Positions 1-64,000 of a stretch of DNA of 64,000 nucleotides are shown here, piece by piece; within the stretch, counting starts at the first letter, position 1; each line of letters begins with the position of its first letter. The notes under the pieces are model-generated. The model saw nothing but the letters and a program-made list of their open reading frames with translations. It did no database searches and was not told where the DNA came from. The stretch covers positions 3,016,779-3,080,778 of the forward strand of contig NZ_CM001240.1 in assembly GCF_000230835.1 (NCBI RefSeq), read 5' to 3'. Position numbers and translations under genes: made by a program. The stretch comes from Clostridium sp. DL-VIII. GTDB lineage: Bacteria; Bacillota; Clostridia; Clostridiales; Clostridiaceae.

Positions 1-450
1 GAAAGTGTAACATTTAAATATAAAAGACATGAAGACAATAAAGAAATAATAGAGAAAGTGCCAGTCTTTGAGTTTATAAAAAAAGTTATAATACATATAC
101 CAGACAAGAATTTTAAAATGGTGAGATATTTTGGACTGTATTCGAGGAGATGTAAGGATAAAGATCAATTTATCAAGATGATAGATAAGAAAATAATACA
201 AATTAAGAAATCAATAGAAAAGTGGGAATATCGAATTCTTGCGTCTTTTGGGGTAGATCCATGCAAATGTTCTAAATGTGGTGGTAAGATGAGATTTAAT
301 GATATAGTGTATCCACGATACGGCTCGATGCGAGAATATTTTAAAGATAAATTTATAAGTGAAGGGAAAGAAAAATTAGAAAACATCCTGGAAATATATG
401 CAATTGCAAAAGGAGTACTATATGGTAAAATAAAGCCGACAACAACATAG
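1..450 (+). CDS. IS91-family (Y2) transposase, C-terminal fragment cut by window start
   Basis: The frame is open from base 1, so the true start lies upstream; 149 residues are visible. The segment HIPDKNFKMVRYFGLYSRR is the typical C-terminal stretch of Y2/IS91-type transposases (Y2_Tnp family), rolling-circle enzymes that nick single-stranded element ends. A CxCxxC cluster (CKCSKCGG, after the VDP) forms a likely zinc knuckle. The catalytic tyrosines are expected further upstream and cannot be checked here. The gene ends 15 bp before a small zinc-ribbon gene with a good ribosome site (GGAGGG), so the two are probably co-transcribed. No disruption is seen in the visible part, so the element may be intact. 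The family call is from memory of clostridial homologues. Confidence 0.8.
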   Translation, partial: ESVTFKYKRHEDNKEIIEKVPVFEFIKKVIIHIPDKNFKMVRYFGLYSRRCKDKDQFIKMIDKKIIQIKKSIEKWEYRILASFGVDPCKCSKCGGKMRFNDIVYPRYGSMREYFKDKFISEGKEKLENILEIYAIAKGVLYGKIKPTTT

Positions 451-465
451 TTGGAGGGATGTTAA

Positions 466-660
466 GTGAAAGATATAATACCATATAAATGTTTAAATTG
501 TGGAATAACAGAAAATATACCTAGGGAGGTTGTAGAATACTTTGATGAGATGGATCAAAGTAATATAGATGAACCGCCTTGTTTTTCATGCGAAAAATGT
601 GGTGGAGTTATGAGACCTAAAGAATACAATGGGGTATATGGCAAAAGTTATAAACTATAA
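466..660 (+). CDS. Small zinc-ribbon protein accompanying the IS91-like transposase
   Basis: A 64-residue protein starts at GTG 466, eight bases after GGAGGG. It has two paired cysteine motifs, CLNC near residue 9 and CFSCEKCGG near residue 41, which would bind one zinc as a ribbon. The spacing and co-direction with the transposase suggest a two-gene element unit. Whether it acts in transposition, in regulation, or is a passenger cannot be read from the sequence. It is closed by a strong hairpin terminator just after the stop codon. Confidence 0.7.
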   Translation: MKDIIPYKCLNCGITENIPREVVEYFDEMDQSNIDEPPCFSCEKCGGVMRPKEYNGVYGKSYKL

Positions 661-664
661 GAAG

Positions 665-700
665 AAAACCATAGAGGAACAGCAATCTCTATGGTTTTTA
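665..700 (+). terminator. Intrinsic terminator of the transposase/zinc-ribbon unit
   Basis: The arms AAAACCATAGAG (665-676) and CTCTATGGTTTT (687-698) are perfectly complementary over 12 bp with a 10-nt loop, and the distal arm ends in a T tract. It lies 5 bp after the stop codon of the zinc-ribbon gene. Confidence 0.85.
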
Positions 701-719
701 ATTTAACTATTAATAATTT

Positions 720-752
720 CTCCGAAGGAGCGTGTCGCAGACACTTTTGTTC
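720..752. repeat. Two adjacent GC-rich hairpins and GTTC: putative ori-IS end
   Basis: CTCC-GAA-GGAG (720-730) and GTGTC-GCA-GACAC (732-744) are perfect mini-hairpins in an otherwise very AT-rich setting. They are followed by TTTT and GTTC (749-752). On the lower strand this reads GAAC directly followed by the element, which matches the known IS91 preference for insertion 3' of GAAC. The assignment is inference from position and known family behaviour. Confidence 0.5.
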
Positions 753-785
753 TTGATTAATTTTATGAGATGACATAATTACTTT

Positions 786-1151
786 TTAGGCATTAAAAAT
801 CTCTTTTGCTACGAAAACTGCATTTAATACTCTTGGAAAACCAATATAAGGAATACATTGTAAGAATACTTCTATAATCTCATCTTTTGATACCCCAACA
901 TTTAGTGCACCATTAATATGAACTTTTAATTGATTTTCACAACCTCCAAGTGTAGCAAGAGTTGATAAGGTAATAAGTTCTCTTTGCTTCAAATCAAAGG
1001 CGGGTCTGGTGTAAATATCACCAAAAGCAAATTCAATAATATATTTACCAAGATCTGGGGCTATATTTTTTAAGGATTCTATTACAGCAGCACCTCCGTT
1101 TCCATCAACCTCATTAAGTTTATTAATTCCATTTGTATATCTTATTTCCAT
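786..1151 (-). CDS. Carboxymuconolactone decarboxylase family protein
   Basis: This 121-residue protein has the CMD fold signature: the RPAFDLKQRELITLSTLA helix, then GGCENQLKVHINGALNVG and the closing IPYIGFPRVLNA segment. The His near residue 78 sits where family members carry the active-site His, but the CxxC redox pair of AhpD-type members is absent, so a peroxidase role is unlikely; it is closer to the gamma-carboxymuconolactone decarboxylase-like proteins of unknown substrate. AGGAGGT lies 8 bp before the ATG. A MerR-type promoter with a 19-bp spacer drives it from the shared intergenic region, so it is very probably the target of the divergent MerR regulator. Confidence 0.85.
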   Translation of the reverse strand: MEIRYTNGINKLNEVDGNGGAAVIESLKNIAPDLGKYIIEFAFGDIYTRPAFDLKQRELITLSTLATLGGCENQLKVHINGALNVGVSKDEIIEVFLQCIPYIGFPRVLNAVFVAKEIFNA

Positions 1152-1183
1152 AATTGTAATACCTCCTGTTTTTTGATAATATT

Positions 1184-1214
1184 AGGATAAATGATGGAGT
1201 TAACTCCATGTCAA
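1184..1214 (-). promoter_or_regulatory. MerR-type promoter and operator of the CMD gene
   Basis: Read on the minus strand there is a perfect -35 TTGACA (1209-1214), a 19-bp spacer and a -10-like TATCCT (1184-1189). The spacer contains the perfect 16-bp palindrome ATGGAGTTAACTCCAT (1194-1209), which overlaps the -35 by one base. An over-long spacer with a central palindrome is the hallmark of promoters activated by MerR-family proteins through DNA untwisting. The palindrome resembles the GAGTTAACTC operators known for AdhR/NmlR-type regulators. Confidence 0.85.
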
Positions 1215-1231
1215 TAGGAAGGGGAAAAAAT

Positions 1232-1606
1232 TTGAATTATTATATTGGGGAATTTTCAAAAAAATTTGGTATTAGCATTGATACATTAAGGTATTATGAG
1301 AAAATAGGTTTGATTTACCCAGAAAGGGATAAGATTAATAAACGAATATATTCAGAAAAGGATATAGAATGGTTAAAATTTATAATGCGCTTAAAAGAAA
1401 CCAATATGCCAATAAAACAGATACAATATTATTCAAAGTTAAGATATGAAGGTAATAATACAATTCAGGAACGACTAGAATTATTAAATGAACATATGAA
1501 TAGATTAAAGGCAGAAAAAGAAAAAATAGAGGAAAATATGCAGCATTTAAAAGAGAAGATTACTATATATAATGACATGGTGGAAAAAACTAAGAAAATA
1601 AAATAG
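1232..1606 (+). CDS. MerR-family transcriptional regulator
   Basis: The N-terminus reads YYIGEFSKKFGISIDTLRYYEKIGLI, the canonical MerR winged helix-turn-helix, followed by the R..Y....I.WL.FI second helix pair. The C-terminal third is a long coiled-coil dimerisation helix (ERLELLNEHMNRLKAEKEK). The protein lacks a distinct effector domain and has no conserved cysteine, so the signal is unknown. An ATG at 1208 is in frame, but it overlaps the operator palindrome; the TTG at 1232 is better because AGGAAGGGG (1216-1224) sits 7 bp ahead, giving 124 residues. It is divergent from the CMD gene and likely activates it, possibly also controlling the GNAT gene downstream. Confidence 0.9.
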   Translation: MNYYIGEFSKKFGISIDTLRYYEKIGLIYPERDKINKRIYSEKDIEWLKFIMRLKETNMPIKQIQYYSKLRYEGNNTIQERLELLNEHMNRLKAEKEKIEENMQHLKEKITIYNDMVEKTKKIK

Positions 1607-1631
1607 TAAATGTAAGAAGGTGCAATATTGT

Positions 1632-2117
1632 ATGGAACTAAATATACAGCTAATGGATTATGATAAAGCAAGAGAGATTTCAATATGGACTTATAAAGAT
1701 CCATATTCAATGTATAATATGGATGGAAGTGATGAATGTATAAAAGAATTTCTTAGTGGATATTATTTTTCAGTTTCAAATAAAGAAAAAAAGCTTATAG
1801 GATATTATTGTTTTGGAAAATTTGCTCAAGTACCTATAGGAAATCAGTTTGGGGCCTATGATTCAAAAGAATTTACAGATATTGGCTTAGGAATGAAGCC
1901 TAGCTTATGTGGAAAAGGAATGGGAATAGACTTTTTTAGAAAAGGTTTAGAGTTTGCAAGAAATGAATTATCTATAGAAAAGTTTCGATTAACTGTGGCA
2001 GACTTTAATGAACGAGCAATTAAAGTATATGAAAAGCTTGGATTCAAAAAAGTAGATTATTTTGAAAGAGTATCTGATCTTGGGAAGATTAAATTTTGGA
2101 TTATGATTTTATGTTAA
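1632..2117 (+). CDS. GNAT-family N-acetyltransferase
   Basis: A 161-residue GNAT protein. The acetyl-CoA pyrophosphate loop is GLGMKPSLCGKGMGIDFF (about residues 80-97), followed by the classic C-terminal motif NERAIKVYEKLGFKKVD. Such enzymes transfer acetyl from acetyl-CoA to an amine of a small molecule or protein N-terminus; the substrate is not evident. The ATG at 1632 is preferred over the in-frame GTG at 1620, which overlaps the AGAAGG ribosome site. It follows the merR gene by 25 bp in the same direction and may be co-transcribed with it. Confidence 0.9.
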   Translation: MELNIQLMDYDKAREISIWTYKDPYSMYNMDGSDECIKEFLSGYYFSVSNKEKKLIGYYCFGKFAQVPIGNQFGAYDSKEFTDIGLGMKPSLCGKGMGIDFFRKGLEFARNELSIEKFRLTVADFNERAIKVYEKLGFKKVDYFERVSDLGKIKFWIMILC

Positions 2118-2146
2118 ACGCAAAGCAGATAAAGGAGGCATTTTAC

Positions 2147-2389
2147 TTGTTAATTAAATTTTCTGGACAAGATAATATATTAGATTCTAAGCCATTTATA
2201 GATGATGAAGTACAATTTAATCTGCTTCATTTAATAAGAGAAAGTAAATCACCACTTTTATATATGAATGAAAATAAAGTCCCTGTCCTTTATACGGACT
2301 TATCTAATCCTGCGTCTAATAAAGCTTATAAAAATGTTGGTTTTATTGAATGCGGAAAAGTTACTCAAGTTGTATTTGAGGGCAAATGA
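2147..2389 (+). pseudogene. Remnant of a second GNAT acetyltransferase (internal deletion likely)
   Basis: The C-terminal part, VLYTDLSNPASNKAYKNVGF, is the standard C-terminal motif of FR47-like GNAT enzymes (LYTDLxNPxSNxxYxxxGY). The preceding about 40 residues lack an acetyl-CoA-binding loop and look instead like the extreme N-terminus of the same kind of protein (EVQFNLLHLIRE). This suggests that most of an about 260-residue enzyme has been lost in frame. A strong AAAGGAGG (2131-2138) sits 8 bp before TTG 2147, so an 80-residue product may still be made. A longer reading with ATG at 2096 overlaps the upstream GNAT gene and is less likely. An unrelated small protein is the alternative. Confidence 0.55.
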
Positions 2390-2412
2390 AATAATTATAT
2401 GTTTTTATGAAA

Positions 2413-2465
2413 AATATTCTCGTCATATTTAGAATTGTTTTTTTCTTTCACATGTCGAGAATATT
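2413..2465. terminator. Inverted repeat after the GNAT genes, possible terminator
   Basis: AATATTCTCG (2413-2422) and CGAGAATATT (2456-2465) are perfect complements separated by 33 nt, with ATATG/CATGT partial pairing extending inward. The long loop makes it a weak terminator candidate; it lies between convergent genes. Confidence 0.4.
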
Positions 2466-2529
2466 AATAAAATTTATTAGAAATTTAGTATCAATTGTAA
2501 AAAATAAACCTCTTATGATTTAGCATATA

Positions 2530-3093
2530 TTAACACAATATTGATCTTTCAAACCATCCAAATGCAGTTATTACTTTACTAACTAACTGACTTGAAGATT
2601 TTATAATAATGGAATAGTTTCCAGATGGAGCCGAAATAAATTTACCATCTTCCTCAGATACTAGAGTAGAATTTGGCGGAACTATTCGTTTATATACATT
2701 AACTCCCTTTATTGGAACTTCAGTAGTAGATTTTACAAATTGAATATTCACTTCATTTCTAGGAAGTGGATTTAAGGAAGTATTTGTTGGAGAAACTTTA
2801 TCTGATATACTCCATATTGGTGGTTTATTAGTGTTGAGCCATATTTCTGCAGTTAAATATTCATTAGAAAAATTTGAAATAGTAAAAACATTGGTATATA
2901 AATTAACGGCTGAGTCATATGGATTTACTAAAGCTGCCCAGGCATTTACTCCTTTTTTTACACATAGAATATCTGTTTGACCTACAAAGTAATTTCCTTC
3001 CATTGATTCAAATAGAGGTACTGGAATACTAACTACTTTTTGAGGCTTAGCTGCTTTACTCTCAAGAATATAATCATTATTTTCCTTTATCAT
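2530..3093 (-). CDS. Hypothetical protein of a clostridial family (possibly DUF6143)
   Basis: A 187-residue protein without signal peptide or membrane segment. Short beta-strand-like stretches dominate (WAALVNPYDSAVNLYTNVFTISN, TAEIWLN, NYSIIIKSS), suggesting a beta-sandwich. I recall similar proteins in clostridia, perhaps DUF6143, but cannot confirm this. An ATG exists at 3102, but it directly abuts AGGAG; the ATG at 3093 has a 9-bp spacing and is taken as the start. The gene stands alone between two unrelated units. No catalytic motif is seen and no function is proposed. Confidence 0.65.
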   Translation of the reverse strand: MIKENNDYILESKAAKPQKVVSIPVPLFESMEGNYFVGQTDILCVKKGVNAWAALVNPYDSAVNLYTNVFTISNFSNEYLTAEIWLNTNKPPIWSISDKVSPTNTSLNPLPRNEVNIQFVKSTTEVPIKGVNVYKRIVPPNSTLVSEEDGKFISAPSGNYSIIIKSSSQLVSKVITAFGWFERSILC

Positions 3094-3180
3094 AAACCAC
3101 ATCTCCTGATAATTACATTATCATATGATATTTTTTCTTTTCATATATAATATTCAGTAAATAGCTAAATGTTCATTAAC

Positions 3181-3822
3181 TTAAACAGCATTTTGTTTTT
3201 CGATGGCAAGAATACATAATTTTTCGGTTATTAATTTAGTTATATCATTTTTAGAGTTGGTATCAATAGTAAATTTGATTTCGTTATTATATTCAAAACA
3301 TATAAAGTTATTTATAACATTTATCACAAGTAAAGTTTCATTACTTATATAATAGGATTTTACATCATTCCAAGTATAATGTATTCCCCAATATAATATT
3401 CCATTATCGGCTATATAATCATTAAGACTATTATGAAGGGCGAAAATAGAAGTAAAGATCAATGTTATAAGGAATAAAGTAAGTATATACATATCAACTG
3501 AAATTATAAATGCAACTAATTCAGAAGCGCTAAGTAATACAAGGAATATAAAAATATTTTTAAATCTATTTTTATAATATGGTATTACCTTGAATTCTGC
3601 ATTGCAGAATTTTATATTGCTATTATATGTTTCATAGAAATCAAAGATAGCACAGATAGTTACTATTATTAATAAAATCAATTCTATTAGACTAAAGATA
3701 TCTATATTACCTAAAATTCTTATTTCATCCATCCCAGACTTTGCTAAAAGGAATCCAATTAGCCACCCTAATAAGCCAAGAATAAAAAGATTTACAATTA
3801 AAAATTTTTCCCATTTCTGCAT
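3181..3822 (-). CDS. Hypothetical membrane protein with C-terminal soluble domain
   Basis: A 213-residue protein with four predicted membrane helices, in two pairs: residues about 9-27 and 40-60 (IELILLIIVTICAIFDF), then two around 90-130 (FIFLVLLSASELVAFIIS and ILTLFLITLIFTSIFAL). The C-terminal about 75 residues (GILYWGIHYTWNDVKSYYIS, then FICFEYNNEIKFTID) look like a small beta-rich domain as in YcxB/PH-like membrane proteins. An ATG at 3837 overlaps the GGAGG ribosome site, so the ATG at 3822, 8 bp downstream of GGAGG, is chosen. It is a single gene on the minus strand. Function unknown. Confidence 0.65.
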   Translation of the reverse strand: MQKWEKFLIVNLFILGLLGWLIGFLLAKSGMDEIRILGNIDIFSLIELILLIIVTICAIFDFYETYNSNIKFCNAEFKVIPYYKNRFKNIFIFLVLLSASELVAFIISVDMYILTLFLITLIFTSIFALHNSLNDYIADNGILYWGIHYTWNDVKSYYISNETLLVINVINNFICFEYNNEIKFTIDTNSKNDITKLITEKLCILAIEKQNAV

Positions 3823-4040
3823 TGATTGTTCCTCCATTATATTTTATTATTTATTATTAGAAATTGAATGAAAATCTTAATCATTATTTACATCATAAGA
3901 TGTCTTTATAAAATATATATGAGAAATTTATACAATATATTAATCTAAGAGAATAACAATTTGTTATACAAATTAATAAAATGATATGAAAAGAAGCTCT
4001 TGGAATTTTACAGGAATTGGAGATGTAAAAGGGTGAGAAT

Positions 4041-4679
4041 ATGGAAATAATAGAAGGTGTAAATATGCTTGATTGTACGGAAAAAAGTCATGTGTATTTA
4101 ATTAGAGATAAAGAAAATATTTTAATTGATACTGGATTACCAGGCGAAGCTGAAAAAATTTTAAGTGAAATAAAATTTATGAATATTGAGTTGAATAGTA
4201 TAAAGCACATTCTTTTAACTCATCATGATATTGGTCATGTGGGGAATGCAAAAATATTACAGGATGAAACAGGAGCAGCACTTTGGGCATCCAAAGAAGA
4301 TGCTCCATATATTATTGGAAAGAAAAGCAGGCTTGGAGTTAAAAGAATTGTTCAAACTTTTATAAGATACAAAAAACCTATTATAAATTATTTTTATAAT
4401 GGCTATGAGAATATTAGAGGAATAAGAGTAATTAAAACTCCAGGCCATACTCCAGGGCATGTTATTTTTATGTATAAAAATGTTTTGTTTACAGGCGACT
4501 TGTTTATTATTGTTAAAGAAAATATTAAATTATTACCGAAGGATAGGAATTGGAATCAATATAATCTTGAAAAATCTTTAGGGCTGTTAAAAAATCTAGA
4601 ATGTGAATGGATTTGCCCAGCTCATGGAACACCCATTATGAAAAATGACATATGGGAGGAATTTGTTAAAAAATACTGA
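4041..4679 (+). CDS. MBL-fold metallo-hydrolase with altered metal motif
   Basis: A 212-residue metallo-beta-lactamase-fold protein. Recognisable elements are ILIDTG (28-32), the metal motif THHDIGHVG (60-68), GHTPGHV (135-141), FTGDL (150-154) and CPAHGTP near 197. The usual HxHxDH reads H61-H62-D63-I64-G65-H66, so the second His is Asp and the conserved Asp is Gly; the downstream His, Asp and His ligands remain. HxDxDH variants are known in some hydrolases, but loss of the Asp would weaken the second metal site. The substrate is unknown; glyoxalase II-, lactonase- and RNase-like roles are all possible. It is monocistronic, with GGTGAG before the ATG and a large terminator after. Confidence 0.85.
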   Translation: MEIIEGVNMLDCTEKSHVYLIRDKENILIDTGLPGEAEKILSEIKFMNIELNSIKHILLTHHDIGHVGNAKILQDETGAALWASKEDAPYIIGKKSRLGVKRIVQTFIRYKKPIINYFYNGYENIRGIRVIKTPGHTPGHVIFMYKNVLFTGDLFIIVKENIKLLPKDRNWNQYNLEKSLGLLKNLECEWICPAHGTPIMKNDIWEEFVKKY

Positions 4680-4687
4680 TATATAAG

Positions 4688-4775
4688 AAGGTGTGTAAAA
4701 TGCTTATGTCAATATCAATAATATGGTTATTATTGATATTAACCACATAATTAATTTTTGCACGCCTTATTTTTT
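4688..4775 (+). terminator. Long hairpin terminator after the MBL-fold gene
   Basis: The outer arms AAGGTGTGTAAAA (4688-4700) and TTTTTGCACGCCTT (4755-4768) pair with a few G-U wobbles. An inner stem, CAATATCAATAA/TTATTGATATT, continues the helix, and a T tract follows at 4769-4775. It starts 8 bp after the stop codon. Confidence 0.8.
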
Positions 4776-5055
4776 GAAAAAACTTAAGCAACATGTTAAG
4801 TGGTAATTTAATATTTATAGAATATAATAATTCTACTGTGAATTATATGTTTCTAGTAATGAATATCAATCGAAAATTAAAGCTAAGTTGTAAAATCTAA
4901 TCTGTTAATAAGTTCACTTTCATTGTAGGCATTATAAATTATGTTATAATAATCATAAAAATAAGAGGAGATTGAATGCATAAATAATTAAAGAAATTTA
5001 AATAGAGTAATATATACTATTGATCTGAACAAGTACAATGGAGGTTTTTGTTAGT
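4776..5055. other. AT-rich intergenic region before the nitroreductase
   Basis: About 280 bp without a plausible gene. The sequence around 4930-4960 (AATTATGTTATAATAATC) offers -10-like hexamers for the downstream gene, but no clear -35 pairs with them. I see no riboswitch or repeat. Confidence 0.4.
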
Positions 5056-5595
5056 ATGATTAAAGAAATTGAGATTCGTAGAAGCATAAGAAAATATATT
5101 AATAAGCCAGTTGAGGATGAAAAAATAATTGAGTTACTTGAAGGTGCAAGACTTGCTCCATCAGGTAATAACACGCAGCCATGGCGTTATATTATTGTAA
5201 AATCTGAAGAGATGAGACGAAAGGTAATGGGAGCATCTAATAATCAAAAATGGATGTTAACAGCTCCGATATTTATTATATGTGTTGCAGACATACGTTG
5301 TAGAATAAAAGAAGAAATAAATATAGATATAGATGATAATAGTCCACAAGATGAATTAAAGCGAATAATTAGAGACACATCAATTTCAGCTGGATATATG
5401 TTGCTACAGGCTAATAATTTAGGACTAGGAGTTTGCTGGGTTGCAGAATTTACTCAAGAAGAAATTAGACCAGTTCTAAATATTCCTTCTGATAAATATG
5501 TTGTAGGAGTTATAACTGTTGGATATCCAGATGAACAGCCGAAAGCACGTCCGAGAAAGAATCTTGAGGAAATAGTTCGTTATGAATGTTGGTAA
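5056..5595 (+). CDS. Nitroreductase-family flavoprotein
   Basis: A 179-residue FMN-dependent nitroreductase-family protein. Signatures are RRSIRKYINKPV (about residues 8-19), LAPSGNNTQPWRY (FMN phosphate contact) and the C-terminal GLGVCWVAEF...VGVITVGYPDEQPKARPRK. These enzymes use NAD(P)H to reduce nitro compounds, quinones or flavins; the physiological substrate is not shown. The ATG at 5038 overlaps GGAGG (5040-5044), so ATG 5056 is the start, matching the normal family N-terminus MIKEIEIRRSIR. It appears monocistronic; no terminator is obvious immediately downstream. Confidence 0.92.
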   Translation: MIKEIEIRRSIRKYINKPVEDEKIIELLEGARLAPSGNNTQPWRYIIVKSEEMRRKVMGASNNQKWMLTAPIFIICVADIRCRIKEEINIDIDDNSPQDELKRIIRDTSISAGYMLLQANNLGLGVCWVAEFTQEEIRPVLNIPSDKYVVGVITVGYPDEQPKARPRKNLEEIVRYECW

Positions 5596-5879
5596 AATAT
5601 AAGAGGAAACCCAATATTATACGGAATTAAATGGAAATAAATACACCTTAAAACGTAGTAAATAATGTTGAAAAACATAATAGATGTTGATATAATAATA
5701 TTATGGTAGTAAAAGGGAAAATAATCAAAGATTGTAAAGAAAAAGCTAAATTATACATAAGATTTTGTAAAAAATCTTAATAAAAATATTTCCAATTTCA
5801 CATCTCTTATAAAATTTTTACTTTAATATTGTAGATTATTTTTCTTACTAAGTTTAGTAATTTGATAGAGGTGATTTTT
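5596..5879. other. Intergenic region upstream of the AgrD-like gene
   Basis: A 284-bp AT-rich stretch holding no open gene. In particular there is no agrB-like reading frame, which would need about 190 codons. It presumably holds the promoter of the peptide-kinase unit, but I cannot assign a convincing -35/-10 pair. Confidence 0.5.
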
Positions 5880-6008
5880 ATGGCAATTAAAAACGTATTC
5901 GGAAAATTATTATTAAGTATTTCAGGTAGTATGATTAAGGCTTGCACAGCATCATATTATGGACATGGTGTTGAGGAAATGCCGGAATCAATGAAAAAAT
6001 TAAGATAA
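5880..6008 (+). CDS. AgrD-like cyclic-lactone autoinducer prepeptide
   Basis: A 42-codon gene starts at ATG 5880, 7 bp after AGAGGTG. The peptide has a basic, amphipathic N-terminal half (AIKNVFGKLLLSISGSMIK), a single Cys at position 22 followed by TASYYGHG, and the tail EEMPESMKKLR. This three-part plan, with an acidic-Pro-charged tail, is that of AgrD precursors (compare DEVEVPKEL of staphylococcal AgrD), in which AgrB cleaves the tail and closes a thiolactone on the Cys. The Cys lies 13 residues before the Pro, farther than in the staphylococcal peptide, so the ring size is uncertain. It is followed 28 bp later by an AgrC-like kinase. No agrB is adjacent. It could be a decayed or orphan signal. 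Confidence 0.65.
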   Translation: MAIKNVFGKLLLSISGSMIKACTASYYGHGVEEMPESMKKLR

Positions 6009-6036
6009 CAAAGAAATCGCGTAAGGGGGATGTGAA

Positions 6037-7314
6037 TTGGAGATAGATTATATGGATGTTTTGAATTCAATATCTCAAGGCATATTTTTTGTTTATATAA
6101 TAAGTTATTGTTTACGTGATAAAAAAATATTCAGTGATAAAAAAAAGATAGTATGCATGCTTTTATTATCATGTGGTGGTTACTTTATTCCTAACATATT
6201 TGGCAATTTTTCTATATGTGTGTTTGTTACACATATTTTTAGTATAGTTATAATAGTATTTTTTTTCAAAAACAAATATATTGAAGCATTAGTTGCATTT
6301 AATTTAATTTATTCAATTGGAGCAATTTGGATGCTTATATTTGGAGATAGTTTATATGAATTTTTAGAATGCATTATTTTTAAAAGACATATAGAGCTTT
6401 TAAGCATATTATTCGTTTATGTATGTCAACTGCTATTGTATTTAATATGTATTAAATACCCTAATAAGATAAGACAAATCTATAAAATTATGCAGGCTGA
6501 AAAGTTTACAATAAGTTGTATATTTATAATGAGTTTTACTCCAGATTTCTTACTTTCACTAGGCTCAATTGAATACAATGATGAAGCTTTAATATATCAG
6601 AATATAAAAATTGTAATTTTTATGGTATTTATTGGATTTAGTGCTGTGTACTTTGCAAAAATAAAGGAACGGGCTAATAAAATATTTCAATTGAATGAAA
6701 GTTTAGAAGCTAAAAATAGTGAATTGAAAAAAATAAAATGTGATTATGGAATACAAATGTCATCACTATATGAATTGTGCCTTAGAGAAAAGTATGAAGA
6801 TGTAGCTGGTTTATTAAAAAGTATTATAAATACACCTAATAGTTCTAAAACGGGTGAAAAGGGTCAGACCAAGGAATCTCTATTATCACTAGCAACTAAA
6901 CATGTTATGTGTGACGATATAAATATAATAATAGATGATAATGCAGATTTTAAATTAATAGCTATGTCAGAAATGGAGTTATATAGAATAATTGTAAACA
7001 TAGTTAATAATGCCATAAAGGCTATGAAAAATAGAGGTACATTAATAGCTAAGTCCTTTAGTATTAATGATAAAACAATTATTGAAATAGAGAATGATGG
7101 AGAGAAAATACCAGAAAAATATATTGATAAGATTTTCGAGGCCGGATTTACTACTAAGAATAATAGTGACAAAAATCACGGCTATGGATTAAATATAGTT
7201 AAAGAGTTAATAGAAAGTTATGGCGGTAATATATCTGTGGAGAGCAGTGAAGTTAGAACTAAATTTACTATTATTTTACCTATAAGGTCTGCAAAGAATA
7301 CATATATATGTTAA
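6037..7314 (+). CDS. AgrC-like GHKL sensor kinase lacking the phospho-acceptor His
   Basis: A 425-residue protein: six or so membrane helices in residues 1-205, a coiled linker (ANKIFQLNESLEAKNSELKKI), then a GHKL ATPase domain with N-box NIVNNAIKAM (about 320), G1-like ENDGEKIP and G2 NHGYGLNIVKEL (about 380). In GHKL kinases of the AgrC type the dimerisation helix carries R/K-H-D-Y; here the matching place reads K-C-D-Y (Cys235), followed by the usual LYELCLREKYEDVAGLLKSI. So ATP binding looks intact but the phospho-acceptor is missing. Start TTG 6037 is supported by AAGGGGG 6 bp ahead. It follows the AgrD-like gene; no response regulator is adjacent. It may act as a non-canonical receptor or a partner of another kinase. 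Confidence 0.85.
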   Translation: MEIDYMDVLNSISQGIFFVYIISYCLRDKKIFSDKKKIVCMLLLSCGGYFIPNIFGNFSICVFVTHIFSIVIIVFFFKNKYIEALVAFNLIYSIGAIWMLIFGDSLYEFLECIIFKRHIELLSILFVYVCQLLLYLICIKYPNKIRQIYKIMQAEKFTISCIFIMSFTPDFLLSLGSIEYNDEALIYQNIKIVIFMVFIGFSAVYFAKIKERANKIFQLNESLEAKNSELKKIKCDYGIQMSSLYELCLREKYEDVAGLLKSIINTPNSSKTGEKGQTKESLLSLATKHVMCDDINIIIDDNADFKLIAMSEMELYRIIVNIVNNAIKAMKNRGTLIAKSFSINDKTIIEIENDGEKIPEKYIDKIFEAGFTTKNNSDKNHGYGLNIVKELIESYGGNISVESSEVRTKFTIILPIRSAKNTYIC

Positions 7315-7391
7315 AGAAATGAATTCTAACTGTGGCATAAAATTTTTTGATAAGACAAGTTCCTATTAATATTACATTGATAGACATATAT

Positions 7392-7441
7392 AAATTTTAA
7401 CCGAGGTTTTAGAAATTTCCAGTAAGCCTCGGTTAAAATTT
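7392..7441. terminator. Bidirectional terminator between kinase and hemerythrin genes
   Basis: AAATTTTAACCGAGG (7392-7406) and CCTCGGTTAAAATTT (7427-7441) form a perfect 15-bp stem with a 20-nt loop and A/T tracts on both sides. It serves the two convergent genes. Confidence 0.9.
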
Positions 7442-7469
7442 TATATATCGAATAAAATAAATAAATATA

Positions 7470-7859
7470 TTATTTTCCTATAAGCTTGTCATTTTCAAAA
7501 ATATGTCCTGTTAACCAATCATTAAGAAATTGAAGTATACTAACTATATATTCATCTTGATTTTCATCTATTGTAGAAAGATCTATATCATTAAGCTTCT
7601 TTATGAATGCATCATGTTCAATTTTCTGGGTAAACATTCTCTTGTAGTTGATTTTTTTCATGTATTCTTCTTCAGCTGTAAAATGAAATGCAGTGTAATT
7701 TTGTAGCTCTTCTAATAATGTTACTATTTTATCATATTTATCGATTGTAAAATCATTTTTTAAGAGAGTATAAGTTCTATCAGCTATTTCGAAAAGAACT
7801 TTATGTTGTTCGTCAATAAAATTTATTCCTGTCTTGTATTCTTCTTTAAATTCATACAT
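7470..7859 (-). CDS. Bacteriohemerythrin with one substituted iron ligand
   Basis: A 129-residue hemerythrin-like four-helix protein that would bind O2 at a di-iron centre. Ligand positions visible are H19 (IDEQHKVLF), H59 and E63 (HFTAEEEYM), H82 (EHDAF), H119 and D124 (HIFEND). The family HxxxH pair reads Q78-x-x-x-H82, so the first His of that pair is Gln. The length and all other ligands are normal. In anaerobes these proteins are thought to sense or carry oxygen. The substitution could alter O2 affinity or be a clostridial subfamily trait. It is a single gene; the promoter would lie in the 270-bp AT-rich region at 7860-8133, which holds no other gene. Confidence 0.9.
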   Translation of the reverse strand: MYEFKEEYKTGINFIDEQHKVLFEIADRTYTLLKNDFTIDKYDKIVTLLEELQNYTAFHFTAEEEYMKKINYKRMFTQKIEHDAFIKKLNDIDLSTIDENQDEYIVSILQFLNDWLTGHIFENDKLIGK

Positions 7860-8133
7860 TAAAAATTACCTTCTTTCCCAAAATATAATAAGTATATAAT
7901 AATTATACAACTGATATTTTATAATTACTAGATTTAAACAATAATTTTTATTAATTAATAAAAGATTTTTACTTTTGGTACGAATATCTTAGAATTAGTA
8001 TAAGAAGAACAGATAAGGAAAAATATTTTTTACATCTGTAGAAGAATATGGTATCATAAGAAAGGTATTGCAAATAGAGAATTTAGGGTGAAATGATAGA
8101 GAAAATAACTATAGAAGGGGTACAGAATATTAT

Positions 8134-8754
8134 ATGGTCAAGGTAAAATATCCTGCTTTATATACTGATGATTTAGGATGTGAGCAGGCAGAGGTAGGTT
8201 TTTCTAAAGAGGGATTAGAGCTTAAAGTAAGAAATTGTATTTTTAAAAATGAGGAATTTAATTTTGATTTCTATACTGATAATACAGAAAATATTAAAGA
8301 TTTATTCAATTTCAAAGAAAATGAATTGATTGAATATTTTATAGATATTAAAATTCCATTATTGCTGACTTGTGATAATATTGAATATGTGAAAGAGTTT
8401 TTGCTTAGAATTGAGAGAAATAAAAATTATTATAGTAACTCGCTTTCGCTTTTGCTTAATAATAAATTGTATATGGTTGAAGGGTATAATTTACAAGAAT
8501 TAATTAAGAAGATGAAGAAGAAAATACCAGTAGGGTATGAGTTAGCGGATAACTTACATTCAGAATTAGAGTATAGAGTAGAATCTGACACTGAGGCGGT
8601 AAAAGATTTTTATTATTTGAAAAGTTTTAATGAAGGATTGAATGAGACTTCAAAGAAAGAGCGTTATTTTTTAAACGACGAATTTAAACGTAATTTTAGT
8701 AAATACCAAAGGATACCAGTAACATATATATCAAATGAATGCTATTCAAGTTAA
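8134..8754 (+). CDS. Hypothetical protein (possibly DUF6304)
   Basis: A 206-residue soluble acidic protein, starting at ATG 8134 after GAAGGGG. The N-terminus (VKYPALYTDDLGCEQAEVGFSKEGLELKVRNCIFKNEEFNFDFY) vaguely matches a family I recall as DUF6304, but this is weak. A central alternating segment (IPLLLTCDNIEYVKEFLLRIERN) and a Lys-rich loop (LIKKMKKKIP) follow. There is no signal peptide, membrane helix or catalytic signature. It stands alone, with a strong terminator 30 bp downstream. No function is proposed. Confidence 0.65.
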   Translation: MVKVKYPALYTDDLGCEQAEVGFSKEGLELKVRNCIFKNEEFNFDFYTDNTENIKDLFNFKENELIEYFIDIKIPLLLTCDNIEYVKEFLLRIERNKNYYSNSLSLLLNNKLYMVEGYNLQELIKKMKKKIPVGYELADNLHSELEYRVESDTEAVKDFYYLKSFNEGLNETSKKERYFLNDEFKRNFSKYQRIPVTYISNECYSS

Positions 8755-8783
8755 TATTATTTATAAATATTAATTTGAATAGA

Positions 8784-8826
8784 AAAGAGATAGCATATAT
8801 GAAAATGATATGTTATCTCTTTTTTG
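8784..8826 (+). terminator. Intrinsic terminator
   Basis: AAAGAGATAGCATAT pairs with ATATGTTATCTCTTT (one G-U), followed by a run of T residues (8820-8825). It ends the preceding plus-strand gene. Confidence 0.85.
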
Positions 8827-8908
8827 GGTTAATTTTGCAATTTATTAAAATCATGTTCAAACAATAGTATTGCCAATAATGGTATTATTAATTCAATATA
8901 TTTAAAAT

Positions 8909-10339
8909 TTATATTGCTTCATCTATTTGAAGACTTGATTTTGAACTCAATGAGGAATTTATTTCCGTCATAGAAACAGGATCAAGGATTTTTTCTAATT
9001 CATCTACAGTCAGTATTCCTTCCCTTAATACAAGTTCTTTAACGGAGTTTCCTGTGCTTAATGCTTTTTTGGCAATATCAGCTGATTTTTTATAACCTAT
9101 ATATGGACAAAGCGCTGTTACAATTCCTATGCTGCTATCCAAGAGTTCTTTACATCTAGTTTCGTTTGCAGTAATTCCTAAAACACAATTATCTATTAGA
9201 GTTGTAGTTGCATTTTGAAGAGTTTCTATAGATTCAAACAAATTATAGAACAGAACAGGTTCGAAAGCATTGAGCTCAAGCTGACCAGCTTCCGCAGCCA
9301 TTGTTATTGTGAAATCATTGCCTATGATATTAAAAGCAACCTGAGAAACTACTTCTAAAATAACAGGATTTACCTTGCCAGGCATAATGGATGATCCATT
9401 TTGCATAGGAGGCAAGTTGATTTCAGCAAATCCAGTCTTTGGTCCACTTGATAATAATCTTAAGTCATTTGCCATCTTAGAAAGATTCACAGCACATGTT
9501 TTTAAAGCAGCTGAAATATCAACAAAGCAGTCAAGGTTTTGTGTTGCATCAATTAAATCACTAGATTGAACTACATTAAAACCGCTTACTTTTCTAAGAG
9601 CAGGTATAATATTTTCTAGGTATTTTGAACTTACATTAATAGAAGTTCCAATGGCAGTACCACCGATATTTAAGACAAGCATTTCTTTTTGAGTTTCTTT
9701 TAAACGGTTTATATCACGCTTAATCATTGATGCAAAAGCATTAAAAGATTGTCCAAGTCTAATTGGAACAGCATCTTGCAGTTGAGTACGTCCCATTTTT
9801 ATAACATTATCAAATTCTAAAGATTTCAATTTAAGTGTATTATATAAACGTTGAAGTTCTGAAATTGTTTTTGGAAGCATTTTCAACACTGTAAGTTTTC
9901 CGGCGGTTGGAAAGACATCATTAGTGGACTGTGCCATATTAACATGATCATTTGGGTGTATTACAGAGTAATTGCCTTTTGTCTCACCAAGTAATTCAAT
10001 AGCTCGATTAGCAATGACTTCATTTGCATTCATATTAGCAGAAGTTCCAGCACCACCTTGAATTGGATCAACTATAAATTCTTCATGTAATTTTCCACAA
10101 ATAATTTCTTCACAAGCTTTTATTATAGCATTAGCAATAGTAGAAGTTAAAACTCCGGCATCTCTATTTGCTATAGCAGCAGCTTTTTTTATTTCAACAA
10201 GACTTATAATAAAGTCTCTATGCAATTTTTTATTTGTAATATGAAAATTATTAGTTGCTCTTAAAGAGTGAATGCCATAATAAGAATCAGCAGGTACGTT
10301 TATACTTCCTATAGAATCAGATTCTTTTCTTGTTCTCAT
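8909..10339 (-). CDS. aspA: Aspartate ammonia-lyase (aspartase)
   Basis: A 476-residue member of the aspartase/fumarase superfamily: RKESDSIGSINVPADSYYGIHSLRA at the N-terminus, GGAGTSANMNANEVIANRA near 95, the HPNDHVNMAQSTNDVFPTA segment and the signature GSSIMPGKVNPV near 313-324 that contains the catalytic Ser loop. Length and N-terminus favour aspartase over fumarase C. The reaction is L-aspartate to fumarate plus ammonia, feeding nitrogen and C4 metabolism. GTGAGGA precedes the ATG. An Lrp/AsnC regulator is transcribed divergently 688 bp away and may respond to amino acid supply; an asparaginase at 32.8 kb could supply aspartate. Confidence 0.92.
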   Translation of the reverse strand: MRTRKESDSIGSINVPADSYYGIHSLRATNNFHITNKKLHRDFIISLVEIKKAAAIANRDAGVLTSTIANAIIKACEEIICGKLHEEFIVDPIQGGAGTSANMNANEVIANRAIELLGETKGNYSVIHPNDHVNMAQSTNDVFPTAGKLTVLKMLPKTISELQRLYNTLKLKSLEFDNVIKMGRTQLQDAVPIRLGQSFNAFASMIKRDINRLKETQKEMLVLNIGGTAIGTSINVSSKYLENIIPALRKVSGFNVVQSSDLIDATQNLDCFVDISAALKTCAVNLSKMANDLRLLSSGPKTGFAEINLPPMQNGSSIMPGKVNPVILEVVSQVAFNIIGNDFTITMAAEAGQLELNAFEPVLFYNLFESIETLQNATTTLIDNCVLGITANETRCKELLDSSIGIVTALCPYIGYKKSADIAKKALSTGNSVKELVLREGILTVDELEKILDPVSMTEINSSLSSKSSLQIDEAI

Positions 10340-11027
10340 TTAAAAATCCTCACTTTCATTTTATATAATTCTTTTAAATTTAAAATATTAGATTTATTAT
10401 TTCGTTATTAATTCAAAGTTAAAGTAAAAATATTTTTCATTAATCTTCCTGAAATGAAGATTATCACTATTTCAAATCCATGTAAATATTAGAGGAGAAA
10501 TTGTGAATAAAAACTAAAAATGAGTATATTATACTTAATTAAATTTAATTACACATAAAAAATGCTTAATTTTATGAAGTGCAAACATTATGAGATGAAA
10601 ACGAATGAAATATGATAAAATATATTTAATGTTCGCATAACGCGAAAAAATTTAAGTTCTTGATAAGAAATTAAGAGTTATGCACCCAGAAATAGAAAGA
10701 TTTAATCAAATCGTAAACAAAAAAAGAAAAGTTATAAGAAGTAACAATTAAGAATATAAAAGGTGAGTTTATTTTTTTAATAGGCATAATAAAAAAAAAC
10801 TTGTAATTTTCAGTCTTACACTTTAAAATATTAATAGGACTTATCAATAGATTCAAAGGCCTACTTATCAAAGTAATGTGTATTAAATTATAGAAGAATA
10901 TATTTAAAATAAGTAATAAAATAGCGCAAAGAAGCGTATCAATACCTAATTAATGAATTTAGAGATTATTTGATATGTTTTTTATTATATAAATATAGAT
11001 GATTTTTTAGAAGCAGGGGTACTATAT
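10340..11027. other. Long intergenic region between aspA and the Lrp-type gene
   Basis: 688 bp, strongly AT-rich. It must hold both divergent promoters. A short palindrome, TTCGC-ATAAC-GCGAA (10633-10647), stands out by its GC content and may be a protein-binding site. A 66-codon frame on the minus strand (10671-10871) has no ribosome site and no family resemblance, so I do not call it a gene. I see no riboswitch. Confidence 0.5.
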
Positions 11028-11480
11028 ATGGACAAAATTGATTTTAAGATTATTGAACTTTTACAAGAAAATGCACGTTATCCATTAAAGCATTTGGCAG
11101 AGCAAGTGTTTTTATCAACACCGGCAGTATCAGCTCGTATTGAAAAACTAGAACAATCAGGAGTTATTACAGGATATTCTGCACATGTGGATCCTTTAAA
11201 ATTAGGATACAATATTAAGGCATTTATTAATTTGGAAATGACTCCAAAACAAAAACCAGAGTTTTATCCTTTTATAGCTAGCTGCCCAAATGTACTTGAA
11301 TGTAATTGTGTTACCGGTAAATATTCTATGTTAATAAAAGTTTCGTATCATACAACACTGGAATTAGATGCGTTTATTGGTGAACTGCAGAAGTTTGGAA
11401 ATACAGATACTCAAATAGTATTTTCTACAGCTGTAGAGCATAGAGGAATAGATGTATCATCAGAAGCAGAAAGCAAATAA
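11028..11480 (+). CDS. Lrp/AsnC-family transcriptional regulator
   Basis: A 150-residue Lrp/AsnC protein. The N-terminal HTH is DFKIIELLQENARYPLKHLAEQVFLSTPAVSARIEKLEQSGVI; the C-terminal half is the RAM ligand-binding domain, with NIKAFINLEM and CNCVTGKYSMLIKVSYHTTLELDAFIGEL. Such proteins form octamers or discs and switch amino acid genes on binding a small effector, usually an amino acid. AGCAGGGG lies before the ATG. It is divergent from aspA and monocistronic with its own terminator, so aspA and its own promoter are the obvious candidate targets. Confidence 0.92.
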   Translation: MDKIDFKIIELLQENARYPLKHLAEQVFLSTPAVSARIEKLEQSGVITGYSAHVDPLKLGYNIKAFINLEMTPKQKPEFYPFIASCPNVLECNCVTGKYSMLIKVSYHTTLELDAFIGELQKFGNTDTQIVFSTAVEHRGIDVSSEAESK

Positions 11481-11507
11481 GAGATCAAAAGATTAAGGAA
11501 TATTATT

Positions 11508-11557
11508 AAAATCGTTTTATAGCATGTAGAATCATACATGTTCTAGAACGGTTTTTT
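11508..11557 (+). terminator. Terminator of the Lrp-type gene
   Basis: AAAATCGTT..TATAGCATGTA (from 11508) pairs with TACATGTTCTAGAACGGTTTT (from 11535), with a small bulge, and is followed by a T tract to 11557. Confidence 0.8.
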
Positions 11558-11698
11558 CTTTATGAAATAAAATAAAGAATAACTTGGAAATTTATATCAT
11601 AAATTTATAATAGTATAAATAAATACTAATTAAACTTAATTTGAAAAATTAATATTTGAAGGGTGATATATCAAATAAGGTTGGAAGGAGGAAATATT

Positions 11699-11932
11699 GT
11701 GAATGATGAATATGAAGAAAAGCTAAACGAAAATAAGAACATAATATTAAGAAACATTGAGCAAGGAAAAAAAGCTGGGGTTAATAAAGTTTCAGCAGTA
11801 TTTGCTATAAATAAACGAGATGAAATTAGAAGAAGTATGATTACAGATTTAGCAACATGGCTAATAATTGATGGATATAAAGTTTCTCTTAAGGAAGGAG
11901 AATTAGAAATCTTGACAATAGAATGGGATTAA
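11699..11932 (+). CDS. Small hypothetical protein
   Basis: A 77-residue acidic protein. GTG 11699 is the likely start, since GGAAGGAGG (11683-11691) sits 7 bp ahead; an upstream in-frame ATG at 11663 has no good site. The N-terminal half is helical and charged (EEKLNENKNIILRNIEQGKK); the C-terminal half alternates beta and helix (KVSAVFAINKRDEIRRSMITDLATWLIIDGYKVSLKEGELEILTIEW). I do not recognise a family. It is a monocistronic unit with its own terminator, which supports it being a real gene. Confidence 0.6.
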   Translation: MNDEYEEKLNENKNIILRNIEQGKKAGVNKVSAVFAINKRDEIRRSMITDLATWLIIDGYKVSLKEGELEILTIEWD

Positions 11933-11970
11933 GGGATTAAAACATAAATTAATTCTTAATATAAGAAGTT

Positions 11971-12006
11971 TAAGCGGAATATTGGATGAAGGTATGCCGC
12001 TTATTT
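11971..12006 (+). terminator. Hairpin terminator
   Basis: AAGCGG (from 11972) pairs with CCGCTT (11997-12002), with a partly paired interior and a short T-rich tail. It ends the small hypothetical gene. Confidence 0.6.
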
Positions 12007-12168
12007 ATTGTGTTCAAGTATAATAATTCTAAAACTCATAGACTCAAAAGGAATTTTAGGTAAAATAGCGCATAAAGCTATTATTTATAATAATATTCTT
12101 AATATAGCGAGAACTCCAAAAATAATACGAACGTAAAGAAAAAAATGTTACAAAATGTTCAGTGAAAA

Positions 12169-12197
12169 TTGACAAAAGGTAATATAAATTATAGAAT
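12169..12197 (+). promoter_or_regulatory. Sigma-A-type promoter of the UPF0237/UPF0210 leader
   Basis: Consensus -35 TTGACA (12169-12174), 17-bp spacer, -10 TAGAAT (12192-12197). The predicted start is near 12204, only about 20 nt before a strong hairpin and T tract, and about 175 nt before the ACT-domain gene. Confidence 0.7.
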
Positions 12198-12223
12198 AAA
12201 GGTAATAATAATGATGCTTTTAG

Positions 12224-12260
12224 ATATTATCCAATTCAATATGAATTGGATAATATTTTT
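12224..12260 (+). terminator. Leader terminator / possible attenuator
   Basis: ATATTATCCAATTCA (12224-12238) and TGAATTGGATAATAT (12242-12256) form a perfect 15-bp stem with a 3-nt loop, followed by TTTT. No gene lies between the promoter at 12169 and this hairpin, so it either attenuates the downstream operon or ends a short RNA of about 55 nt. Confidence 0.75.
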
Positions 12261-12379
12261 AGGAATATTAAAGAAAATTGTAAAACAATGATGCATGAGC
12301 TAACATGCTGAATTATAATTAACTGAAATATGACTGAATAAGTATCTTAAAAATAAACTTAGAAATGGAGTCGATAAGC

Positions 12380-12649
12380 ATGAAAGCAATATTAACAGTA
12401 ATTGGGCAAGATAAAGTCGGGATTATAGCTGGGGTTAGCCAAAAGTTGTTAGAATATAACATCAATATACTAGATGTTAATCAAACAATAATGCAGGGCT
12501 TTTTTACTATGATGATGATATTAGATTGCAAAGACATGAAAGGGAATTTTGAAGAAGTTCGCGCAGGACTTACAACTGAGGGCGAAAGACTTGGGGTGGA
12601 TGTTAAGATTCAAAGAGAAGAAATATTTAAATCAATGCATTCACTATAA
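12380..12649 (+). CDS. ACT-domain protein, UPF0237 family
   Basis: An 89-residue single ACT domain (KAILTVIGQDKVGIIAGVSQKLLEYNINILDVNQTIMQGFFTMMMILD), which typically binds amino acids. The ATG at 12365 overlaps GGAG (12367-12370), so ATG 12380 is chosen, giving the standard family start MKAILTVIGQDK. UPF0237 proteins are almost always encoded beside UPF0210 proteins, as here (13 bp apart), and the pair is presumed to work together, the ACT protein perhaps as a sensor subunit. The biochemical role of the pair is not established, to my knowledge. Confidence 0.92.
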   Translation: MKAILTVIGQDKVGIIAGVSQKLLEYNINILDVNQTIMQGFFTMMMILDCKDMKGNFEEVRAGLTTEGERLGVDVKIQREEIFKSMHSL

Positions 12650-12662
12650 TTAGGAGGGGCTT

Positions 12663-14018
12663 ATGAATACTAATAATATACTTGAAACTATAAAGATGAT
12701 TGAAGAAGAAAAACTTGATGTAAGAACGATAACAATGGGGATTTCGTTACTTGATTGTATAGATCCAGATGGAAACAAAGCTAGAACTAAAATATATGAT
12801 AAGATTACAAAGTCAGCAGAACGCTTGGTTGAAGTTGGTAGGCAAATTGAAACTGAATTTGGAATTCCAATAGTAAATAAAAGAGTTTCAATAACTCCAA
12901 TGTCAATAATAGCAGGGGCTACAGATGAAACTGATTATGTTGAATTTGCAAGAACTTTAGACAGAGCAGCTGAAACTTTAGGAATTGATTTCTTAGGAGG
13001 ATTTTCAGCTTTAGTTCAAAAGGGATGCACTAAAGGGGATAAGATTTTAATAAAATCAATTCCAGAAGCTTTAGCTGTAACAAAGAAAGTTTGTGCATCA
13101 GTTAATGTTGGATGTACTAAATCAGGAATAAATATGAATGCAGTAAGGGATATGGCAGAAGTTATAAAGAGAACTGCTGAACTTACTAAGGATACAAAAG
13201 GCTTTGGATGTGCTAAGCTTGTTGTATTTGCAAATGCAGTTGAAGATAATCCATTTATGGCAGGAGCTTTCCATGGTGTTGGAGAAGCTGAAAGAATTAT
13301 AAATGTTGGAGTGAGCGGACCTGGAGTTGTAAAGAGAGCCCTTGAAAAGGTTCGAGGAGAATCTTTTGATATTGTTGCTGAAACTATTAAGCAAACTGCA
13401 TTTAAAGTCACAAGAATGGGTGAATTGGTTGCAAATGAAGCATCAAAGAGATTAGGCGTACCTTTTGGTATAGTTGATTTATCTTTAGCACCAACTCCGG
13501 CTGTTGGTGATTCAGTTGCTGAAATTTTAGAAGAGATAGGTCTTGAACAGGTTGGAACTCATGGTACAATTGCAGCACTTGCAATGCTTAATGATGCAGT
13601 TAAAAAAGGTGGAGTTATGGCTTGTAGTCATGTAGGTGGCTTGAGCGGAGCTTTCATACCGGTATCGGAAGATGCAGGAATGATAGATGCAGTAATAAGT
13701 GGATCATTAAACTTAGAAAAACTAGAAGGTATGACCTGCGTGTGCTCAGTTGGTCTTGATATGATAGCAATCCCAGGAGATACGCCTGCATCAACAATAG
13801 CAGGTATGATTGCTGATGAAGCAGCAATTGGAGTTATCAATAATAAAACTACAGCTGTTAGAATTATACCAGCTCCAGGATGTAAGGTAGGCGATATGGT
13901 TGAATTTGGTGGACTTTTAGGTAGAGCACCTGTGATGAAGGTAAATGGAAAAACATCAGAATTATTCGCAAATAGAGGCGGAAGAATCCCAGCGCCTATA
14001 CATTCATTTAAAAATTAA
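12663..14018 (+). CDS. UPF0210 (DUF711, PFL-like fold) protein
   Basis: A 451-residue protein of normal family length. The family is recognised by the N-terminus ([19 protein letters not shown]), [22 protein letters not shown] in the middle, [16 protein letters not shown], and a Gly-rich C-terminus ending [17 protein letters not shown]. The fold is described as pyruvate formate-lyase-like, but there is no glycyl-radical motif and no known reaction. AGGAGGGG precedes the ATG. It follows the ACT-domain gene at once in a two-gene operon, closed by a hairpin terminator. The unusual upstream leader suggests that expression of the pair is regulated after initiation. Confidence 0.92.
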
Positions 14019-14057
14019 TTACAGATTAACAAATATAACTAGAATAATTAAATGGCT

Positions 14058-14103
14058 AAAAGCACATGAAAAATTTAATCTATAAATTTTTCGTGTGCTT
14101 TTG
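14058..14103 (+). terminator. Terminator of the UPF0237/UPF0210 operon
   Basis: AAAAGCACATGAAAAATTTA pairs with TAAATTTTTCGTGTGCTTTT over about 20 bp with one G-U and a short loop; the distal arm ends in T residues. Confidence 0.85.
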
Positions 14104-14228
14104 TTACTGTTCTGTATTTTTAGTTGCTAGAAAGAGTTATATATGAATTGAGCCTTATTTGTTGGATTTTATGACATAATAAGTATATTCATTAATTAAA
14201 ATAAATATGATTAATAAATTAAAAATTA

Positions 14229-14270
14229 AGACCTAAAAGACATTATTAAAGTATCTCTTAGGTCTATTTT
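14229..14270. terminator. Bidirectional hairpin, likely terminator of the His-rich peptide gene
   Basis: AGACCTAAAAGA (14229-14240) and TCTCTTAGGTCT (14253-14264) pair with one mismatch; a T-rich tract follows and an A-rich tract precedes, so it can stop transcription from either side. The 14104-14376 region holds nothing else I can name. Confidence 0.65.
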
Positions 14271-14376
14271 TATATCATATCTATTGTTAATCTTGGCAAA
14301 AAGATATTGATAGGGATTTCATCTTTTGTATCTTAACAATTTTGAATAATTTTAAGAATTAGGCATCATTTATTTT

Positions 14377-14565
14377 CTACAATAAGAATAATAAAGGTAA
14401 TAAGAAATCCCAATTGTTATAATATCCATAATAATTTGGGAATCCATAATTTCCGTATCCATTGAAGTTACCATAACCGTAGTTTCCATAGTTTCCATAT
14501 CCATAGTTAGGAGTTTGGCAGCAGCATTCATGATGGTGATGGTGGTGCTTACAACAATTACTCAT
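14377..14565 (-). CDS. His6- and Cys-containing, Gly/Tyr/Asn-rich small protein (coat-like)
   Basis: A 62-residue protein of very biased composition: CCKHHHHHHECCCQ in the first 17 residues, then repeated YGYGN/NYGNYGYGN units, and a hydrophobic tail (WDFLLPLLFLL). AAAGGAG precedes the ATG, and the frame is uninterrupted, so it is a real gene. Gly-Tyr-rich small proteins with Cys/His clusters occur among spore coat or crust proteins, where Tyr cross-linking and metal binding matter; the hydrophobic end could anchor it. That role is inference. Six consecutive His with five Cys nearby would bind Zn, Ni or Cu well. Confidence 0.75.
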   Translation of the reverse strand: MSNCCKHHHHHHECCCQTPNYGYGNYGNYGYGNFNGYGNYGFPNYYGYYNNWDFLLPLLFLL

Positions 14566-14780
14566 AATTTAATTTCTCCTTTTGTATATCATAATCATTT
14601 GTTCGGCATATTTTAGGTTTTAATCATTAATACACCTTACATATTACTAATATATTGAACATAATAAAAAAGTGTTACACGTAAGAGTTAATTAATGCAA
14701 AATTCAAGTGTATTAAACGAAAAACATTTATGATATAATATGCAAAGAGAAAAAATAAGTAATGTAGTGTAGGTGAAAAA

Positions 14781-16733
14781 ATGACAAGTGAAAAGAAGTT
14801 TTTGCCCATAAGTAAAAAGGATATGAGAGAAAGAGGCTGGGATGAATGTGATTTCATAATTGTTACAGCTGATGCATATATAGATCATCATAGTTTTGGA
14901 ACTGCAATTATCTCAAGGGTTCTTGAAGCTAATGGATATAAAGTTGGTATTATACCACAGCCGGATTGGAAAAGTCTTTATGATTTTCAGAGGCTCGGAA
15001 GACCTAAATATGCATTTTTGGTTAATGCGGGAAATATGGACTCTATGGTTAATCATTATACTGTAAGTAAAAAACTTAGAGAGAAAGATCTATACTCTCC
15101 AGGTGGAGAAATGGGCCATAGACCGGATAGAGCAACTATTGTATATTGTAATAAAATAAGAGAAGCGTATAAAGATGTAGATATCGTTATTGGTGGAATA
15201 GAAGCCAGCCTTAGAAGATTTGCTCATTATGATTATTGGAGCGATAAAGTAAGAAAGTCAATGTTAGTTGATAGTAACGCTGATCTTTTGATTTACAGCA
15301 TGGGTGAAAAGCAAATTGTAGCTGTTGCAGAAAGCTTAAAAAATAAAGTGCGTGCAAAGGATATTACTTATGTAAGAGGAACTTGTTATCTGACTGAAAG
15401 TTTAGATGATATTCAAGATTATATTGAAATTCCTTCGTACAAAGAAGTTTGTGATGATAAATACAAATATGCGCAGGCTAGCAGAATTGAAGATGAAGAG
15501 CAAGATTCGGTTAGAGGACGCATTATTGTACAAAAGCATGGAAATAAATATTTAGTTCAGAATGTTCCTGAGACGCCTTTAAATAGAGAGGAATTGGATG
15601 ATGTATATAATCTTCCATACATGAGAAATTATCATCCTGTTTATGAAGCAAAAGGCGGAATACCAGCTATTGAGGAAGTTAAGTTCAGCACAGTAAGTTC
15701 AAGAGGCTGTTTTGGCGATTGTAAATTTTGTGCTATAACATTTCATCAAGGACGAGTGGTTCAAAGCAGAAGTAAAGAATCGATATTAAAAGAGATTGAA
15801 GAAATAACTGAAATGCCAGATTTTAAAGGATATATACATGATGTTGGAGGACCTACTGCAAACTTTAGAAAGCCAGCCTGCAGCAAACAATTAGCTTTTG
15901 GAGCATGTAAGGGGAAAGAGTGCTTATCACCAGATGTATGCAAAAACATGGAAGTTGATCATACTGAATATTTGGAGCTCCTTAGAGCTATAAGGAAAGT
16001 TCCTAAAGTTAAAAAAGCATTTGTACGTTCTGGTCTTAGATATGATTACATTATGGCTGATAAAGATGATACATTCTTTAAAGAATTAGTTGAACATCAT
16101 GTAAGTGGAAAGCTAAAAGTAGCTCCAGAACATATATCTAAAGATGTTCTAAAATATATGGGTAAGCCAGCAGGCGAGACATATGATAGATTTGTAGCTA
16201 AGTTTGAAAAAATAACAAAAAAGCTTGGTAAAAAGCAATACATAATTCCGTATTTGATGTCATCTCATCCTGGAAGTACTTTAAAATGTGCTGTTGAACT
16301 TGCGGAGTACTTAAGAGATATTAATTATCAGCCAGAGCAGGTACAAGATTTTTATCCAACACCAGGAACGTTAGCAACTACAATGTATTATACAGGGCTT
16401 GATCCAATGACAATGAAGGAAGTTTATGTGCCTAAGAGTAAGCATGAAAAGGCTATGCAGAGAGCACTTCTTCAGTTTAAAAATCCTAAATATTATACCT
16501 TGGTATACGAAGCCTTAACAGAGGCAGGACGAACAGATTTAATTGGAAATGATACTAGATGTCTTATAAAGGATAAAAGTAACAAGTCGAAGAATAATAC
16601 ATATAATAAATATAAAGAAAGCAAAACAAATGGTAAGAGTAATAAAAATACTATTTATAGAGAAATTAAAAATAAACAGCCTAATCATAAGAATAAAAAG
16701 CATAAAAGTAGAACAGAAGTTAAATATAAATAG
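14781..16733 (+). CDS. YgiQ-family radical SAM protein
   Basis: A 650-residue YgiQ-type protein. The N-terminal domain includes [34 protein letters not shown]; the radical SAM cluster motif is C-F-G-D-C-K-F-C (near residue 315), preceded by SSRG. A second Cys group ([21 protein letters not shown]) follows about 60 residues later and may bind an additional cluster. The region after it ([28 protein letters not shown]) is family-typical. The last 60 or so residues are a low-complexity Lys/Asn/Ser tail that looks disordered. The reaction of this family is not known. TAGGTGA lies ahead of the ATG; the gene is monocistronic. Confidence 0.93.
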
Positions 16734-16823
16734 ATAAATAGATAAATAATATTGTAACGTTTAGAAGCTAGAAAGAATTTTCTTAAAATGTGAACTTTGA
16801 AAATTTGTAGAAACTAGTGAAGC

Positions 16824-16858
16824 TGACCAGCAATTAAATACGATTGTTGGTCTTTTTT
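16824..16858 (+). terminator. Terminator downstream of the YgiQ gene
   Basis: GACCAGCAAT (16824-16833) pairs with ATTGTTGGTC (16843-16852) with one G-U, followed by a six-T run. Confidence 0.85.
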
Positions 16859-17215
16859 ATATGAAATTATACATTGTAAACTGCATGTTGCTAATTATTA
16901 ATTGAAGTGTGGTGCAACCATTTTTTTGTATAAGAGAACTTGGATAGTGTAGGATGATTTTGGTATATAGGGAAAGTAAATTTAAGATAAATATTATGGA
17001 AAGTATCTTGCTGTTAGCTGATAATGGCAGTAATATAGCGATTGAAAGATATATCTTAATTTTAATGTGTAAATGTATCTAAAAATAAAATTGGGTTTTA
17101 TAAGATAAGTTGCTATAATAGGATAGTGATAGCAGGTGCTATTATTATTTGTACATTTGATTGAAAAATTGTTTAATTTTACAATTTATAGATTACAGAA
17201 GAAGGAGTTATATAA
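16859..17215. other. Intergenic region before the AEC transporter
   Basis: About 357 bp with no gene. TGTTGC...GCAACC near 16885-16920 followed by seven T residues is a weak hairpin. The sequence TTGCTATAATAGGATAG near 17110-17126 contains a TATAAT-like box suited to the downstream gene. I recognise no riboswitch. Confidence 0.4.
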
Positions 17216-18133
17216 ATGGGGGAAATATTAATAAAAGCGTTTAGCTTTGTGCTTATTATCATACTAGGATATGTTTTTAAAAGAAGAGGTTTGTTTGAAA
17301 GTAAGGACTATAAGATTGTTACCAAAATAATTATGAATATTACTTTGCCATGCGCTCTTATTACTGGATTTGCAAATTTCAAAATGGATAATTCAATGCT
17401 TTTTATTATTTTATTTGGATTTTTAGCTAATATTATTATGTCATCAATAGGCTTTATTTTAGCGAGAAACAAAGACAATAAAGAAAAGGCTTTTAATATG
17501 CTTAACCTTGCAGGATACAATATAGGATGTTTTACACTTCCATATGTGCAAAGTTTTTTAGGACCATATGCAGTTGGAATAGCAAGTCTTTTTGATACTG
17601 GTAATTCGATAATGTGTACCGGAGGAACTTATGCGATTGCTTCAGGAATAGCAGGTGAAGGTGGAAAGCAAAGCATTAAAGGATTTCTGAAAAAAATGTT
17701 TTCGTCTGTACCTTTTGACACATATCTGTTTATGTTTATTGTAACAATATCGGGAATACGATTGCCACAAGCAATATATAATGTGACTTCAAATTTGAGT
17801 GCTGGGAATGCTTTTTTGTCCATGCTTATGATAGGTATGGTTTTTGAGTGCAATTTTAAAAAAGAACAATTAGTTAAAGTTGCATCAATGCTGGGAATTC
17901 GTTATTTAAGTGCTGTAATATTTGCTTTGATAATTTATTTCTTAGTACCTTTTTCGGTAGAGATAAAGCATGTTTTAGTAATACTAGTATTTGGTCCAGT
18001 TTCTGTTCTTTCGCCAGTATTCACGGGGTTATGCAAAAGTGATGAAGGATTAGCTGGGGTGGTAAATTCTATGTGCATTCCAGTAAGCATATGTATTATT
18101 ACTTTTTTGATATTCTTTTTTCAGGCAGCATAG
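17216..18133 (+). CDS. AEC-family (auxin efflux carrier) transporter
   Basis: A 305-residue membrane protein with about ten hydrophobic helices in two five-helix halves. Family signatures are ITLPCALI in helix 2, the GYNIGCFTLPYVQSFLGPYAVGIASLFDTGNSI stretch that forms one crossover region, and the second half with RYLSAVIFALIIYF and FGPVSVLSPVFTGLC. AEC proteins carry carboxylates such as malate or malonate, or amino acids, out of or into the cell; the substrate cannot be assigned. GAAGGAG precedes the ATG. Monocistronic, with its own terminator. Confidence 0.9.
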   Translation: MGEILIKAFSFVLIIILGYVFKRRGLFESKDYKIVTKIIMNITLPCALITGFANFKMDNSMLFIILFGFLANIIMSSIGFILARNKDNKEKAFNMLNLAGYNIGCFTLPYVQSFLGPYAVGIASLFDTGNSIMCTGGTYAIASGIAGEGGKQSIKGFLKKMFSSVPFDTYLFMFIVTISGIRLPQAIYNVTSNLSAGNAFLSMLMIGMVFECNFKKEQLVKVASMLGIRYLSAVIFALIIYFLVPFSVEIKHVLVILVFGPVSVLSPVFTGLCKSDEGLAGVVNSMCIPVSICIITFLIFFFQAA

Positions 18134-18148
18134 AGGTATCTATATATA

Positions 18149-18192
18149 CTAAAGATCTCCATTACGATTGTAGGTGGAGATCTTTAGCATTT
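18149..18192 (+). terminator. Terminator of the AEC transporter gene
   Basis: CTAAAGATCTCC (18149-18160) and GGAGATCTTTAG (18175-18186) are perfect 12-bp arms with a 14-nt loop and a T-rich tail. Confidence 0.85.
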
Positions 18193-18306
18193 TATAAGCT
18201 ATAAATATTTAATTTGTTCCGTATAAAAAATAATATAGATTATATTTACAACATGTTATATAATAATAATTATTAGTTGAGAAAATTTGCTAAGGAGGGT
18301 GTAATA

Positions 18307-19065
18307 TTGAAAAAACTAATTTCATGGAATGTTAATGGATTGAGAGCCTGTGTTAATAAAGGCTTTTTAGAATATTTTAAAGAAGCCGATGCAGATATAT
18401 TTTGTATACAAGAAAGTAAACTTCAAGAAGGCCAAATAGATTTAAAATTAGAAGGTTATAAAGATTATTGGAATTATGCAGAGAAAAAAGGATATTCAGG
18501 AACTGCTGTATTCACAAAAGAGGAACCTATTAGTGTAAAAAATGGAATTGGAATAAGTGAACATGATACTGAAGGGCGAGTTATAACGTTAGAATTTAAG
18601 GAATTTTATTTAGTTAATGTATATACTCCAAATTCTAAACAAGGTCTTGAGAGGCTTGATTATCGAATGGTTTGGGAAGATGTTTTTAGAAAATATTTAA
18701 AGGAACTGGAAGAGAAGAAACCAGTGATAATATGTGGGGATTTAAATGTTGCTCATGAGGATATTGATCTTAAAAATCCTAAAGCTAATAGAAAAAATGC
18801 TGGATTTACAGATGAAGAGAGAAATAAGATATCAGAGCTTTTAGAGGCAGGCTTTATAGATACTTATAGATATTTTTATCCTAATACAGAAGGAGTATAT
18901 TCCTGGTGGTCATATAGATTTAATGCTAGAGGTAATAATGCTGGGTGGAGAATTGATTACTTTTTGGCATCAGAAAGTTTAAAAGATAAATTAGTAGATG
19001 CTAAAATTCATATGAATGTAATGGGATCAGATCACTGTCCTGTAGAAGTTATGGTTAATTTATAA
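18307..19065 (+). CDS. Exonuclease III family DNA repair nuclease
   Basis: A 252-residue AP endonuclease/exonuclease of the Xth/ExoA family. Catalytic residues are visible in order: N in SWNVNGLRA (about 7), E in CIQESKL (about 35), the NVYTPNS loop, D and N in CGDLNVAH, D in GWRIDYFL and the terminal H in GSDHCPV. It cleaves DNA 5' of abasic sites and has 3'-phosphodiesterase activity in base-excision repair. The start is TTG 18307, 7 bp after AAGGAGGG, giving the family-standard N-terminus MKKLISWNVNGLRA; an in-frame start at 18277 has no ribosome site. Single gene. Confidence 0.94.
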   Translation: MKKLISWNVNGLRACVNKGFLEYFKEADADIFCIQESKLQEGQIDLKLEGYKDYWNYAEKKGYSGTAVFTKEEPISVKNGIGISEHDTEGRVITLEFKEFYLVNVYTPNSKQGLERLDYRMVWEDVFRKYLKELEEKKPVIICGDLNVAHEDIDLKNPKANRKNAGFTDEERNKISELLEAGFIDTYRYFYPNTEGVYSWWSYRFNARGNNAGWRIDYFLASESLKDKLVDAKIHMNVMGSDHCPVEVMVNL

Positions 19066-19070
19066 AGTCA

Positions 19071-19112
19071 TAAGAGTATAATTATAATTACATATTATTA
19101 ATTATGCTCTTA
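19071..19112. terminator. Hairpin after exonuclease III gene
   Basis: TAAGAGTATAATTA (19071-19084) pairs with TAATTATGCTCTTA (19099-19112) with one G-U. It lies 6 bp after the stop codon but lacks a good T run, so it is a weak terminator or an RNA-stabilising hairpin. Confidence 0.5.
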
Positions 19113-19245
19113 AATTAATCATTGCAAATTTTTAATTGCAACATATATATTAGAACTTTAAATTCTGTTTATAAATTTAAATATATTATATAATAATAGT
19201 ATATACAGTAGAAAGTAATAAATTTGTTTTATGGAGAGTAAAGAT

Positions 19246-20037
19246 ATGCTAAAAGATAAAAAATTGTTTTTACTAGATATTGATGGAACAATTGCATTAG
19301 ATACTACATTAATAGATGGAACATTGGATTTTATGAATCATGTGTTAAGGATTGGGGGTAAATATATTTTTATAACAAATAATTCTACTACCAGCATTCA
19401 GGACTATATTACAAAATTTAAAAAGTTTGAAATTAAAGTAGATGAAACAAGCTTCGTGACATCATCTTATGCAACAGCATTATATTTAAGAGAAACGTAT
19501 AGGGATAAAAAGATATTTGTACTTGGGACAGCTTCGTTCATTCAGGAACTAAGAAGTTTTGATATAAATGTCACTGAAGAACAAGAAGATGATATTGTAT
19601 GTGCAGTAGTAGGGTTTGATAATGAATTAAACTATAGAAAGATAGAAAATATATGTGAATTACTATTAACTAGAGATATTGACTATGTAGCAACAAATCC
19701 GGATTTTGTCTGTCCGACGCGCTTTGGTTTTGTGCCTGACTGTGGGTCTATATGTCAAATGATAGGAAATGCAGTTAAAAGAGAACCTTTGTATATTGGA
19801 AAGCCTAATAAAGCAATTGTTGAAATGTGCTTAAAGCAGACTGGATTTACAAAAGACGAAACTTTAGTTATAGGAGATAGGCTTTACACGGATATTGCTT
19901 GTGGAATTAATGGTGGTGTGGATACTGCGGTACTATTTACTGGAGAAGCTACCAAAGAGGATTTAGTTGATACAGAATTTAAACCAACATATAGCTTTGA
20001 AACAATTAAGGATTTGTATAAGGAATTGGCTTTTTAA
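19246..20037 (+). CDS. HAD-IIA (NagD-like) phosphatase
   Basis: A 263-residue HAD-superfamily hydrolase of the IIA/NagD group. Motif I is DIDGT (residues about 10-14), motif II ITNNST, motif III Lys in GKPNKAI, and motif IV IGDRLYTDIACG; the cap sits between motifs II and III. It probably dephosphorylates a sugar phosphate or nucleotide (UMP/p-nitrophenyl phosphate activity is known for NagD). ATG 19246 is preferred, since the ATG at 19231 overlaps GGAGAG. Single gene. Confidence 0.93.
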   Translation: MLKDKKLFLLDIDGTIALDTTLIDGTLDFMNHVLRIGGKYIFITNNSTTSIQDYITKFKKFEIKVDETSFVTSSYATALYLRETYRDKKIFVLGTASFIQELRSFDINVTEEQEDDIVCAVVGFDNELNYRKIENICELLLTRDIDYVATNPDFVCPTRFGFVPDCGSICQMIGNAVKREPLYIGKPNKAIVEMCLKQTGFTKDETLVIGDRLYTDIACGINGGVDTAVLFTGEATKEDLVDTEFKPTYSFETIKDLYKELAF

Positions 20038-20208
20038 TTGAAATTTAATATACAGAAAAGTATCAGTTATACATATAAATCTAAATTGTTTATAGTAAGA
20101 TAATTCTATACATATGGAATTAAAATTTTTATTTAATTTAAAATTCCTAAATTAAATAAAGTATCATTTAAAGGAAATGTATAATTGTGACAAGTTTAAT
20201 TTATTAGT

Positions 20209-20277
20209 AACTGCATTTTAGCTGATAATTTCTATAGCTATATGGATATAATAATTATTAGCAAAATGTAGTTTTTT
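20209..20277 (+). terminator. Long hairpin with T run downstream of the HAD gene
   Basis: AACTGCATTTTAGCTGATAAT (from 20209) pairs imperfectly with ATTATTAGCAAAATGTAGTTT (20253-20273), and six T residues follow. It lies about 170 bp after the stop codon and only about 45 bp before the NUDIX gene, so it may also shape that gene's leader. Confidence 0.65.
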
Positions 20278-20319
20278 ATTATAAACAATGAGAAGTCAAT
20301 CTAAGTTAGGGGGGAATAT

Positions 20320-20922
20320 ATGGACATAGAAAGTATAAAAATTAAAATACAAGGAACTAAACCATATATTAATGGTTGGGAAAAAATGAAAAGGTCTTCT
20401 GTAATTATTCCACTAGTGAAAATAAAAGATGAGGTTTGTATATTGTTTGAAATGAGAGCCAAAAAGTTAAATAGCCAGCCTGGAGATATATGCTTTCCAG
20501 GCGGAAGAATAGATGGAAGTGAAACACCTAAAGAAGCAGCAGTAAGAGAAATATTTGAGGAGCTTGGAATTAATAATATTGATGTAATAAATGAATTAGA
20601 TACGGTAGTAAGATATGATGGAATTATAATTCATCCTTTCTTAGGGGTTATTAAAGAGGTTGAAGAAATCAAAATAAATGAAAGTGAGGTCGATCATGTA
20701 TTTTATGTTCCACTAGATTATTTACTAAATCATAAATACTTAGAGGTAAATGGAAAAATAAATATAGATAGATCAAAAGATTTTCCATATCATTTGATAG
20801 TCAATAAAGAAAACTATAAGTTTAGAGAAGCTAACTATAAATATTTATTTTATAAGTATAAGGATTATAATATTTGGGGAATCACAGCGGAAATGCTGCA
20901 TAATTTTTTGAAGAAATTATAA
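20320..20922 (+). CDS. NUDIX hydrolase, CoA pyrophosphatase-like
   Basis: A 200-residue NUDIX protein. The NUDIX box GX5EX7REUXEEXGU is complete: GRIDGSE, seven residues, REIFEELGI. Just before it, EMRAKKLNSQPGDICFPGG matches the CoA-pyrophosphatase signature LLTxRxxxLxxHxGQIxFPGG, with Gln-Pro-Gly-Asp in place of His-x-Gly-Gln. It likely hydrolyses CoA or related dinucleotide pyrophosphates to 4'-phosphopantetheine and ADP. The first about 20 residues contain the usual linker. TAGGGGGG precedes the ATG. Monocistronic. Confidence 0.9.
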   Translation: MDIESIKIKIQGTKPYINGWEKMKRSSVIIPLVKIKDEVCILFEMRAKKLNSQPGDICFPGGRIDGSETPKEAAVREIFEELGINNIDVINELDTVVRYDGIIIHPFLGVIKEVEEIKINESEVDHVFYVPLDYLLNHKYLEVNGKINIDRSKDFPYHLIVNKENYKFREANYKYLFYKYKDYNIWGITAEMLHNFLKKL

Positions 20923-20996
20923 TACGGTTAGGTTTAAATCTAATCAAGGTGTAGAAAATAATGAAAAATAAAAGTAATAAGAAATTATAAGATTAG

Positions 20997-21021
20997 GATT
21001 AAGGGAAACCTTAATCTTTTT
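20997..21021 (+). terminator. Terminator with GAAA tetraloop
   Basis: GATTAAGG (20997-21004), loop GAAA, CCTTAATC (21009-21016) and five T residues: a compact textbook terminator. The following 298 bp (21023-21320) contain only AT-rich sequence with no gene I can support. Confidence 0.9.
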
Positions 21022-21320
21022 CTATAAAAATTTAAAATTTGATTGGAAAATCAATTTAATACAAAAAATCTAGTTATGAGCCTATCTACAATAATTTACA
21101 TAGTATGATAATTGTCACCTGTTTGCCATAATTTACAGTTAATATTAAGACAATGACATAATAAATTTTAGCAGAACTACTAATTGAATAACAGTATTCT
21201 TAAAAAAATACAAACTTAAAAATTTAAATTGAATTTCAAAGATGAGATTGATTAGTACATGCATTATAAGGTAGTGGTTTCAAGGTAAATTAGTAATATG
21301 AATATGGGGAGGAATTAAAA

Positions 21321-23033
21321 ATGCTTATTTTAAAGAATATAAAAGTAAAAACTAAATTAATATCATCTTTTCTTATTATGGCTATGTTAATAGCTATTGT
21401 AGGTATGATAGGAAGAGCATCATTAAAAACATCAGATGCAAATTCAAAAGCCATGTATAATGACGACTTACAGTCAATACAGTTGCTTACAGATATTAAA
21501 CAGTCGTTACTCAGCAGCAAGAGTAATATTATTGAATTAACCTATGTTAAAGATGCTTCAAAAAAAGATGATTTAGAAAAACAGATTCAATCTAATATAG
21601 AAACAGAAGATAAAGATATATCAAACTATGAAGATATTCAGATGGACACCCTTGAAAAGCAATTGTGGCCAACAATTAAAGAGCAACTTAGCCAGTATAG
21701 AACGTTAACAGATAAGGTTATTAAACTTATAGATGATGGTGAATATGATGAAGCAGCTAATCAATATCAACAAATAGGAGATATTAGAAATTCGCTTATG
21801 GAGAATATAGGTAAGATAATAGATATAAATGTTAATAGCGCAAAGACAGATAATTTAACAAACAATGATATATATGTACATAGCGATCATATAATGATAA
21901 TACTTGTCATAGCAGGATTAATATTAGCATTAGCAATTGGATTAATTATTTCAAGGGACATAAATACATCATTACTTAAAATAAAAGAATTTGCTGAAAA
22001 CTTAGCGAAATATGATTTATCAAAGGATTTTCAAATTATAAGAAAAGATGAATTTGGGAAAACAAGTTCAGCTCTCACAAAAGCTCAGCAAAACATTAAA
22101 GACCTCGTAAGTGTTATTATGAATAGTTCGCAAAAGATGAGTGATTCAAGTGAAGAACTTTCAGCGACAGTAGAGGAATTATCAGCAAAAACTGAAGAGA
22201 TAAATAATGCTGTAACTAATATAGTAGCTGGAATACAAGAAACAAGTGCAGTTACAGAAGAGGTGACTGCATCTATAGAAGAAGTTGACTTAAATATTGG
22301 AGAGCTTTCTGGAAAAGCCATGGAAGGAAGCAATAATGCAGTCCAATCTAAAGAAAGAGCTATAGAAGCAGAGAAGTACGGAAAAAAAGCAATAGAAGGA
22401 GTTAGAGAACTATATTCTAAGAAGAGAGAGAATATGCTAAATGCAATTGAGGAGGGCAAAGTTGTAGATAATATAAAGGTTATGGCAGATACGATTGCAA
22501 GTATATCAGAACAGACTAATTTATTAGCTCTAAATGCTGCTATAGAGGCTGCAAGAGCAGGAGAGCAAGGTAAGGGCTTTGCTATAGTTGCAGAGGAGGT
22601 AAGAGAACTTGCTGAACAGTCTTCTAAGGCAGTAGCTTCTATACATGATACTATTGGAAAAGTTCAAGAGGCATTTAAAAATTTATCTGGAAATGGTCAA
22701 GACGTGTTAGGTTTTATAAATGAAAATGTGGATCCTCAGTTCAAAGAATTTGAAAAGGTAGGAAATCAATATTATAGGGATTCAGATTTTGTAAGTAAAA
22801 TGTCAGAAGAGATAGCATCTATGTCAGAAGAACTTACTGCAACAGTTGGTCAGGTGAATGAAGCAATGCAGAATGTGGCTGAAGCCTCACTAAAATCATC
22901 AGAACATGTTGAAACAATAAAGGGAAGTATAGATGAAACAGCAAAGGCAATAGAACAAGTGGCATTAACTTCACAAAATCAAACGGAATTTGCACAAAGG
23001 CTAAATGAAATGATATTAAAGTTTAAAATATAA
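21321..23033 (+). CDS. Methyl-accepting chemotaxis protein
   Basis: A 570-residue chemoreceptor: N-terminal membrane helix (about 12-30), extracellular four-helix-bundle sensor domain (4HB_MCP type, rich in charged helices), second membrane helix near 190-210 (IMIILVIAGLILALAIGLIISRD), HAMP linker (INTSLLKIKEFAENLAKYDL), and a cytoplasmic coiled coil with the conserved hairpin tip SEQTNLLALNAAIEAARAGEQGKGFAIVAEEVRELAEQS (near residues 395-433). The signalling tip is intact, so it can couple to CheA/CheW. No CheR-docking pentapeptide is present at the C-terminus. GGGGAGG lies before the ATG. No chemotaxis genes are adjacent; the ligand is unknown. Confidence 0.95.
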   Translation: MLILKNIKVKTKLISSFLIMAMLIAIVGMIGRASLKTSDANSKAMYNDDLQSIQLLTDIKQSLLSSKSNIIELTYVKDASKKDDLEKQIQSNIETEDKDISNYEDIQMDTLEKQLWPTIKEQLSQYRTLTDKVIKLIDDGEYDEAANQYQQIGDIRNSLMENIGKIIDINVNSAKTDNLTNNDIYVHSDHIMIILVIAGLILALAIGLIISRDINTSLLKIKEFAENLAKYDLSKDFQIIRKDEFGKTSSALTKAQQNIKDLVSVIMNSSQKMSDSSEELSATVEELSAKTEEINNAVTNIVAGIQETSAVTEEVTASIEEVDLNIGELSGKAMEGSNNAVQSKERAIEAEKYGKKAIEGVRELYSKKRENMLNAIEEGKVVDNIKVMADTIASISEQTNLLALNAAIEAARAGEQGKGFAIVAEEVRELAEQSSKAVASIHDTIGKVQEAFKNLSGNGQDVLGFINENVDPQFKEFEKVGNQYYRDSDFVSKMSEEIASMSEELTATVGQVNEAMQNVAEASLKSSEHVETIKGSIDETAKAIEQVALTSQNQTEFAQRLNEMILKFKI

Positions 23034-23113
23034 ATTATACTAGTCCTAAAAAGTAATAAATAGATGAAGTTAAACAAATATTAGAATTGTAATATAAATT
23101 TCTATTAAAAAAT

Positions 23114-23168
23114 AAAGTTTCTACATGAATAACATTCAGGTGTTGAGTTAAAGTGTAGAAACTTTTTT
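23114..23168 (+). terminator. Terminator of the chemoreceptor gene
   Basis: AAAGTTTCTACA (23114-23125) pairs with TGTAGAAACTTT (23154-23165), with further T residues. It is the main feature in the 292-bp gap before the AraC gene. Confidence 0.85.
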
Positions 23169-23325
23169 GAATTCATATGAATAGAAATATTATGTAAAAT
23201 CCTCTTGATTTTTTTTAAAGATTGATGCTAAAGTGATAAAATAAATATAGTATTAATGTGAAAGTTAGAATTAGCAATTGTAAATATAGTAAAAAGATAT
23301 ATGAGTAGATCAGGAGGAGGAAAAA

Positions 23326-24183
23326 ATGGATATTTCAAACATGAGGCATGAAATCGTTTCTGAAAATCCAGACATAGAGGTAAAGTTTTATTTATCAATA
23401 GATGAAGGTGGGTATGTAGCACCGCACTGGCATAATAGTTTAGAAATAGTCTATATGCTTGAAGGCAGTATTACAGTTGCTTTTGAAAATAAGAAAATTA
23501 CTGTATTACCAGAAGAATTTATTGTTATAAACTCAAGAAATGTACATGGATTTACAAGTAAGAAAAATCGTGCATTAGTTTTGCAGATACCAAGTGTTGT
23601 TTTTGAAAAATATGTTCGCAATATGGACTTGTATTATTTTAATGTTGATATGAATCCAATAGATGAAGCTGAAATTAAAAGGCTAAATAAGATTAAAAAA
23701 ATATTTCATGATATGTATGAAATATATGATATTCAACCAGAAGGATATTTGCTTAAGTTTAATAGTTTGCTTTACGATATGCTTTTTACTTTGATTCATT
23801 CATATTCTTCTAAATTGGCTCTAAAGCAAATAAAAAGAGATAATAAATATTTAGAAAGATTAAAAGGAATCACTATGTTTTTACATAATTGCCATGATGA
23901 GCAGATAACAATGCAACAATTGGCAGATAAATTTGGATATAATCCAGATTACATCTCAAGATTCTTTAAAAAGTATATGGGATTAACAGTCATCGAGTAT
24001 TTATATGAAATTCGAATTAATTATATATATAAAGATTTAATTGATACGGATTTAAATATAAATGATATTTTTGAAAATCATGGATGTAATAATTATAGGG
24101 TTGCAATAAAGCTTTTTAAAAAACGATATGGATGTACTCCAAAAGAAAAAAGAAAAGAGAAAAATATGACTATTTCGAAATAA
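23326..24183 (+). CDS. AraC-family regulator of the alpha-xyloside module
   Basis: A 285-residue AraC/XylS protein. The N-terminal half is a cupin sensor (GGYVAPHWHNSLEIVYMLEGSITV, then VINSRNVHGF), and the C-terminal half has the two HTH motifs (ITMQQLADKFGYNPDYISRFFKKYMGLTVIEYLYEIRINY and INDIFENHGCNNYRVAIKLFKKRYGCTPKEKR). Such regulators activate sugar genes on binding sugar in the cupin. AGGAGGAGG precedes the ATG. It lies directly before the symporter and alpha-xylosidase genes, in the same direction, so it likely controls them. Its last codons are part of a terminator hairpin, so regulator and target genes are separate transcripts. Confidence 0.92.
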   Translation: MDISNMRHEIVSENPDIEVKFYLSIDEGGYVAPHWHNSLEIVYMLEGSITVAFENKKITVLPEEFIVINSRNVHGFTSKKNRALVLQIPSVVFEKYVRNMDLYYFNVDMNPIDEAEIKRLNKIKKIFHDMYEIYDIQPEGYLLKFNSLLYDMLFTLIHSYSSKLALKQIKRDNKYLERLKGITMFLHNCHDEQITMQQLADKFGYNPDYISRFFKKYMGLTVIEYLYEIRINYIYKDLIDTDLNINDIFENHGCNNYRVAIKLFKKRYGCTPKEKRKEKNMTISK

Positions 24184-24203
24184 GTCGGAATAGTCATATT
24201 TTT
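24164..24203 (+). terminator. Terminator overlapping the end of the AraC gene
   Basis: ATATGACTATT (24164-24174) pairs perfectly with AATAGTCATAT (24189-24199), followed by T residues; the stop codon lies in the loop. The hairpin therefore overlaps the last codons of the regulator. Confidence 0.85.
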
Positions 24204-24234
24204 ATGTCGCTATAATGACTTTTGAATGCGAGGT

Positions 24235-24268
24235 GTAATTGTTATCATAAATATATGATAACAATTAC
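24235..24268. promoter_or_regulatory. Perfect 14-bp inverted repeat before the symporter gene (operator candidate)
   Basis: GTAATTGTTATCAT (24235-24248) and ATGATAACAATTAC (24255-24268) are perfect complements with a 6-nt centre (AAATAT). It lies 10 bp upstream of the AGGAGG of the symporter gene. It has no T tract, so it is more likely an operator or an mRNA hairpin than a terminator. Confidence 0.65.
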
Positions 24269-24295
24269 AATACATTTCGAGGAGGATATAGTGTA

Positions 24296-25669
24296 ATGAA
24301 CGAGATTAGTAAAAAGATAAAAATCAGTTTTTGGGAAAGGTTTTCTTATGGTTGCGGAGATTTAGGTTGTAATATAATTTATTCAGCTATGTCTGCATTT
24401 CTTTTGTATTATTATACTGATTATATAAAAGTAAGTGCACTTGCAGTTGGAACAGTAATGCTAGTTTCAAAATTATTTGATGGTGTAGTGGATTTAGCGA
24501 TGGGAGTTATAGTAGATAGAACTAAATCAAGATTCGGGAAGTGTCGTTCATGGATATTACGTATGACTATTCCATTTGCACTTGCAGCAGTTTTATTATT
24601 TTCGGTGCCAGCAGGCTTGGGTGAAAGTGGAAAAATAATATATATTTTTATTACATATAATTTGGTTTCATCTGTTATTTATACGGCTATAAATGTACCA
24701 TATGCAACATTAAATGCGTTGATTACGCAAGATCAATATCAACGCTCAATTCTAAGTATTTTTAGAATGACTATGGCAACAGTAGGAACCTTAATAATAA
24801 CAAATTTAACATTACCTTTAGTAAAGTTATTTGGCGATAATGCTTCAGCATGGACAAAAACCTTTTTAGTGTTTGGTATACTTTCAATTATAGTATTCAT
24901 GATTACATTTACAGGAACTAAGGAACGGGTAAAACCTTCTGAAAATACACATCAAGAGAAAATACCATTCCATACAGGAGTTAAGTATTTATTTAAAAAT
25001 AAGTACTGGATAATGATAACAGTGACTTTGGTTCTAATTTTTATAAATTACTCTTTAAATAGTGGGGCAGCAGTTTACTATGCTAAGGTTGTACTAAGAG
25101 ATCCTAATATGATTGGACCTATGAATTTGATAGCAAGTGTTGTGCAAATTGCAGCAATGTTCTTTACTGCAATTATTATTAAAAGAACCGGAAAGAGAAA
25201 TATGCTGATTATTGGTTCAGTTATTTATGGCTTAGGATTTGTCATGTTTGGTTTTGTTGGTACAAGCTATGTGGGAATAATGACTGCATCTGCATTAAAA
25301 GGTATTGGAAATGCAGGGATTTCATCTTGTATGTTTGCTATTGTTTCTGACACTATTGAATATGGTGAATGGAAAACTGGTTATAGAACAGAAGGATTAG
25401 TAAATAGTGCATCAAGTTTTGGATTTAAGGTTGGTAATGGCTTAGGCTCTGCAATGATTGGATGGATCTTGGCATTTGGAGGATATTCAGAAAATGCAGT
25501 AACTCAAAGTGCTTCAGCATTAATGTCAATTAATGCAATATTCATTTATATTCCTGCAGTAGTCGTTGTTTTACAAATTTTTGTTATGTCATTTTATCAT
25601 TTAGATAAAGAATATGACTCAATAGTCGATGGATTGAGTAATGGTAGAAATTTAGCAGTTAACGGGTAG
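24296..25669 (+). CDS. GPH-family sugar:cation symporter (YicJ/XynP-like)
   Basis: A 457-residue transporter of the glycoside-pentoside-hexuronide family, with about 12 membrane helices. Typical features are FGYGCGDLG-like FSYGCGDLGCNIIYSAMSAFLLYYYTDY at the start, DGVVDLAMGVIVDRTKSRFGKCRSWIL (cation-site loop with Asp residues), and the ISSCMFAIVSDTIEYGEWKTGYRTEGLVNSASSFGFKVG segment. It imports a glycoside with Na+ or H+. In Escherichia coli yicJ sits beside yicI; here the next gene is a YicI-type alpha-xylosidase, so isoprimeverose or another alpha-xyloside is the likely substrate. AGGAGG precedes the ATG. Confidence 0.92.
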   Translation: MNEISKKIKISFWERFSYGCGDLGCNIIYSAMSAFLLYYYTDYIKVSALAVGTVMLVSKLFDGVVDLAMGVIVDRTKSRFGKCRSWILRMTIPFALAAVLLFSVPAGLGESGKIIYIFITYNLVSSVIYTAINVPYATLNALITQDQYQRSILSIFRMTMATVGTLIITNLTLPLVKLFGDNASAWTKTFLVFGILSIIVFMITFTGTKERVKPSENTHQEKIPFHTGVKYLFKNKYWIMITVTLVLIFINYSLNSGAAVYYAKVVLRDPNMIGPMNLIASVVQIAAMFFTAIIIKRTGKRNMLIIGSVIYGLGFVMFGFVGTSYVGIMTASALKGIGNAGISSCMFAIVSDTIEYGEWKTGYRTEGLVNSASSFGFKVGNGLGSAMIGWILAFGGYSENAVTQSASALMSINAIFIYIPAVVVVLQIFVMSFYHLDKEYDSIVDGLSNGRNLAVNG

Positions 25670-25752
25670 AATTTAAAACAATTAAGTATTTATTTTATTT
25701 AAGAATAATTGCAACATTTTGTTGTAAAATTTATATAAATTTGGAGGTAAAT

Positions 25753-28068
25753 ATGAAATTTACAAATGGATATTGGCTTTTAAAAGATGGGGTAAATAAA
25801 ATTAGCCCAATACAAATGATAGATTATAAGATAGAAGATCGAGCTATAGTGATTTATGCATCAGGTAAGGAAATCGCAGATAGGGGACAAACTTTAAATG
25901 ATCCAATGCTCACCTTTTATGTATCATCGCCTCTTCCTAATATTGTAAGAGTACGAGGCTATCATCATATTGGAGGGATAGATAATGGACCTTCCTTTGA
26001 AATATTGGAAAATGATAAGCATAAGGTTAGTATTGAAGATACTGAAGAAGTTCTTTCGCTTACAAGTGGAGATACAACTATAAAAATAGGAAAAAATAAT
26101 TGGAACTTAAGTTTTTATTATAAAGGAAAGCCTTTAACACAAAGTCAGAAAAATCAATTAGGTTACATTAAAACTGCTGATGGGAATTTCTGGAGAGAAC
26201 AATTGAATTTAGACATCGGAGAATGTGTGTATGGATTTGGAGAGCAGTTTTCACAGTATGTTAAGAATGGTCAGACTGTAGATATTTGGAATGAAGACGG
26301 AGGGACTTGTTCTGATCTTGCTTATAAAAATATTCCGTTTTATTTTACAAGCAAAGGTTATGGTGTGTTTGTGAATCAACCTGAAAAAGTATCTTTCGAA
26401 GTTGCAACAGAAGTAGTGTCAAAGTGTCAGTTTTCTGTACAAGGAGAAAAAATAGATTATATGATTATTGGAGGAGATAAACCAAAGGAAGCAATAGAAA
26501 GATATACAGATCTTACAGGAAAGCCAGCATTACCACCAGCTTGGTCATTTGGACTGTGGCTTTCAACATCATTTACAACTAACTATGATGAGAATACTGT
26601 AAATAGTTTTATTGATGGTATGATAAATCGTGATATTCCGTTAAGTGTATTTCACTTTGATTGTTTTTGGATGAAGGAATATGAATGGTGTAATTTTGAG
26701 TGGGATAAAGAGGTATTTCCAGATCCAGCAGGTTTAATATCTAGAATAAAAGCGAAAGGTATAAAAGTGTGTGTATGGATAAATCCATATATAGGACAAA
26801 AGTCACCATTGTTTAAAGAAGGAATGGATAATGGATATTTCATAAAAAATAAAGATGGAGGCGTATGGCAGTGGGATATGTGGCAGGCAGGCCAAGGAAT
26901 AGTTGATTTTACAAATCCAGAAGCTTGCAAATGGTATACTTCATATCTTGAAAAATTAATTGATATGGGAGTAGATTGCTTTAAAACAGATTTTGGAGAG
27001 AGAATACCAGTTGATGGGGTATATTTTGATGGATCAGATCCATTGAAAATGCATAACTATTATACGTATTTATATAATAAAACTGTTTTTGATTTACTTA
27101 AAGAAAAACTTGGAGAGGAGAATGCAATTGTATTTGCCCGTTCAGCAACAGCAGGAAGTCAAAAGTTTCCAGTACACTGGGGCGGAGACTGTGAATCAAG
27201 ATTTGAATCTATGGCAGAAACTCTTAGAGGTGGATTATCTTTGATGTCATCAGGATTTGGATTTTGGAGTCATGATATAAGCGGATTTGAAAATACTGCG
27301 CCACCAGAAGTATATAAAAGATGGGTACAATTTGGCTTGTTATCATCCCACAGCAGGCTGCATGGATCAAATTCTTATAGAGTCCCTTGGTTGTTTGATG
27401 AAGAATCAGTAGATGTTGTCAGGAAATTTACTAAGTTAAAATGCAGATTGATGCCTTACATCTATAATAAAGCCGTAGAGGCGAATAAAAAAGGAATACC
27501 CGTAATGAGATCTATGATTATGGAATTTCCAGAGGATAGAGCGTGTGACTATCTTGAAAGACAATACATGTTTGGAGACAGCCTTTTGATAGCTCCAATT
27601 TTTAATTTTGAGTCAACTGTTGATTATTATCTACCAAGGGGAAAGTGGACGAATATACTTACAAATGAAATTATAGAAGGAGGATCTTGGATTAATGAAA
27701 AATTTGACTTTTTTACTTTACCGCTTATGGCAAAAGAAAATTCAATCATTCCAATAGGCGGCAAAGATAATACCTGCGATTATAATTATTTAGAAAATTT
27801 GCAGCTTCATATATTTAATTTAATAAATGAGACAAATGCAGAAATTAATGATGTACAAGGTAAAACTGTGTTCAAAGTAAAGGCAGAAAGAAACGAAAAT
27901 AAGATAATGATAAAGCTTTCAAATAATTTTGATGGAATTAGAATTGTAATGCGAAATATCCACAATATAAAAAATATTCAAGGTGCATCAATAGAAGATT
28001 CTACAGAAGGAATTGTATTATCAGTATTTAAGGATGCAGCAGAAGTTGTATTTGAAATAAATGAATAG
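25753..28068 (+). CDS. yicI: GH31 alpha-xylosidase (YicI type)
   Basis: A 771-residue glycoside hydrolase of family 31, nearly the same length as E. coli YicI (772). The nucleophile is Asp413 in FKTDFGERIP and the acid/base Asp479 in HWGGDCESRF, both offset by three from YicI; GFGFWSHDISGFE is also family-typical. It releases xylose from alpha-xylosides, especially isoprimeverose from xyloglucan. No signal peptide is present, so it works in the cytoplasm on sugar brought in by the neighbouring symporter. TTG 25741 overlaps GGAGG; ATG 25753 is the start. The 83-bp gap to the symporter contains a small inverted repeat (CAACATTTTGTTG), but no terminator, so they form one operon. Confidence 0.94.
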   Translation: MKFTNGYWLLKDGVNKISPIQMIDYKIEDRAIVIYASGKEIADRGQTLNDPMLTFYVSSPLPNIVRVRGYHHIGGIDNGPSFEILENDKHKVSIEDTEEVLSLTSGDTTIKIGKNNWNLSFYYKGKPLTQSQKNQLGYIKTADGNFWREQLNLDIGECVYGFGEQFSQYVKNGQTVDIWNEDGGTCSDLAYKNIPFYFTSKGYGVFVNQPEKVSFEVATEVVSKCQFSVQGEKIDYMIIGGDKPKEAIERYTDLTGKPALPPAWSFGLWLSTSFTTNYDENTVNSFIDGMINRDIPLSVFHFDCFWMKEYEWCNFEWDKEVFPDPAGLISRIKAKGIKVCVWINPYIGQKSPLFKEGMDNGYFIKNKDGGVWQWDMWQAGQGIVDFTNPEACKWYTSYLEKLIDMGVDCFKTDFGERIPVDGVYFDGSDPLKMHNYYTYLYNKTVFDLLKEKLGEENAIVFARSATAGSQKFPVHWGGDCESRFESMAETLRGGLSLMSSGFGFWSHDISGFENTAPPEVYKRWVQFGLLSSHSRLHGSNSYRVPWLFDEESVDVVRKFTKLKCRLMPYIYNKAVEANKKGIPVMRSMIMEFPEDRACDYLERQYMFGDSLLIAPIFNFESTVDYYLPRGKWTNILTNEIIEGGSWINEKFDFFTLPLMAKENSIIPIGGKDNTCDYNYLENLQLHIFNLINETNAEINDVQGKTVFKVKAERNENKIMIKLSNNFDGIRIVMRNIHNIKNIQGASIEDSTEGIVLSVFKDAAEVVFEINE

Positions 28069-28121
28069 AAATTAAAATAGCTATTATATCTAATTACAAC
28101 TAAAAAAATTTTGATAAAAAC

Positions 28122-28151
28122 TTGACAAAGAATATTTTGTTGAAATATAAT
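28122..28151 (+). promoter_or_regulatory. Consensus promoter upstream of the GntR gene
   Basis: TTGACA (28122-28127), 18-bp spacer, TATAAT (28146-28151). The predicted start near 28158 is just ahead of a hairpin with eight T residues. Confidence 0.8.
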
Positions 28152-28162
28152 AGATTCAAATG

Positions 28163-28209
28163 AAAGCAATGGAGCATTTATTTATATAGGTGTTTTATTG
28201 CTTTTTTTT
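28163..28209 (+). terminator. Hairpin with eight-T run between promoter and GntR gene
   Basis: AAAGCAAT (28163-28170) pairs with ATTGCTTT (28196-28203) plus inner pairs, followed by a run of T. It may end transcripts from the alpha-xylosidase operon, but as it also lies downstream of the promoter at 28122 it would attenuate the GntR gene. Confidence 0.7.
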
Positions 28210-28220
28210 ATTTACATTTG

Positions 28221-28232
28221 CTGATATATCAG
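28221..28232. promoter_or_regulatory. CTGATATATCAG palindrome, operator candidate
   Basis: A perfect 12-bp palindrome lies 10 bp before the GntR coding region. FCD-type GntR proteins often repress their own genes through short palindromes, so this may be an autoregulatory site. Evidence is positional only. Confidence 0.4.
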
Positions 28233-28242
28233 TGGGATTTCA

Positions 28243-28911
28243 ATGAAAGGAGAGATAATTCTGTGTCAGGACGATAAATCATATGCGAAGGAAATATATA
28301 AGCATATTAAATTAGATATTTTAAATTTAAAAATAAAAGATGGAGATTTTCTTACATTAGCTGAATTGGCAGATAAGTACAATGTAAGCAAGACACCAGT
28401 GAGAGATGCATTAGGAGCATTGGAAATAGAAGGATATCTGAAATCCTTGCCTAGAAAAGGTTATTTAGTAAGGCCTGTAACGCAGAAAAGTATAAGGGAA
28501 TCTTTCCAAATGAGATCTATTTTAGAAAGAGCTGCTGTAAAATTGGCAGTTAAAACAGCTAGTGAATTAGAGCTGGAAGGTATACACGAATTAGCTATGA
28601 AATTTCCAGAGGATTCTAAAGGCAGTGAAATAGCAAAATTTAATGAATTAAATAATGTATTTCACATGTCAATTGTAAGAGCAACTCATAATTCATTATT
28701 AATTGAAACTTGTGAGGGAACAATGGAGAATCTTTCTCGAATTTTGTTAATGGATTGCAAGAACTTAGAATTTACAAATGAAAAAGATGATCATGTAAAT
28801 ATTGCAAAAGCCCTGCTTGATAGAAATAGTAAAAAAGCAGAAGAGTTGATAGTAGAACATATTTCGAATTTAGAAACAAGGTTTTATTCTTATGAAAGTA
28901 TAAAAGCATAA
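28243..28911 (+). CDS. GntR-family regulator, FCD (FadR) subgroup
   Basis: A 222-residue regulator. The winged HTH is LTLAELADKYNVSKTPVRDALGALEIEGYLKSLPRKGYLVRPV; the all-helical FCD effector domain follows, with FQMRSILERAAVKLA, FHMSIVRATHN (His ligand) and HVNIAKALLDRNSKKAEELIVEHI (His ligand), the His residues likely binding a metal that contacts a carboxylate effector. ATG 28243 lacks a clear ribosome site, while AAAGGAGA lies just inside the frame at 28246-28253, so a non-ATG start at ATT/CTG 28258-28261 is possible. It precedes the amino-acid ABC transporter genes and may control them. Confidence 0.88.
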   Translation: MKGEIILCQDDKSYAKEIYKHIKLDILNLKIKDGDFLTLAELADKYNVSKTPVRDALGALEIEGYLKSLPRKGYLVRPVTQKSIRESFQMRSILERAAVKLAVKTASELELEGIHELAMKFPEDSKGSEIAKFNELNNVFHMSIVRATHNSLLIETCEGTMENLSRILLMDCKNLEFTNEKDDHVNIAKALLDRNSKKAEELIVEHISNLETRFYSYESIKA

Positions 28912-29091
28912 GAAATTAAATTTTATTTAAGCTTTTAATAAAATAAGAAGTTCTTAGTTATGTTTGAATAAAAAAATATAATGCTTCAAACAATACATTA
29001 AGAAGGTCTCTTAGTTTATAAAAATATATAAATAATGTTTTAAAAATGCAGATATACTGCGAGCTTAAAATTATTTAAGGGGGATTAATAA

Positions 29092-29877
29092 ATGAACAAA
29101 AAAACATTAATAGGAATTTTGCTAGCATCAGTAATGTCGGTAGGTGTATTATCAGGATGCGGAGCAGCAAAAAAGGATTCATCTAATGGCAGTGATGGAA
29201 ATAAGAAATATGTAATTGCATGTGATGCAAAATATGCACCATTCTCTTTTGAGGAGGATGGAAAGTATAAAGGAATCGATGTAGAACTTTTAGCTGCAAT
29301 TGCTAAAGAAGAAAATTTTGATTATGATTTAAAGCCAATGGACTTTAATGGAATAATTCCAGGTATTACATCTAATCAATTAGATGGTGCTATAGCTGGT
29401 ATGAGTATTACAGATGAAAGAAAACAAACATTAGATTTTTCAGATGGATACTTCCAATCAGGATTATCATTAGTTGTTAATAAGGATAATAATGATATTA
29501 AGAGTGTAAATGACTTGAATGGAAAAAGTGCATCACTTAAGAAAGGTACAGCAGGAGCAACATTTGCAGAAGACAATGAATCAAAGTATGGATTAAAATT
29601 AAATTATTTTGATGATTCTCCATCAATGTTCCAAGCAGTTGAAAACAAGAATTGTGATTTCCTATTAGAAGATTATCCTGTTATCGCTTATAAGATTAAA
29701 GTCGATCCAGATTCTAAGCTAAAAATTGCAGGAGATAAATTAACTAATGTTGATTATGGATTTGCAGTTAAAAAAGGTGAAAATGCAGATTTATTAAAGA
29801 AGTTTAATGAAGGCCTTAAGAAATTAAAAGATAATGGAGAATATGATAAAATAGTTGGTCAATATATCGCAAAATAG
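29092..29877 (+). CDS. Amino-acid ABC transporter substrate-binding lipoprotein (copy 1)
   Basis: A 261-residue solute-binding protein of family 3 (SBP_bac_3). The lipoprotein signal ends in LSGCG (Cys24), so it is anchored in the membrane outside the cell. The mature part has YVIACDAKYAPFSFEEDGKYKGIDVELL, the PMDFNGIIPGI segment, and DGAIAGMSITDERK with the Arg and Asp that bind the amino acid alpha groups. It is followed by its own terminator and then by a close paralogue that is clustered with the permease and ATPase. The two copies probably feed the same membrane complex with different or overlapping specificity for polar amino acids. AAGGGGG precedes the ATG. Confidence 0.93.
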   Translation: MNKKTLIGILLASVMSVGVLSGCGAAKKDSSNGSDGNKKYVIACDAKYAPFSFEEDGKYKGIDVELLAAIAKEENFDYDLKPMDFNGIIPGITSNQLDGAIAGMSITDERKQTLDFSDGYFQSGLSLVVNKDNNDIKSVNDLNGKSASLKKGTAGATFAEDNESKYGLKLNYFDDSPSMFQAVENKNCDFLLEDYPVIAYKIKVDPDSKLKIAGDKLTNVDYGFAVKKGENADLLKKFNEGLKKLKDNGEYDKIVGQYIAK

Positions 29878-29917
29878 ACGAACCTATTTGAAAGTAAGAT
29901 TCATGTTTTAATTATAA

Positions 29918-29965
29918 TAAAGAGTTATAAGTTTGAGATGGATTTCTCATTTATAACTCTTTGTT
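29918..29965 (+). terminator. Terminator between the two binding-protein genes
   Basis: AATAAAGAGTTATAAG (from 29918) pairs with TTATAACTCTTT (29951-29962), with an inner GAGA/TCTC helix. It separates copy 1 from the transporter operon. Confidence 0.8.
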
Positions 29966-30186
29966 GTATAATATAACATTTTATATTATGAAATTGGGAC
30001 ATTTAAGCAACTTGCATAAAATGATAAAAATGAAGGAAGACATGCATCTTGATTCATAATTGAGGATGTATATCTGAGATTATAAATTAATTTTGATACA
30101 AGTTAAGTGACATTGAAGCTTTGTCATAATGGGGAAGTATGGAGTTGCAAACAGAAAGGATTATATAGAATAAGAATATAGCCTTA

Positions 30187-30215
30187 TTGACAGTTTTTGA
30201 ATTGAACTATATAAT
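30187..30215 (+). promoter_or_regulatory. Consensus promoter of the binding protein-permease-ATPase operon
   Basis: TTGACA (30187-30192), 17-bp spacer, TATAAT (30210-30215), a perfect sigma-A-type promoter. The leader to the ATG is about 115 nt; I see no T-box or other riboswitch in it. Confidence 0.85.
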
Positions 30216-30337
30216 AAGTTTCATAATGAAAGATATATGGATTATGAGAAATTTGTTGCAGGGGTATTAGATTAATAAATATGCAATGAATTAATATTTT
30301 AGTTTAATTAAATAAATTGCAAAGGGGCAAATTAACG

Positions 30338-31120
30338 ATGAATAGAAAAGTATTAGTAAGTATTTTATTAGCATCAGCAATGTCGGTAGGATTATTGGCT
30401 GGCTGCGGTGCATCTAAAGGAGATATAAAAGCAGATACGGGAAACAAAAAATATGTAATCGCATGTGACTCTAAGTTTGCACCATTTTCATTTGAGGAAA
30501 ATGGTAAATATAAAGGTATAGATGTAGAAATCTTAGAGGAAGTTGCTAAAGAAGAAAATTTTGATTACGATCTAAAACCAATGGATTTTAACGGAATAAT
30601 TCCTGGACTTGCATCTAATCAATTAGATGGAGCTATATCAGCGATGACTATAACTGATGAAAGAAAACAAACTTTGGATTTTTCAGATGGATACTTTGTA
30701 TCAGGGTTATCAATAGTAGCTAATAAAGATAATAATTCAATTAATAGCATAAATGATTTAAATGGAAAAAGTGTTTCAGTCAAAAAGGGGACAGCAGGAG
30801 CGAAATTTGCTGAAGACAATGAAGCTAAATACGGATTGAAATTAAATTATTTTGAAGATTCACCATCAATGTTTCAGGCGGTGGAAAATGGAAATGATGA
30901 TTTCTTGTTAGAGGATTATCCAGTTATCGCATATAAAATTAAAGTTGACGGTGATTCAAAACTAAAAATTGTTGGAGATAAATTAGATACTGTCGATTAT
31001 GGATTTGCAGTAAAAAAGGGTGAAAATACAGACTTATTAAATAAATTTAATGAAGGTCTTAAGAAAATAAAAGAAAATGGAAAATATGATCAAATAGTTG
31101 GTCAATATATAGGAAAATAG
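30338..31120 (+). CDS. Amino-acid ABC transporter substrate-binding lipoprotein (copy 2)
   Basis: A 260-residue paralogue of the gene at 29092: nearly the same sequence over long stretches (YVIACDSKFAPFSFEENGKYKGIDVE, DERKQTLDFSDGYF, LEDYPVIAYKIKVD), showing recent tandem duplication. The lipobox is LAGCG (Cys24). Ligand residues are kept, but substitutions cluster in the region after the signal sequence and in a few pocket-near positions. ATG 30338 is preferred over the in-frame start at 30317, which overlaps the AAGGGG site. It lies 16 bp before the permease gene, so it is the operon's own binding protein. Confidence 0.93.
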   Translation: MNRKVLVSILLASAMSVGLLAGCGASKGDIKADTGNKKYVIACDSKFAPFSFEENGKYKGIDVEILEEVAKEENFDYDLKPMDFNGIIPGLASNQLDGAISAMTITDERKQTLDFSDGYFVSGLSIVANKDNNSINSINDLNGKSVSVKKGTAGAKFAEDNEAKYGLKLNYFEDSPSMFQAVENGNDDFLLEDYPVIAYKIKVDGDSKLKIVGDKLDTVDYGFAVKKGENTDLLNKFNEGLKKIKENGKYDQIVGQYIGK

Positions 31121-31136
31121 TAAGGAGAAATGAAAT

Positions 31137-31799
31137 ATGGAAATCTTTCAATTACTAAAAGATAGCCTTCCTAGCTTACTAAGTGGGCTTTCGGTAACAA
31201 TAGAAGTTGCAGTTATATCATTAATATTAGCTGTAATATTAGGAATAGTTTTAGGTATATTCAGTATAAGTAATTCAAAAATATTAAAAGGTATATCGAC
31301 AATATACATATATATAGTTCGTGGAACACCACTTATGGTTCAAGCTTTATTTTTATACTTTGGAGTTGGACAAGCACTTGGCATAAGATTTGATCCTATG
31401 GTAGCAGGTATAATAACCCTTACAGTAAATGCAACAGCTTATATGGCTGAAATTTTCAGAGGCGGAATTCAAGCAGTAGACAAAGGTCAAATGGAAGCTG
31501 CAAGATGTTTAGGGCTTAGCTATTTTAAAGCTATGAGAAAGGTTATTCTGCCTCAAGCAGTTAAAATCATGATTCCATCTATATTGAATCAATTTATTGT
31601 TACACTAAAGGATACATCAATCTTGACGGTTATAAGTATAAGAGAACTTACATCATCTGGACAAATTATAATTGCAAGAAACTTTAAAGCACTTCAAATG
31701 TATGCAATTGTAGCATGTATGTATTTTATAGTAATTACAATACTAACTTTAGTATCAAGTTATATAGAAAGGAAAATTAACTATGGTAATAAGCGCTAA
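31137..31799 (+). CDS. Amino-acid ABC transporter permease (HisM/GlnP type)
   Basis: A 220-residue polar amino-acid permease with five membrane helices. Family motifs are [46 protein letters not shown] and the ATPase-docking EAA loop [32 protein letters not shown]. It dimerises and passes amino acid from the lipoprotein to the cytoplasm. AAGGAG precedes the ATG; the stop overlaps the ATPase start by 17 bp, indicating coupled translation. Confidence 0.95.
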
Positions 31800-32511
31800 G
31801 AATTTAAAGAAACGTTATGGACAATTAGAAGTTCTTAAAGATATATCTGTAAATGTAACAGAAGGAGAAGTTCTTTGTATCATAGGACCTTCGGGTTCAG
31901 GAAAGAGTACATTCTTAAGGTGTCTAAATGGTTTAGAAGAAATTCAAGCTGGTAGTATAACAATACTAGGACAAGAGCTTGTAAATAATAAAGATATAAA
32001 TAAGTTAAGAGAAGAAATAGGAATGGTGTTTCAATCCTTTAATTTATTTCCCCATTTAACAGTCCTTGAAAATATGTTGCTTGCACCTTTAGAATTAAAA
32101 AAGATGAATAGAAGTGAAGCGACTGAAAAAGCTCTAAATTTATTAGATAAGGTTGGTTTGAAGGATAAAAAGGATGTTTATCCAGACACATTATCAGGGG
32201 GACAAAAGCAAAGAGTAGCAATTGCCAGAGCTCTTGAAATGAATCCTAAAATAATGCTATTTGACGAACCAACTTCAGCACTAGATCCTGAAATGGTTGG
32301 AGAAGTATTAAAAGTTATGAAGGATTTAGCACAAGAAGGAATGACTATGGTTGTTGTAACTCATGAAATGAACTTTGCTAAAGAGGTATCTGATAGAGTT
32401 ATATTTATGGATCAAGGATATATTGTAGAAGAAGGAGATCCAAAAGAAATATTTACAGCTCCTACAAGTGAAAGATGCAAAGAATTCTTGGATAAAGTAA
32501 TTAATAATTAA
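31783..32511 (+). CDS. Amino-acid ABC transporter ATP-binding protein (GlnQ type)
   Basis: A 242-residue ATPase with all motifs: Walker [10 protein letters not shown] (near 35-43), Q-loop [13 protein letters not shown], signature [15 protein letters not shown], Walker [15 protein letters not shown] and the switch His in VVTHEM. It powers the permease encoded just upstream, with which it overlaps by 17 bp. The set copy 2-permease-ATPase is a complete importer, probably for polar amino acids (glutamine, glutamate, aspartate, asparagine or cystine); the asparaginase that follows suggests asparagine or aspartate, but this is only context. Confidence 0.95.
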
Positions 32512-32540
32512 TATGAGGCATAGTTAAAATGCCTAATATA

Positions 32541-32594
32541 AAAGCATTGTTTAAATTTCTAATGTAAATGAAATTGTATAAACAATGCTTTGTT
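32541..32594 (+). terminator. Terminator of the ABC transporter operon
   Basis: AAAGCATTGTTTAAATTTC (from 32541) pairs with GAAATTGTATAAACAATGCTTT (32570-32591), with a small bulge, and a T-rich tail follows. The rest of the 327-bp gap before the asparaginase gene is AT-rich with nothing I can name. Confidence 0.85.
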
Positions 32595-32838
32595 TATATA
32601 AATATTCATAGCAGAAATTTTAAAGATTCAGAAAAATATATCGCTATAAAATATTTAAATATGCTAGTATATAAATATTAATAGTTATAATTTGGCGTGA
32701 AAGAGGATAAGTTTATTTATAGTAAAAGAGATACAGTGATATACAATAAGAAATTAATTTAATAGATGTGAGCAGACTTTCAAAATAAAGCAGTTAAGAA
32801 ACAAAATTTATATAAAAATGTCAGAGGAGGAAGACGTG

Positions 32839-33846
32839 TTGTTAATTAATAAGAATAATTCTAATCTTAAAAATATAGTTATTTTAGCTACAGGAGGTAC
32901 TATTGCAGGCACAGGAGAAGAAGGAAAAACAACAAATTATCAGGCAGGTAATTTGGATATACAGACATTAATTAGAAGTGTTTATAATCTTGATAAAATA
33001 GCGAATATATATGGTGAACAAATAGCAAATGTAGATAGTAATGATATAACTATTAATCATTGGTTAACACTTGCAAATAAAATAAATGAACTTTCAAAAC
33101 AAGATGATATAGATGGTTTTGTAATAACTCATGGTACTGATACATTAGAAGAAACAGCATATTTTTTGGATTTAACAGTTAAAACTAACAAGCCGGTGGT
33201 AGTAACAGGTGCAATGAGGCCTTCTACTGCTACAAGTGCTGATGGTCCCTTGAATTTATATCAATCAGTGGCACTTGCAGCCAGTGATTTATCCATAGGG
33301 CAGGGATGCATGGTTGTATTTTCTGATGGGATTTATAGTGGACGAAACGTTCAAAAGGTAAATACTTTTAAAACCAATGCATTTAGTTCCATAGAATTTG
33401 GATGTCTTGGGTATATGAGAGATAACATTCCTTATTTTTTTAATAAGTCTGTAAAGCCACATACGGTATATTCGCAATTTGATATTTCAAAATTAAGTAA
33501 ATTACCACAGGTTTCTATTGCATATTTTAATATTGATGCTGATCCTTCAATTATCGATTATTTTGCTCAAAGATGTGAGGGGATAGTAATAGCAGGAGCA
33601 GGAAGCGGAACTTTTAGTTCAAAATGGTTAGATGAAATTAAGGAATTAGAAGATAAAGGAATTCCTGTTGTGAGATCTTCAAGAATAGGAAGTGGAATAA
33701 TATTAAAGGATTCAACTATAGATAAATATTCCAACTGTATTCCAAGTTATACATTATCACCTCAAAAAGCTAGAATACTGCTTTCCTTAGCGTTGACTAA
33801 AACAAAGGATTATTCTGAAATAGGAAAAATTTTTGCAGAGTACTAA
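32839..33846 (+). CDS. L-asparaginase, type II-like family
   Basis: A 335-residue asparaginase: the nucleophile Thr is in ILATGGTIAGTG (near 15-20), the second catalytic triad in FVITHGTDTLEETAYFLDL with Thr-Asp, and the Lys region VVVTGAMRPSTATSADGPLNL. No signal peptide is present, so unlike E. coli AnsB it should act in the cytoplasm. It hydrolyses asparagine to aspartate and ammonia, feeding aspartase (8.9 kb). GAGGAGG at 32824-32830 lies inside the longest frame, so the ATG at 32818 is unlikely; TTG 32839 (8-bp spacing) or GTG 32836 (5 bp) is the start. Confidence 0.92.
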   Translation: MLINKNNSNLKNIVILATGGTIAGTGEEGKTTNYQAGNLDIQTLIRSVYNLDKIANIYGEQIANVDSNDITINHWLTLANKINELSKQDDIDGFVITHGTDTLEETAYFLDLTVKTNKPVVVTGAMRPSTATSADGPLNLYQSVALAASDLSIGQGCMVVFSDGIYSGRNVQKVNTFKTNAFSSIEFGCLGYMRDNIPYFFNKSVKPHTVYSQFDISKLSKLPQVSIAYFNIDADPSIIDYFAQRCEGIVIAGAGSGTFSSKWLDEIKELEDKGIPVVRSSRIGSGIILKDSTIDKYSNCIPSYTLSPQKARILLSLALTKTKDYSEIGKIFAEY

Positions 33847-33858
33847 AAGCATATTTAA

Positions 33859-33945
33859 ATTAAGCACATATTAGCAGAGGATAAGAAAATAATTGTTTTT
33901 AGATAGTTATTTCATTTCTTAGAGTTAATATGTGCTTAATTTTTA
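33859..33945 (+). terminator. Large hairpin terminator after the asparaginase gene
   Basis: ATTAAGCACATATTA (33859-33873) pairs perfectly with TAATATGTGCTTAAT (33926-33940), then T residues; inner arms AAGAAAATAA/TTATTTCATTTCTT extend it. Confidence 0.8.
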
Positions 33946-34093
33946 GGTGATATTTTTAGTATGAATATAAAAAATAACAGAAATTTGCTATAATATGCTA
34001 AATGAAGAATGCTCAGAAAAATATAAATTGTCACCTATTGGCTAAGATTCATATAATATTATGAAATTAATGTAGTTTTATGGGATTGATATA

Positions 34094-35026
34094 ATGAGTG
34101 AACATTGTTCTAAAAGTAAAGATTTTATCAAGAGATTATTAAATGAGGGAAAACTAGTTAAATTTGATGACGACTCAAAAATAGTGATAATAAGTGATGT
34201 TCATAGGGGAGATGGAGGATATGCAGATTCATTAAGGCAGAACAGGAATATTTACAAAGCTGCTCTTGGATTTTATTATCAAAACGGATATACTTTAATT
34301 GAATTAGGAGATGGGGATGAACTATGGAAAAATAAAAATTGTCTGGATATAGCATATACTTATAAGGATATTTTTGCATTAATGAATAGATTTTATGAGG
34401 AGAATAGATTATATTTGGTATTTGGAAATCATGATATAGTTAAATCAAATTCACAATTTATAAAAGATCAAGAAAGACTTTTTGAAGATATGGGACATGG
34501 ATTTGGACGTGAAATGATTAGTTTATACAGCAGAATAGATTTTTATGAGGGAATCATACTTAGATATGTACCTTCTAATGGTGATATAATTGCATTTCAT
34601 GGACATCAGGTTGATATAATAAATTGTGATATGTGGAAGACCAGCAGATTTTTGGTTAGATATGTATGGAGATTTATGGAAGGAGTTGCTGGGTTTAAGT
34701 CACCAATTAGTCCTGCTAATAATTATGATAAAGGTAGTAAGATAGACGGTATACTTGGAAAGCTTGCACGAGAAGAAAGAAAAGTGATTATCTGCGGGCA
34801 TACTCATAATGATATATTTCCAGAACCTGACGAAGGAATTTATTTTAATGATGGGTGCTGCGTATTTCCATCAGCAATAACCTGCATTGAAATTATAAAT
34901 GGAGAAATTTCACTAATCAAATGGGAGATAGAAGTAGGTAATTATGATATTTTATATATTACAAGAAGTATAACCGGAGGACCAGAAAGAATACAAAAAT
35001 ATTTGGATTACGCAAAAACTCTATAG
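34094..35026 (+). CDS. Calcineurin-like metallophosphoesterase
   Basis: A 310-residue metallophosphoesterase. All five motifs are visible: IISDVHRGDGG (near 31-41), ELGDGDE (near 73), VFGNHDI (near 114), AFHGHQVD (near 173) and ICGHTH (near 232). The pattern and length resemble UDP-2,3-diacylglucosamine pyrophosphatase-like proteins, but that lipid-A role makes no sense in a Gram-positive cell, so the substrate is unknown. It lies just upstream of a dipeptidase gene and is probably co-transcribed with it (about 30 bp apart). Confidence 0.85.
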   Translation: MSEHCSKSKDFIKRLLNEGKLVKFDDDSKIVIISDVHRGDGGYADSLRQNRNIYKAALGFYYQNGYTLIELGDGDELWKNKNCLDIAYTYKDIFALMNRFYEENRLYLVFGNHDIVKSNSQFIKDQERLFEDMGHGFGREMISLYSRIDFYEGIILRYVPSNGDIIAFHGHQVDIINCDMWKTSRFLVRYVWRFMEGVAGFKSPISPANNYDKGSKIDGILGKLAREERKVIICGHTHNDIFPEPDEGIYFNDGCCVFPSAITCIEIINGEISLIKWEIEVGNYDILYITRSITGGPERIQKYLDYAKTL

Positions 35027-35055
35027 GGAGAATTTTTTGACATGGGGGAATGAAA

Positions 35056-35991
35056 ATGATGTATATAGATTTGCATTGTGATACGGCAGGAAGAATATTT
35101 TATGAAAATTTGAACCTTAGAAATGAATTGTGTAAGGTTAACATTGAAAATTTAAAAGTAGGGAGAAACTTAGGGCAGGTATTTGCTTTTTTTATAGATA
35201 AAAAATTAAATGATGATCCATATGATGAGTTTATTAATTTATATGATAGATTCATGAAAGAAATTGAAAAGAACTCTAAAGAAATAGAAATTGTGAGAAA
35301 TAATAAAGAATTATTTTCTGCACAAAGGGATGGTAAAATAGGTGCTTTTCTTTCAATTGAAGGGGGGGAAGTTGTTAAGGGAAATACAGAGATTTTAGAA
35401 AAAGTATATAAAATGGGGATAAGAATATTAACAATTACCTGGAATTATAAAAATGAATTGGGTTATCCTAATGTAGAATTTCTTAATAAGAATGAACATT
35501 TAACTGAAACAGGGCTTGAAGTAATTGATAAATGTGAAAGCTTAGGCATAATTCCAGACTCATCGCATTTATCTGATGCCGGATTTTATGATTTAATTAG
35601 AGTTTGCAAAAAGCCATTTATAGCATCTCACTCTAATGCAAGAGCAATAACAAATCATCCTAGAAATCTAAGTGATGATATGATAAAATTATTAGCTGAA
35701 AAAGGTGGTGTAATGGGTTTGAATTTTTGCGCCGATTTTTTAGGTAATAAAAGTGTATCTTCAATAGAAGATATGGTTTTTCACATAAATCACATAAGAA
35801 ATATAGGTGGAATTGATGTTCTAGCCATTGGCAGTGATTTCGATGGAATAAAAAATGAAGTGGAAATAAAGAATGCCTCAGAATTTGATAAATTGCACGC
35901 AGCTCTTAAAGAAAATGATTTTAAAGAAGCAGAAATAGAAAAAATATTTTACAAGAACTCCCTTAGAGTTTTTGAAGAAACGTTAAAATAA
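35056..35991 (+). CDS. Membrane dipeptidase family (M19) peptidase
   Basis: A 311-residue M19 dipeptidase. Metal ligands and motifs are DLHCDT (residues about 5-10, HxD), the bridging Glu in FLSIEGGE, SSHLSD (His), ASHSNARAITNHPRN (His) and AIGSDFDGI (Asp). It hydrolyses dipeptides in a binuclear zinc site. There is no signal peptide, so a cytoplasmic role in peptide use is likely. GGGGG at 35044-35048 is too near ATG 35050, so ATG 35056 is preferred. It is downstream of the metallophosphoesterase gene and close to amino acid transport genes. Confidence 0.9.
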   Translation: MMYIDLHCDTAGRIFYENLNLRNELCKVNIENLKVGRNLGQVFAFFIDKKLNDDPYDEFINLYDRFMKEIEKNSKEIEIVRNNKELFSAQRDGKIGAFLSIEGGEVVKGNTEILEKVYKMGIRILTITWNYKNELGYPNVEFLNKNEHLTETGLEVIDKCESLGIIPDSSHLSDAGFYDLIRVCKKPFIASHSNARAITNHPRNLSDDMIKLLAEKGGVMGLNFCADFLGNKSVSSIEDMVFHINHIRNIGGIDVLAIGSDFDGIKNEVEIKNASEFDKLHAALKENDFKEAEIEKIFYKNSLRVFEETLK

Positions 35992-36138
35992 TAGTGAGTA
36001 TTTTTAAAATATACAATTATTTATGATAAAGAAGAAAGAAAAAGTATAAGAAGATAAATATGTATACAAGATTGATTAAGTAAAAAAGTTTGATAGGTGG
36101 TGAACTCTTAGTAGATAGATATATCACTAAGGAGAATT

Positions 36139-36882
36139 ATGAATAAATTGAGTGGTAAGGTAGCATTGATTACAGGAGCATCAAGAGGTATTGGAAGAGC
36201 TATAGCACTAGAACTTGCAAAGGAGGGAGCAAGTGTAGTAATAAATTATTCAAAGGATGACGATGGAGCCAGAGAAACTTTAGAAGAAATTAAAAAAGTA
36301 GATGGGTATGGAATTATAGTAAAAGGAAATATTTCATCTTTTAAAAATTGTGAAGCTATCGTTAATGAAGTTATAACTGCAATGGGAAGAATTGATATTT
36401 TAATAAATAATGCAGGCATAAGTAAAATAGGTTTATTTATGGACTCTACTGAAGATGAAATAAGCGAGATTGTAAATACTAATTTATTAGGAGCTATGTA
36501 TTTAACAAAGCATGTGTTGAAGTATATGATTTCAAGGAAACAAGGAAATATAATTAACATTTCTTCAATTTGGGGAGAAACAGGAGCATCATGTGAAGTT
36601 CTTTATTCAACAACAAAAGGAGGAATAAACTTATTTACAAAAGCTCTTGCAAAGGAGATTGCTCCATCAAATATAAGAGTAAACTGTATTGCGCCAGGAG
36701 TAATAAATACGAAGATGAATTCATTTTTAGGATATGAAGAAAAAAAATCCCTAGAAGAAGAAATTCCTCTAGGAAGATTTGGTGATCCAAGTGAAGTGGG
36801 AAGGCTTGCAGTATTTTTAAGCAGTGAAGATTCATCATATATTACAGGGCAAATTATACGTGTAGATGGAGGATTCATTTAG
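36139..36882 (+). CDS. Short-chain reductase, FabG/YmfI-like (possible EF-P 5-aminopentanone reductase)
   Basis: A 247-residue SDR: the NADP-binding TGASRGIGRA (residues about 13-22), NNAG (near 90), catalytic Ser in NIINISSIWG (near 140), YSTTKGG (Tyr-x-x-x-Lys, near 155) and the C-terminal ITGQIIRVDGG. The stretch NAGISKIGLFMDSTEDE and SSIWGETGASCEVLYS are what I associate with YmfI, the 5-aminopentanone reductase that finishes elongation factor P modification; FabG of fatty acid synthesis is the alternative. In Bacillus subtilis ymfI lies beside M16 peptidase genes, and here an M16 peptidase lies 2.7 kb downstream. AAGGAG precedes the ATG. It runs convergent with the kinase gene, 9 bp away. 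Confidence 0.85.
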   Translation: MNKLSGKVALITGASRGIGRAIALELAKEGASVVINYSKDDDGARETLEEIKKVDGYGIIVKGNISSFKNCEAIVNEVITAMGRIDILINNAGISKIGLFMDSTEDEISEIVNTNLLGAMYLTKHVLKYMISRKQGNIINISSIWGETGASCEVLYSTTKGGINLFTKALAKEIAPSNIRVNCIAPGVINTKMNSFLGYEEKKSLEEEIPLGRFGDPSEVGRLAVFLSSEDSSYITGQIIRVDGGFI

Positions 36883-36891
36883 AAGAAAGTT

Positions 36892-38400
36892 TTATATTTC
36901 TTCTTCATCCTCAGATGATACTATTTTTTCAAGATAGAAGTAGAATTCAACTCCTCCATTTATGTTTTGCAGATTAAATTCACTATTATGAAGGTGCAGG
37001 ATATTTTTTACTATTGATAATCCTATTCCTGTACTATTCTTTTGAGTTCTTTCTCTGGATCTGTCTAGTCTATAAAACTTATCAAAAAGTTTACTTATCT
37101 CTTCCTCAGGGATGGTTACACCCATGTTTTGTACGGATATTTTAAATCTATCTAATTTTTCCTCAATGTTTATATTAATATCATTTTTAGGTGGCGTATA
37201 TTTAATTGCATTTGTTATAAGATTAGTTAAAACCTGCTCCATTTGAAATGGGTCTGCATAAACATAGCTATAAGGTACTGCGGGATTGAAGTTTATGTTA
37301 AGCTTATTTTCTTCAAAATCAGGCTTATGTTTATTTAAGACCTTGTTAATTAATCTATTAATATTAAAGGATTCAAAGTTTGGTTTTATAATTCCAGATT
37401 CAAGTTTTGAAAGCTCTAACATATTAGTAACTAAAACAGTCATTTTTTTAGATTCATCAATTATGGTCTCTAAATATAAATTGGCATCTTCACCAGATAC
37501 TATGCCGTCTTTAAGTCCTTCAGCATAACCTTCTATTATCCCAATAGGAGTTTTAAGTTCGTGGCTGACATTTGATATAAAGTCTTTCCGCATATCTTCT
37601 AATTGCCGTTCTTTTTCAATATCATCTTCTAATTTCTTATTTTTACTCTGCAAATCGAGGAGTGCAGCTTGAAGATTTTTGGACAGAAAGTTTAGAGATT
37701 TGGCGAGGCTCCCTATCTCATCTTCTCTTTCGGTTTCACAAACTTCAGTAAAATTCATTTTAGAAATTTTATTTGCAGCATGAGTTAAATTCACAAGAGG
37801 TTTAGATATTAAATTAGAATAAACAAACGAAAGTAGTACTGAAATGACAATCAGACCTATGAATAAATAAATGAAAAATTCACTTATTACCTCAGAAGCT
37901 TCCTTTATGGGCTGAATTGGCGAGACACAAAACATAAGACTGTCATTAGAACTATTGATAGACAGAGTACTAATTACTCCAATTTTAGTATTGTTATCAA
38001 AGTTTGTATATCCAGTTTTAGAATATTTAACAACTTGATTTATTAAATCTTTATCATCTAATAATTCTTGACCAAAAGCAGCTAAAGTATTAAGGCTTTC
38101 ATTATCAGTATTGTCAGTATTAGGAAGATATTTGATTTTACCATCCACTGAGGTAACTATAACTTTTGCATTAGTGTCATTTTCAAATTTTTGAAGAGCA
38201 ATATTTAAATCATGGCTGTTACTAAATTGATAAGAATATAAATCGTGAAATTTATTTACTTCATTAACTAATGAAGTTGTTTTTTTGTAAGAATAAAAAC
38301 TTTCAAAGAAAACAGCCTGTGCGACATATGCTATAAGCAGCAGTCCTACAACGAGAGATAATGTTATAATAAATAATCTTTTGGATAAATTATACTTCAT
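36892..38400 (-). CDS. Two-component sensor histidine kinase
   Basis: A 502-residue kinase: membrane helix near 10-30, extracellular sensor domain (about 30-170), second helix (FFIYLFIGLIVISVLLSFVYSNLI, near 175-198), HAMP (ISKPLVNLTHAANKISKMNF), phospho-acceptor FISNVSHELKTPI (His near 275), N-box NLITNAIKYTPP, G2 GIGLSIVKNIL. The extracellular domain has no recognised family. It overlaps the upstream response-regulator gene by one base (TAATG), indicating coupled translation. Its signal is unknown; PhoR- or ResE-like architecture is shared by many kinases. Confidence 0.93.
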   Translation of the reverse strand: MKYNLSKRLFIITLSLVVGLLLIAYVAQAVFFESFYSYKKTTSLVNEVNKFHDLYSYQFSNSHDLNIALQKFENDTNAKVIVTSVDGKIKYLPNTDNTDNESLNTLAAFGQELLDDKDLINQVVKYSKTGYTNFDNNTKIGVISTLSINSSNDSLMFCVSPIQPIKEASEVISEFFIYLFIGLIVISVLLSFVYSNLISKPLVNLTHAANKISKMNFTEVCETEREDEIGSLAKSLNFLSKNLQAALLDLQSKNKKLEDDIEKERQLEDMRKDFISNVSHELKTPIGIIEGYAEGLKDGIVSGEDANLYLETIIDESKKMTVLVTNMLELSKLESGIIKPNFESFNINRLINKVLNKHKPDFEENKLNINFNPAVPYSYVYADPFQMEQVLTNLITNAIKYTPPKNDININIEEKLDRFKISVQNMGVTIPEEEISKLFDKFYRLDRSRERTQKNSTGIGLSIVKNILHLHNSEFNLQNINGGVEFYFYLEKIVSSEDEEEI

Positions 38401-39071
38401 TATTTAGCCTCGAATTTATAGCCGCTGCCACGTACTGTAACTATAAAATTAGCTTTATCTAACAATTTTTCACGAAGTCTTTTAACATTAGTATCTACAG
38501 TACGAATATCACCATAATAATCTATACCCCATACATTATCTAAAATATTATCTCTGGTTAAAGCAATTCCTTCATTAGTAATTAAATATGTTAATAGTTC
38601 GTATTCTTTTGGCGATAATATTATTTCTTGTCCATCTATTTTAACTTCATGAGAAAGTTTATTTATAGTAAGGCCTCTAAAATCTTGAAGGCTTGAATCT
38701 AAATCTTCTCTTGTCCTTTTTAGAAGAGCTTTGATTTTAGCCATTAAAACTTTTGGACTGAATGGTTTTGTAATATAATCATCAGCACCATAATCGTATC
38801 CTTGAAGTTTATCTTCTTCTTCACCTTTTGCAGTAAGAAGAATAACTGGGACAGTTGACGCTTCTCTTAATTTACCAAGCATTGTGAAGCCATCCATAAC
38901 CGGCATCATTATATCTAAGAGGATTAGATCAATTTTTTGAGTGCTGAATACAAATAAACCTTCTTCTCCATCTGATGCTTCATAAACATTAAAATTTTCT
39001 TTAAGTAAATAGTCTCTAAGTAAAAATCTTATTCTTAATTCATCTTCAACGATTAAAATAGATTTCTTCAT
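38400..39071 (-). CDS. OmpR/PhoB-family response regulator
   Basis: A 223-residue regulator. The receiver domain has KSILIVEDELRIRFLL (Asp-Asp pocket), phospho-acceptor Asp in LILLDIMMPVMDG (near 52), VILLTAKGEEED and the Lys in ADDYITKPFSP (near 103). The winged-helix domain shows IILSPKEYELLTYLITNEGIALTRDNILDNVWG and RTVDTNVKRLREKL. AAGGAGATGA precedes the ATG. It forms a two-gene unit with the sensor kinase downstream; targets are unknown. Confidence 0.95.
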   Translation of the reverse strand: MKKSILIVEDELRIRFLLRDYLLKENFNVYEASDGEEGLFVFSTQKIDLILLDIMMPVMDGFTMLGKLREASTVPVILLTAKGEEEDKLQGYDYGADDYITKPFSPKVLMAKIKALLKRTREDLDSSLQDFRGLTINKLSHEVKIDGQEIILSPKEYELLTYLITNEGIALTRDNILDNVWGIDYYGDIRTVDTNVKRLREKLLDKANFIVTVRGSGYKFEAK

Positions 39072-39567
39072 AAATTATCATCTCCTTCAAAATACATTAA
39101 ACCCCTAGATAGCTAGCTTTGAACTTAGACTTATGCGGTAAATTGCAAAAATTACAAATAAGTAATGATTCAGCATTAAAGAATAAGTTATAATATTGAT
39201 TATAACTTATAAATAAGGCAAATATATTACAAATAAATTATTTTGCATGACTTTAAGTTTGATTATTAACAGCCACAAAACATATTTTACAATCTTTTAT
39301 ATTTTCATTGCAAGATTTATTATGTATCTCTATTTAAGAATCCAGCAGTGTAGGAGTTTATATTAATTAATTTATAATATAATAGTATAATTAGCAATAT
39401 TATTTCTTTCATTATAATATAAACTTATGATTTTTGATTGAAGAAATTGAAAAAATTATGATATTATTATGTGTGGCATAGTTTATGATAAACTAAAATA
39501 GATAATGAATATTATTATAAGGTATATTAATTATAAGATTAGATATATGCAGTTTAGGAGAGAAATA
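39072..39567. other. Divergent intergenic region with a perfect palindrome
   Basis: 496 bp between the response-regulator gene and the M16 peptidase gene. A perfect 12-bp inverted repeat at 39183-39210 is the main feature (listed separately). No reading frame here has a ribosome site, and the in-frame extension upstream of the peptidase (from 39505) is not needed. Confidence 0.5.
39183..39210. repeat. 12-bp perfect inverted repeat, operator candidate
   Basis: ATAAGTTATAAT (39183-39194), spacer ATTG, ATTATAACTTAT (39199-39210). It lies about 110 bp upstream of the two-component operon on the other strand and has no T tract, so it is more likely a protein-binding site than a terminator. Confidence 0.55.
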
Positions 39568-40809
39568 ATGATAAAATTAAATTTTGATGTAAGGACACAT
39601 ACCTTAAAGAATGGTTTAGAGGTAATAACAATAAATAAAGATACTCAAATAGCGGCAATAAATATTGGAATTAAGGTTGGAGCATTATGCGAAAATATAA
39701 AGGAAAAAGGGATAAGCCACTTTATTGAACATACATTATTTAAGGGGACTGTAAATAGAAGTGATGAAGAGCTTAATGAAGAATTAGAAGCATTAGGTGG
39801 AGAATATAATGCTTATACAGACTATGATGCTACAGTGTATACAATCAGCTGTTTAGCAGAAGAATTACAAAATGCAGTCGAACTATTAGGAGATATGATT
39901 ATAAACCCTGAATTTGATGAGGAAGAAATAGAAAAAGAGAGAGGGGTAATACTTTCAGAAATAAAAATGAGCAAAGATGATATAGAAGATTTTAGTTTTA
40001 AAAATGTAAATAGAATTGCGTTTACCGAAAGTCCTCTTAAATATGAAGTAACTGGAATTGAGGAAAATGTTTCGGAGTTTACTAGAAAAGAAATAATGTC
40101 TTATTATAAGAAATACTATACACCTAAAAATTCAATTATAACTATAGTATCATCTTTAAGTCATGAAGATGCAATAAAATTAATAGAAGAGCAATTCAAA
40201 GAATGGTCAGGAGAGAAACCTAAACCTATAGATATAGTAAAGGAAAAAAATAATAATATAGTAGGAATAAGTTATAAAAAAGATATAGAACAAAGTACTA
40301 TAGTTTATCTATATACTTTTAATGAATTGAAGAAATCAGATGAACTTCCACTTAGAATACTAAACCACAGGTTAGGAGAAAGTTCTAACTCATTGTTATT
40401 TAGAGAGATTCGAGAGAAGAGAGGATTAGCTTATGATATATATACTCACTTAGAAATAACCAGTAGTATAAAAACTCTTTATATTTATACTGCAGTAAGT
40501 GAGGAAAACATTGATGAAGCTAATAAAGCAATTGATGATACATTAAAGAAAGTAGCTGATGGAGAGATTCAAATAGGTGACAAAGATTTAAATATTATGA
40601 AGAAGGTTCATAAGACAGCCGTAATATCAACATTGGAAGATCCGGCAGAATTATGCAATTATATTTTACATCAAGCATTAGATGATGAAGATATATTTGA
40701 ATTTGTTAAGGATATGGAAAGATTAAATAACCTTGATATAATCAAAATTAATGAAGTTGGGAAAAAAGTTTTAAAAAATCCAACAATACATATATTAAAA
40801 TCTAATTAA
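39568..40809 (+). CDS. M16-family zinc peptidase
   Basis: A 413-residue M16 peptidase with the inverted zinc motif HxxEH in GISHFIEHTLFKG (near 47-55) and the third ligand Glu in EKERGVILSEI about 75 residues later, so it is catalytically complete. The C-terminal M16 half is also present (EIREKRGLAYDIYTHLEITSS). Such processing peptidases clip short peptides or leader sequences. ATG 39568 follows AGGAGAG; a longer in-frame reading from 39505 lacks a site. It is upstream of recX. Similar genes in Bacillus (ymfF/ymfH) are near ymfI, which fits the SDR at 36.1 kb. Confidence 0.92.
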   Translation: MIKLNFDVRTHTLKNGLEVITINKDTQIAAINIGIKVGALCENIKEKGISHFIEHTLFKGTVNRSDEELNEELEALGGEYNAYTDYDATVYTISCLAEELQNAVELLGDMIINPEFDEEEIEKERGVILSEIKMSKDDIEDFSFKNVNRIAFTESPLKYEVTGIEENVSEFTRKEIMSYYKKYYTPKNSIITIVSSLSHEDAIKLIEEQFKEWSGEKPKPIDIVKEKNNNIVGISYKKDIEQSTIVYLYTFNELKKSDELPLRILNHRLGESSNSLLFREIREKRGLAYDIYTHLEITSSIKTLYIYTAVSEENIDEANKAIDDTLKKVADGEIQIGDKDLNIMKKVHKTAVISTLEDPAELCNYILHQALDDEDIFEFVKDMERLNNLDIIKINEVGKKVLKNPTIHILKSN

Positions 40810-40847
40810 TATATATATTGAAAGTATAAGTAAAGGTGAAAAATATC

Positions 40848-41483
40848 ATGTCAAAAATTACAAAAATAGAAGTTCAAAAAAGAAATAAAGAAAGAGTTAA
40901 TTTATTTTTGGATGGGGAATATGCCTTTTCGATTTCAGCGGAATTAGTTTATAAGGAAGGTCTTAAGATTAGTTCAGAAATTGATGAAGAAAAAGTTAAA
41001 AGCATAGCCAAAAGTGAAAATTATATTAAGTGTAAGGAATCTGCTTTAAGAATAATTGAACGAAATTTAAAAACGGAAAAAGAAGTAAGAGAGAAATTAA
41101 AGTTAAAAGGATATGACGATAATTCGATAGAAAAAAGTATTGAATTTCTTAAAGAATATAATTTCGTAAATGATAGAGCGTATACAAAAGCATTTGTAAA
41201 TGATAAATTGAAAACAATGGGAAGTCAGAAAATAAAATATTCATTAATTCAAAAAGGAATAGCTAAGGAAGTTATAGAAGAGGAATTATCTAATTTAAAC
41301 AAAGAAAATGAAAGGAATATAGCACTAAATATAGCAAAGAAAAAATTAAGCACTATAAAAAAGACGGAAAATGATAATTATAAAATTTCTGGCAAATTAT
41401 ATAGATTTTTGGTTTCAAAAGGATATGGAAGCGATATTGTAAATGGCGTTGTTAAAGAGGTTATGTCTTTAGAAGAATTTTAA
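40848..41483 (+). CDS. recX: RecX-family recombination regulator
   Basis: A 211-residue RecX protein built of three-helix repeats: typical segments are ALRIIERNLKTEKEVREKLKLKGYD, IEFLKEYNFVNDRAYTKAFVNDKLKTMGSQKIKYSLIQKGI and SKGYGSDIVNGVVKEVM. RecX binds RecA filaments and modulates strand exchange. ATG 40848 is chosen over GTG 40836, because AAAGGTG (40831-40838) sits 9 bp ahead of it. The gene follows the M16 peptidase gene closely (38 bp), while recA itself is not in the window. Confidence 0.9.
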   Translation: MSKITKIEVQKRNKERVNLFLDGEYAFSISAELVYKEGLKISSEIDEEKVKSIAKSENYIKCKESALRIIERNLKTEKEVREKLKLKGYDDNSIEKSIEFLKEYNFVNDRAYTKAFVNDKLKTMGSQKIKYSLIQKGIAKEVIEEELSNLNKENERNIALNIAKKKLSTIKKTENDNYKISGKLYRFLVSKGYGSDIVNGVVKEVMSLEEF

Positions 41484-41619
41484 CAAAATAGCACTATAAA
41501 CATTATATTTGAAGACATAAATTAAGTAAGAAGAGTTTCTTTTATATGCGAAAAGTTATTATTTTTGTTATAATGGTAATATGATAGGGTGAGAATTTAT
41601 TGATGGGGGGAAGAAAATC

Positions 41620-42342
41620 ATGAATGGAAACAAATTTAGATTAGTGATTGCTGGGATTGTTGCAGGCTGTATTCAAGTAAGTATAATTATTGGAATGTTA
41701 GTTATACCAAGTGGGATAGTTAATTCTAAAATCATGAATTTGTTCTCAGACGGTGGTCTAAGTCAAGAGTATTCATCTAATAAATCTGATAAAAATGAAA
41801 TTAAAACATTTTTTAAAAAATTGACATTAGGTCAAAAGGATCAAGCTAGGGAAGTTATTCTTTATAATGGAATTACCATAGATGAAGGAGTAAAATCAAA
41901 TGAAGAGATTAATAATGAGGCTGCTTTGTTAACTCAAAATTCGAAAAGTGATAGAGAAAAAGCTAAAATTTTATATACCTGGGTGGGAAGTAATATAAAG
42001 TATGATGATAATAAGGCTGATGAGGTATTAAAGGGTAGCGATATTCAAAAAATGCCAGAAGGTGGCGCAATTTCTGCTTTTAAAAGTAGAAGTGGAATAT
42101 GCTTTGATGAAGCATGTCTCTATGTAGCGATGGCGAGAGCTTCAGGCCTTAAAGTAAGGTTAGTAGGTGGACAGGCATATAATGGGGAAGAATATGTAGG
42201 ACATGCATGGAATCAAGTTTATTTAAGCGATGAAGGAAAATGGATAAATGTAGATCCAACATTTTATGATGGGGGAAATTACTTTGATTCCAATTTGTTT
42301 GACCAACATAAAGAAGAGGAAGTTGCTGGGGAATGGCAATAA
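41620..42342 (+). CDS. Membrane-anchored transglutaminase-like protein
   Basis: A 240-residue protein with one N-terminal membrane helix (residues about 7-30, LVIAGIVAGCIQVSIIIGMLVIP), then a linker and a transglutaminase-like domain. The Cys-His-Asp triad is visible: SRSGICFDEACLY (Cys), VGHAWNQVYL (His) and WINVDPTFYD (Asp). These cysteine-protease-like domains act on peptides or cell wall substrates outside the cell. The start ATG 41620 has GGGGGGAAG ahead. It is convergent with a TPR gene, the two stop codons being only 3 bp apart. Confidence 0.88.
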   Translation: MNGNKFRLVIAGIVAGCIQVSIIIGMLVIPSGIVNSKIMNLFSDGGLSQEYSSNKSDKNEIKTFFKKLTLGQKDQAREVILYNGITIDEGVKSNEEINNEAALLTQNSKSDREKAKILYTWVGSNIKYDDNKADEVLKGSDIQKMPEGGAISAFKSRSGICFDEACLYVAMARASGLKVRLVGGQAYNGEEYVGHAWNQVYLSDEGKWINVDPTFYDGGNYFDSNLFDQHKEEEVAGEWQ

Positions 42343-42345
42343 AAA

Positions 42346-42705
42346 TTAATTTACTTTTTTTTGGAGCTTTGAAATAATAACATCGATGGCTTTTTCACAG
42401 TCTTTATCAGCGGGATCTATAGACCAGGCAAGATTGAAAAGACGTAAAGCCGTATCAAGGCATTCTTTCATAACATAGCAGTAACCAAGATTAAAGAAAT
42501 ATTTACTTTCATGACTAATTGAAATTGCTTTGTTTAACATTATGATGGCATCATCAAAGTTTTTTAGTTTAATAAAGCAAACTCCACAATTATAGTATGA
42601 ACAAGCTTTGTTTGTATTTTCAGATGCAGATTTTTTATAGTAAGCAATAGCTTTCTCATAGTCTTGACTATTGTAAAATTTATTTCCTTCATTAAAGTAA
42701 TTCAT
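42346..42705 (-). CDS. TPR-repeat protein
   Basis: A 119-residue protein with three tetratricopeptide repeats: NYFNEGNKFYNSQDYEKAIAYYKKSAS, ACSYYNCGVCFIKLKNFDDAIIMLNKAIS and SKYFFNLGYCYVMKECLDTALRLFNLAWSIDP. It has no signal sequence and is likely a small scaffold for protein-protein contacts. GGAGGT lies ahead of the ATG. It stands alone, so its partner is unknown. Confidence 0.88.
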   Translation of the reverse strand: MNYFNEGNKFYNSQDYEKAIAYYKKSASENTNKACSYYNCGVCFIKLKNFDDAIIMLNKAISISHESKYFFNLGYCYVMKECLDTALRLFNLAWSIDPADKDCEKAIDVIISKLQKKVN

Positions 42706-42865
42706 TTGTAACCTCCAAAAGCAAAATTATAAGTTTTAACTAGAATACTTTATGATTATAGACAATAGTTTAAATAACTATACATATGGACTTATTTTTA
42801 AATAATATTAGATTATAGTAACAATATAAACGTATTGAAAAAATAGAGTAGGTGAATAATAAAAT

Positions 42866-45800
42866 ATGACAAATTATAAAATTGGATTAGATATAGGATC
42901 AACAACAGTGAAATTAGCGGTTCTTGATAATGATAATAGTTTAATTTATAGCAAATATAAAAGGCATTTTTCAGATGTAAGAAGTACTATTGTTGGTTTA
43001 ATAACTGAATGTTACCAAACATTAGGAGATATTAGCTGCAAGATTAATATAACTGGTTCGGGAGGACTATCTGTATCTAAGTGGTTAAGTCTTGGTTTTG
43101 TTCAAGAAGTAATTGCGTGTTCAAAAACAGTTGAAACATTTATTCCGAGAACTGATGTTGTAATAGAGCTTGGTGGAGAAGATGCCAAGATAACATACTT
43201 TAAAGGTGGAATAGAGCAAAGAATGAATGGAAGCTGTGCCGGGGGGACCGGAGCTTTTATTGATCAAATGGCAGTACTATTAAATACGGATGCATTGGGT
43301 CTTAACGAATATGCTAAAGAATATACAGTATTGTACCCAATAGCTTCAAGGTGTGGAGTTTTTGCTAAAACAGATGTACAACCTTTAATAAATGAAGGGG
43401 CTAAAAAGAGTGATATAGCAGCATCAATATTCCAAGCAGTAGTAAACCAAACTATTAGTGGACTCGCTTGCGGTAAACCTATAAGAGGAAATGTAGCTTT
43501 TCTTGGAGGGCCACTATTCTTCTTATCAGAATTAAGAAATAGATTTATAGAAACTTTAAATTTAAGTGGAGATCAAATTATTGCTCCAGAAAATTCTCAG
43601 CTTTTTGTTGCAATGGGAGCTGCTCTTTTGGCAGAAAAGGAACCAATAACATCTTTAGAACAAATAGCAGATAAAATTGCTCATATCTCTAAAGTAAAAG
43701 ATGATACAGATCAAAGACTTGAACCATTATTTAAGAGCGATGAAGACTATAAAAAATTTAAAAATAGACATGACAATGCTGTAGTAAAAAGAGGAGAACT
43801 TAATAACTACAAAGGACGAGCATACTTGGGTATTGATGCAGGATCTACAACAACTAAGATTGCACTTATAGGAGAAGATTCTGAATTGTTATACTCCTTC
43901 TATGGAAGTAATGAAGGAAGCCCATTAAAGAAAGTTGTTCGCATAATTAAAGATTTATATGAAAAGCTTCCAGAAGACATTGAAATTGTAAATTCCACAG
44001 TTACAGGTTATGGAGAAGCTTTAATTAAGGCAGCTCTTCATATAGATATTGGTGAAATTGAAACAATTGCTCACTACAAGGCTGCAGATTATTTCTTACC
44101 GGGAGTAGATTTTATCTTGGATATAGGTGGACAAGATATGAAATGCATTAAAATAAAAAATGGTGCAATAGATAGTATAATATTAAATGAAGCTTGTTCA
44201 TCAGGGTGCGGTTCATTTATTGAAAGTTTTGCTAAGTCATTAGATATGAAGGTTGAAGATTTCGCAAAGGAAGCAATTCGCTCAAAAGCACCAGTAGACT
44301 TGGGCTCTAGATGTACTGTATTTATGAATTCTAGAGTTAAGCAGTCACAAAAGGAAGGTGCTGAGATTTCAGATATTTCAGCTGGACTTTCATATTCAGT
44401 TATAAAAAATGCTTTATATAAAGTAATAAAGTTAAGAGATGAAAAAGATATAGGTGAAAAGGTAATAGTACAAGGTGGAACTTTTTATAATGAGGCTGTA
44501 CTTAGAAGTTTTGAACTCATTTCTGGAAGAGAAGCTATAAGGCCAGATATATCAGGATTAATGGGAGCTTTTGGATGTGCACTTATAGCAAAGGATAGAT
44601 ATGTTGAAGAAACTAAATCAACTTTGTTGCCAAAAGAGAAAATCAATAAATTTGAAATGACATCATCGTTTAGAAGATGTGGTAAGTGTGGAAATAACTG
44701 CTTACTAACTATAAATAAATTTTCTACTGAAGAAGAATTTATTTCTGGAAATAGGTGTGAAAGAGGACTTGGAATAGAGAAGTCTAAAGAGAATAAATTG
44801 CCAAACTTATATGACTACAAATATAAGAGAACATTTAATTATAAGCCACTTAAAGAGGAAGAAGCAAAGCGTGGAGTAATAGGGATTCCTAGAGTTTTAA
44901 ATATGTATGAAAATTACCCATTTTGGTTTACATTGTTAACTAACTTAGGATTCAGCGTTAAGCTTTCAGCACATTCAAACAAAAAAATATATGAACTTGG
45001 AATTGAAACAATTCCTTCAGAGTCAGCATGTTATCCAGCTAAACTTGCTCATGGACATATAATGAATTTAATAAACAGGGGAATTAAAAATATATTCTAT
45101 CCTTGTATATCGTATGAGAAAAAAGAATTTGAAGAGGCCCAAAATCATTATAACTGTCCTATGGTAACTTCTTATCCAGAATCAATTAAAAATAATATGG
45201 ATGAATTGAAGCTTAATAATATTAACTTTATGGAGCCATTTTTATCTTTAGATAATGATAAAGAACTTGTTAAAAGAATCGCTCACGAATTTAAGATGTT
45301 TAATGTTACCCTAGATGAGGCTAAAGAAGCAGTTGAAGCAGCAAGTAAGGAAAGAGAAGCATATAAACAAGATATAAGAAATAAGGGTGAAGAAGTCCTT
45401 GAGTATTTAAGAAAAAATAATAAAAAGGGAATTGTATTATGTGGAAGACCATATCATATAGATCCAGAAATAAATCATGGTATTCCTGATATTATAACTT
45501 CTTTTGATATGGCTGTATTAACTGAAGACAGTGTATCTCATTTAGGAAGATTAAAGGATAAATTAAGAGTTGTAGATCAGTGGATGTATCATTCAAGATT
45601 ATATAGGGCAGCAGCTTTTGTAGCTGATGAGCCATGCACAGAAATAATTCAGTTAAACTCTTTCGGTTGTGGATTAGATGCTGTTACAACAGATCAAGTT
45701 TCAGAAATTATCTCATCAAAAGGAAAGATATATACAGTATTAAAGATAGATGAAGGAAATAATTTAGGAGCAGCTAAAATAAGAATAAGATCATTAAAAG

Positions 45801-47179
45801 CTGCTGTGGATGAGAGAGAAAGAAAGAATTATAAACCAGTTGAAGAAAAGATAGTTTATAATAATCCAGTATTTACACCAGAAATGAGAAAAACTCATAC
45901 AATTTTATGTCCTCAAATGTCACCAATTCATTTTGAATTGATAGAAACAGCTGCGAGAGCAGCAGGATATAATTTAGAGGTTATGCCTTCAATGGATATG
46001 AAAGCTGTTGATGAAGGATTAAAATATGTTAACAATGATGCTTGTTATCCCTCAATAATAGTTGTTGGGCAGATAGTTGAAGCTCTTAAATCGGGAAAAT
46101 ATGATTTGAATAGTACTGCAGTTATAATGTCTCAAACTGGAGGGGGATGCAGAGCTACTAACTATATTGGTTTTATAAAGCTTGCTTTAAAACATGCTGG
46201 CTTTGAAAATATTCCAATTATATCGTTAAATGCGGTTGGTCTTGAAAAGCAGCCAGGATTTAAGATTACATTGAAGCTGCTTCATAGAGCAATAATGTCA
46301 TTGGTTTATGGTGACTTATTTATGCGTGTTCTATATAGAACAAGGCCTTATGAAAAAGTTAAAGGATCTGCAAATGAACTTCATAGAAAATGGGCTGAAA
46401 GAGTTAAAGCTAATTTAATAAATGGAAGTAAGAAAGAATTTAATAAAAATATAAAAGAAATAATTAGTGACTTTGATAATCTGCCATTATTAAATATTAA
46501 GAAACCAAGAGTTGGAGTCGTTGGGGAGATTTTAGTTAAATTCCATCCAACAGCTAATAATGATGTAGTAGGAATTTTGGAAAGTGAGGGAGCGGAAGCA
46601 GTTGTTCCAGATCTTTTAGATTTCTTTTTCTATTCAGCTTTTGATGCTGATTTTAAAGCTAAATATCTTGCAGGCAGCAAAATGACAAGAAATTTGAGTA
46701 ATGCTGCAATTATATATATAGAGTCATATAGAAAAACTATGAAAAAAGCTTTAGAAAATAGTGAAAGGTTCTCTAAGCCAAAACACATAAAAGAACTAGC
46801 AAATATGGCATCACCTATACTCTCACTTGGAAATCAAACAGGTGAAGGATGGTTTTTAACTGCTGAAATGATAGAGCTTATAGAAAGTGGAGCATCTAAT
46901 ATAGTATGCCTTCAACCTTTTGCCTGCTTGCCTAATCATGTAACAGGAAAAGGAATGATTAAAGCATTAAAGGAAAGATATCCTAAGTCTAATATAGTGG
47001 CTATAGATTATGATCCAGGTGCCTCAAATGTAAATCAATTAAACAGAATCAAATTAATGCTATCTGTTGCGTTTAAGAATTTAGAAGAAGAAGTTAAACT
47101 TCAAAAGGAGCATCAAGAAAGTACTCACAAGCATTCATTTCCAAATGAAATAGGCTTGACACTAGAGGATAATATCTAA
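42866..47179 (+). CDS. Giant acyl-CoA dehydratase activase-like protein
   Basis: A 1437-residue protein. Two BadF/BadG/BcrA/BcrD-type ATPase modules come first, each with a [10 protein letters not shown] / [10 protein letters not shown] phosphate loop; their signatures are [10 protein letters not shown]...[15 protein letters not shown] (near 110-135) and [16 protein letters not shown]...[15 protein letters not shown] (near 425-460), with Cys that would hold a [4Fe-4S] cluster. [11 protein letters not shown] cluster (near 610) and then DUF2229/2-hydroxyglutaryl-CoA dehydratase-like regions follow ([54 protein letters not shown]). Such proteins are common in clostridia, about this length, and no reaction is proven to my knowledge. 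GTAGGTG precedes the ATG; no dehydratase subunits are adjacent. Confidence 0.92.
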
Positions 47180-47257
47180 AATGTAATAGAAAAGTTTATA
47201 TTTAGATAATAGTTTATTATATTTAAAAAATATATTTAATAATTATATTTAAAATTA

Positions 47258-47313
47258 ATGCACAATGTACAAAATATATATTATAGATATTGTACATTGT
47301 GCATATAATTTTT
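47258..47313 (+). terminator. Terminator of the giant activase-like gene
   Basis: ATGCACAATGTACAA (47258-47272) and TTGTACATTGTGCAT (47290-47304) are a perfect 15-bp stem followed by ATAATTTTT. The remaining about 230 bp up to 47543 hold nothing I recognise. Confidence 0.85.
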
Positions 47314-47543
47314 GCTTAAGTAATGTGAAAATTTAAAGGTATCATTTTTAATATTAATAAAACTGTTTTATAGTTGATTTATAAATGCAGAGTATATATA
47401 GTAAGATATATGGAAACATGGCGAAAAACAAGTTTACTACATGCAAGTTGATTATGGAATAAACTGGTTAGAAGTTTTAGAATATTAATCTGCAATATAT
47501 ATAATGGTTAGAATTTTTAAATGAAAACAACTTGGAGGTAATT

Positions 47544-48584
47544 ATGGGCACGCAAAATAGTAAGCTAGTAAAAGAACAACCAAAGAAAAAGGGATTTAGT
47601 ATATTAGTATTTTTTGCAGGGATAATTTATATAGTTCTTTTTTTAAGTATAAGTACCCCACTTGTATTACTTTTTGGACCATATGAAAATACGCGCAAGG
47701 TTTTTGTATCAACTTTGCTTGGAACGAGGCATGCTTACTTATTAACTGATTTCTTATCGCAAGATAAGATAAATGAAATTTTAGGAGTTAATGAAGCAGC
47801 AGAAGAAACAAATGAAGATACAGCTAAGGAAAGCGCTACAGATTTAAACAAAGTTCAAGTTAAATATACAAGTGGAAATGAAATTACCAGATACGATATA
47901 CATACGGATAGATATAATGGATATGTGCTAGAAATAAAAAATCCATTGGGTGTCAGAGTGGCAATGACGAAGTATTTAGGGAAAATGGGACAAAAGACAA
48001 GTGAAATGGCTGAGGAACATAATGCTATTGCTGCTATTAATGGAGGAGCTTTTGTTGATAAATCTTCAGATGGAACTTTATATGCAGGAACAGGAGCCGT
48101 TCCAGGTGGATTTGTAATATCAGGAGGAAAACTTATATATCCTCAAAGCAATGTAAAAAGAGATAATGTAGAAAATGTTATAGCTTTTACTAAAGAAGGC
48201 AAGCTTATTGTTGGAGATCATACTCTTGCAGAATTGCAGAAATTAAACGTACAGGAAGCAATGTGTTTTAGAAGACCTAATATTATCATTAATGGAGAAC
48301 CACAAGTAAAAGACAAAAATGCAGATGGTTTAAATCCTAGAACAGCAGTTGGACAAAAAGAAGACGGAACTGTAATTTTTTTGGTCATTGATGGTAGAAA
48401 AATTACTGCTCCAGGAGCAAGCCTATATGATGTTCAGCAAATTATGTTAGATAGAGGTGCCATTAATGCTGGTGCTCTTGATGGTGGCTATTCATCGACA
48501 ATGTATTATAAGGGAGATGTAATAAATTCTCCAAATGCTTGGGATGGAGAAAGATCTGTTGCTACTGCATTTTATGTTGAATAA
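47544..48584 (+). CDS. Membrane-anchored phosphodiester glycosidase family protein (NAGPA-like)
   Basis: A 346-residue protein with an N-terminal membrane helix (about 20-45, GFSILVFFAGIIYIVLFLSIS). The outer domain is of the NAGPA/phosphodiester glycosidase type: EMAEEHNAIAAINGGAFV, GAVPGGFVISGGKLIY, NPRTAVGQKEDGTVIFLVIDGR and GAINAGALDGGYSSTMYY. This family can cleave sugar-phosphodiester links, as in teichoic acids or capsule. TTG 47532 overlaps GGAGG; ATG 47544 is the start. The next gene encodes another exported protein 94 bp away in the same direction, so the two may act together on the surface. Confidence 0.9.
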   Translation: MGTQNSKLVKEQPKKKGFSILVFFAGIIYIVLFLSISTPLVLLFGPYENTRKVFVSTLLGTRHAYLLTDFLSQDKINEILGVNEAAEETNEDTAKESATDLNKVQVKYTSGNEITRYDIHTDRYNGYVLEIKNPLGVRVAMTKYLGKMGQKTSEMAEEHNAIAAINGGAFVDKSSDGTLYAGTGAVPGGFVISGGKLIYPQSNVKRDNVENVIAFTKEGKLIVGDHTLAELQKLNVQEAMCFRRPNIIINGEPQVKDKNADGLNPRTAVGQKEDGTVIFLVIDGRKITAPGASLYDVQQIMLDRGAINAGALDGGYSSTMYYKGDVINSPNAWDGERSVATAFYVE

Positions 48585-48678
48585 AGTATAACTTTCTTAT
48601 CGAATCTCAAGTTATGGTTAACATTATATTAGTAAAGTGGAGATAGGAATAAGAAGTATTTTTAGGAGAGGATTAAGT

Positions 48679-49737
48679 ATGAAAAACCTGGTAAGAATAA
48701 TTGCATGGACACTTATGGCGTTAGTAATTCAGCAAGGTATATTTTTATATATAGAGAATGTATATTTAGCTTCAGATGTAAAAATACAGGCTGAGAAAGT
48801 TGAAGAAAAGGAAACTACTCCAGAGCAAAAAAATGAGATTGATATAAAAAATGGTGTAGATAAAGTTTCAGTATCATCAGATGGAAGATTCGCTGCTTAT
48901 TTAGATGATAGCAAACTTAAAGTATTAGATAGCAATGATAATAGTGAAAAAGAATTTCAAAGTGAAGATAACGGAAAAGTAGTATTTTATAAATGGTTAA
49001 CAAATGAAAATAGTATAATTGTTATTCAGCAAGTACAAACCAATAACGGATCTTATTTTGAACCAGTATCATTTAATGCACAAAAAGGTGAAACAAGACA
49101 ACTAACAGATTTTAATTATAATGAATTAAATATAAATGTAAATAAAGGTGACACAGTTGATGATGTAATATTTTCTACTGCAACTCATACTCTTTATATA
49201 AAAGTGAAAAAGACAAGTGGAAAGAGCGATTTATATTATGCAAATATAATGAATGAATTGGAAAAGGTAAGATCAAACAAGGAAATAGGAAATGTGGTGG
49301 TACCAACAACAAGTACAAATGCAGTGATGGAAATGGGGAATGGGGCAACTATATTAAATGGCCCGGATATAGAAATACCTAATGTTCAAGTTAAGAGGGT
49401 ATTAGGCAGTGATGTTAATGATAATGTATATTTTGGAGAAGAGGTAAGTGGCAAGATAACCAAAATATATTATAAAGTATTAAATAATGAAAAATCTCAA
49501 TGGCATACATTAACTCTACAAAGTCCAGTAGCAAGAGAAGATATAATAATCGATTATTCAGGAGATGTTTACATAAATGATAAAGCCTCAAATAGTGTTT
49601 CAGAGCTTATAGGTAAAAAGACCATTAAGTATGAAGGCGAATTATTACAGTCATATTCAAAAGGGATTATATCTAAAAGTGGAAATAAGCTTATAAAGAA
49701 CGAAGTCCCAGAAAATAGAATATCTATTAATAATTAA
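48679..49737 (+). CDS. Exported or membrane-anchored protein, beta-propeller-like
   Basis: A 352-residue protein. The N-terminus (MKNLVRIIAWTLMALVIQQGIFLYIENVYLAS) is a membrane anchor or uncleaved signal. The rest is beta-rich with repeated short blades (VSVSSDGRFAAYLDDSKLKVLD, ENSIIVIQQVQTNNGSYFEPVSFNAQKG, NDNVYFGEEVSGKITKIYYKVL), suggesting a WD40/TolB-like propeller. ATG 48679 is chosen, 8 bp after AGGAGAGG (48663-48670); a reading from 48637 has no site. It follows the NAGPA-like gene and is closed by a terminator. Function unknown. Confidence 0.75.
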   Translation: MKNLVRIIAWTLMALVIQQGIFLYIENVYLASDVKIQAEKVEEKETTPEQKNEIDIKNGVDKVSVSSDGRFAAYLDDSKLKVLDSNDNSEKEFQSEDNGKVVFYKWLTNENSIIVIQQVQTNNGSYFEPVSFNAQKGETRQLTDFNYNELNINVNKGDTVDDVIFSTATHTLYIKVKKTSGKSDLYYANIMNELEKVRSNKEIGNVVVPTTSTNAVMEMGNGATILNGPDIEIPNVQVKRVLGSDVNDNVYFGEEVSGKITKIYYKVLNNEKSQWHTLTLQSPVAREDIIIDYSGDVYINDKASNSVSELIGKKTIKYEGELLQSYSKGIISKSGNKLIKNEVPENRISINN

Positions 49738-49769
49738 AAATTTGAATTTTTATAATTAAGTATAAAGCA

Positions 49770-49828
49770 TATACATATTTATTCTAAGAAGTTTTAGAAA
49801 GGTTTTAGGATAAGTATGTATTTTATTT
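49770..49828 (+). terminator. Hairpin terminator with G-U pairs
   Basis: TACATATTTATTCTAAGAA pairs with TTTTAGGATAAGTATGTA through several G-U wobbles, followed by TTTTATTT. Confidence 0.6.
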
Positions 49829-49939
49829 AAAAATTTAAAATATGTGGTATAATTAACTAGTAATTGTGAAAACGTGAACAAAAGAAGCAATTTTCATGCA
49901 ATTGAATATGATGATTGTAAGGAAGGATGATGTTGTCTA

Positions 49940-51280
49940 GTGCTTATAAGGAAAAATATATTGAAGCTTGCAATACCAATAATGGTGGAGCAGACTTTTG
50001 TTATGCTGCTAGGAGTGTGTAATACCATGATGGCAGGACATATTGGGAAAGAAGCCGTTTCAGCTATTGGAATGGTCGATTCAATAAATAACTTATTTAT
50101 AGCTTTTTTTGCGGCATTATCAGTTGGAGCAACTGTAGTTGTCGCACAAGAAATTGGACAAGGCTATACTAAAAGGGCTAATGAGACTGCAAAACAGGCT
50201 ATAGTGTCTGGAATTGCAGTTTCAGTGACTATAACCTTGCTTCTATGGATTTTACGGATTCCGGTGATAAATTTTCTTTATGGATCTGCAGAAGAATTAG
50301 TAAAATCAGATGCAAAATTATATATAGAATTTACATTGTTAACTTATCCACTTATAGCACTTGATCAAATTGCTAATGGGATACTTAGAGGAACTGGAGA
50401 TACTAAAACACCGATGTACATCTCTATGTTTATGAATATAGTGAATATAATTTTAGGATACACATTGATATATGGAGTAGATCTCTTACATATACCTCCA
50501 TTTGGAATAATGGGAGCTGCTATGGCCATAGCTATTGCTAGGACAATAGGAGCAATAATTATAATAATAGTTCTAATTAGAGGAAGCAAAAATATAAAAA
50601 TTGATAAAATATATCCGTTTAAATTTAATTTGAAAATACAAAAGGATATATTCAATATAGGAATACCAGCAGGAATGGAACAGGTGATTTTTCAAATGGG
50701 CAAGTTACTTGTACAAGTATTTATAGTTACAATGGGAACAGCGTCTATTGCGGCTAATGCTATTACAATGTCCATAACACAAATAATAAATGTTCCAGGA
50801 AATGCACTTTGCTTAGCTGCCACAACTTTAGTTGGGCAATATGTTGGACGAGATGATATAAAAGGAGCAAAAAGTACATTATTTTATTTGGCAAAATTCG
50901 CAACTGTCTGTCTAGTAACGGTTGGAGCTATATTTGTTCCTATTTCAGGATGGGTAGCGAGTTTCTATACAAGCGATCCAGAGGTAATAAGGCTTACATC
51001 AATCCTTCTTACAAGTAATAGCATAGCAGTTTTATTTTGGGCAAGTTCATTTGTAGTTTCATCAGGACTCAAAGGAGCAGGAGATACTAGATATACTATG
51101 CTGACCGCATTTATAGGTATGTGGATATTTAGAATATGTTTGGGATATGTTTTAGGAATATTGCTTAAGGTTGGAATTCTTGGAATATGGATTGCAATGT
51201 ATACCGATTGGTTTGTTCGTGGAACAATGTATTTGATTAGACTTAGGGGAACTAAATGGCTTAAACATAGGCTGATATAG
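49940..51280 (+). CDS. MATE-family efflux transporter (copy 1)
   Basis: A 446-residue MATE protein with 12 membrane helices. Family signs are LAIPIMVEQTFVMLLGVCNTMMAGHIG, ANGILRGTGDTKTP and the second-half equivalents NIGIPAGMEQVIFQMGKLLVQ and SSGLKGAGDTRYTMLTAFIGMW. It exports cationic drugs or metabolites with Na+ or H+. GTG 49940 is taken as the start, with AAGGAAGG about 10 bp ahead. A close paralogue begins at 54786, and long stretches are identical or nearly so (VEQTFVMLLG, HIG..AVSAIGMVDSINN, FFAALSVGATVVVAQ, KRANETAKQAIVSGI), so the pair arose by duplication. Confidence 0.93.
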   Translation: MLIRKNILKLAIPIMVEQTFVMLLGVCNTMMAGHIGKEAVSAIGMVDSINNLFIAFFAALSVGATVVVAQEIGQGYTKRANETAKQAIVSGIAVSVTITLLLWILRIPVINFLYGSAEELVKSDAKLYIEFTLLTYPLIALDQIANGILRGTGDTKTPMYISMFMNIVNIILGYTLIYGVDLLHIPPFGIMGAAMAIAIARTIGAIIIIIVLIRGSKNIKIDKIYPFKFNLKIQKDIFNIGIPAGMEQVIFQMGKLLVQVFIVTMGTASIAANAITMSITQIINVPGNALCLAATTLVGQYVGRDDIKGAKSTLFYLAKFATVCLVTVGAIFVPISGWVASFYTSDPEVIRLTSILLTSNSIAVLFWASSFVVSSGLKGAGDTRYTMLTAFIGMWIFRICLGYVLGILLKVGILGIWIAMYTDWFVRGTMYLIRLRGTKWLKHRLI

Positions 51281-51497
51281 ATAAGTAATATGTAAATTTA
51301 CGGACGGTAACATAGTATTTATGTAAATTTAAGTTATAATGTTGATAAAAATGTATTATAATAAAAATAATAAGAAATAATATATTAAAAATACAAAAAA
51401 TATTTTAGAGAATGAAGACAGTAAGAAATAAGGTATAGAAGAATAATACAATGCATAAAAATATTTAATGATTTTAGGGGAAAAGGGGAAGTGATTC

Positions 51498-52274
51498 ATG
51501 GATAAAAATAAAAAGTTTAAATTGATTGGTGCTGGTTTAGGAGTTGGAACAATGGCAGCTTTAAGTAGTGTAATAGCTGTAGTTGCACATAAAAAATTTA
51601 AAGAAAATAAAGCCCAAAATATTTCAGAAAAAAATGAATACATTACAGGTAATATTAGAAAATATGGAACATTATATTTAGATGATGAAAAGATGAAGAA
51701 TCCAGTAGACTTCATAGAGTTTAGTGATATTCCAGAATATAATGGTCAAAAAATAGAAATAGGAAATTCGGATGGAAATAATGAAAATAAGTTGTCATGG
51801 GTAGAAATAGATGATAATGGCAAAAAACTTTTAATATGTGACAGAAATATTATTAAAGGAATTTCATGGAATGAATTAAATAAGCAAAATTTAATTTTTG
51901 GTAAAGTAGTAATGATAGAAGATAAGAAATATATTTTAAGACTTTTGTCTGGTTATAGTGAAAAGAAAAATCATAAAGCTAATGAATGGGATAAATATAT
52001 AGTAAATACTGATAAAATTAGCGGATTACCTAAAAATAGTGCTATCGATGCAGATATAAATTCAAAACAGGATAGTGAGAAAAAATTAAATGGAGAAAAT
52101 AATAAGCTTTGGCATTGGTATAAGTTTTCCAGTTTTACACAAAGTGAAGAATTGCAAAGTGAGAAGTTTTGTATAATAAGAGGATTTTATGCTACACTAT
52201 ATTCAAGTCAATCCATTAAAGATTTAAGATATGAAACAGTTGGTTATAGACCAGTTTTAGAGTTAGTAGAATAA
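51498..52274 (+). CDS. Hypothetical membrane-anchored protein
   Basis: A 258-residue protein with an N-terminal membrane helix (about 8-30, LIGAGLGVGTMAALSSVIAVVAHKKF), then a beta-rich region. Segments such as ISWNELNKQNLIFGKVVMIEDKKYILRLLSGY, DKYIVNTDKISGL and ETVGYRPVLELVE resemble hypothetical surface proteins that I associate with clostridia and their phages, but I know no function. A frame on the opposite strand (51356-51715) lies over the promoter and start and is taken to be spurious. GAAAAGGGGAAG lies ahead of the ATG. Single gene with its own terminator. Confidence 0.7.
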   Translation: MDKNKKFKLIGAGLGVGTMAALSSVIAVVAHKKFKENKAQNISEKNEYITGNIRKYGTLYLDDEKMKNPVDFIEFSDIPEYNGQKIEIGNSDGNNENKLSWVEIDDNGKKLLICDRNIIKGISWNELNKQNLIFGKVVMIEDKKYILRLLSGYSEKKNHKANEWDKYIVNTDKISGLPKNSAIDADINSKQDSEKKLNGENNKLWHWYKFSSFTQSEELQSEKFCIIRGFYATLYSSQSIKDLRYETVGYRPVLELVE

Positions 52275-52284
52275 TAGGTTAGAA

Positions 52285-52328
52285 AGCGTATAGATAATAT
52301 TAGTAACTATCTATACGCTATAATTTTT
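52285..52328 (+). terminator. Terminator
   Basis: AGCGTATAGATA (52285-52296) and TATCTATACGCT (52308-52319) are perfect 12-bp arms followed by ATAATTTTTT. Confidence 0.9.
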
Positions 52329-52378
52329 TATAAAATTAAAATATAGCAAATTGGATAAGGAAAAAATAAATATAAAAC

Positions 52379-52427
52379 TTGACAAAAGTGGTTATATATA
52401 ATATTATTTAATTGAAAATGATTCTCA
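52379..52427 (+). promoter_or_regulatory. Promoter with Fur box for the flavodoxin operon
   Basis: -35 TTGACA (52379-52384), 17-bp spacer, -10 TATTAT (52402-52407). The predicted start lies in TGAAAATGATTCTCA (52413-52427), which matches the 7-1-7 Fur box TGATAATNATTATCA at 12 of 14 fixed positions. Iron-loaded Fur bound here would block transcription, so the operon should be induced on iron limitation. Confidence 0.85.
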
Positions 52428-52459
52428 TAATTAATTAAAAAGTAAAGGAGAGCTAGAAA

Positions 52460-52885
52460 ATGAAAATAGTATATTGGTCAGGAACAGGAAATACAGAAAA
52501 GATGGCTCAATTAATTGGACAAGGAATAACTGAAAGTGGAAAAGAAGTTGAGGTTATAAATGTTTCAAATGTAGATATAAGTGCATTATTAGAATTATTA
52601 GATGAAGAGATTCTTGTTTTAGGTTGCCCAGCAATGGGAGATGAAGTATTAGAAGAAGGGGAGTTTGAACCTTTTATAGAGGAAATTTCAACTAAGGTAT
52701 CAGGAAAGAAAGTTGCACTATTTGGCTCTTATGGTTGGGGAGATGGTAAATGGATGAGAGAATTTGAAGAAAGAATGACAGGATATGGATGCACTGTAAT
52801 AGATGAACCATTAATAGTCCAAAATGAACCAGATGAAATGGCAGAAGAGTGCATAAATCTTGGTAAAAAAATAGCTAGTATATAA
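52460..52885 (+). CDS. Flavodoxin
   Basis: A 141-residue flavodoxin. The FMN phosphate loop is WSGTGNTEKMA (residues about 6-16), with loops LGCPAMGDEVLEEGEFEPF (near 54-72) and FGSYGWGDGKWMREFEERM (near 87-105) that hold the isoalloxazine. It carries one or two electrons at low potential and replaces ferredoxin when iron is short, which fits the Fur box at its promoter. AAAGGAG precedes the ATG. It is followed 22 bp later by a DUF3793 gene. Confidence 0.95.
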   Translation: MKIVYWSGTGNTEKMAQLIGQGITESGKEVEVINVSNVDISALLELLDEEILVLGCPAMGDEVLEEGEFEPFIEEISTKVSGKKVALFGSYGWGDGKWMREFEERMTGYGCTVIDEPLIVQNEPDEMAEECINLGKKIASI

Positions 52886-52907
52886 ATTGAGTTGGTGGTG
52901 ACGTGAT

Positions 52908-53537
52908 ATGGAATATCTAGATTTTTATAAGAGATTGGAGTCTATGAAAAATAAAGAGTATATAGAAAATTTTTTAGTGTATAATTCATCATTAGTAATT
53001 GCTGGAGTGAAACCAGCTGTAACAGTGAATTTGAAGAAAAATAACATAAAGTTATATGAGAGCTGGAATATATTTGGAAAGATTTTTTTGGAGAACTTAA
53101 ATTTAAGGTTTATAGAATTAAGAGAAAGCGATAATTCTATAATAATTATGATTTATGATGAAAGAATACTAGAAAAAGAATTAAATCAGGAATCTCATAT
53201 AAAATTTTTAAATGACATAGGTTATCCTTCTAAAGTAGAAATGGATGAATATATGAATACATTAAAATCTAGGTATGATAAATATCACTGTCCACATGAA
53301 TTAGGGTTGTTTCTGGGAATACCTTTTAATGATGTTAAAGATTTTATGGAATGTACCACTAAGAAATGTCTATTATGCGGATACTGGAAGGTATACAATG
53401 ATAGTAAGAATGCAAAAATAATCTTCAACATATATGATAAAGTTAAAGAATACACCATAAAAAATATGCTTCAAGGATACTTATCGCATGACCTCGCTTT
53501 AAGTATAAAAACCTCATTCTATATAAATGCTATCTAA
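52908..53537 (+). CDS. DUF3793-family protein
   Basis: A 209-residue protein of the DUF3793 family, recognised by HCPHELGLFLGIPFNDVKDF and CGYWKVYNDSKNAKIIFNIYDKVKEY. It also has CTTKKCLLCG, a Cys cluster that could bind iron or a metal. In many clostridia this family lies with flavodoxin under Fur control, as here, so it likely belongs to the iron-limitation response. Function unknown. GTTGGTGGTGACG precedes the ATG, a weak site that fits coupling to the flavodoxin gene. Confidence 0.85.
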   Translation: MEYLDFYKRLESMKNKEYIENFLVYNSSLVIAGVKPAVTVNLKKNNIKLYESWNIFGKIFLENLNLRFIELRESDNSIIIMIYDERILEKELNQESHIKFLNDIGYPSKVEMDEYMNTLKSRYDKYHCPHELGLFLGIPFNDVKDFMECTTKKCLLCGYWKVYNDSKNAKIIFNIYDKVKEYTIKNMLQGYLSHDLALSIKTSFYINAI

Positions 53538-54100
53538 TATTTTAGATAGAAAAAAATTATTATGAAGTTAAAATAGAAAATATTCTTTACAGCACACACT
53601 GCTGTAAACAAAAGTAATTAACCACCATAGTTATATTATTTATTGATCACATACCATTAAATAATATATTATAATTAATCATACAAAATATTCTTGATGC
53701 TCACACATCATTAAGGATGCTTTCTATGAAACACAAACAAATTATTTCTTACAGATATTAATTAGAGTAATTACGTACATTCCATGAAATTTATATAAGG
53801 TTCATAAGGTTAGCACATAGCCTTATGAACCTATAATTTTTGGAGATTTATGTATGATATAGGCATTAAGTCACCGAAACCAAATAATTGCTATTCTAAT
53901 TGTTTTTTACAATTAGAATAAATTACAGTATAATTTATGTTATGGCATTTTTTATAAATAATTATAATGGGGATATTTTAGAATATAAGAGCAGAAAATA
54001 TAAAAAATATTATCTTGAAGCTATCTAACTTAGATAGTATAGACCATAAGAAGGAATTTGGATTCTAAGAATTTGTAGAATAGAATATGAGGTGATGCTT
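53538..54100. other. Long intergenic region with several hairpins
   Basis: About 560 bp with no gene. It has TTTACAGCA-CACAC-TGCTGTAAA (near 53589-53611), a second copy of the motif AAATATTCTT followed by GCTCACACATCATTAAGGATGC (near 53690-53722), a strong terminator (53798-53842, listed separately), and a perfect 11-bp hairpin, ATTCTAATTGT/ACAATTAGAAT (53893-53919). The cluster suggests an RNA, a terminator of the DUF3793 operon far downstream, or decayed repeats. Confidence 0.5.
53798..53842 (+). terminator. Strong terminator without a nearby gene
   Basis: AGGTTCATAAGG (53798-53809) and CCTTATGAACCT (53821-53832) are perfect 12-bp arms followed by ATAATTTTT. It lies 260 bp after the DUF3793 stop codon, so it either ends that operon or an uncalled small RNA. 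Confidence 0.8.
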
Positions 54101-54628
54101 ATGTTATTTAATAAACTCTTTGAGATAGATAAAGTAAGTGATTCTATAGGAAATATTAATTTTAGGGAAGCAGTTAGAGGAATTATTATAAAGGATAAGA
54201 AAATTTTAATGGTGCATTCTAAAAATCAAGATTATAAGTTTCCTGGTGGAGGAATAAAAAGAGATGAAGGGCATATGAATGCATTAGCAAGAGAAATACA
54301 AGAAGAAACGGGCTATATCTGCAGCAAAATTAATGATAGAGCTGGAATTGTAGTAGAGCGAAGTAATGATAGATATGTTAATAATAGAGTTTTTAAAATG
54401 ATATCTTACTATTATTTTGCTGAGGTGCTGAATAAAAAAAGAAGCCAAAAATTAGATCCCTACGAAGCAGAATTAGGATTTAAACCAGAATGGATTACAT
54501 TAGAAGATGCTATTAATAATAATGAGAAGATAATATCGGCAGGAATTGAACCAATTGCAAATTGGATTTTTAGAGAAACGTATGTATTAAAGAAAATTAG
54601 AAAGAACATTGATGCAATTACTAAATAG
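54101..54628 (+). CDS. NUDIX hydrolase
   Basis: A 175-residue NUDIX protein. The box is complete: GGGIKRDEGHMNALAREIQEETGY (G-x5-E, then REIQEETGY). It lacks the CoA-pyrophosphatase signature found in the protein at 20.3 kb, so it probably acts on another nucleoside diphosphate derivative (ADP-ribose, 8-oxo-dGTP or similar). Start ATG 54101 is preferred over the in-frame GTG 54092 and ATG 54095, because GAGGTGA (54089-54095) overlaps these. It is a single gene with a terminator. Confidence 0.9.
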   Translation: MLFNKLFEIDKVSDSIGNINFREAVRGIIIKDKKILMVHSKNQDYKFPGGGIKRDEGHMNALAREIQEETGYICSKINDRAGIVVERSNDRYVNNRVFKMISYYYFAEVLNKKRSQKLDPYEAELGFKPEWITLEDAINNNEKIISAGIEPIANWIFRETYVLKKIRKNIDAITK

Positions 54629-54701
54629 AGAATAACTTATACATTTAAAAATATGTAAATACAAGATTTTTTATCGCTCGTAGCTAATATAGTAATATAT
54701 A

Positions 54702-54748
54702 CAGGGAAATTTCTTAGATTTTCTCTAGAATGAGAATTTCCCTTGTTT
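54702..54748 (+). terminator. Hairpin terminator
   Basis: AGGGAAATTTCT (from 54702) pairs with AGAATTTCCCT (54732-54742) with a bulge, and TGTTTTA follows. Confidence 0.7.
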
Positions 54749-54785
54749 TAATATACGAGTTGCTTAAGAGGAAGAAGGATATTCT

Positions 54786-56129
54786 ATGTTCATAAGAAGA
54801 GATGTATTAAAATTGGCAATACCAATAATAGTAGAGCAGACTTTTGTCATGCTGCTTGGGACATGCAATACAATGATGGCAGGACATATTGGAGAACAAG
54901 CTGTTTCAGCAATTGGAATGGTCGATTCAATAAACAATATGTTCATATCATTTTTTGCGGCATTATCAGTTGGAGCAACAGTAGTAGTTGCACAGCAGAT
55001 TGGACAAGGTAAACCCAAAAGGGCAAATGAGACTGCAAAGCAGGCTATTGTATCAGGTATATTGGTATCTTCCGTGATAACATTACTTTTATGGATCTTT
55101 AGATTACAGTTAATTAATGTATTATATGGATCAGCAGAAGAATTAGTTAAAACAGATGCAAAACTATATTTGGAATTTACCTTACTTACATATCCATTTA
55201 TTGCCATTGAACAAATCGCCAATGGAATATTAAGAGGGTGTGGAGATACAAAAACTCCTATGAAAATAACTATGTTTATGAATGGTATAAATATAGTTTT
55301 AGGATATATACTGATATTTGGAATTGATGCAATTTATATCCCTTCCTTTGGAATAAGTGGTGCAGCAATTGCTATTGCTATTGCAAGACTTATTGGAACT
55401 TTTGTTATAGTGTTTGTTTTATTTAGAGGAAGTAAAATTATAAAAATTAAAAACATTATTCCTTTTAAATTTGACTTTGATTTGCAAAAAAGTATATTTA
55501 ATATAGGAATACCAGCTGGTATGGAACAAGTCATTTTTAATGCAGGAAAATTAATAGTACAAATGTTTATAGTAACAATGGGGACAGCCTCTATTGCTGC
55601 TAATGCTATTTCATCATCAGTTGCAATAATGGTTAATGTTCCAGGAAATGCACTTTGTTTAGCGGCTACTGCATTAGTTGGACAATATGTAGGTAGAAAT
55701 GATATAAAGGGAGCAAAGAATACCTTAATTTATCTAACTAAGTTTGGTACCTTTTGTTTAGTGACATTGGGACTCATTTTTATACCTATAGCTGGATGGG
55801 TTGCATCATTATATACAAATGTTCCGGAAGTTATAGGAATTTCTAAAGTATTAATTAGAAGCAATAGTATTGCTTTACTTGCATGGGGATTATCATTTAT
55901 ACTTTCATCTGGACTTAAGGGCGCAGGGGATACAAGATTTACAATGTTAACTGCATTTATTGGGATGTGGATTTTTAGAATATTTATGGGTTATCTTCTA
56001 GGTGTGATTTTAAAAATAGGAGTATTAGGTATTTGGATAGCAATGTATATAGATTGGATTGTAAGAGGAACTATGTATTGTATTAGGCTTAGTGGGAATA
56101 AATGGCTTAAGCATAGATTGTCAGATTAA
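54786..56129 (+). CDS. MATE-family efflux transporter (copy 2)
   Basis: A 447-residue MATE protein, paralogue of the gene at 49940. All family segments are in place (VEQTFVMLLGTCNTMMAGHIG, ANGILRGCGDTKTP, GIPAGMEQVIFNAGKLIVQ, SSGLKGAGDTRFTMLTAFIGMW). Differences cluster in the loops between helices and in the central linker, so the copies may have different substrates. AAGAAGGAT precedes the ATG. The two copies are separated by a hypothetical gene, the Fur-controlled flavodoxin pair and a NUDIX gene; they are in the same direction, so the duplication is dispersed, not tandem. Confidence 0.93.
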   Translation: MFIRRDVLKLAIPIIVEQTFVMLLGTCNTMMAGHIGEQAVSAIGMVDSINNMFISFFAALSVGATVVVAQQIGQGKPKRANETAKQAIVSGILVSSVITLLLWIFRLQLINVLYGSAEELVKTDAKLYLEFTLLTYPFIAIEQIANGILRGCGDTKTPMKITMFMNGINIVLGYILIFGIDAIYIPSFGISGAAIAIAIARLIGTFVIVFVLFRGSKIIKIKNIIPFKFDFDLQKSIFNIGIPAGMEQVIFNAGKLIVQMFIVTMGTASIAANAISSSVAIMVNVPGNALCLAATALVGQYVGRNDIKGAKNTLIYLTKFGTFCLVTLGLIFIPIAGWVASLYTNVPEVIGISKVLIRSNSIALLAWGLSFILSSGLKGAGDTRFTMLTAFIGMWIFRIFMGYLLGVILKIGVLGIWIAMYIDWIVRGTMYCIRLSGNKWLKHRLSD

Positions 56130-56302
56130 TGCAAAAAAATTATAAAGTATATACAAGAAAATGTTTACAAGTAAAAATAAAAGAGTTATAATAAAAAATG
56201 AAATGGGTAAAAAAGTAAGATGAAAGTTTGCTCTAAATTATTAGGGTAACTTTAAGAATATCTTTGAAATTACTCATTAATCTCTCTTTACATAATAGGA
56301 TT

Positions 56303-56330
56303 GAACTCCAGTGATGGAGTTCTTTTTTTG
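56303..56330 (+). terminator. Terminator with GTGA tetraloop
   Basis: GAACTCCA, loop GTGA, TGGAGTTC, then seven T residues. It lies 174 bp after the MATE gene in a 305-bp gap, otherwise AT-rich. Confidence 0.9.
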
Positions 56331-56434
56331 TTGAAAAATCACATTGTTTAAAAAGACAGTATTAATGTATATATAAACTGACAAAGTGAAAAATTATATA
56401 GGTAAACATAATAAATGTTACAAAGGAGAAATAT

Positions 56435-57397
56435 ATGAAAGTGAGATTAGGTTATGTGGCAGTATCCATGAGATTAGGGAAAAAGGTTACCAGCTCAAGT
56501 ACAGTTACTTTTGCTAACTACAAAAAAATAATATCTGAAAAAGATAAATTACATAAACTTAAAGGCATTACTATATCAAATTTAAATGATTTAGAAATAA
56601 TACTTAAATATAACATAAAAAATAATATACATTTTTATAGAATAACTTCTGCTTTAATCCCGTTAGAGACACATCCAGAAGTAGGATACTGGGGACACAG
56701 AAAAATTTTTAAAAAGGATTTTGAGTATTTAGGAAAAATAATCAACGAAAATAATATGAGAGTTGACACTCATCCTGATCAATTTAACGTGTTAAATAGC
56801 ACTAATCCTGAGGTCGTTCAAAATACTATAAGAAATTTAATGAGTCAGGCTACATGGTTTGAAGATCTAAATTATAGTACAGGAAAAATGGTACTGCATG
56901 TTGGTGGAGCGACAGGAGGAAAAGATGAGGGGATTAAGAGATTTATATATAATTTTAAGATGGTTCCAAAGGAAGTAACATCAAAACTAATAATAGAAAA
57001 TGATGATAAAATGTATACAGCAAAAGAAGTATTAGAATTATGCAAGACTTTAGAAATTCCAATGGTGTTAGATGTACATCATCACAATTGCAATAATAAT
57101 GGTGAAAAAATAGAGGAGTTATTAGAAGGAATTTTTAATACATGGAATAAGGAGAGATTAAATCCAAAAATACATTTTTCTACACCTAAGGATCATGAAA
57201 AAGACAGGAAACATGCTGATTATATAAATGCAAAAGCTTTTATTGAATTTTTGGAGAAAGCTAAAATTTTAGATAGAGATTTTGATGTAATGCTGGAATG
57301 CAAGCAAAAGGATGAAGCATTATATTTATTAGCAAAGGAGATTAAGGCTATAAGACCAGAATATAAATGGATTGATCAGAGTAGTTTTGAAGTTTAA
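56435..57397 (+). CDS. uvsE: UV damage endonuclease UvsE
   Basis: A 320-residue UvsE/UVDE protein with a TIM-barrel metal site. Typical segments are VRLGYVAVSM at the N-terminus, FYRITSALIPLETHPEVGYW, MRVDTHPDQFNVLN (His, near 112), VLHVGGATGGKDEGI (His), LIIENDDK (Glu), MVLDVHHHNCN (His) and HFSTPKDHEKDRKHADYI. It nicks DNA 5' of UV photoproducts, an alternative excision repair route useful to spores and vegetative cells. AAAGGAG precedes the ATG. Single gene with a terminator. Confidence 0.94.
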   Translation: MKVRLGYVAVSMRLGKKVTSSSTVTFANYKKIISEKDKLHKLKGITISNLNDLEIILKYNIKNNIHFYRITSALIPLETHPEVGYWGHRKIFKKDFEYLGKIINENNMRVDTHPDQFNVLNSTNPEVVQNTIRNLMSQATWFEDLNYSTGKMVLHVGGATGGKDEGIKRFIYNFKMVPKEVTSKLIIENDDKMYTAKEVLELCKTLEIPMVLDVHHHNCNNNGEKIEELLEGIFNTWNKERLNPKIHFSTPKDHEKDRKHADYINAKAFIEFLEKAKILDRDFDVMLECKQKDEALYLLAKEIKAIRPEYKWIDQSSFEV

Positions 57398-57412
57398 TAG
57401 TAATTTATAAGT

Positions 57413-57468
57413 AACAGTTATCTAATATACGACATAATAAAAAAATGTTAGATAATTGTTATTTTTTC
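57413..57468 (+). terminator. Terminator of uvsE
   Basis: AACAGTTATCTAA (57413-57425) pairs with TTAGATAATTGTT (57448-57460) with one G-U pair, followed by ATTTTTT. Confidence 0.85.
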
Positions 57469-57592
57469 TTAATATATTAAATTATAGTTTTGAAAAAAAT
57501 TCTGTTATATAATATAAATATGTTTATTTTATATAACTCTTAGATAATATTTATATGCATGAAAATTCATAGAGGAAAGAAGGTATTTGTTG

Positions 57593-58639
57593 ATGAAAAA
57601 ATTTATTAGGAATTTATTATTAGTATTAATGATGTTATCAGCAATAGGTGGACAACCTGTATTAGCAGCAGATTATGATTTAAATACATATGTATATAAT
57701 CATTTAGAAAATTGGGATACAGAATTTAATCTTGATTATAATGATAGTGATGTACTTGATGAAGTTCGAAATATTGCTGAAAAGGATGATTATTTGAGTT
57801 TATCTCTTAAGGAATTGGTTTTTAATAAAAATACTGATGAATTATACATAACATATAAAACAACTAAGAGTGAAGAAGAGTATATCAATACGGAATTGAA
57901 TAAAGTAATTAAATCTATAATAACAGATAATATGACTGATGTTGATAAAGTTAAGAAAATAAATGACTATTTAGTAAATAGGCTTGATTATGATTATGGT
58001 CTTACATCGGATACAGCATATAAAGCATTAACAACAGGTAAAGCTACATGTGAAGGTTATGCATTAACTGCTTATAAGATGCTTGAGTTAGCAGGAATTG
58101 AAAATAGGATTGTTGTTGGAAAAATAAATGGAGTCGGGCACGGATGGAATTTGGTTAAGCTTAATAATAAGTGGTACCAGCTAGATATAACAAACAATGA
58201 TGCAACAAATTCAGATAAGTATTTTCTAACCTCTGATGATGTGCTTAAGAAAGATGGATTTACTTGGAATAGTGATGAATATCCAGCATGTACTGAAAAA
58301 TATTATGAAGTAAATAACAATTCAAATCTTAGCACCAGTAATTTAACAACAGGAAATATTAATCAGCAAGCGTCAAGTGGATACAGATCAAATATAGACG
58401 GTAATTGGAAGTTTACTAATGGTTCATGGTATTTTGTAAAAAATACAGGAAATTATGCAATAGGATGGAATATCATTGATAGTAATTGGTATTACCTGGG
58501 AAATGATGGAGCGATGCAAACAGGTTGGATATATTCCAGTGGAAAATGGTATTATTGTTATCCTGGTAGTGGAGCAATGGCAGTAAATTCTATAATTGAT
58601 GGATATAAAGTTGATTCCAGTGGAGCATGGATATCATAA
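57593..58639 (+). CDS. Secreted transglutaminase-like protein with wall-binding repeats
   Basis: A 348-residue exported protein. The signal peptide (residues 1-24, ending PVLAAD) is followed by a transglutaminase-like domain with the triad Cys (GKATCEGYALTAYKML, near 155), His (GVGHGWNLVKL) and Asp (YQLDITNND). The C-terminal 85 residues hold three choline/glucan-binding-type repeats (GNWKFTNGSWYFV, SNWYYLGNDGAMQTGW, GKWYYCYPGSGAM), which attach the protein to the cell wall. Such proteins may cross-link or cleave surface peptides. ATG 57593 follows AAAGAAGG by 9 bp. Its domain is related in type to the membrane-anchored protein at 41.6 kb. Confidence 0.92.
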   Translation: MKKFIRNLLLVLMMLSAIGGQPVLAADYDLNTYVYNHLENWDTEFNLDYNDSDVLDEVRNIAEKDDYLSLSLKELVFNKNTDELYITYKTTKSEEEYINTELNKVIKSIITDNMTDVDKVKKINDYLVNRLDYDYGLTSDTAYKALTTGKATCEGYALTAYKMLELAGIENRIVVGKINGVGHGWNLVKLNNKWYQLDITNNDATNSDKYFLTSDDVLKKDGFTWNSDEYPACTEKYYEVNNNSNLSTSNLTTGNINQQASSGYRSNIDGNWKFTNGSWYFVKNTGNYAIGWNIIDSNWYYLGNDGAMQTGWIYSSGKWYYCYPGSGAMAVNSIIDGYKVDSSGAWIS

Positions 58640-58665
58640 ATTTATTATTTTGTAATTATATATAA

Positions 58666-58722
58666 ATTTTAAGTTCTATAAATATATGTCAACCATTTTA
58701 AGTTCGATAAGTATATTGACAG
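58666..58722 (+). repeat. 29-bp imperfect tandem repeat overlapping the tyrS promoter
   Basis: Two copies beginning ATTTTAAGTTC start at 58666 and 58695. Each continues with a variant of GATAAGTATATTGACA. The second copy ends inside the -35 box of the tyrS promoter, so the duplication may have created or duplicated a promoter element. Confidence 0.6.
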
Positions 58723-58744
58723 AAGCGGAGTTTTTGGATATAAT
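58716..58744 (+). promoter_or_regulatory. Consensus promoter of the tyrS transcript
   Basis: TTGACA (58716-58721), 17-bp spacer, TATAAT (58739-58744). The start is predicted near 58751, so the leader to the tyrS ATG is about 430 nt and includes the T-box. Confidence 0.88.
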
Positions 58745-58843
58745 CTTATTAATTTAATATATAACGTGATTAGATTTATAAGTTTATTTTTAATCATGAT
58801 GTTTTCAATAAAAGCAATGAAAAGAATAAGTAGGAATTAGATA

Positions 58844-59122
58844 AGACATGTGTTTAACTAGCATGTCTAAACCAAACAGAAAGTTACCGGATGATGAGAG
58901 GTGCATGGAAACTAATTTTGAATACATCTTAGAGCTTCAAGCTGAAAAAGAATTGTCTTGAGTAGGTGATGACGGAACCCTGCACCCGTTATAGTGCTAA
59001 AGTATAACCAAGTTTTTGGCGTACTTGAAGAGGTTAATCGTGTGAGCGGTTAATGAATTTAAGGTGGTAACACGAGAGATATACTCTTGTCCTTTATTAT
59101 GTAGAGGGCAAGAGTTTTTTTA
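58844..59122 (+). promoter_or_regulatory. Tyrosine T-box leader with terminator/antiterminator
   Basis: The T-box core AAGGTGGTAACACG is at 59061-59074, close to the consensus AGGGTGGNACCGCG. Stem I spans about 58890-58990, closed by AGGTGCA/TGCACCC pairing, and contains GAATACATC, where TAC (58923-58925) is a tyrosine specifier codon. The terminator is ACTCTTGTCCT/AGGGCAAGAGT (59083-59114) plus seven T. Uncharged tRNA-Tyr would pair with the specifier and, through its CCA end, with the T-box bulge, forming the antiterminator and letting tyrS be read. Confidence 0.92.
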
Positions 59123-59182
59123 TTGCATATTGAATTTTATATAGGTTATTTATATTAAAAAATATGTAAGGAGTTAAAAGAA

Positions 59183-60394
59183 ATGAGAAGAACTATCGAA
59201 GAACAAATTAGAATCATAACGAAAGGAGCAGCCGATGTAATCAGTATAGAAGAATTAAAAGAAAAACTTATTAAATCTGAGAAGGAAAATAAGCCATTGA
59301 TTATTAAACTAGGATTAGATCCAACAGCGCCAGATATTCATTTGGGTCATGCTGTTGTACTTAGAAAAATTAAGCAGATGCAGGACTTAGGGCATAAGGC
59401 AGTAATAGTAATTGGAGATTTTACAGGCAAAATTGGAGATCCAACGGGTAAATCTAAAACTAGAAAGCCACTTACAAAGGAACAAGTAATGGAAAATGCT
59501 TTGACGTATGAAAAACAGATTTTTAAAATATTAGATAAGGAGAAAACCGAAATAAGATTTAATAGCGAATGGCTGTCAAAATTAAATTTTGAAGATGTAC
59601 TAAAATTAGCAGCAACTACTACTGTTGCCAGAATGTTAGAAAGAGATGATTTTAAAAATCGTTATAATAACAATATAGCAATTGGAATTCATGAATTTTT
59701 CTATCCGCTCATGCAGGGTTATGATTCAGTAGCATTAAAAGCTGATGTAGAATTAGGAGGAACAGATCAAACGTTTAATATTTTAATGGGAAGATCGCTT
59801 CAAAAAAATGAAGGAATTGAGCAGCAAATCGCTATATTTATGCCAATCTTAGAAGGCTTAGATGGCATAGAAAAAATGAGTAAGAGTCTAGGAAATTATA
59901 TTGGTATAGAAGATGATGTTAGAGTAATGTTTAAGAAGGTAATGGAGATTCCTGATAATCTTATAATAAAATATTTTGAATTAGCTACGGATGAGCATCC
60001 TGATAGAATTGAAAAAGTTAAGGAAAGACTAGAGAATGGAGAAAATCCAAGAGACGTTAAGCATGAATTAGCCAAAACTATTACTAGGTTATATCATACA
60101 GAAGAGGAAACTCAATTGGCAATTGAATATTTTGAAAATGTATTTAGGCATGGTAATTTACCAGATATAGTTCCTGAAATAATGATACCAGAAGAGTGCA
60201 AAAAATTAAAAGAAATAGGTAAACTTCTTGTTAAAGAAAAAATTATACCATCAGCAAATGAATTTAAAAGAATTGCAAATCAAGGCGGAGTATATATAAA
60301 TAAAGAAAAGATAACTGATTTTGAAAATGCGGTTATTACAAGCGGTGATATAATCAAGATTGGTAAAAAGAAGTTTGTGAAGATAATTAAATAA
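59183..60394 (+). CDS. tyrS: Tyrosyl-tRNA synthetase (KMSKS type)
   Basis: A 403-residue class I synthetase. The HIGH-like motif is HLGHAV (near 53-58) in [20 protein letters not shown], and KMSKS is at EKMSKSLGN (near 231-235), so it is of the TyrZ-like/type 2 group and not the KFGKS-containing type 1. A C-terminal S4-like RNA-binding region follows ([34 protein letters not shown]). It charges tRNA-Tyr. AAGGAG precedes the ATG, and the gene is controlled by the tyrosine T-box directly upstream. Confidence 0.96.
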
Positions 60395-60444
60395 TTTTAT
60401 AATTATGAGTTATATTAGGACAATTAATTTTAAGCAATTAATAA

Positions 60445-60479
60445 AAAGGCTGTTTTATATAAATATTTAGAACAGCCTT
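60445..60479. terminator. Hairpin between tyrS and the AI-2E-family gene
   Basis: AAGGCTGTT and AACAGCCTT are perfect 9-bp arms with a wide AT-rich loop (60446-60478). The T run is on the minus strand side, so it mainly terminates the minus-strand gene. Confidence 0.75.
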
Positions 60480-60554
60480 CATGTTATAAGTTTTATGTAA
60501 ATAAACTCATTAGGAACAAATTTAAATTTATATTATTTTCGTATATATTTGAGC

Positions 60555-61736
60555 TTATGCTTCGGGTTGGTTATGTTTATAATTCTCATACCAATTATTA
60601 ATTAGTACTTTGCAGGAAGCGGCAATAGGGACTGCAATTAACATTCCAAGTAATCCGCCTACATTGCCTCCAATTAAAATTGCTAGTATTATAAAGACAG
60701 CATGTAAACCAACACTGTCACCAACAATCTTAGGTGCTAAAATATGGCCGTCAAACTGTTGAACAATTACCATAGCAATAATAGCATATAAGATCCTAAT
60801 TGGTGTCCCACTAAGCAATCCCATGACTGCTGCAAGGACGGTTCCAACAATCGGACCAACGTATGGAATCATATTGGAGATACCTGCGATAATACCAATA
60901 ACAAAAGCATAATCTATACCAGCAATTGAAAGGGCTATAGCTGATAAAATTCCTACGAAAAATGCTTCTAATAATTGTCCTTTTATATATTTAGCGAAAG
61001 ATTCATGAATAACTCTAAAAACATAAGTTATCTTATTTCCAACATTGCTATTTCTAAATATTAAGTAATAAAATTTATACCATAAGCCGAAAAAGTATTC
61101 AGAATCTTTCAATAAATATATGCTAATTACAAGTGCAATAAAAAATGTTGCAACACTAGTTCCGATAGACATTGCATAAGAGGTCATATTTCCAATATTA
61201 TCCTTAACATATTCTTGTAAATAAATAATTCCATTTATGATGTACGGCTCAACACTATCTATAAACGGGTTATTAATTTTATCTAGGGTTTCTTTAATCG
61301 ACGTTGTTGAAAAAGAAGTACTGCTAACATATGAGGAAATATGTTGTGTCATATTTAATATAGTTGTATTATTTGAAATTTGCCCACCAATCATATAATA
61401 AATTCCAGATATTAACCCTAAAAAGATGCCTATTATCAAAAGGTATGCGCAGATAATAGATAAAATACGCCTTGGTGATGCCTTATGGATTCTATATAAT
61501 TTATTTTTTTCTAAAAAATTCTCGATACCCTTAGTTATTGGATATAAAAGATAAGCAATTATTATACCTATAATTAATGGTTTAATTAAATCTAGAACGG
61601 TCCCTAGAATATCAAATATAGTCTTGAATATTGTGCCTACATTTGATATGACTAAAAATGCGACATATATTACGACCGTAGTAATAGCGATATATATAGA
61701 GTACTTAAATAGTTTTTTATCAAATTCAATTTTCAT
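60555..61736 (-). CDS. AI-2E (PerM/YtvI)-family membrane protein
   Basis: A 393-residue protein with about eight membrane helices. Family features are LIKPLIIGIIIAYLLYPITKGIENFL near 50-75, the stretch FAKYIKGQLLEAFFVGILSAIALSIAGIDYAFVIGIIAGISNMIPYVGPIVGTVLAAVMGLLSG near 235-300, and FDGHILAPKIVGDSVGLHAVFIILAILIGGNVGGLLGMLIAVPIAA. Despite the name AI-2E, most members have unknown substrates; ion or Na+(Li+)/H+ exchange has been reported for some. AAGGAG precedes the ATG. It stands alone. Confidence 0.92.
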   Translation of the reverse strand: MKIEFDKKLFKYSIYIAITTVVIYVAFLVISNVGTIFKTIFDILGTVLDLIKPLIIGIIIAYLLYPITKGIENFLEKNKLYRIHKASPRRILSIICAYLLIIGIFLGLISGIYYMIGGQISNNTTILNMTQHISSYVSSTSFSTTSIKETLDKINNPFIDSVEPYIINGIIYLQEYVKDNIGNMTSYAMSIGTSVATFFIALVISIYLLKDSEYFFGLWYKFYYLIFRNSNVGNKITYVFRVIHESFAKYIKGQLLEAFFVGILSAIALSIAGIDYAFVIGIIAGISNMIPYVGPIVGTVLAAVMGLLSGTPIRILYAIIAMVIVQQFDGHILAPKIVGDSVGLHAVFIILAILIGGNVGGLLGMLIAVPIAASCKVLINNWYENYKHNQPEA

Positions 61737-61911
61737 AAAGTGGTTTTTATCTCCTTGTTAGGTGTTATTTTTACTGTTATATATTTGAGATTTATTGTAA
61801 ATATATAAATTTAGTGGTAACAGTAATTCATATATAATTGCTTACATTATAACATATTATAAATCATATATCGATTCATATACGCTTAAGGCCAAGTTCA
61901 AAGTTTGACAT

Positions 61912-63420
61912 TTAAATAGCTATAATTGATAGGTTTTTGTTAAAACATTTTTTAAAACTTTCATTCATTTCTATAGGCAAGCTGTCTTTCATATACTTTA
62001 CGCTGCTTTTAGAAAGAGCTATTTTAAAAGAATCTTTTTCATTTCTAATAATGACTTCAGCTAAACTGTTGTAAAAATATTTATCAATTTTATGAGCAAG
62101 ACATAAAAGAACAGAAAGTTTCTTGCATATCATGATATCATCCTTATTAAGCAATTCTCTATATTCATCAGCTAATTTATAATCGAATTTACCACTTAGA
62201 GCAATCGTATATCCAACCATCAATATTTCTTTATGAGTAAGTCCAGATATTAAAGAATTAATTGTAATATAAAAACTGTGCTTGTAAGAATGTTTTACAG
62301 ATATAGTAACGCCTAAATCATGTAATTTTGCAGAAACGTCAAGTAATTTACGCTCTAACTTTAAGTGTTTTACATTACGGTCCTCTAGGTAATTAAAAAG
62401 AACTTGGGATAGATCACTAATTTTTCTAGCGTGAACAATATTTAAATCATTATTAGTTAAGATGTTATTTAAAGAAAAATCCAAGATATCAATATTTTCT
62501 ATGTCTTTACCTAAAAGTTTTTCATATAGAACACCTTCACGAATTCCATACTGGCTAATTTTTAAAATTGGGCAGCTACAATAATTCATAAGCATTACTA
62601 GGGCAGAAAAAGGTGCAGTAAATATGTCTGCTCTTTCTTTAGGAAGTCCTTTTAATTTAGCTTTTTGATTTATATCTAAGCTAAGGACATGATTATATAT
62701 TATTTCTACCTCTTCAAATGACATAGTATAATTGTGCAATAAATCTAGAGGATAATTAATGAATTTTTTATGGATTTTACCTATTGAGCGAGCTGTTCCG
62801 CCTATGCCTATTATTGGGAGATTTTTACCATCATTTAGCCAAGGCAGTTTATCGAACTGACTGAAAATATATTTTTTAAATTCACATATATCATCCTTCT
62901 CTTGAGGTATATCAAAAGGAAAACGCTTAGTTAATGGAATTGAACCTAGTGGAAGGCTTATGCCATTTAAAATTCTTCTGTTTTTGACTAAAGTGATTTC
63001 CATGCTGGAACCACCGATATCAACAAGAATGGCATCATTGATATCCATGGTAGCTTTTATTGTTGTATATCCATATGATGATTCTTCAAGACCGCTTAAT
63101 ATTCTAATATCAAAATTAAGTTTTTCTTTTACTAAGTTTAATATTTTTGTTTTATTTTTTGCTCTTCTAATTGCTTCAGTAGCTACTACAATTGTTTCAA
63201 TAACATTATTTTTTTCGCATAAAATTTTAAAAAATTCTAAGGTGATCAATAATTTTTCGATTCCTTCGTATGACAAATTATCGTTCTTATCAATATATTG
63301 ACCTAGTCTAGTCATCCTTTTTTCTTCATCTATTATTTTATACGAGTTATTTTCATAGATTTCATAAACTAAAACTCTCATAGAATTAGAGCCAATATCA
63401 ATAACTGCAATATTTTTCAT
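61912..63420 (-). CDS. Ppx/GppA-family phosphatase with HD-like C-terminal domain
   Basis: A 502-residue Ppx/GppA protein. The N-terminal actin-like ATPase fold shows VIDIGSNSMRVLVYEI, VATEAIRRAKNK, LSGLEESSYGYTTI, VDIGGSSMEITLV and GIGGTARSIGK; the C-terminal about 200 residues form a helical HD-like domain (VSAKLHDLGVTISVKHSYKHSFYITI). It hydrolyses polyphosphate from the ends or pppGpp to ppGpp. It lies divergent from the polyphosphate kinase gene, supporting the polyphosphate role. AAGGAGAA precedes the ATG. Confidence 0.93.
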   Translation of the reverse strand: MKNIAVIDIGSNSMRVLVYEIYENNSYKIIDEEKRMTRLGQYIDKNDNLSYEGIEKLLITLEFFKILCEKNNVIETIVVATEAIRRAKNKTKILNLVKEKLNFDIRILSGLEESSYGYTTIKATMDINDAILVDIGGSSMEITLVKNRRILNGISLPLGSIPLTKRFPFDIPQEKDDICEFKKYIFSQFDKLPWLNDGKNLPIIGIGGTARSIGKIHKKFINYPLDLLHNYTMSFEEVEIIYNHVLSLDINQKAKLKGLPKERADIFTAPFSALVMLMNYCSCPILKISQYGIREGVLYEKLLGKDIENIDILDFSLNNILTNNDLNIVHARKISDLSQVLFNYLEDRNVKHLKLERKLLDVSAKLHDLGVTISVKHSYKHSFYITINSLISGLTHKEILMVGYTIALSGKFDYKLADEYRELLNKDDIMICKKLSVLLCLAHKIDKYFYNSLAEVIIRNEKDSFKIALSKSSVKYMKDSLPIEMNESFKKCFNKNLSIIAI

Positions 63421-63456
63421 TTATATTCTCCTTTTATCATAAAATATGCCAAAAAG

Positions 63457-63507
63457 TTAACTTATAAATAATAAAGTGTTAACATATAGTTAACAAAAAT
63501 GTTAGAT
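63457..63507. promoter_or_regulatory. PhoP-box-like repeats between ppx and ppk
   Basis: TTAACA (63479-63484), 5 nt, TTAACA (63490-63495) fits the PhoP box TT(A/T)ACA-N5-TT(A/T)ACA. Further half-site-like copies are TTAACT (63457-63462), two 11-bp turns upstream, and TTAGAT (63502-63507). The 11-bp phasing is that of PhoP dimers. This suggests control of polyphosphate metabolism by phosphate supply. Confidence 0.65.
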
Positions 63508-63612
63508 TATATTAGTATATATTACATTATTCAAAGAGTATTTTAAATACTATAATTACAAATAATTAAATATAATACAAAAAAATTTGCTTAACGGATA
63601 AGGGGAATAATT

Positions 63613-64000
63613 ATGAATAGAATTTATACATATGATAATTATGAGAATTTTTTTAATAGAGAGCTTAGCTGGTTAGAATTTAACCAAAGAGTTTTAAATG
63701 AAGCTAAGGATAATACAAATCCTCTCTTGGAAAGATTAAAATTTTTAGCTATAACTAGTTCTAACTTAGATGAATTCTTTATGGTGAGAGTTGGATCGTT
63801 ATACAGTCAAATTCAAGCCGGATTTGAAGAGAGGGAAGTTTCAGGATTAACCCCTAATGAACAAATCGAAAAAATATTAGATAAAGTAAGAGGAATGATA
63901 AATGATCAATATCAAACATATGATCATTTATATGATCATTTAGGAAATAAGAAGATAAGGATTTTTACATATGACATGTTAAATGAAGAACAAATTAATT
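63613..64000 (+). CDS. ppk1: Polyphosphate kinase, N-terminal part (cut by window end)
   Basis: The frame is open from ATG 63613 to the end of the window (129 residues). AAGGGG lies 7 bp ahead of the ATG. The N-terminus NFFNRELSWLEFNQRVLNEAKD, then LLERLKFLAITSSNLDEFFMVRVGSLYSQIQAGF, is diagnostic of PPK1, which makes polyphosphate from ATP through a phosphohistidine; the catalytic His and the ATP site are outside the window. It is divergent from a Ppx/GppA-type phosphatase over a PhoP-box-like region, so synthesis and breakdown of polyphosphate are paired. Confidence 0.93.
   Translation, partial: MNRIYTYDNYENFFNRELSWLEFNQRVLNEAKDNTNPLLERLKFLAITSSNLDEFFMVRVGSLYSQIQAGFEEREVSGLTPNEQIEKILDKVRGMINDQYQTYDHLYDHLGNKKIRIFTYDMLNEEQIN

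What the first reader, a model, noticed from the sequence alone, without database searches (positions are those of the whole stretch)
5880..6008. Unlisted AgrD-like autoinducer gene without agrB
A 42-codon gene with a good ribosome site encodes a peptide with an amphipathic N-terminus, one Cys followed by TASYYGHG, and the tail EEMPESMKKLR, the three-part plan of AgrD precursors. It is 28 bp upstream of an AgrC-like kinase gene. No AgrB processing protease or AgrA regulator is adjacent, and the Cys-to-Pro distance is longer than in the staphylococcal peptide, so the signal may have an unusual ring or be processed by an AgrB encoded elsewhere.
Basis: partly seen in the sequence, partly recalled or inferred. 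Interest (0 to 1): 0.75.

Follow-up and report, generated by a model that had tools for sequence, protein, structure and literature searches.

The report
Serine-type signal peptide with kinase-dead receptor
A tiny Clostridium gene makes a precursor of a ring-shaped cell-to-cell signal peptide whose ring most likely closes on a serine, and its neighbouring sensor has lost the histidine that such sensors normally need, so this looks like a quorum-sensing pair that signals in an unusual way.

Summary
The 42-codon gene at 5880-6008 is real. A profile of 26 related peptides, with the window and the clade members then known left out, scores it 70.7 bits (E 7e-21); the next frame in the window scores 6.4. 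It belongs to an AgrD-like family in 36 of 68 held genomes of the genus; none of the 63 places that the curated AgrD model finds there is one of its 44. Cys22 is in 4 of 43. In 31 of 42 loci with the peptide, agrB lies upstream. Here it is missing, but a clade-matched AgrB persists at 5.67 Mb beside a broken agrD, so processing in trans is likely. The new point is the receptor: the phosphoacceptor His is Cys235. His is absent in 15 of 68 genus kinases, on at least 3 branches, and in 50 of 121 database sequences, while the ATP site stays intact. I read it as a peptide-gated pseudokinase. No expression, peptide or phosphorylation data exist here.

The parts
5668..5696 (+). predicted sigma-A type promoter TTGAAA-17-TATAAT with TG before the -10; a similar ATGTTGAAA... 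/ TATAAT arrangement lies upstream of agrB in several relatives
   Evidence: consensus scan 11 of 12, though 14 sites were found against 16.6 expected in shuffles; relatives read by eye; not tested for function
5788..5807 (+). 20-bp element ATTTCCAATTTCACATCTCT shared upstream of orphan agrD genes (19 of 20 identical in two other species, G082 and G027), role unknown
   Evidence: no clear excess of sites elsewhere in the genome
5845..5860 (.). inverted repeat TTACTAAgtTTAGTAA just before the ribosome site
   Evidence: single match in window, 0.10 expected at up to 1 mismatch
5868..5874 (+). ribosome-binding site GAGGTGA
   Evidence: sequence
5880..6008 (+). agrD-like gene, 42 aa Ser-type autoinducer precursor
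5952..5966 (+). codons of the predicted lactone ring Ser25-Tyr-Tyr-Gly-His29
   Evidence: invariant Ser, variable next four residues, near-invariant Gly30; register to Cys-type AgrDs
6037..7314 (+). AgrC-like membrane GHKL protein, 425 aa, phosphoacceptor His replaced by Cys235
6739..6741 (+). Cys235 codon at the phosphoacceptor position (KCDYG; KHDYG in the paralogue at 5.67 Mb)
   Evidence: alignment; that this column is the phosphoacceptor follows from the known H-box of GHKL kinases (recalled)
7386..7448 (+). long hairpin after the receptor gene, probable transcription end
   Evidence: -32.6 kcal/mol for the 151-nt stretch 7310-7460, z -4.3; the terminator scan itself found none in 5590-7480

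Best explanation
The gene is an AgrD-family precursor of a Ser-closed (lactone) autoinducing peptide, predicted ring S25-Y-Y-G-H29, removed from the tail GVEEMPESMKKLR. It forms a two-gene unit with its receptor, and agrB is missing from the locus. An AgrB of the matching clade, encoded at 5.67 Mb in the same genome, probably cuts and exports it in trans. The receptor keeps the AgrC-like membrane sensor and an intact ATP site but has no phosphoacceptor histidine, so it cannot work as an ordinary autophosphorylating kinase. It most likely acts as a peptide-gated pseudokinase that changes the activity of a His-bearing paralogue (as RocA does with CovS) or holds a response regulator. Shown here: the peptide family, the invariant Ser and variable ring, the absence of agrB in cis, the absence of His with the ATP site retained, and their conservation across species. 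Inferred: lactone chemistry, trans-processing, and pseudokinase signalling and its target.
For: Leave-clade-out profile hit. Family in 36 of 68 genomes, 44 matches. Among 43 distinct 21-residue C-terminal parts (45 peptides) Ser25, Glu32, Pro35 and Arg42 are invariant, Gly30 is in 42, and positions 26-29 have entropies of 2.3-2.9 bits with 41 distinct ring pentapeptides (the seeds of the search all had Ser, so some bias is possible). In 30 of 30 examined AgrDs found by the curated model (30 of 63 matches; no spacing asked for) the first Cys is 10 before the last Pro, as Ser25 is before Pro35. hhalign places Ser25 on the ring Cys without a gap (pairwise E 9e-4, but probability only 22%). Of the 6 orphan pairs with a His-less receptor, 5 genomes carry a clade AgrB elsewhere. 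In the window's genome that AgrB is intact with an H-x6-C pair while its neighbouring agrD is broken, and the window peptide is the only Ser-type match. His-less receptors: 15 of 68 in the genus, 50 of 121 in the database set. N325, A326, N353, G355, T372-T373-K374, G382 and G384 are invariant in 50 of 50 His-less rows; of 79 columns conserved at 95% or more in His-bearing rows only H235, D236 and S242 fall under 60%. His status needs 4 changes on the genus tree, at least 3 forced by well-supported branches (direction of change not inferred by the tree).
Against: G042 has an intact orphan peptide but no clade AgrB at E 1e-20 (draft, 95% complete), only three AgrB genes of other kinds; G012 has a peptide and no AgrB match at all (83% complete). 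G042, G022, G050 and G047 have a His-less receptor and no His-bearing family match at E 1e-30, so a paralogue partner is seen in 10 of 14 genomes, not in all (at most 26 candidates per genome were scored). G038 keeps the His-less receptor with no recognisable agrD, and the second His-less receptor of the window's genome has only an agrD remnant, so the pair is sometimes breaking up. Positions 22-23 vary too (2.4 and 1.9 bits), so variability is not confined to the ring. Homology to Cys-type AgrD by hhalign is weak, and the curated model does not match the window. No response regulator was recognised among the frames listed downstream of 9 loci. Nothing about expression.
Confidence: 0.6

Rival explanations
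1. Canonical reading of the first reader: a thiolactone closed on Cys22 with an enlarged ring, sensed by an ordinary histidine kinase.
For: The window, G042, P0002 and P0003 do have Cys at position 22.
Against: Cys22 is in 4 of 43 distinct C-terminal parts; Ser25 in 43 of 43, in the register of 30 of 30 Cys-type AgrDs examined. P0004 has Gly22. The kinase lacks His.
Confidence: 0.08
2. Decaying relic: the operon lost agrB, the receptor lost its catalytic His, and the rest is on the way to becoming pseudogenes.
For: agrD remnants beside two other kinases of the same genome, none recognisable beside the two kinases of G038; His absent on several branches.
Against: Frames are full length across deep divergence (about 50% identity). 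The ATP-site residues are kept in 50 of 50 His-less rows. 6 of 8 genus members of the clade keep an intact peptide with the invariant residues. Ribosome site in place.
Confidence: 0.15
3. Decoy or insulating receptor: the His-less protein binds the lactone (its own and those of relatives) without output, damping signalling by the His-bearing paralogue.
For: His-bearing family paralogue in 10 of 14 genomes with a His-less receptor; in G005 and G039 a His-less and a His-bearing kinase lie in tandem behind agrB-agrD.
Against: Retention of the ATP site would not be needed by a mere decoy; in 4 of 14 genomes no partner was found.
Confidence: 0.25
4. Catalysis in trans: the His-less subunit uses its ATP site to phosphorylate the His of a paralogue within a mixed dimer, so the peptide gates the partner's phosphorylation.
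For: The loss is confined to the H-box (H235, D236, S242) with the N, G1, F and G2 motifs kept; mixed dimers of histidine kinases are known in general (recalled).
Against: No partner found in G042, G022, G050, G047.
Confidence: 0.25

Closest known systems
C. autoethanogenum Agr system 2 (agrD2-agrC2 without agrB or agrA; PMC8748961, passages read)
   Same: Two-gene agrD-agrC unit without agrB; the authors propose processing by the AgrB of another locus.
   Different: The passages speak of a 5-membered lactone ring and a Pro-X-X-Pro tail motif but give neither the ring sequence nor the state of the AgrC2 histidine; here the tail is GVEEMPESMKKLR.
S. pseudintermedius AIP RIPT[STGFF] and C. difficile AgrD2 NSA[SSWVA] (table in PMC12312760, passages read; also PMC3673130, passages read)
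   Same: Ser in the ring position and a five-residue ring; for S. pseudintermedius the lactone was determined biochemically.
   Different: Those are listed with agrBDCA loci; the family here has its own tail, recurs without agrB, and is paired in part with His-less receptors.
RocA of Streptococcus (PMC7028121) and DivL of Caulobacter (PMC4211667), passages read
   Same: Histidine-kinase-like proteins acting without phosphoacceptor activity: RocA interacts with CovS and its His is dispensable; DivL has Tyr at the His position with the other motifs kept.
   Different: Nothing in the passages pairs either with an autoinducer precursor. RocA still has the His and lacks several ATP-domain residues, the reverse of the case here.
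TIGR04223 quorum_AgrD (NCBIfam)
   Same: Same plan; same distance of ring residue to conserved Pro.
   Different: 30 of 34 family members, the window among them, give no match at E up to 1, while the Cys-type AgrD at 1.61 Mb passes at 31.3 bits, cut-off 19.

Membership tests
AgrD (cyclic lactone autoinducer precursor) | short precursor: basic/hydrophobic N-part, variable core, conserved acidic-Pro tail | tested here: met
   A1 alignment of 34 and column entropies of residues 22-42
AgrD (cyclic lactone autoinducer precursor) | ring nucleophile (Cys or Ser) 10 residues before the conserved Pro | tested here: met
   Ser25 to Pro35 = 10; Cys to last Pro = 10 in 30 of 30 model-recognised AgrDs examined, out of 63 found
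AgrD (cyclic lactone autoinducer precursor) | match to curated model TIGR04223 | tested here: not met
   window 0 matches; 4 of 34 members match weakly, best E 0.006; 0 of 63 genus-wide model matches fall on the 44 Ser-type places; control AgrD at 1.61 Mb passes
AgrD (cyclic lactone autoinducer precursor) | agrB beside it | tested here: not met
   no AgrB in the window; met within 2.5 kb upstream for 31 of 42 loci with peptide and kinase, window counted
AgrD (cyclic lactone autoinducer precursor) | secreted cyclic peptide | not testable with these tools
   needs mass spectrometry
AgrC receptor kinase | multi-helix membrane sensor plus GHKL ATPase | tested here: met
   Pfam HATPase_c and GHKL; model with seven helices of 13-36 residues in the first 180 residues, then a long helix; fold matches are to histidine-kinase cores only
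AgrC receptor kinase | phosphoacceptor histidine | tested here: not met
   Cys235; His absent in 15 of 68 genus kinases
AgrC receptor kinase | ATP-binding residues | tested here: met
   invariant in 50 of 50 His-less rows; binding itself not tested
AgrC receptor kinase | response regulator encoded beside it | tested here: not met
   four neighbours in the window scanned with Pfam, none a regulator; first frames downstream of 9 loci read by eye, six of them scanned; 10 LytTR genes in the genome, none in the window
AgrB able to serve in trans | full-length clade AgrB with His/Cys pair in the genome | tested here: met
   5671720-5672274, 185 aa, H75-x6-C82; that this pair is catalytic is recalled from staphylococcal AgrB

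The most novel reading that the evidence does not exclude
A quorum-sensing circuit whose receptors have repeatedly and selectively lost the phosphoacceptor histidine while staying paired with an intact, diversifying Ser-lactone signal gene: peptide-gated pseudokinases that are a standard part of agr networks in Clostridium, working through His-bearing paralogues or by holding a regulator.
Probability: 0.5. Interest if true: 0.78.

Novelty: new variant of a known kind. Interest (0 to 1): 0.62.

Why it matters
The curated AgrD model finds none of this family's 44 places in the genus, so signals in 36 of 68 held genomes may have been overlooked, including one labelled C. beijerinckii (contig length of G034:C16 equals that of P0027). 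One study of C. beijerinckii NRRL B-598 reported an agr cluster lacking agrD (PMC6362236, passage read), which could be such a case (not checked). Receptors that keep an ATP site but lack the histidine on several branches offer a testable case of pseudokinase signalling in quorum sensing, and an orphan peptide with a lone matching AgrB elsewhere makes trans-processing directly testable.

Tried and rejected
An upstream element 'CTTTCCAATAAGACATATCT' seemed shared between orphan and complete loci, but it is the start of a divergent methyltransferase gene read backwards; rejected as an operator. The orphan-specific 20-bp element was searched in the whole genome with up to 2 mismatches: 18 matches against 11 for the reversed pattern, one exact; no regulon seen. 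Rfam: no match in L092, L087, L081 at gathering cut-offs, nor in window 4600-7600 at E up to 1. Plasmid records: no relative of the receptor. Viral contigs: 7 stretches matched the peptide pattern but none was confirmed as a relative. Genome contigs: 12 loci with matches in the kinase domain only, not used. A first check of the Cys-to-Pro spacing (eight AgrDs) was circular, because the script itself asked for that spacing; I replaced it with the model-based check. Alignment A3, used, is made of those eight. Two kinase fragments of the 70 matches (G012:C12 and G015:C228:1516) were left out of the His table; one more (G012:C34:1180) was left out of the tree. The database listing shows 120 of 236 homologues; only these were scored for His, and 64 of them plus the window were put in the tree. 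Literature: no paper held contains the tail motifs searched; searches on serine AgrD in clostridia, orphan agrD and AgrC lacking His or pseudokinase showed nothing describing this pair in the listings, with passages of seven papers read. This covers open-licence papers only.

Full report
What is there. The frame at 5880-6008 starts with ATG behind GAGGTGA, encodes 42 residues, and ends 28 bp before the TTG start of a 425-residue GHKL protein. A promoter-like TTGAAA-17-TATAAT lies at 5668-5696 (as many such sites are found in shuffled sequence) and a strong hairpin at 7386-7448 (the consensus terminator scan found none), so a two-gene transcript is plausible but not shown. The organism is a Clostridium: the nearest named protein to the receptor is from Clostridium sp. 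BL-8 (99%), the next named ones from C. beijerinckii.

Is the small gene real? A profile from 26 peptides, without the window, its three database homologues and the four orphan-clade peptides then aligned, gives 70.7 bits (E 7e-21). The next frame in the 64-kb window has 6.4 bits, ten shuffled windows reach 5.9-10.0 and the reversed window 7.6. Three close database homologues share 86, 79 and 69% identity. The full profile finds 44 matches in 36 of 68 held genomes of the genus; it includes the window, so the leave-out test is the one to trust.

Which residue closes the ring? I compared the last 21 residues of 45 peptides (42 beside a kinase, 3 from the database; 43 distinct). Ser25, Glu32, Pro35 and Arg42 are invariant and Gly30 is in 42 of 43, while positions 26-29 vary strongly (2.3-2.9 bits, 41 distinct pentapeptides). 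Positions 22 and 23 vary as well (2.4 and 1.9 bits). This fits a processed signal: fixed sites around a variable core. Ser25 is 10 residues before Pro35. As a yardstick I searched the genus with the curated AgrD model: 63 matches in 43 of 68 genomes, none of them at a Ser-type place, and in 30 of the 30 read out the first Cys is exactly 10 before the last Pro. Profile-profile alignment also puts Ser25 on that Cys without a gap (E 9e-4 for a single comparison, probability 22%, so weak on its own). Cys22 is present in 4 of 43 and sits 13 before the Pro. Ser-closed rings are known elsewhere: S. pseudintermedius, and a C. difficile AgrD2 listed as such (PMC3673130, PMC12312760; passages read).

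Where is AgrB? Of 68 receptor-family kinases examined, 42 have such a peptide within 400 bp upstream, and 31 of those have agrB within 2.5 kb upstream. Of the 11 without, 2 (G087, G090) are cut by contig ends and 9 are orphans with flanks held: 6 with a His-less receptor, including the window, and 3 with a His-bearing one (G020, G084, G012). A clade AgrB exists elsewhere in 7 of those 9 genomes; G042 and G012, both incomplete drafts, lack it. In the window's genome the clade AgrB at 5671720-5672274 is full length with H75-x6-C82, but its neighbouring agrD is broken, only a tail IPKLVKKLR being readable in frame, and the window peptide is the only Ser-type match in the genome. An AgrB kept without a working neighbour fits service in trans, as proposed for C. 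autoethanogenum AgrD2 (PMC8748961, passages). This step is inferred.

The receptor. The alignment column of the phosphoacceptor His (KHDYG in the paralogue beside agrB) is Cys in the window. Over 68 kinases of the genus it is His in 53 and something else in 15: N, D, Y, G and C. All 8 members of the window's clade lack it (clade support 100/100), and 4 changes are needed on the tree of 67, 3 of them forced by well-supported branches (the tree does not tell loss from gain, loss is my reading). In 121 sequences (window plus 120 of 236 database hits) 50 lack His, and His-bearing rows sit inside the window's wider clade, with 6 His/no-His changes on a tree of 65 rows. Yet N325, A326, N353, G355, T372-T373-K374, G382 and G384 are the same in 50 of 50 His-less rows; of 79 columns conserved at 95% or more in His-bearing rows only H235, D236 and S242 drop below 60%. 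So the loss is specific to the H-box. The AlphaFold model (mean pLDDT 81, pTM 0.54) has seven helices of 13-36 residues in its first 180 residues, a long helix through the H-box, and an ATPase domain; solved-structure matches are to histidine-kinase and CheA ATPase cores. They do not test the sensor part.

How it may work. A His-less protein cannot pass on its own phosphate by the usual route. Two known examples, RocA and DivL, act as pseudokinases through a partner kinase or by binding a regulator (PMC7028121, PMC4211667; passages); RocA, unlike the case here, keeps its His and has a degenerate ATP domain. Ten of the 14 genomes with a His-less receptor also show a His-bearing paralogue; in G005 and G039 the two lie in tandem. 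G042, G022, G050 and G047 do not, which speaks against a partner of this family being obligatory. No response regulator was recognised downstream in nine loci: up to four frames of each were listed and read by eye, six were scanned with Pfam, and the window's own four neighbours earlier. The genome has 10 LytTR genes elsewhere. The target is therefore unknown.

Against the reading. G038 and a second locus of the window's genome keep the His-less receptor without an intact peptide gene. The curated AgrD model does not match the window peptide, although the control Cys-type AgrD passes. Decay cannot be excluded without expression or strain-level DNA. I judge it less likely because full-length frames, ATP site and peptide motif persist across proteins about 50% identical.

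Verdict. The small gene is a good AgrD-family candidate of an unlisted Ser type. The lack of agrB in cis has precedent. The pairing with a receptor that has lost only its phosphoacceptor is the surprising part and the one worth testing.

Noticed in passing
window 5788-5807; also upstream of orphan agrD in L170 (G082) and L089 (G027), partly in L087, L088 and L090: A 20-bp element is nearly identical upstream of orphan agrD genes of different species although the surrounding DNA has diverged; no genome-wide set of sites was found.
   Followed up: partly
L004 1319-1479 / L092 (G000 5.67 Mb): agrB-kinase locus whose agrD is broken by stops; only the tail IPKLVKKLR is readable.
   Followed up: yes
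L004 2342-2908 and upstream of many complete loci: A divergently transcribed methyltransferase gene (Pfam Methyltransf_11; start MEDMSYWKEVWERKG) is a recurrent neighbour of complete agrBD-kinase operons and of some family kinases without agrB.
   Followed up: partly
L155 (G005) and L136 (G039): Tandem order agrB - agrD - His-less kinase - His-bearing kinase in two species.
   Followed up: partly
L001 (G000 3.086 Mb, 5.5 kb past the window end): AgrB gene followed by a LytTR regulator gene with no agrD seen between them.
   Followed up: no
window 14377-14565 (-): Short His/Cys/Tyr/Gly-rich frame (MSNCCKHHHHHHECCC...YGNYGYG...), with no function assigned here.
   Followed up: no
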